Positions 1 through 13,088 of a stretch of 13,088 nucleotides of DNA are shown in pieces (position 1 is the first letter of the stretch; the number at the start of each line of letters is the position of its first letter). A model generated the notes under the pieces. It was not told the origin of the DNA. It ran no database searches and saw only the letters and a program-made list of their open reading frames with translations. Origin of the DNA: an uncultured Ruminococcus sp. (GTDB lineage Bacteria > Bacillota > Clostridia > Oscillospirales > Ruminococcaceae); assembly GCA_900556055.1 (NCBI GenBank), contig USNJ01000044.1:1-13088 (forward strand), given 5' to 3'. The position numbers were made by a program, and so were the translations under genes.

Positions 1-513
1 ATATCCGATGGACTTGGTCCGCTTTTCCGAATTTTTTCCCTTTACAGCAGATACAGATGCGGGGAAAACTGAAAAATATTTCTCAAACGGACGCTTTACA
101 GCTGCGCCTGTCAGGTCGGCACCGAAAAGGTGACCGACTTTTTCTATGCCGAAGGAGGTGCAGTAGAAAAAAAGTGCGGACGATACGAGCGAGGAAAATC
201 CGCTTGCGAAGCGTGCATATTCATTGGCTGTGATGAAAAGCTCTGCTGCGAAAACGAGTGACATCACAAAAAGGAAAATACCGAAGCGGCTGAATTTTCT
301 GCCGCTTTTTTTCAGCGCAAAAAATCCTGTCAGGGAGAAAAGTGTGAAGAATATGCCTCCGCCTATGCCGTGTCCGCCGTTTACGGCAACGCATCTAAGG
401 TAGAAATATCCGAGGACAATGCAGGCTATTGCGGTGAGGGATTCGGTAAGTGTGTATTCGTGCTTTTTTTCGGGGACGCAAACAGGTCCGTCAAGTATTG
501 GATTTTCAGTCAT
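1..513 (-). CDS. Multi-pass membrane protein, C-terminus outside window (possibly DUF4173/DUF4153-like)
   Basis: The reading frame is open from an ATG at 513 to the window edge, giving the first 171 residues of a longer protein. After a polar N-terminus there are about four hydrophobic segments (roughly residues 25-44, 48-67, 78-96 and 104-122), then a basic stretch rich in Lys and Ser. The start is supported by a GAAAGGA ribosome site and by an 8-base overlap with the end of the XRE regulator upstream, which suggests translational coupling. It is the third gene of the DUF2975/XRE cassette. I suspect a DUF4173/DUF4153-type membrane protein because such proteins sit beside DUF2975 and small XRE regulators in Clostridia, but no diagnostic motif is visible in this part and the function is unknown. 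Confidence 0.7.
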   Translation of the reverse strand, partial: MTENPILDGPVCVPEKKHEYTLTESLTAIACIVLGYFYLRCVAVNGGHGIGGGIFFTLFSLTGFFALKKSGRKFSRFGIFLFVMSLVFAAELFITANEYARFASGFSSLVSSALFFYCTSFGIEKVGHLFGADLTGAAVKRPFEKYFSVFPASVSAVKGKNSEKRTKSIGY

Positions 514-742
514 GGCTCTTTATCCTTTCGTCATTTTCATTGTCGGTGTATTCGAGAATGTCGCCCGGCTGGCATTTCAGCTCATGGCACAGGCTTTCAA
601 GAGTGGAAAATCTGACGGCTTTTGCTTTGCCTGTTTTCAGTACGGACAGATTTGCGGGGGTTATGCCTATCCTTTCGGCAAGCTCGTTTGAGGATATCTT
701 CCGCAGTGCCATCATGACATCGAGATTAACTATTATCGGCAT
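506..742 (-). CDS. Small XRE (Cro/CI, YozG-like) transcriptional regulator
   Basis: This 78-residue protein is almost entirely one Cro/CI helix-turn-helix domain. Residues about 19-40 form the helix-turn-helix (LAERIGITPANLSVLKTGKA), followed by the FSTLESLCHELKCQPGDILEY stretch that is characteristic of the YozG/HipB-like small XRE family. The start at 742 has a GGAGG site 7 bases upstream, at the very end of the DUF2975 gene. It lies 12 bases after that gene and overlaps the next membrane protein gene by 8 bases, so all three are probably one transcript. Small XRE regulators next to DUF2975 proteins are common in Firmicutes. Autoregulation of the cassette is likely by analogy but not shown here. 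Confidence 0.9.
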   Translation of the reverse strand: MPIIVNLDVMMALRKISSNELAERIGITPANLSVLKTGKAKAVRFSTLESLCHELKCQPGDILEYTDNENDERIKSHD

Positions 743-754
743 CGCAATACCTCC

Positions 755-1234
755 TCAGACCGTCAGATCGTTTTCTTCACGCAGCTCGACAGCCTTTGAG
801 AAAACATTTTTCAGAACACGGAGGATAAGTCCCATAAATGCCGCAGCAAGGGCGATCGCCAGTGAAACGAAGGTGTATATCCCGAAGAAAATGAATATCA
901 CAGTGACGGCGAAGCAGCAGTAGGAGAGTATCCGCAGGAGCTTGACGTTATTCTGCACGAATATGCGCTCATCAGTGATGTTCGACAGCAGCTTCCATAC
1001 GGAAATGACTGCTGTAAGAGCGGGTATCTCGGCGGCGTACAGCACCGCACTCAGGGCGATCGCAGCTTCCTTGTTGTCAGTCGGTCGGATAGCTGTCGCA
1101 TGGGCGACTGACGAGTACCATTTTCCGACAGAGGGGATAAAAAACAGCATTGCAACGAGGAAAACAAACAGCATTATCGTCAGTATCTGCGTCAGCATGA
1201 CTGACTTTGATTTGGTTGAAAGAATCATGGTCAT
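755..1234 (-). CDS. DUF2975 family membrane protein
   Basis: The 159-residue protein has four hydrophobic segments (about 13-34, 56-78, 101-120 and 122-139) and a charged C-terminus. The stretch around residues 88-104, with IFVQNN followed by KLLRILSYCC, matches the conserved loop and helix of DUF2975 proteins, whose biochemical role is unknown. The start at 1234 is preferred because a GAAAGGA site lies 5 bases upstream; a second in-frame ATG two codons later is also possible. It is the first gene of a cassette with a small XRE regulator and a larger membrane protein, behind a strong promoter. In other Firmicutes the DUF2975/XRE pairing is widespread, and the XRE protein is presumed to control the membrane partner. 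Confidence 0.88.
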   Translation of the reverse strand: MTMILSTKSKSVMLTQILTIMLFVFLVAMLFFIPSVGKWYSSVAHATAIRPTDNKEAAIALSAVLYAAEIPALTAVISVWKLLSNITDERIFVQNNVKLLRILSYCCFAVTVIFIFFGIYTFVSLAIALAAAFMGLILRVLKNVFSKAVELREENDLTV

Positions 1235-1261
1235 ATCGTTCCTTTCGCTTTTGCTATTTGC

Positions 1262-1290
1262 AGTATATCACATTGATTTGCAAATGTCAA
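1262..1290 (-). promoter_or_regulatory. Promoter of DUF2975/XRE cassette, with palindrome in spacer
   Basis: The minus strand reads TTGACA (1285-1290), a 17-base spacer, then TATACT (1262-1267), preceded by an extended -10 TGA. A perfect 10-base palindrome ATTTGCAAAT (1276-1285) occupies the upstream half of the spacer and touches the -35. It is a candidate operator for the XRE regulator encoded in the same transcript. A second inverted repeat, TTATCG/CGATAA with a 5-base A spacer (1298-1314), lies just upstream of the -35. Confidence 0.85.
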
Positions 1291-1321
1291 TACTTTTTTA
1301 TCGAAAAACGATAATTATTTT

Positions 1322-1363
1322 CTGAAAAGAAAAAGCCGACATATCACAAAGACTGTCGGCTTT
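1322..1363 (-). terminator. Rho-independent terminator of the PstS-like operon
   Basis: A perfect 10-base stem AAAGCCGACA/TGTCGGCTTT (1332-1341 with 1354-1363) and a 12-base loop are followed, on the minus strand, by a T-rich tract (TTCTTTTC). It lies 14 bases past the stop codon of the PstS-like gene. Confidence 0.9.
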
Positions 1364-1377
1364 CGGGATCTGAATAT

Positions 1378-2328
1378 TTACGATATGGGAGAATAGCCTG
1401 TTTCTTCGACTATTTTCTGACCGCTTTCGGAGAGAAACCATTCTATCAGCAGCGGGATATTCGGGTTATCGTTATTTTTGTCATAGACCGCATAAAAATC
1501 ACTGACAACAGGATAGCTGCCGTCGGAAATATGCTCGGAATCGGGATAGATGCCGTCTACCGCAAGCATTTTTACGCCGCCGTTTGCTGCGACCTCCCCG
1601 GCATAAAATCTGAAAGAAAAGCCTATTGCGCTGCTGATAAAGTCAATGTCCCTGACCGGCTTTTCATCGCCCATGAACCGCAGGAATGCTGACTGACTGC
1701 CGCTTCCCTCATTGCGCTGAACTGCGCCTATCGGGATATTTTTGCCGCCAAGCTCTGACCATAGGCGGTATTTTCCCGTGTAGATGCCCCTTATCTCATC
1801 GGCTGTGAGGCTGTTTACGGGATTGTCCGCTTTTACGAGAAACACGAAGGCTTCACGTCCGATTGGGACAAATTCAAGCTCGGCATTCATATCGGCGGCA
1901 TACTTTTTCTGTTCCTCCGACGGTGCGGCGCAGAGGATAATATCCGCATTTCCCTCGGCAACGGCTTTATATGCGGACGGGGTATTTCTCATTTGCAGGC
2001 GGCTTTCGGCAGTGAAGTCGCTTCCGTCGAATATGACCGAATCTTCGGGATAAAGTGCGTTTACGAATGCCGATGAGATCGGGTACAGGGCGGCTGCGCT
2101 GTCGATCACCGGGAGGTCGTCCGTCAGCGGCAGTTCGTCCTTGATTTTTATGATCTTTGAATTATCATCAAACGGGAGATAATCCGCAAGCTCGATTGAT
2201 TTTGCTCTCATTACGCCGCTTTTGTCGGGAATGCAGCGCTTGGTGAAATTCTCATAAATAAACAGATCGGTCAGTATTATAATAAGCGTGAGAAGCGAGA
2301 TAATGAGTATTTTTGTATGTGCTTTCAT
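1378..2328 (-). CDS. Orphan PstS-like (phosphate-type) substrate-binding protein
   Basis: The 316-residue protein starts with a hydrophobic segment (residues 6-24) with no lipobox Cys, so it is probably membrane-anchored or has an uncleaved signal. The rest resembles the PBP-like/PstS family: DGSDFTAESR (101-110), the AVAEGNADIILCA segment (122-134), VFLVKADNPVNSLTADEIRGIYTGKYRLWSELGG (162-195) and the ligand-loop motif RNEGSGSQSAF (205-215). In PstS proteins these segments bind phosphate through a Ser/Arg-rich pocket. No pstC, pstA, pstB or phoU gene is nearby; two tiny membrane protein genes precede it instead. It overlaps the 48-residue gene by an ATGA junction, with GGGAGGA 7 bases upstream of the start. 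The ligand could be phosphate or another anion. It may be a sensor rather than a transport component, but this is inference. Confidence 0.85.
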   Translation of the reverse strand: MKAHTKILIISLLTLIIILTDLFIYENFTKRCIPDKSGVMRAKSIELADYLPFDDNSKIIKIKDELPLTDDLPVIDSAAALYPISSAFVNALYPEDSVIFDGSDFTAESRLQMRNTPSAYKAVAEGNADIILCAAPSEEQKKYAADMNAELEFVPIGREAFVFLVKADNPVNSLTADEIRGIYTGKYRLWSELGGKNIPIGAVQRNEGSGSQSAFLRFMGDEKPVRDIDFISSAIGFSFRFYAGEVAANGGVKMLAVDGIYPDSEHISDGSYPVVSDFYAVYDKNNDNPNIPLLIEWFLSESGQKIVEETGYSPIS

Positions 2329-2471
2329 CGGAATGTCCTCCCGTTTGCGATAAAGGTTATCACGGAAACATCAGAGAAAAGCACGGCTGTGTATACGAGG
2401 AGAATTATCATCGAGATAATTCCCGCTGCGGCGATGACAATAAGCAGACGCAGAAATGTTTTATCGCTCAT
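2325..2471 (-). CDS. 48-residue single-pass membrane protein
   Basis: A short frame of 48 codons starts at an ATG at 2471 behind an excellent AGGAGGA site 3-4 bases upstream and ends in a TGA that overlaps the ATG of the PstS-like gene (ATGA). After MSDKTFLRL the protein is one long hydrophobic helix (about residues 7-32), followed by a short polar tail ending in NGRTFR. The strong ribosome site, ATGA coupling and position 8 bases after the 81-residue membrane protein make it a real gene despite its size. I do not recognise a family. It could be a small subunit or chaperone for the neighbouring proteins. Confidence 0.75.
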   Translation of the reverse strand: MSDKTFLRLLIVIAAAGIISMIILLVYTAVLFSDVSVITFIANGRTFR

Positions 2472-2479
2472 ACTTCCTC

Positions 2480-2725
2480 CTACATATGTGCAACGGCAAA
2501 CGAAAGCATTATCACAAATGCGATGACAGTTATGACCTGAACAGCGACCAGTCCAAGAAGTATGGACGCTGTTATCATTGAGGTTTTGTGGGCTTTGCGT
2601 TCTTCAGTGTTTTCTTTCGGGATGGAGCTGTATGTTATGACTGTTTTTACGAAAAAAACTACGGCGGTTATGTCTGCGAGGATTATTGATATAAGCAGTA
2701 TCCAAGCAAGTATAGCGAGCATCAT
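2480..2725 (-). CDS. 81-residue two-helix membrane protein
   Basis: Two hydrophobic helices (about residues 2-30 and 48-80) flank a charged loop (SSIPKENTEERKAHKTS). The start has an AAGGGGA site upstream; a second ATG directly follows the first, so the start could be 2722. The stop codon TAG at 2480-2482 forms part of the TAGGAGGA ribosome site of the 48-residue gene, which suggests coupled translation. It is the first gene of a three-gene operon with its own promoter and ends with the PstS-like binding protein. No family is recognised. Confidence 0.8.
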   Translation of the reverse strand: MMLAILAWILLISIILADITAVVFFVKTVITYSSIPKENTEERKAHKTSMITASILLGLVAVQVITVIAFVIMLSFAVAHM

Positions 2726-2747
2726 AATAAGTCCCCTTTCTTAAAAA

Positions 2748-2776
2748 AGTATAACATATCTGCGATAAATTGTCAA
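2748..2776 (-). promoter_or_regulatory. Promoter of the small-membrane-protein/PstS-like operon
   Basis: On the minus strand TTGACA (2771-2776) and TATACT (2748-2753) are separated by 17 bases, with a TGT extended -10. The -35 begins right after the U-tract of the GH130 terminator, so the two transcription units are packed with no free DNA between them. Confidence 0.88.
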
Positions 2777-2777
2777 C

Positions 2778-2813
2778 ATAAAAAGCCGCTCCCGAAAAGC
2801 TCGGAAGCGGCTT
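2778..2813 (-). terminator. Rho-independent terminator of GH130 gene
   Basis: A 13-base stem (2783-2795 with 2801-2813, one G-U pair) has a 5-base loop and is followed on the minus strand by TTTTTATG. It lies 23 bases past the GH130 stop codon. Confidence 0.93.
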
Positions 2814-2836
2814 GGATATCAGTTGTAAACAGCAGA

Positions 2837-3862
2837 TCAAACCTGGCTGTTGTTGTCGAGGAAGTCCATAACAGCGTCAACTGTTGTGAATGCGAGAGCT
2901 GTGCATGTATCAGCGCAGCCGTAGTAGATGCAGATCCTGCCTGTGTCAGCGTCAACGAGGTTAGCGCAGGGGAATGTTACTGCGTCTGTATCACCGACCA
3001 GCTCATAGTACTCCTGAGGGCTGAGGAGGTAGGAAGCACCTCTCTTGAGGACCTTCCAAGGCTCGTCCTTATCGAGGAGTGCAGCGGAGAAGCTGTATAC
3101 GTAGCCGTTGCAGGAAGTCAGAACGCCGTGATAGAAAATGAGCCAGCCGCGGTCTGTTTCGATAGGAATAGGACCTGCGCCCATCTTTGTGGATTCCCAG
3201 CCCTTGGAGGGACCCATTACGTGTCTGTGCTGACCCCAGAATGTGAGGTCGGGAGACTGGCTGATGAACATATCGCCGAAAGGAGTATGACCGCTGTCGG
3301 AAGGACGGCTCATCATCATGTACTTGTCATTGATCTTTCTGGGGAACATAACGCCGTTTCTGTTGAAGGGCAGGTAAGCGTTCTCCAGCTGTGTGAATTC
3401 CTTGAAATCGTATGTATAAGCAATACCGATAGTAGGCTTCCAGCCGTAAGCGTTGCACCATGTTACAACGTACTTGTCTTCAAGCTTGCAGACTCTGGGG
3501 TCGTAGCCGTACTGCCACTCTGCAACCTCGGGGATATCGCACTTGAACTTGATCCTCTCCTCATTGATGTCCCAGTTGATGCCGTCCTTGGAGAAACCAA
3601 CGTGGAGCTCCATGTTTCTCTCTCTGTCGTCAACTCTGAAAACGCCTGCGAACTTGTAGTCGCCGTTCTCAAAAGGAACTACGGAGCTGTTGAAGATGGA
3701 GTTGGAGGGCTCACGGTAGCCGTTAGCCTTCTTTACCATGATGTGATCTCTCTTGATGATGGGGTTTGCATTGTAGCGCCAAACTACGTCCTTGCATCCC
3801 TCGGGCTTGTCCTGCCAGGGAATGTTGGGGAGGGAAGTGCCGTTGATAACTTTAACCTTCAT
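2837..3862 (-). CDS. GH130 beta-1,4-mannooligosaccharide phosphorylase (RaMP2-like)
   Basis: The 341-residue protein belongs to glycoside hydrolase family 130, a five-bladed propeller. GH130 phosphorylases cleave beta-1,4-mannosides with phosphate to give alpha-mannose 1-phosphate. Visible signatures are the N-terminal REPSNSIFNSSVVPFENGDY (50-69), the catalytic YDPRV with the conserved acid Asp121, FNRNGVMFPRKINDKYMMMSRPSD (166-189), GAGPIPI (228-234), FYHGV (243-247), PWKVLKR (268-274) and YYGCADT (313-319). The length and absence of a signal peptide fit the shorter, cytoplasmic RaMP2-type enzymes acting on mannooligosaccharides, rather than the roughly 390-residue mannosylglucose phosphorylases that are usually encoded next to cellobiose 2-epimerase, which is absent here. 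Codons are rich in AAC, AAG, GAG and ATC, unlike most neighbours, which suggests high expression. It is divergent from a LacI-type regulator. The exact substrate cannot be read from sequence. Confidence 0.92.
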   Translation of the reverse strand: MKVKVINGTSLPNIPWQDKPEGCKDVVWRYNANPIIKRDHIMVKKANGYREPSNSIFNSSVVPFENGDYKFAGVFRVDDRERNMELHVGFSKDGINWDINEERIKFKCDIPEVAEWQYGYDPRVCKLEDKYVVTWCNAYGWKPTIGIAYTYDFKEFTQLENAYLPFNRNGVMFPRKINDKYMMMSRPSDSGHTPFGDMFISQSPDLTFWGQHRHVMGPSKGWESTKMGAGPIPIETDRGWLIFYHGVLTSCNGYVYSFSAALLDKDEPWKVLKRGASYLLSPQEYYELVGDTDAVTFPCANLVDADTGRICIYYGCADTCTALAFTTVDAVMDFLDNNSQV

Positions 3863-3912
3863 TTAAATGCCGCCTTTCGGTATTGATTTACTTTACAAGC
3901 TCACCGTGATTA

Positions 3913-3934
3913 ACAGTGATTTACTACTGTCACT
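3913..3934. promoter_or_regulatory. Candidate operator downstream of the GH130 -10
   Basis: Nested inverted repeats, ACAGT/ACTGT (3913-3917 with 3926-3930) and AGTGA/TCACT (3915-3919 with 3930-3934), cover the transcription start region of the GH130 gene and touch its -10. A bound repressor here would block initiation. The assignment to the LacI regulator is a guess. Confidence 0.4.
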
Positions 3935-3960
3935 TTAACATTATTTTTTACACTTGTCAA
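3932..3960 (-). promoter_or_regulatory. Promoter of GH130 gene
   Basis: On the minus strand TTGACA (3955-3960) and TAAAGT (3932-3937) are 17 bases apart, with a TGT extended -10. This gives a leader of about 65 bases before the ATG at 3862, which has a GAAAGGCGG ribosome site. Confidence 0.8.
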
Positions 3961-4047
3961 TAAGGAAATATACTTTTAGCTGATTTGCACATATTGCGGC
4001 ATTTAACTTTGTTTAGTATTACGAAGCGAGGTTAATTTACTAATAAA

Positions 4048-4178
4048 AAATCGTTTCAGTGAACAAAAACAGAGGAAAAAACTAAACGTTATGCATAATA
4101 AAATCTAATCTCCGAACGGTACTTTTATTGATTTGACCGAATGAGAAATCGTTTTCCCTGAAACGAAAAGGTTTTCGA
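4048..4178. promoter_or_regulatory. Repeated palindromic sites, candidate LacI-type operators
   Basis: Two related sites lie 98 bases apart: AAATCGTTTCAGTGAAC at 4048-4064 and AAATCGTTTTCCCTGAAAC at 4146-4164. The second is part of the inverted repeat TCGTTT-6-AAACGA (4149-4166), which shares its right arm with another inverted repeat, CGAAAA-GG-TTTTCG (4164-4177). Their place between a LacI-family gene and the divergent GH130 gene suggests operators, but they lie well upstream of both promoters. Confidence 0.45.
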
Positions 4179-4203
4179 TGATTTTTTACGGGAAAAATTT
4201 TAT

Positions 4204-4294
4204 GTTAAATTAACTTAATCTAGTTAAAAATAAGGTTAAATAAGCGTTATAATATAAGTTAAAAATGAAATTAAGTTAAGTGATTTTTAACTTA
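4204..4294. repeat. Cluster of GTTAA/TTAAC repeats in AT-rich upstream region
   Basis: Within 91 very AT-rich bases GTTAA starts at 4204, 4223, 4235, 4258 and 4275, and its complement TTAAC at 4210 and 4287. GTTAAATTAAC (4204-4214) is a perfect palindrome, and TAAGTTA/TAACTTA (4272-4278 with 4288-4294) an inverted repeat that ends exactly where the lacI-type gene's -35 begins. AGTTAAAAAT occurs twice. The rest of the 506-base gap (3863-4368) holds no coding frame that I can support. Confidence 0.5.
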
Positions 4295-4323
4295 TTGACA
4301 TTGTATCCGAATTGTGATAATCT
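4295..4323 (+). promoter_or_regulatory. Promoter of LacI-family regulator gene
   Basis: TTGACA (4295-4300) is followed by 17 bases and a weak -10 TAATCT (4318-4323) with a TGA extension. The expected leader is about 40 bases. A consensus TATAAT at 4248-4253 with a poor -35 could be a second start further upstream. Confidence 0.65.
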
Positions 4324-4368
4324 TATTTACAGAGAAACATATCTTCACGGCTTCAGGGGAGGTCAGGC

Positions 4369-5376
4369 ATGAAAAAAACAGTCAGAATGCAGGATATAGC
4401 CGACAGATTGGGGATAAGCGTGGCTGCGGTCTCCAAGGTGCTTGCGGATAAGCCGGGCATCAGCGATGAGCTGCGTGTCAAGGTGCGTCAGACAGCGCTT
4501 GAGATCGGATACCGCACATCAACAGCAAAAAAGAAGGCGCACCGCACTGCCACGAGGAGCGTTGCAATAATTGCGGCAGAGCGTTTTTTAAGTGATGATT
4601 CGTTTTATCTGAAATATTATAAGCACATTTCCGACATACTTCAGTCAAATGACTACTGCGGATTTTTTCACAGCATAAGCGACGGGGACGAGAGGGATCT
4701 CATACTTCCGAAAGCGCTTATCACAGGCAGCGTTGACGGAGTGATAATCCTCGGAAAGGTTTCAAACAAATACTCCGAGATGATCGCAAAGAGCGGTCTG
4801 CCGATGATATTCCTCGATTATTACGATGAAAGAACGGAGATCGACTGCATAATCTGCGACAGCTTCTATGCCATGTACGATATGACAAACTATCTTATAA
4901 GAAACGGTCATGAAAGGATAGCTTTTGTCGGAACGGTCAGGGCGACCAGCAGTATACAGGACAGATATCTCGGATATATGAAGTCGCTTATAGAGCATGA
5001 CATATATATCAGAAAGGATTATCTGATCGATGACCGCGACGAAAGCGGACGCATAACTCTCGGCAAGCTGCCCGAGGATATGCCAACGGCGTTTGTCTGC
5101 AACTGCGATGAAACGGCGTGCATGCTGATAAGAAAGCTGCGTGACATGGGCGTGAGAGTGCCGGAAGAGGTGTCTATCACGGGCTTTGATAATTCGGTAT
5201 ATTCGTCGCTTTCCGACCCGAAGATAACAACGGTCGAGGTAAATACGGAGCTTATGTCCCGGCTTGCCGTCGATTCGCTGCTGAAAAAAATAACAAAGCC
5301 GGGTACGGTGATAGGCCGTATCAGGGTCAACGGAAGCATTGTCTACAAAAATTCCGTCAGGGCGATAAAAACGTAA
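4369..5376 (+). CDS. LacI-family transcriptional regulator (likely of mannoside use)
   Basis: The 335-residue protein has the LacI helix-turn-helix at residues 7-26 (MQDIADRLGISVAAVSKVLA) followed by DKPGISDELRVKVRQTALEIGYR. The periplasmic-binding-protein-like effector domain runs from about residue 64 to the end, with GSVDGVIIL (120-128), GHERIAFVG (180-188), DRYLGY (198-203), PTAFVCNCDETA (239-250) and VSITGFDNS (268-276). The hinge (residues 50-63) is rich in Lys and Arg and lacks the minor-groove Leu normally found in the ARSL-type hinge helix. The start has GGGGAGG 6 bases upstream. Divergence from the GH130 gene suggests that it controls mannooligosaccharide phosphorolysis, with a sugar as likely effector. 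It is monocistronic, with its own promoter and terminator. Confidence 0.93.
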   Translation: MKKTVRMQDIADRLGISVAAVSKVLADKPGISDELRVKVRQTALEIGYRTSTAKKKAHRTATRSVAIIAAERFLSDDSFYLKYYKHISDILQSNDYCGFFHSISDGDERDLILPKALITGSVDGVIILGKVSNKYSEMIAKSGLPMIFLDYYDERTEIDCIICDSFYAMYDMTNYLIRNGHERIAFVGTVRATSSIQDRYLGYMKSLIEHDIYIRKDYLIDDRDESGRITLGKLPEDMPTAFVCNCDETACMLIRKLRDMGVRVPEEVSITGFDNSVYSSLSDPKITTVEVNTELMSRLAVDSLLKKITKPGTVIGRIRVNGSIVYKNSVRAIKT

Positions 5377-5393
5377 TTCCCATTTTTTAAAAG

Positions 5394-5428
5394 ATCAGGC
5401 GCATGATTTTATGTGCCTGATTTTTTTT
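5394..5428 (+). terminator. Rho-independent terminator of LacI-family gene
   Basis: A 10-base stem ATCAGGCGCA/TGTGCCTGAT (5394-5403 with 5412-5421, one G-U pair) with an 8-base loop runs into eight T residues. It lies 18 bases past the stop codon. Confidence 0.95.
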
Positions 5429-5438
5429 GAATACCCTA

Positions 5439-5467
5439 TTGACAAATCAATTCTACTGTGATAGAAT
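5439..5467 (+). promoter_or_regulatory. Promoter of blaI-type/M56 operon
   Basis: TTGACA (5439-5444), a 17-base spacer and TAGAAT (5462-5467) with a TGA extended -10. The -10 forms the right arm of the first operator palindrome, so repressor and RNA polymerase would compete directly. Confidence 0.9.
5450..5467. promoter_or_regulatory. Operator 1 for BlaI-type repressor
   Basis: Inverted repeat ATTCTA-CTGTGA-TAGAAT covering the downstream spacer and the whole -10. Its 16-base core TTCTACTGTGATAGAA differs from operator 2 at only three positions (consensus TTCTAYTGNNATAGAA). Confidence 0.8.
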
Positions 5468-5482
5468 AAAATCGTGATCACA

Positions 5483-5498
5483 TTCTATTGCAATAGAA
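5483..5498. promoter_or_regulatory. Operator 2 for BlaI-type repressor
   Basis: TTCTATTGCAATAGAA is a perfect 16-base palindrome between the transcription start region and the ribosome site (AGGAGA, 5500-5505). Its centre is 32 bases from that of operator 1, about three helical turns, so two repressor dimers would bind the same face. Another 8-base palindrome, GTGATCAC (5474-5481), sits between them. Confidence 0.8.
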
Positions 5499-5511
5499 CA
5501 GGAGAATTCAT

Positions 5512-5874
5512 ATGAATATCAAGATGTTTGATTCAGAGCTTAAAGTCATGGAAATATTGTGGAGGGAGGGCGATATACCTGCAAAGGAAATAGCGGCTCT
5601 GCTCGCCAAAGAGGTCGGCTGGTCAAAGACGACGACATATACCGTCATAAAAAAGTGCATAGACAAGGGTGCTGTCAGCCGCTCGGAGGAGGGCTTTGTA
5701 TGCCATGCAGAGATAACAAAGGACGAGGTAAGGGAGTTTGAAACAGCTGAGCTTATTGACCGAATGTACGGCGGCTCGGCGGATAAGCTGGCGGCGTCGA
5801 TGGTCGGAAGCGGAATGCTTTCCGCAGAGGGAATAGCTGCGCTCAAAAAGCTTGTGGAGAATATGAAATGCTGA
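5512..5874 (+). CDS. BlaI/MecI/CopY-family repressor
   Basis: The 120-residue protein is a BlaI/MecI/CopY-type winged-helix repressor. The signature LKVMEILWREGDIPAKEIAALLAKEVGWSKTTTYTVIKKCIDKGAVSR spans residues 10-57, and the C-terminal helices (about 70-118) correspond to the dimerisation region where family members are cut on induction. BlaI proteins repress their own operon until a membrane M56 peptidase triggers their cleavage. That partner is encoded immediately downstream, with a 7-base overlap (ATGCTGA). Two near-identical palindromes cover the promoter and leader, consistent with autoregulation. No beta-lactamase or PBP2a gene is beside it, so the inducer need not be a beta-lactam. 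The start has an AGGAGA site. Confidence 0.95.
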   Translation: MNIKMFDSELKVMEILWREGDIPAKEIAALLAKEVGWSKTTTYTVIKKCIDKGAVSRSEEGFVCHAEITKDEVREFETAELIDRMYGGSADKLAASMVGSGMLSAEGIAALKKLVENMKC

Positions 5875-7571
5875 TACTAAGAATGTCCGCATCGGCTTCT
5901 GTGCTGATAGCTGCGGTCCTTCTGCTGCGGCTTATTTTCGGGAAACATCTGCCAAGGCGCACGTTTACGGCTCTCTGGGCGATAGCGGCACTGCGCATGC
6001 TTATCCCGTTTTATGCTGTGCCGATGACGGAAAATGCGGCTCTTTATGATGCAATGCCGCCTTTTGTTCAGCGGATAAGTGTCGGATATCCCGAAAAAGC
6101 GGAGTCGGACGGCAATAAAAATATCCTGCCGATAGCTGAGGCTGTTTATTCCGCGGGCGTGCTGCTGACGGGGGCTTTCTTCCTCATTCCCCATATGCGG
6201 TTCATGCGTGATGTTTCGTCTGCGCTGCCTGCGGAGGACGATCATCATGAGATGATAACGCCGTTCAACATCAGGCGGAAGGTCTGCGTGAAAATAAGCG
6301 ACAGGATAATATCCCCCGTAACGGTCGGCGTTATCCGCCCTGTTATCCTGCTCCCGAAATGTATGGATTACGATAAAAAGACAATGGATTTCATTCTGGC
6401 GCATGAGCTTGTGCATATAAAAAGATTTGACGTGCTGATGAAATATCTGTCAGCAGCGGCGGTCTGCGTTCATTGGTTCAATCCGCTTGCTTGGATAATG
6501 TTCCGCATGAACTGCCGTGATATCGAGCTTGCCTGCGATGAAGAAGTCCTGAAAATAACCGGCGGCGATCCTGCCGAATATGCGATGGCGCTGATATCCG
6601 CAGAGGAAAACAAGGCGGCGCTGACCGCAGGCTTCGGATCGTCCGAGATAAAAGAAAGGATAGGTGCGATAATGAATTTCAAAAATAAATCAGTGATATG
6701 CATTGCGGTTGCTGCTGTGCTGGTCGCTGCGTCTATGACCGTGTTCGTTTCGGCGGATTTCTTCCGCAGCGATGCATCGGCTGATGCGGCGGAGGCCTCC
6801 GATGTGCAGGAGGATAAGACTGCATATATTGCCAAAAAAATATTTGTTGGCACATCGCAATATCTCACCGAGGCGGCTTTAAATGACGAAAAGCCCGCTT
6901 CGCCGCTGACATTTGATGCGATCAACAAGGATTATTTTGCCGATATTTCGGAATATTTAGGTAAAATAAGCGTGACGATAGATGCTGACACCGAGAATTA
7001 TCTCGTAAAAGGCGTTTCGGTCACGATGGACGGCGAAACAAGGTCATATCCGGGAGCTGCCGCAGATACGGAAGATGAAACAGCTGCGGCAGAGGTTACT
7101 TTTGCAAATACCGATGAAAATGACAGTGCTTCGGTCGTGATGAACAGCGAAGCGGCAGATGAAACAAGCAATGCAGATGTCACTTTTGTATCTCCCGTTA
7201 AAAACCGCAGCGTTTCGGCAGATTATCAAAACAGTAATGACGACAGCGAAAATTTTCATCACGGAATAGATTTTGCATGGAACGGCTGTGAAGGCTCGGA
7301 CATTTCGGCTGCTGCGGACGGCGTTGTATCGGCTGCGGATTATAACAGCAATTACGGAAACTATGTTGTTATAGACCACGGAAACGGCTATTCAACGATA
7401 TATGCGCATCTTTCTGAGATATCCGTAAGCATCGGAGACAGCGTGAAAACAGGCGAAAAAATAGGTCTGCTCGGAAGTACGGGCATGGCGACGGGTGCAA
7501 ATCTTCATTTTGAAGTCCGTGAGGACGGAATTGCCCAGGATCCGCAGCTGTACATGTTTTATCCGTTCTGA
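5868..7571 (+). CDS. M56 (BlaR1-like) membrane metallopeptidase fused to C-terminal M23 domain
   Basis: The 567-residue protein combines an N-terminal M56 signalling peptidase with a C-terminal M23 (LytM-like) domain. Hydrophobic segments lie at about 6-24, 32-50, 86-107 and 275-296. The zinc motif HELVH (179-183) is followed by IKRFD and by ELACDEE (220-226), which probably gives the third ligand, as in BlaR1/MecR1. After the last membrane helix, an acidic linker (300-455) would lie outside the cell and leads to the M23 domain (about 463-567), with HHGID (464-468), YAHL (512-515) and ANLHFEV (544-550). In BlaR1 this place is held by a penicillin-binding sensor. The putative M23 zinc ligands H464, D468 and H547 and the catalytic H514 are present, but the first His of the HxH motif is Asn545. 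It overlaps the BlaI-type repressor gene, which is its probable target. It may sense cell-wall peptides; this is inference. Confidence 0.93.
   Translation: MLILRMSASASVLIAAVLLLRLIFGKHLPRRTFTALWAIAALRMLIPFYAVPMTENAALYDAMPPFVQRISVGYPEKAESDGNKNILPIAEAVYSAGVLLTGAFFLIPHMRFMRDVSSALPAEDDHHEMITPFNIRRKVCVKISDRIISPVTVGVIRPVILLPKCMDYDKKTMDFILAHELVHIKRFDVLMKYLSAAAVCVHWFNPLAWIMFRMNCRDIELACDEEVLKITGGDPAEYAMALISAEENKAALTAGFGSSEIKERIGAIMNFKNKSVICIAVAAVLVAASMTVFVSADFFRSDASADAAEASDVQEDKTAYIAKKIFVGTSQYLTEAALNDEKPASPLTFDAINKDYFADISEYLGKISVTIDADTENYLVKGVSVTMDGETRSYPGAAADTEDETAAAEVTFANTDENDSASVVMNSEAADETSNADVTFVSPVKNRSVSADYQNSNDDSENFHHGIDFAWNGCEGSDISAAADGVVSAADYNSNYGNYVVIDHGNGYSTIYAHLSEISVSIGDSVKTGEKIGLLGSTGMATGANLHFEVREDGIAQDPQLYMFYPF
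7074..7191 (+). repeat. 84-base imperfect tandem repeat in the linker of the M56-M23 protein
   Basis: The segments 7074-7107 and 7158-7191 agree at about 24 of 34 bases and encode DETAAAEVTFANTD and DETSNADVTFVSPV, exactly 28 codons apart. This looks like an old internal duplication in the acidic extracellular linker just before the M23 domain. Confidence 0.5.
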
Positions 7572-7590
7572 CAGATAAAAATATCCCATA

Positions 7591-7630
7591 AAAAAGGCGT
7601 TTCACATCAGTTGGTGTGAAACGCTGTTTT
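7591..7630. terminator. Bidirectional terminator between convergent genes
   Basis: A perfect 10-base stem GCGTTTCACA/TGTGAAACGC (7597-7606 with 7615-7624) and 8-base loop is flanked by AAAAA on the left and TTTT on the right, so it can end both the M56-M23 transcript (plus) and the prolyl-tRNA editing transcript (minus). Confidence 0.92.
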
Positions 7631-7635
7631 TAGTA

Positions 7636-8127
7636 TTATACATCAATATAGTGTATGGGATTTCCGTTTGCCGTGCATAGCTTCAGCAGATCGTCAAAGG
7701 AAAGCAGGACGGTCGCAGTGTTGTCGTTCGGGTGAACGCCCACACTTTTCAGCCCTTTAAGCGAATTGTCGAAATATACGGGTACATCGCCGTTTTCGTT
7801 GTTCAGCAGGCAGAACGGCGATACCGAGCCGGGGGTTATCCCGAGATGTTCCATCAGCCTTGCTTCGGAGGCGAAGCCAAGTCTTGTCGAGCCTAGCTTC
7901 TCGGCTATCTTTTTGAGATCGGCACGCTTGCGCAGCGGCAGGACGATAAGATAGAAATGCCGTCCCTTTGAGTCACGCAGAAAAAGGTTTTTTATCACGA
8001 CATCGTCTTCGGCATAAAGTGTCGGATCCTCGTCCGCTTCGCAGAACATCGCCTTGTGTTCGATTATTTTGTATCGGATCCCGCTTTTTTCGAGCAGGTC
8101 ATATATAGCTTTTTTATCGTAGATCAT
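7636..8127 (-). CDS. Prolyl-tRNA editing protein (PrdX/YbaK family, Ala-tRNA(Pro) deacylase)
   Basis: The 163-residue protein is a free-standing YbaK/ProX editing domain. Family members hydrolyse mischarged tRNA(Pro), typically Ala-tRNA(Pro). The pattern fits: IIEHKAMFCEADED (21-34), VVIKNLFLRDSKGRHFYLIVLP (43-64) with the conserved Lys46, the ADLKKIAEKLGSTRLGFASEARLMEHLGITPGSVSPFCLLNN stretch (69-110), VYFDNSLKG (117-125) and HPNDNTATVLLSFDDLLK (132-149). The bacterial-type INS editing domain is missing from the prolyl-tRNA synthetase just upstream, so this protein probably supplies editing in trans. It overlaps the lipoprotein gene by an ATGA junction and is the last gene before the bidirectional terminator. 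A substrate other than Ala-tRNA(Pro) is possible. Confidence 0.9.
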   Translation of the reverse strand: MIYDKKAIYDLLEKSGIRYKIIEHKAMFCEADEDPTLYAEDDVVIKNLFLRDSKGRHFYLIVLPLRKRADLKKIAEKLGSTRLGFASEARLMEHLGITPGSVSPFCLLNNENGDVPVYFDNSLKGLKSVGVHPNDNTATVLLSFDDLLKLCTANGNPIHYIDV

Positions 8128-8789
8128 TCCTGTTTCTCCCTGAACGGATCGGGTATATCCGTTATTTCATTCACACGGTCAAAGGTGACGGTATAGCTGT
8201 TTTCCGTTGTTTTTCCGTTATCGGTGACGGTGCTGTTCTGCACGAAATCGGCGAAATTTCCGTCAGAGTCAAATCTGTATTCCGCCGAAAATGCGGTAAG
8301 ACCGTTCAGCGACTCAAATTTATCCGCAAGCTTTTCGGTGTCATAATCGTAGGTGTAGACGGATTCGCCGTCAGCTTCATCGCATCGGCTGTCGGAAATG
8401 CATTCGGGCAGCATGAAAAACAGCTGTCCGTCAGCAAACGGGTGAGTGCTTTTGCGGTTGTAGACGACGGTGTTGTCGCTTTTGAGAGCGCCGTTCTGCT
8501 CGGTGTAAAGGTCAGTTCCCGTGTAATATTCACGGTATTTGCTGCCGTCGGAAACGCCTGTGCAGAGGTAGTGGAGCTTGTTGTTTTTGTCATAGAAATA
8601 GGTGAATTCCTGCTCTGAGATTCCCGTTAAATTGTTTATCACCGAATAATGTCCGCTGTCTGCCGATGCTGCATTTTTGCGTACAGCCATAACAGCGTCA
8701 TATCCCGCAACGTTTGAATTATCAGCCGAACAGCCGCCGAAAAGGAGTGCCGCCGATATCAATGCGGCAAAAGCAAAGTGTTTTTTCAT
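8124..8789 (-). CDS. Putative lipoprotein of unknown function
   Basis: The 221-residue protein begins MKKHFAFAALISAALLFGGC, a signal peptide with a lipobox-like end and the acylation site at Cys20. The -3 residue is Phe rather than the usual Leu, so the lipobox is slightly atypical. The mature part is polar and beta-rich, with repeated YxxYD-type aromatic patches (FTYFYDKNNKLHYL, YTYDYDTEKLADKF), and resembles LolA/LppX-type small lipoprotein folds only in general character. It lies 12 bases after the DUF4303-like gene with a GGAGG site, and overlaps the editing protein by 4 bases. I do not recognise a named family, and nothing links it to tRNA editing except the operon. Confidence 0.82.
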   Translation of the reverse strand: MKKHFAFAALISAALLFGGCSADNSNVAGYDAVMAVRKNAASADSGHYSVINNLTGISEQEFTYFYDKNNKLHYLCTGVSDGSKYREYYTGTDLYTEQNGALKSDNTVVYNRKSTHPFADGQLFFMLPECISDSRCDEADGESVYTYDYDTEKLADKFESLNGLTAFSAEYRFDSDGNFADFVQNSTVTDNGKTTENSYTVTFDRVNEITDIPDPFREKQE

Positions 8790-8801
8790 CTCTGCCCTCC
8801 G

Positions 8802-9464
8802 TCAGACGGTCGGGAATGTACAGCCGCGCATATCGAAATATTCCTCGTCAAGCAGGCTGAGATCGTTTGCGAGAGCTGTGTAAACCGCACTGTCTGCGGT
8901 AAGCTCAAGGCTGTCGATCATAAGCACGGGGATATCCTTTCCGAAGCGTTCGGCAATAGTTCCGTCAGCCTTCAGTGCCTTGACTGCGTTTATCGCACAT
9001 GGGAAAAATTCAGCGGCAAGAGCGTCCTGCGGCATGTTTTCGAATGAGATATTGCGGAACTGCGCCCACATATCCATTGAGCCGTAAACAGCGTCATCAT
9101 CGTCGAAATTCTCGAAATAATGAGCCTTCCAATTGCAGAAATTCCACCTTGCGCCGCTTATTTCGTTCTGCGGATTATCCTCGGTGTTATAGCAGAATGA
9201 TACATCTGCGCCTGCTCTGTTTTTCTCGTCTGTGCCTGCCTGAAAGCATATGCCTATTGCATTCACCTTCATGTCGGTGATGCGGTTCAGCTCGTCTATC
9301 AGCCACTTTTTCAGCGCAAATATCAGCGATTTGTCATGCTCATTTTTCGGTGTGATGTCGAAATTCTTTATTTCATCGGATATATCGGTCTTTTCCATAT
9401 CAAAAGAGCCTGTTTCAAGATATTCTCTCAGCTTGTCGGCAAGATCTTCATCAAAATCGGGCAT
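8802..9464 (-). CDS. Cytoplasmic protein, possibly DUF4303-like
   Basis: The 220-residue acidic protein has no signal peptide or membrane helix. An N-terminal helical part (1-62) precedes a segment VNAIGICFQAGTDEKNRAGADVSFCYNTED (67-96) and then ARWNFCNWKAHYF (105-117). An NTE motif followed by an RWxxCxW motif reminds me of DUF4303 proteins, but the match is from memory and weak. The start has an ideal AAGGAGGA site. That site directly abuts the U-tract of the hairpin after the prolyl-tRNA synthetase gene, leaving no obvious room for a separate promoter. It heads a three-gene run with the lipoprotein and the prolyl-tRNA editing protein. Function unknown. Confidence 0.75.
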   Translation of the reverse strand: MPDFDEDLADKLREYLETGSFDMEKTDISDEIKNFDITPKNEHDKSLIFALKKWLIDELNRITDMKVNAIGICFQAGTDEKNRAGADVSFCYNTEDNPQNEISGARWNFCNWKAHYFENFDDDDAVYGSMDMWAQFRNISFENMPQDALAAEFFPCAINAVKALKADGTIAERFGKDIPVLMIDSLELTADSAVYTALANDLSLLDEEYFDMRGCTFPTV

Positions 9465-9476
9465 AGTTTATCCTCC

Positions 9477-9518
9477 TTAAAAACAGAGGACCGCCGCAGA
9501 TATAATGCAGCGATCCCC
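9477..9518 (-). terminator. Hairpin terminator or attenuator after prolyl-tRNA synthetase gene
   Basis: On the minus strand a 13-pair stem (9506-9518 with 9486-9498, including G-U pairs) and a 7-base loop are followed by CTGTTTTTAA. The ribosome site AGGAGGA (9471-9477) of the next gene starts at once after the U-tract, so read-through may feed the downstream genes. Confidence 0.75.
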
Positions 9519-9532
9519 CGAAAAAGTTTTTA

Positions 9533-10978
9533 TCAATATGCTTTGCCCCAGAAAACGAGCTGATTTGCAGGCTTTCCGCAGCATACGCAGACATCGGAGA
9601 CCTGTTCCTGCTCGAGAGGGATGCATCTTGAGCCGACACCTGTAACTTCCTTGACCTTGCTTTCGCATTCCTCGCTGCCGCACCACATAGCCTTGATGAA
9701 GCCATTGCCCTTTTCCTCGAGAGTCTTTGTGATCTCATCGAGAGTCTTGCAGGCGTATGTGCGTCTTTCACGGTTTGCGAGAGCGTTTGCATACAGTCCG
9801 TCGCGGACAGCAGTCAGCTTGTCGTTTACGGCTGTTTCGAGATCATCGAGAGATACGAAAGCCTTTTCACGGTTATGTCTTGTGACGATAACGCACTGGT
9901 TCTGCTCTATATCCTTAGGTCCGATCTCAATGCGGACAGGAACGCCCTTCATTTCATATTCAGCGAACTTCCAGCCGGGTGAATTGTCCGAATCATCGAG
10001 CTTGACTCTTACGCCTGCCTTTGCAAGACGATCCTTCAGCTCCTGAGCCTTTTCAAGAACACCCTCCTTATGCTGCTGAACAGGAATGATAACCGCCTGA
10101 ACAGGTGCAACCGCAGGGGGGAGAACAAGGCCGTTGTCATCGCCGTGAGTCATGATGATAGCACCGATAAGACGTGTTGTAACACCCCATGAGGTCTGGT
10201 GAGGATAAACCTTCTTGTTTTCCTTGTCCGTATACATGATTCCGAATGCCTTTGCAAATCCATCGCCGAAATAGTGGGAAGTACCTGCCTGGAGAGCCTG
10301 ACCGTCATGCATCAGAGCCTCGATAGCATATGTGGAAACTGCGCCCGCAAACTTGTCGCTCTCGGTCTTTTTGCCCTTGATAACAGGCATAGCAAGGCAC
10401 TTTTCGCAGAAGTCCGCATATACGTTCAGCATACGCTCGGTTTCTTCGACAGCCTCCTCAGCGGTAGCGTGGATAGTGTGTCCCTCCTGCCAGAGAAATT
10501 CTCTTGAACGGAGAAAAGGACGTGTTGTCTTTTCCCATCTTACGACGGATACCCACTGATTGTAGAGCTTGGGCAGGTCGCGGTAGGAGTGAACGATATT
10601 TGAGTAATGCTCGCAGAAAAGGGTTTCGGAGGTAGGACGGACGCAGAGTCTTTCGTCCAGCTTTTCGGAGCCGCCGTGAGTTACCCATGCGACCTCCGGA
10701 GCGAAGCCCTCAACGTGATCCTTTTCCTTGTTCAGCAGGCTTTCGGGGATGAACATAGGCATGCAGACATTCTCGTGTCCGGTAGCTTTGAACATTCCGT
10801 CGAGTATATGCTGGATATTTTCCCAGATAGCATAGCCGTAAGGTCTGATGACCATGCAGCCCTTGACGCTTGTGTATTCGATAAGCTCAGCTTTCTTTAC
10901 GATGTCGGTGTACCACTTGGCGAAGTCCTCGTCCATAGAGGTGATCGCTTCGACCATTTTTTTATTATCCTTTGCCAT
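9533..10978 (-). CDS. proS: Prolyl-tRNA synthetase, archaeal/eukaryote type (ProS type 3)
   Basis: The 481-residue enzyme attaches proline to tRNA(Pro). It is the short archaeal/eukaryote type: class II motif 1 region [12 protein letters not shown] (48-59), RPTSETL (114-120), motif 2 [22 protein letters not shown] (147-168) and motif 3 [24 protein letters not shown] (265-288). The anticodon-binding domain (about 290-400) is followed by a zinc-type C-terminal domain with C433, C438 and CVCC (464-467), ending in the typical WGKAY. There is no roughly 180-residue INS editing insertion between motifs 2 and 3, so Ala-tRNA(Pro) must be cleared in trans, plausibly by the PrdX/YbaK protein three genes downstream. 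Codons favour ATC and GAG, as expected for high expression. It has its own promoter and an AAGGAGA site, with no T-box leader. Confidence 0.97.
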
Positions 10979-11040
10979 GACAGATCTCCTTAAACGAAAA
11001 TTTCATGATTCGATTTACCTTTAAATAACCATATAAAAGC

Positions 11041-11069
11041 ATTATAACATTTTTTCGGCGGTTTGTAAA
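11041..11069 (-). promoter_or_regulatory. Promoter of prolyl-tRNA synthetase gene
   Basis: On the minus strand TTTACA (11064-11069) and a perfect TATAAT (11041-11046) are 17 bases apart, with a TGT extended -10. The leader is only about 55 bases, too short for a T-box. Confidence 0.88.
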
Positions 11070-11096
11070 TAGGTTTTTGTGAATAAGAATTTCACT

Positions 11097-12014
11097 TCAC
11101 ATAAAATATTTATACTTCTTAGTAAGCGAAAGCAGCAGTTCAAGGCGGACTGTATCCTTCCACTCGGGCTTTGCCATATAGTAGATATAATTTTCCAGAA
11201 CGTTTATGTCGGGCGTGGAGCGTCCCTCGATCTTGAAGTTCTCAAAGCCCATAGGCACGTACTTTTCGTAGATATCCCCTGGCTTTACATGGGTAGAATA
11301 TCCAGTTGTCTGATAGAGATGAAGAATCTGCTGATCGCACTTGAATTCGGGACATTTGAACTGTCCGTTCGGAAATTTCTTCTTGAATTCCGCATATTTG
11401 ATGTGGTTTTCGCCGATAGTTCGGTAATGCTCGCCTCTTCTCGGGCAGTTCGGCATACAGCAGGCATTTATTAATATTTCGATCTTCTCTTTCTGCGGCA
11501 TTTTTTCGAGAAATTCAAAGTTGTTGTTCCAGTTGTAGTCGAGAACGACAAGGCTGTACGGCTTATCAAGCTCGGTGCAGAGCTTTTCGTAATCCTCGAT
11601 CTGCTTGCAGGTGGAGCTTGTGATCTTGTATCTCGGATAGGTTTTTCTGATATAATCTTCAAGCAGGTCGGAAGCTACGATCACCTCGTTCAGACCGTTG
11701 TTTGCGGTCTTCATGACATAATTGCAGAACGGATCGGAGAGATGCTCCTCGGTCAGCAGGGGATTTGTGAATGTAAATCTGCATGGGATCCCGCGCTGAT
11801 TGAACTGCTTTAATACCTCGCTTATTATGCGCTTGTCAACGGTTCCCTCGAAATAGCGTCCGCCGTTCCAGAGAGAGGTCGGGAATGTGCCGTAAACGGA
11901 GCCTATCGTTATATCGTCATAAAATCTTTCGGGATATTTCTTCATGTAATCCGCAAGAAGTATATTGAGATGAAAATGTCTCAGAAAATCGGGGATATGG
12001 TACTTTATACTCAT
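11097..12014 (-). CDS. U32 peptidase-like (UbiU/UbiV/YhbU-related) protein, possible Fe-S cluster
   Basis: The 305-residue soluble protein is not a standard enzyme family I can name, but its layout recalls U32 peptidase-like proteins. These have a barrel-like N-terminal half, a Cys-rich segment and a late KIEGR motif, here MGFENFKIEGRSTP at 255-268. Cysteines at 185, 186, 190 (ACCMPNCPRRGEHYRTI), 221 and 226 (FKCPEFKCD) are spaced so that they could bind a 4Fe-4S cluster, as described for UbiU and UbiV. That is inference. Known U32 relatives act in tRNA or rRNA modification, ubiquinone hydroxylation or protein degradation, so function is open. It has its own promoter, divergent from polyphosphate kinase. 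No clear terminator follows, so some transcripts may run into the prolyl-tRNA synthetase gene. Confidence 0.75.
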   Translation of the reverse strand: MSIKYHIPDFLRHFHLNILLADYMKKYPERFYDDITIGSVYGTFPTSLWNGGRYFEGTVDKRIISEVLKQFNQRGIPCRFTFTNPLLTEEHLSDPFCNYVMKTANNGLNEVIVASDLLEDYIRKTYPRYKITSSTCKQIEDYEKLCTELDKPYSLVVLDYNWNNNFEFLEKMPQKEKIEILINACCMPNCPRRGEHYRTIGENHIKYAEFKKKFPNGQFKCPEFKCDQQILHLYQTTGYSTHVKPGDIYEKYVPMGFENFKIEGRSTPDINVLENYIYYMAKPEWKDTVRLELLLSLTKKYKYFM

Positions 12015-12043
12015 TTCAAACGTCCTTTCGGTAATATAATGCT

Positions 12044-12072
12044 ATTATATCACTCAAAATCGGTTTCGTAAA
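12044..12072 (-). promoter_or_regulatory. Promoter of U32-like gene
   Basis: On the minus strand TTTACG (12067-12072) and TATAAT (12044-12049) are 17 bases apart, with a TGA extended -10. The ATG at 12014 follows a GAAAGGA site. Confidence 0.8.
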
Positions 12073-12094
12073 CAGTTTTTTGAAATTAACATTT

Positions 12095-12111
12095 GATAAT
12101 GTGATATTATC
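12095..12111. promoter_or_regulatory. Inverted repeat between divergent promoters
   Basis: GATAAT-GTGAT-ATTATC, two perfect 6-base arms around 5 bases, lies between the U32-like promoter and the polyphosphate kinase promoter. It is a candidate site for a shared regulator; none is identified. Confidence 0.4.
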
Positions 12112-12156
12112 GGCGTATTTCACAAAGATTTTACGTGAATTTATTATAAAAACTGA

Positions 12157-12185
12157 GTGACAAAACAGCTTTGATGTGTTATAAT
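12157..12185 (+). promoter_or_regulatory. Promoter of polyphosphate kinase gene
   Basis: GTGACA (12157-12162), 17 bases, and TATAAT (12180-12185) with a TGT extended -10. The leader is about 37 bases. Confidence 0.83.
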
Positions 12186-12228
12186 ATAAAGAACAAAGGG
12201 CATCGCCCGTTACAGGCAGGTTTGAAGT

Positions 12229-13088
12229 ATGAAACAATGTTATGACAATCGTGAGCTTTCCTGGCTCAAATTCAATGAACGTGTTCTTGAGGAGGCGGAA
12301 AATACTGCTGTTCCTCTTGCTGAAAGGCTGTCATTTGCAGCTATATATCAGAGCAATCTCGATGAATTTTTTATGGTGCGTGTAGGTTCTCTGCACGACC
12401 AGTTTATAGTTGACCCCGATTTTAAGGAAAATAAGACGGGAATGCTCGTAGGTGAGCAGATACAGGCTATCTTAAAGCGTGTTGCGGAGCTGACTCCCCG
12501 AAAAGACAGGGCATATATGGACATCATGAAAAGCCTGGCGGAATACGGCTTCCAGCAGGTGGATTTCCGTTCGCTGTCGGCTGAGGAGGAGCAGTTTTTG
12601 CAGGCTTATTTCAATTCCGAGATACTCCCGCTCATTTCCCCGCAGGTCATCGACAAGCGTCATCCGTTCCCGTTCCTCAAAAACAAGGAGATATATGCCG
12701 CTGTCAGCATTGAATCGAAAAGCGACGGAAAGATAGGCATTATCCCCGCAAGCGGAAATTTCAGCAGACTGATATTTCTCCCAGGGACCGAGCGCCGCTT
12801 TATGCTGGTTGAGGAGCTTATCCTGCATTATGTGGGTCAGGTATTCCAGAATTATCATATTATCGACAAGACGCTTTTCAGAGTCACAAGAAATGCGGAT
12901 ATCAACGTGGAAGAGGCACTTGACCACGATCTTGATTTCCGTCAGGTGATGGAGGAGCTGCTCAAAAAGAGAAAGAAGCTCTCACCCGTAAGGCTGGAGC
13001 TTTCGAGAAATATCTCAAAATCGACGCTTGATTATCTCTGCGAAAATCTGGAGCTTACTCCAGAGCAGGTATTCAAGATAAAATCTCC
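12229..13088 (+). CDS. ppk1: Polyphosphate kinase 1, 3' end outside window
   Basis: The frame is open from an ATG at 12229 to the window edge, giving 286 residues of a protein normally about 700 long. PPK1 reversibly moves the gamma-phosphate of ATP onto polyphosphate. The N-terminal domain is clear: NRELSWLKFNERVLEEA (7-23) and the hallmark QSNLDEFFMVRVGSL (42-56). The start of the middle domain follows, with ILPLISPQVIDKRHPFPFLKNKEIY (132-156), VEELILHYVGQVFQNY (197-212) and FRVTRNADINVEE (219-231). The catalytic phospho-His region lies beyond the edge. The ribosome site is weak (GGCAGG, 8 bases upstream), but the start is fixed by homology to the conserved N-terminus. The promoter is divergent from the U32-like gene. 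Confidence 0.95.
   Translation, partial: MKQCYDNRELSWLKFNERVLEEAENTAVPLAERLSFAAIYQSNLDEFFMVRVGSLHDQFIVDPDFKENKTGMLVGEQIQAILKRVAELTPRKDRAYMDIMKSLAEYGFQQVDFRSLSAEEEQFLQAYFNSEILPLISPQVIDKRHPFPFLKNKEIYAAVSIESKSDGKIGIIPASGNFSRLIFLPGTERRFMLVEELILHYVGQVFQNYHIIDKTLFRVTRNADINVEEALDHDLDFRQVMEELLKKRKKLSPVRLELSRNISKSTLDYLCENLELTPEQVFKIKS

Follow-up and report, generated by a model that had tools for sequence, protein, structure and literature searches.

A BlaI/BlaR1-type gene pair whose membrane protease carries a candidate M23 pseudo-peptidase sensor in an uncultured Ruminococcus sp.

We analyzed 13,088 nucleotides of contig USNJ01000044.1 (assembly GCA_900556055.1, an uncultured Ruminococcus sp.), referred to here as the window. 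We confirmed a two-gene unit at 5439-7571, consisting of a repressor ORF and a membrane-protein ORF, and propose that it is a BlaI/BlaR1-type proteolytic switch in which an M23 pseudo-peptidase serves as the outside sensor. We give this proposal an even chance of being right. The best-known role of BlaR1-like receptors is the sensing of penicillin. The loss of the first histidine of the HxH motif in a zinc-keeping M23 domain of an M56 fusion was newly noticed in this work.

RESULTS

A repressor gene and an overlapping M56-M23 gene form the unit

A first-pass annotation of this DNA had described a repressor, an overlapping membrane M56 peptidase, and an M23 domain. The ORFs and Pfam matches far above the cut-offs bore this out (Table 1). 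Since terminator-like hairpins flank the unit on both sides, it probably consists of these two genes only. The hairpin on the upstream side came from folding and was missing from the scan that listed the promoter-like site and the downstream hairpin.

Table 1. Features of the two-gene unit, with positions in the window
Feature	Positions	Strand	Remarks
Terminator-like hairpin after the upstream lacI-type gene	5390..5425	+	fold -20.7 kcal/mol, z -7.2
Promoter: -35 TTGACA (5439-5444), -10 TAGAAT (5462-5467), spacing 17	5439..5467	+	TG before -10
Operator box 1, TTCTACTGTGATAGAA (candidate)	5451..5466	+	contains/overlaps -10
Operator box 2, TTCTATTGCAATAGAA (candidate)	5483..5498	+	perfect palindrome, 32 bp from box 1, past expected start point
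Ribosome-binding site AGGAG	5500..5504	+	read by eye
blaI-type winged-helix repressor, 120 aa	5512..5874	+	PF03965
Membrane M56 protease with C-terminal M23, 567 aa	5868..7571	+	overlaps blaI by 7 nt
M56 domain, residues 3-267	5874..6668	+	PF05569, E 9.7e-44
HELVH zinc-protease motif, residues 179-183	6402..6416	+	
ELACD motif (EXXXD), residues 220-224	6525..6539	+	E220 and D224 in 82/82 rows
F256, positional counterpart of the BlaR1 autocleavage P1' Phe	6633..6635	+	kept in 63/82 rows
Last membrane helix, residues 277-297	6696..6758	+	model helix 277-309
Small helix plus 3-strand module, residues 317-396	6816..7055	+	between membrane and M23
M23/LytM domain, residues 463-559	7254..7544	+	PF01551, E 3.5e-32
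N545 codon AAT, Asn for the first His of HxH	7500..7502	+	
Terminator-like hairpin closing the unit	7590..7631	+	fold -21.4 kcal/mol, z -7.5

The neighbors are a LacI-type regulator, a GH130 enzyme, a PstS-like protein, an aminoacyl-tRNA editing protein, prolyl-tRNA synthetase, and ORFs without assignment. We compared 10 neighboring ORFs with NCBIfam, and 7 of them also with Pfam. Among these we found no resistance gene beside the unit and no match to a β-lactamase or penicillin-binding protein (PBP), which agrees, for the ORFs scanned, with the earlier statement that no resistance gene is adjacent. The sole resistance-named match was a weak one in NCBIfam, in which the ORF at 506-742 scored 23 of 150 bits with the model of the regulator VanU.

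The GH130 mannoside-phosphorylase-like gene (2837-3862, minus strand) lies opposite the LacI-type regulator (4369-5376, plus strand) and is possibly a regulated sugar gene. On the other side of the unit, the minus-strand genes at 7636-10978 are a possible prolyl-tRNA synthetase and trans-editing cluster: the synthetase (9533-10978) is followed by an ORF, a lipoprotein-like ORF (8124-8789), and a YbaK-type aminoacyl-tRNA editing protein (7636-8127). The lipoprotein-like ORF reaches 18.2 of the 200 bits required by the model of the DL-endopeptidase inhibitor IseA, a weak match that is probably due to chance.

The repressor is of the BlaI/MecI/CopY superfamily

The repressor matches Penicillinase_R (PF03965) with an E value of 1.8e-20 and 73.8 bits versus a cut-off of 22.6. 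By this match it belongs to the BlaI/MecI/CopY superfamily, with candidate dyad operators on its own promoter. The name BlaI given to it at first pass needs a correction: in NCBIfam the score favors CopY (62.5 of 122 bits) over BlaI (46.6 of 180 bits), with both cut-offs missed. When we searched 113 fetched loci with the window repressor, 105 gave a match. The best match was 45-69% identical in 103 of these 105 loci, and an M56 gene follows the repressor in 104 of them.

The repressor can be aligned to MecI/BlaI structures. MecI and BlaI are cut between Asn101 and Phe102, and the P1' Phe is almost invariant, as described in PMC9834060. We found Ser96-Met97 at the aligned site of the window repressor, not the classical pair. 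The second position is Leu in 96 of 106 aligned rows (window included) and Met in the window alone. Because a bulky hydrophobic residue is kept there, although the classical Phe is not, proteolytic cleavage of the window repressor is plausible.

Operators within the promoter are conserved in relatives

The promoter-like site at 5439 has 11 of 12 consensus matches. The promoter scan of the window gave 3 sites versus 3.7 expected, which is no proof alone, and it is conservation in relatives that carries the case. The operator pattern TTCTAYTGNNATAGAA has two exact copies, boxes 1 and 2. With up to 3 mismatches allowed, it has 9 matches in the window (both strands) versus 2.4 expected.

We monitored conservation in 99 distinct upstream regions of related repressors, window included, a non-independent sample from related species in which one region is only 10 bases long. 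At least one CTA-N6-TAG box was present in 72 of the 99 regions, versus 5.8 expected from mononucleotide shuffles, and absent in 27. In 71 regions, window included, the box ends in TAG[AT]; in 41 of these, a -35 matching at 5 or more of its 6 positions stands 16-18 nt away from the -10 that the box itself supplies, versus 2.5 expected from random offsets. Since the box and the spaced -35 recur far above expectation, we read the operator-in-promoter design as a conserved feature of this repressor family. The operators that had been proposed on the unit's own promoter are thus upheld at the level of sequence, by two exact boxes and by their conservation in relatives.

Clostridium thermocellum offers a parallel in the account given by PMC8457756. 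There, DAP-seq peaks of BlaI proteins fell on the operons of the proteins themselves, at paired CTAT-type sites, and probes with a single repeat were bound in an electrophoretic mobility shift assay (EMSA). Their regulons are very small and include their own operon, and half-sites similar to those described here occur in pairs.

The M56 protease is BlaR1-like

We found only M56 and M23 domains in the membrane protein with Pfam, and no penicillin-binding sensor domain. The NCBIfam BlaR1 model matches residues 130-321 with 103.8 bits and misses its cut-off of 400. The M56 protease motifs are intact and BlaR1-like. The BlaR1 autocleavage loop has a bulky hydrophobic P1' residue and a following Arg, according to PMC9834060; in the window protein, R264 follows the loop residue and is present in 82 of 82 rows, and F256 and R264 are matched to BlaR1 by position only. 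By analogy, the protease would cut the repressor upon a signal. For the module at residues 317-396, fold comparison gave no secure match. The BlaI/BlaR1 logic that had been assigned to the unit is well supported by the protease motifs, the autocleavage-loop Phe, the conserved own-promoter operators, and the swapped ectodomain.

Zinc ligands are kept and a catalytic histidine is lost in the M23 domain

The M23 fold is present in the membrane protein, with the PF01551 match far above its cut-off. Within the window clade, no variation occurs at the zinc ligands H464, D468, and H547 (HxxxD and the second His of HxH) or at the accessory H514, which indicates that the zinc site is retained. We found that Asn545 replaces the first HxH His in 8 of 8 close-clade proteins (the window protein and P0001-P0007). 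As set out in PMC9662197, the first HxH His of M23 takes no part in zinc binding and is the proposed water activator.

Asn545 pairs in the alignment with His247 of Pgp3, and Ala stands there in the H247A chain. The Pgp3 H247A variant is described in PMC6978369 as inactive and was crystallized with a pentapeptide and a crosslinked muropeptide. By this alignment, the position mutated in Pgp3 to trap substrate is naturally altered in the window clade. Because the zinc site is kept and the water-activating His is gone, the M23 domain probably binds without cutting, i.e., it probably recognizes wall material rather than cuts it. It may be that Asn545 leaves a reduced activity rather than none. The Pgp3 diaminopimelate contacts Arg195 and Tyr215 correspond to Asn493 and Ala513 in the window, and since these contacts differ, a simple transfer of Pgp3 specificity is disfavored.

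The first-pass annotation had the unit sense wall fragments or wall damage. A sensing role for the M23 domain gains from the loss of the catalytic His with the zinc kept. The peptidoglycan-fragment ligand we only infer, given that the Pgp3 contacts differ and that the operators of some relatives lie at ABC-type operons, which point to stress from antimicrobial peptides.

Paired boxes in relatives lie mainly at the blaI-M56 pair

We searched for paired boxes in 50 distinct genomes chosen for having a blaI-M56 pair, five with both forms of the box and the rest with one. The TCTA form matched in 16 of 30 genomes (reversed control, 0) and the ACTA form in 18 of 25 (reversed control, 2); overall, 34 of 50 genomes matched. 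Merging overlaps left 38 sites, and 30 of the 38 are upstream of the blaI-M56 pair. In one genome (L136), a site lies between blaI and a divergent operon that is small lipoprotein-like/MacB-like ABC (the lipoprotein and membrane labels at these sites were given by eye). In Caldicoprobacter (L132 and L133), three sites are upstream of near-identical lipoprotein-like genes; at two of them (L133) the next genes are two membrane-type ORFs and one for an ABC ATPase, and at the third (L132) there is only a single membrane-type ORF. The nearest model to this ATPase is TIGR03740, lantibiotic protection, at 191 bits versus a cut-off of 310. One site (L134) is upstream of a solute-binding-like lipoprotein, and three further sites are without assignment. 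Altogether, 4 of the 38 sites are at or beside ABC-type operons. These data suggest that, within pair-selected genomes, the paired boxes mark mainly the blaI-M56 pair, with occasional envelope or transport targets.

Targets of this kind would fit an envelope-stress or antimicrobial-peptide switch. Like EnvC/NlpD-type degenerate LytM domains, the M23 domain would then dock a protein partner or give an indirect report of wall damage, and a transporter or lipoprotein encoded elsewhere in the genome would be the main output. The three Caldicoprobacter sites, two of them with an ABC ATPase, and the MacB-like operon speak for it, as does the observation in PMC9662197 that degenerate M23 domains act mostly through protein contacts. 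We nevertheless consider this explanation unlikely. The M56 proteins of the blaI pairs fetched from the Caldicoprobacter and MacB-like genomes (L044 and L018) have no M23 match, so their targets may not apply to the window, and the window's zinc site is fully kept.

M56-M23 fusions vary in their catalytic residues

To set the window against other fusions, we grouped 74 M23 domains of M56-fused proteins into 25 clusters at 60% identity. The catalytic set is full in 14 of 25 clusters; 5 lack one catalytic His and retain only the zinc ligands, and 6 have lost zinc ligands, one of these being doubtful. One degenerate fusion, P0084, is possibly misaligned. The control sample was 53 other M23 domains in 32 clusters from 15 genomes, taken from the loci of 51 of 68 matches; at least one control domain, L145, belongs to an M56-M23 protein cut by its locus. 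Loss of the HxH His was not significantly more common in M56 fusions (9 of 25 clusters, a count entered by hand from the 25-cluster analysis) than in the control (5 of 32 clusters, with one of the five, L183, an alignment gap; Fisher p 0.12). An enrichment of dead M23 sites in M56 fusions, suggested by 6 genomes, was therefore not borne out by the wider control. We base the pseudo-peptidase claim on the residues of the window's M23 domain itself and not on a family-wide trend.

The full HxxxD/H/HxH sets of those 14 clusters of distant fusions would suit a homeostatic hydrolase, with the M23 domain as an active membrane-tethered wall hydrolase and itself the output, its level set by M56 and BlaI. 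No other gene is apparent in the unit, and NCBI names some M56-M23 fusions peptidoglycan DD-metalloendopeptidase. For the window we regard this as improbable: His is replaced by Asn at the water-activating position throughout the close clade, and the equivalent Pgp3 variant is the inactive H247A.

M23 is scattered over a tree of 147 M56 domains: its label requires 13 changes, at least 6 of them forced by well-supported branches, versus a shuffled mean of 33. The window's five nearest rows are labeled as having no M23, one of which (L107) is cut by a contig end, and the smallest well-supported set around the window has 13 rows, 3 with M23 (window included). The tree was built by a quick method and has several long branches, and the labels of proteins cut by contig ends, such as L107, are unsure. 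The simplest reading is repeated exchange of ectodomains on an M56 chassis, with losses also compatible.

In a whole-genome contig scan, the matches listed (80 loci) are at most 42% identical to the window protein; the best match in two overlapping one-family samples (247 and 396 genomes) is 47%. No relatives were found on viral contigs. Of the 120 matches listed for the prolyl-tRNA synthetase, 26 are 97-100% identical; the others, at 88% or less, include proteins named as Oscillospiraceae, Clostridia, Ruminococcus sp., or Clostridium sp. The first-pass remark that M56-M23 fusions are already annotated in databases stands. A described function was not found in the accessible literature, most subscription papers lying outside the search; the mention of the M56-M23 architecture in PMC9662197 is the only one found.

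Several relatives differ in their setting. P0241, with 1297 residues, is listed with M56, M23, PF00364, PF13472, and PF25984 and has two full M23 stretches plus a fragment. A 987-residue M56-M23 protein (L165, 3474-6437) has no adjacent blaI ORF in the stretch examined. In another locus (L002), an MreB-like ORF (1806-2840, by eye) is directly upstream of a blaI-M56-M23 unit with a complete M23 site. In one genome, two blaI-M56 pairs (L130 and L131) resemble each other and share a three-box control region; each has recombinase- or integrase-like ORFs nearby (by eye), a setting which suggests that the blaI-M56 module can move.

DISCUSSION

According to our model of a proteolytic switch with an M23 sensor, a repressor dimer would hold the two operators, one over the -10 and one just downstream, and would thereby keep its own two-gene operon low. 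The membrane protein would have its M56 protease on the cytoplasmic side and its M23 domain outside, as predicted by modeling and by homology to BlaR1. Lacking the water-activating His, the M23 domain would bind wall stem peptides or a wall-associated partner and leave them uncut. By analogy with S. aureus BlaR1, occupancy would act through the last membrane helix, and M56 would cut itself and then the repressor. Cleavage of the repressor would release the operon and any distant targets.

We infer that the ligand is wall peptides. A peptidoglycan dipeptide binds BlaI directly in Bacillus licheniformis, as reported in PMC3305447, and wall-fragment control of this repressor class thus has a precedent by another route. 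More specifically, the M23 domain could be a natural substrate trap, in which stem-peptide occupancy opens a BlaR1-type protease gate. The window protein would then bind peptidoglycan directly as a receptor built like BlaR1, and its M23 domain would be one among several ectodomains exchanged repeatedly within this receptor class. We advance this only tentatively, as somewhat less probable than not.

A β-lactam responder, set off by β-lactam damage, in which the M23 domain is incidental or senses released fragments and wall-synthesis or resistance targets lie elsewhere, would accord with the BlaR1 family match and with the reading that the authors of PMC8457756 gave of the C. thermocellum BlaI regulons, but it is the least probable of these explanations, given that Pfam found no penicillin-binding sensor, that the scanned neighbors include no β-lactamase or PBP, and that the BlaR1 cut-off was missed.

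Among the matches listed, the BlaI-M56 class is seen in many Clostridia and in Paenibacillus relatives. If the M23 pseudo-enzyme works as a sensor, this class would amount to a system that senses the envelope through sensors that can be exchanged. If so, the drive of BlaI control by wall fragments could be tested with one purified domain.

Comparison with known systems

BlaI/BlaR1 and MecI/MecR1 of S. aureus and B. licheniformis share with the window a repressor and an M56 protease, operators on their own promoter, HEXXH...EXXXD, the loop Phe, and an extracytoplasmic C-terminal domain. The window differs from them in having M23 for the penicillin-binding fold, an operator core of CTA-N6-TAG, Met as the repressor P1' residue, and no adjacent resistance gene among the ORFs scanned. 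Because no penicillin sensor was found, the window system is not BlaR1, although it would be BlaR1-like in its working. The BlaI of C. thermocellum resembles the window repressor in having paired CTAT half-sites upstream of a blaI-blaR1 operon and, by prediction, in autoregulation. Its receptors are described as BlaR1, and the available text of PMC8457756 does not mention an M23 sensor such as that proposed for the window.

EnvC, NlpD, and LECT2 likewise have an M23 fold without the full catalytic set, used for binding or control, as described in PMC9662197. The catalytic set of the window M23 domain appears incomplete in the manner of these EnvC/NlpD-type degenerate LytM regulators. Unlike the window protein, they are not joined to a signaling protease, and the window domain keeps its zinc ligands. 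Pgp3 H247A of Campylobacter jejuni is changed at the same HxH residue, keeps its zinc ligands, and binds stem peptides; wild-type Pgp3 is an active enzyme with the His in place, and two of its diaminopimelate-contact residues differ from those of the window. Database M56-M23 proteins, e.g., "M23/M56 family metallopeptidase," have both domains in one chain, as in the window. Besides P0001-P0007, those listed are mostly less than 40% identical to the window protein, and many keep the catalytic His. M56-M23 proteins were thus already annotated, and the pairing of a candidate pseudo-peptidase sensor with a BlaI-type switch is a variant of BlaI/BlaR1.
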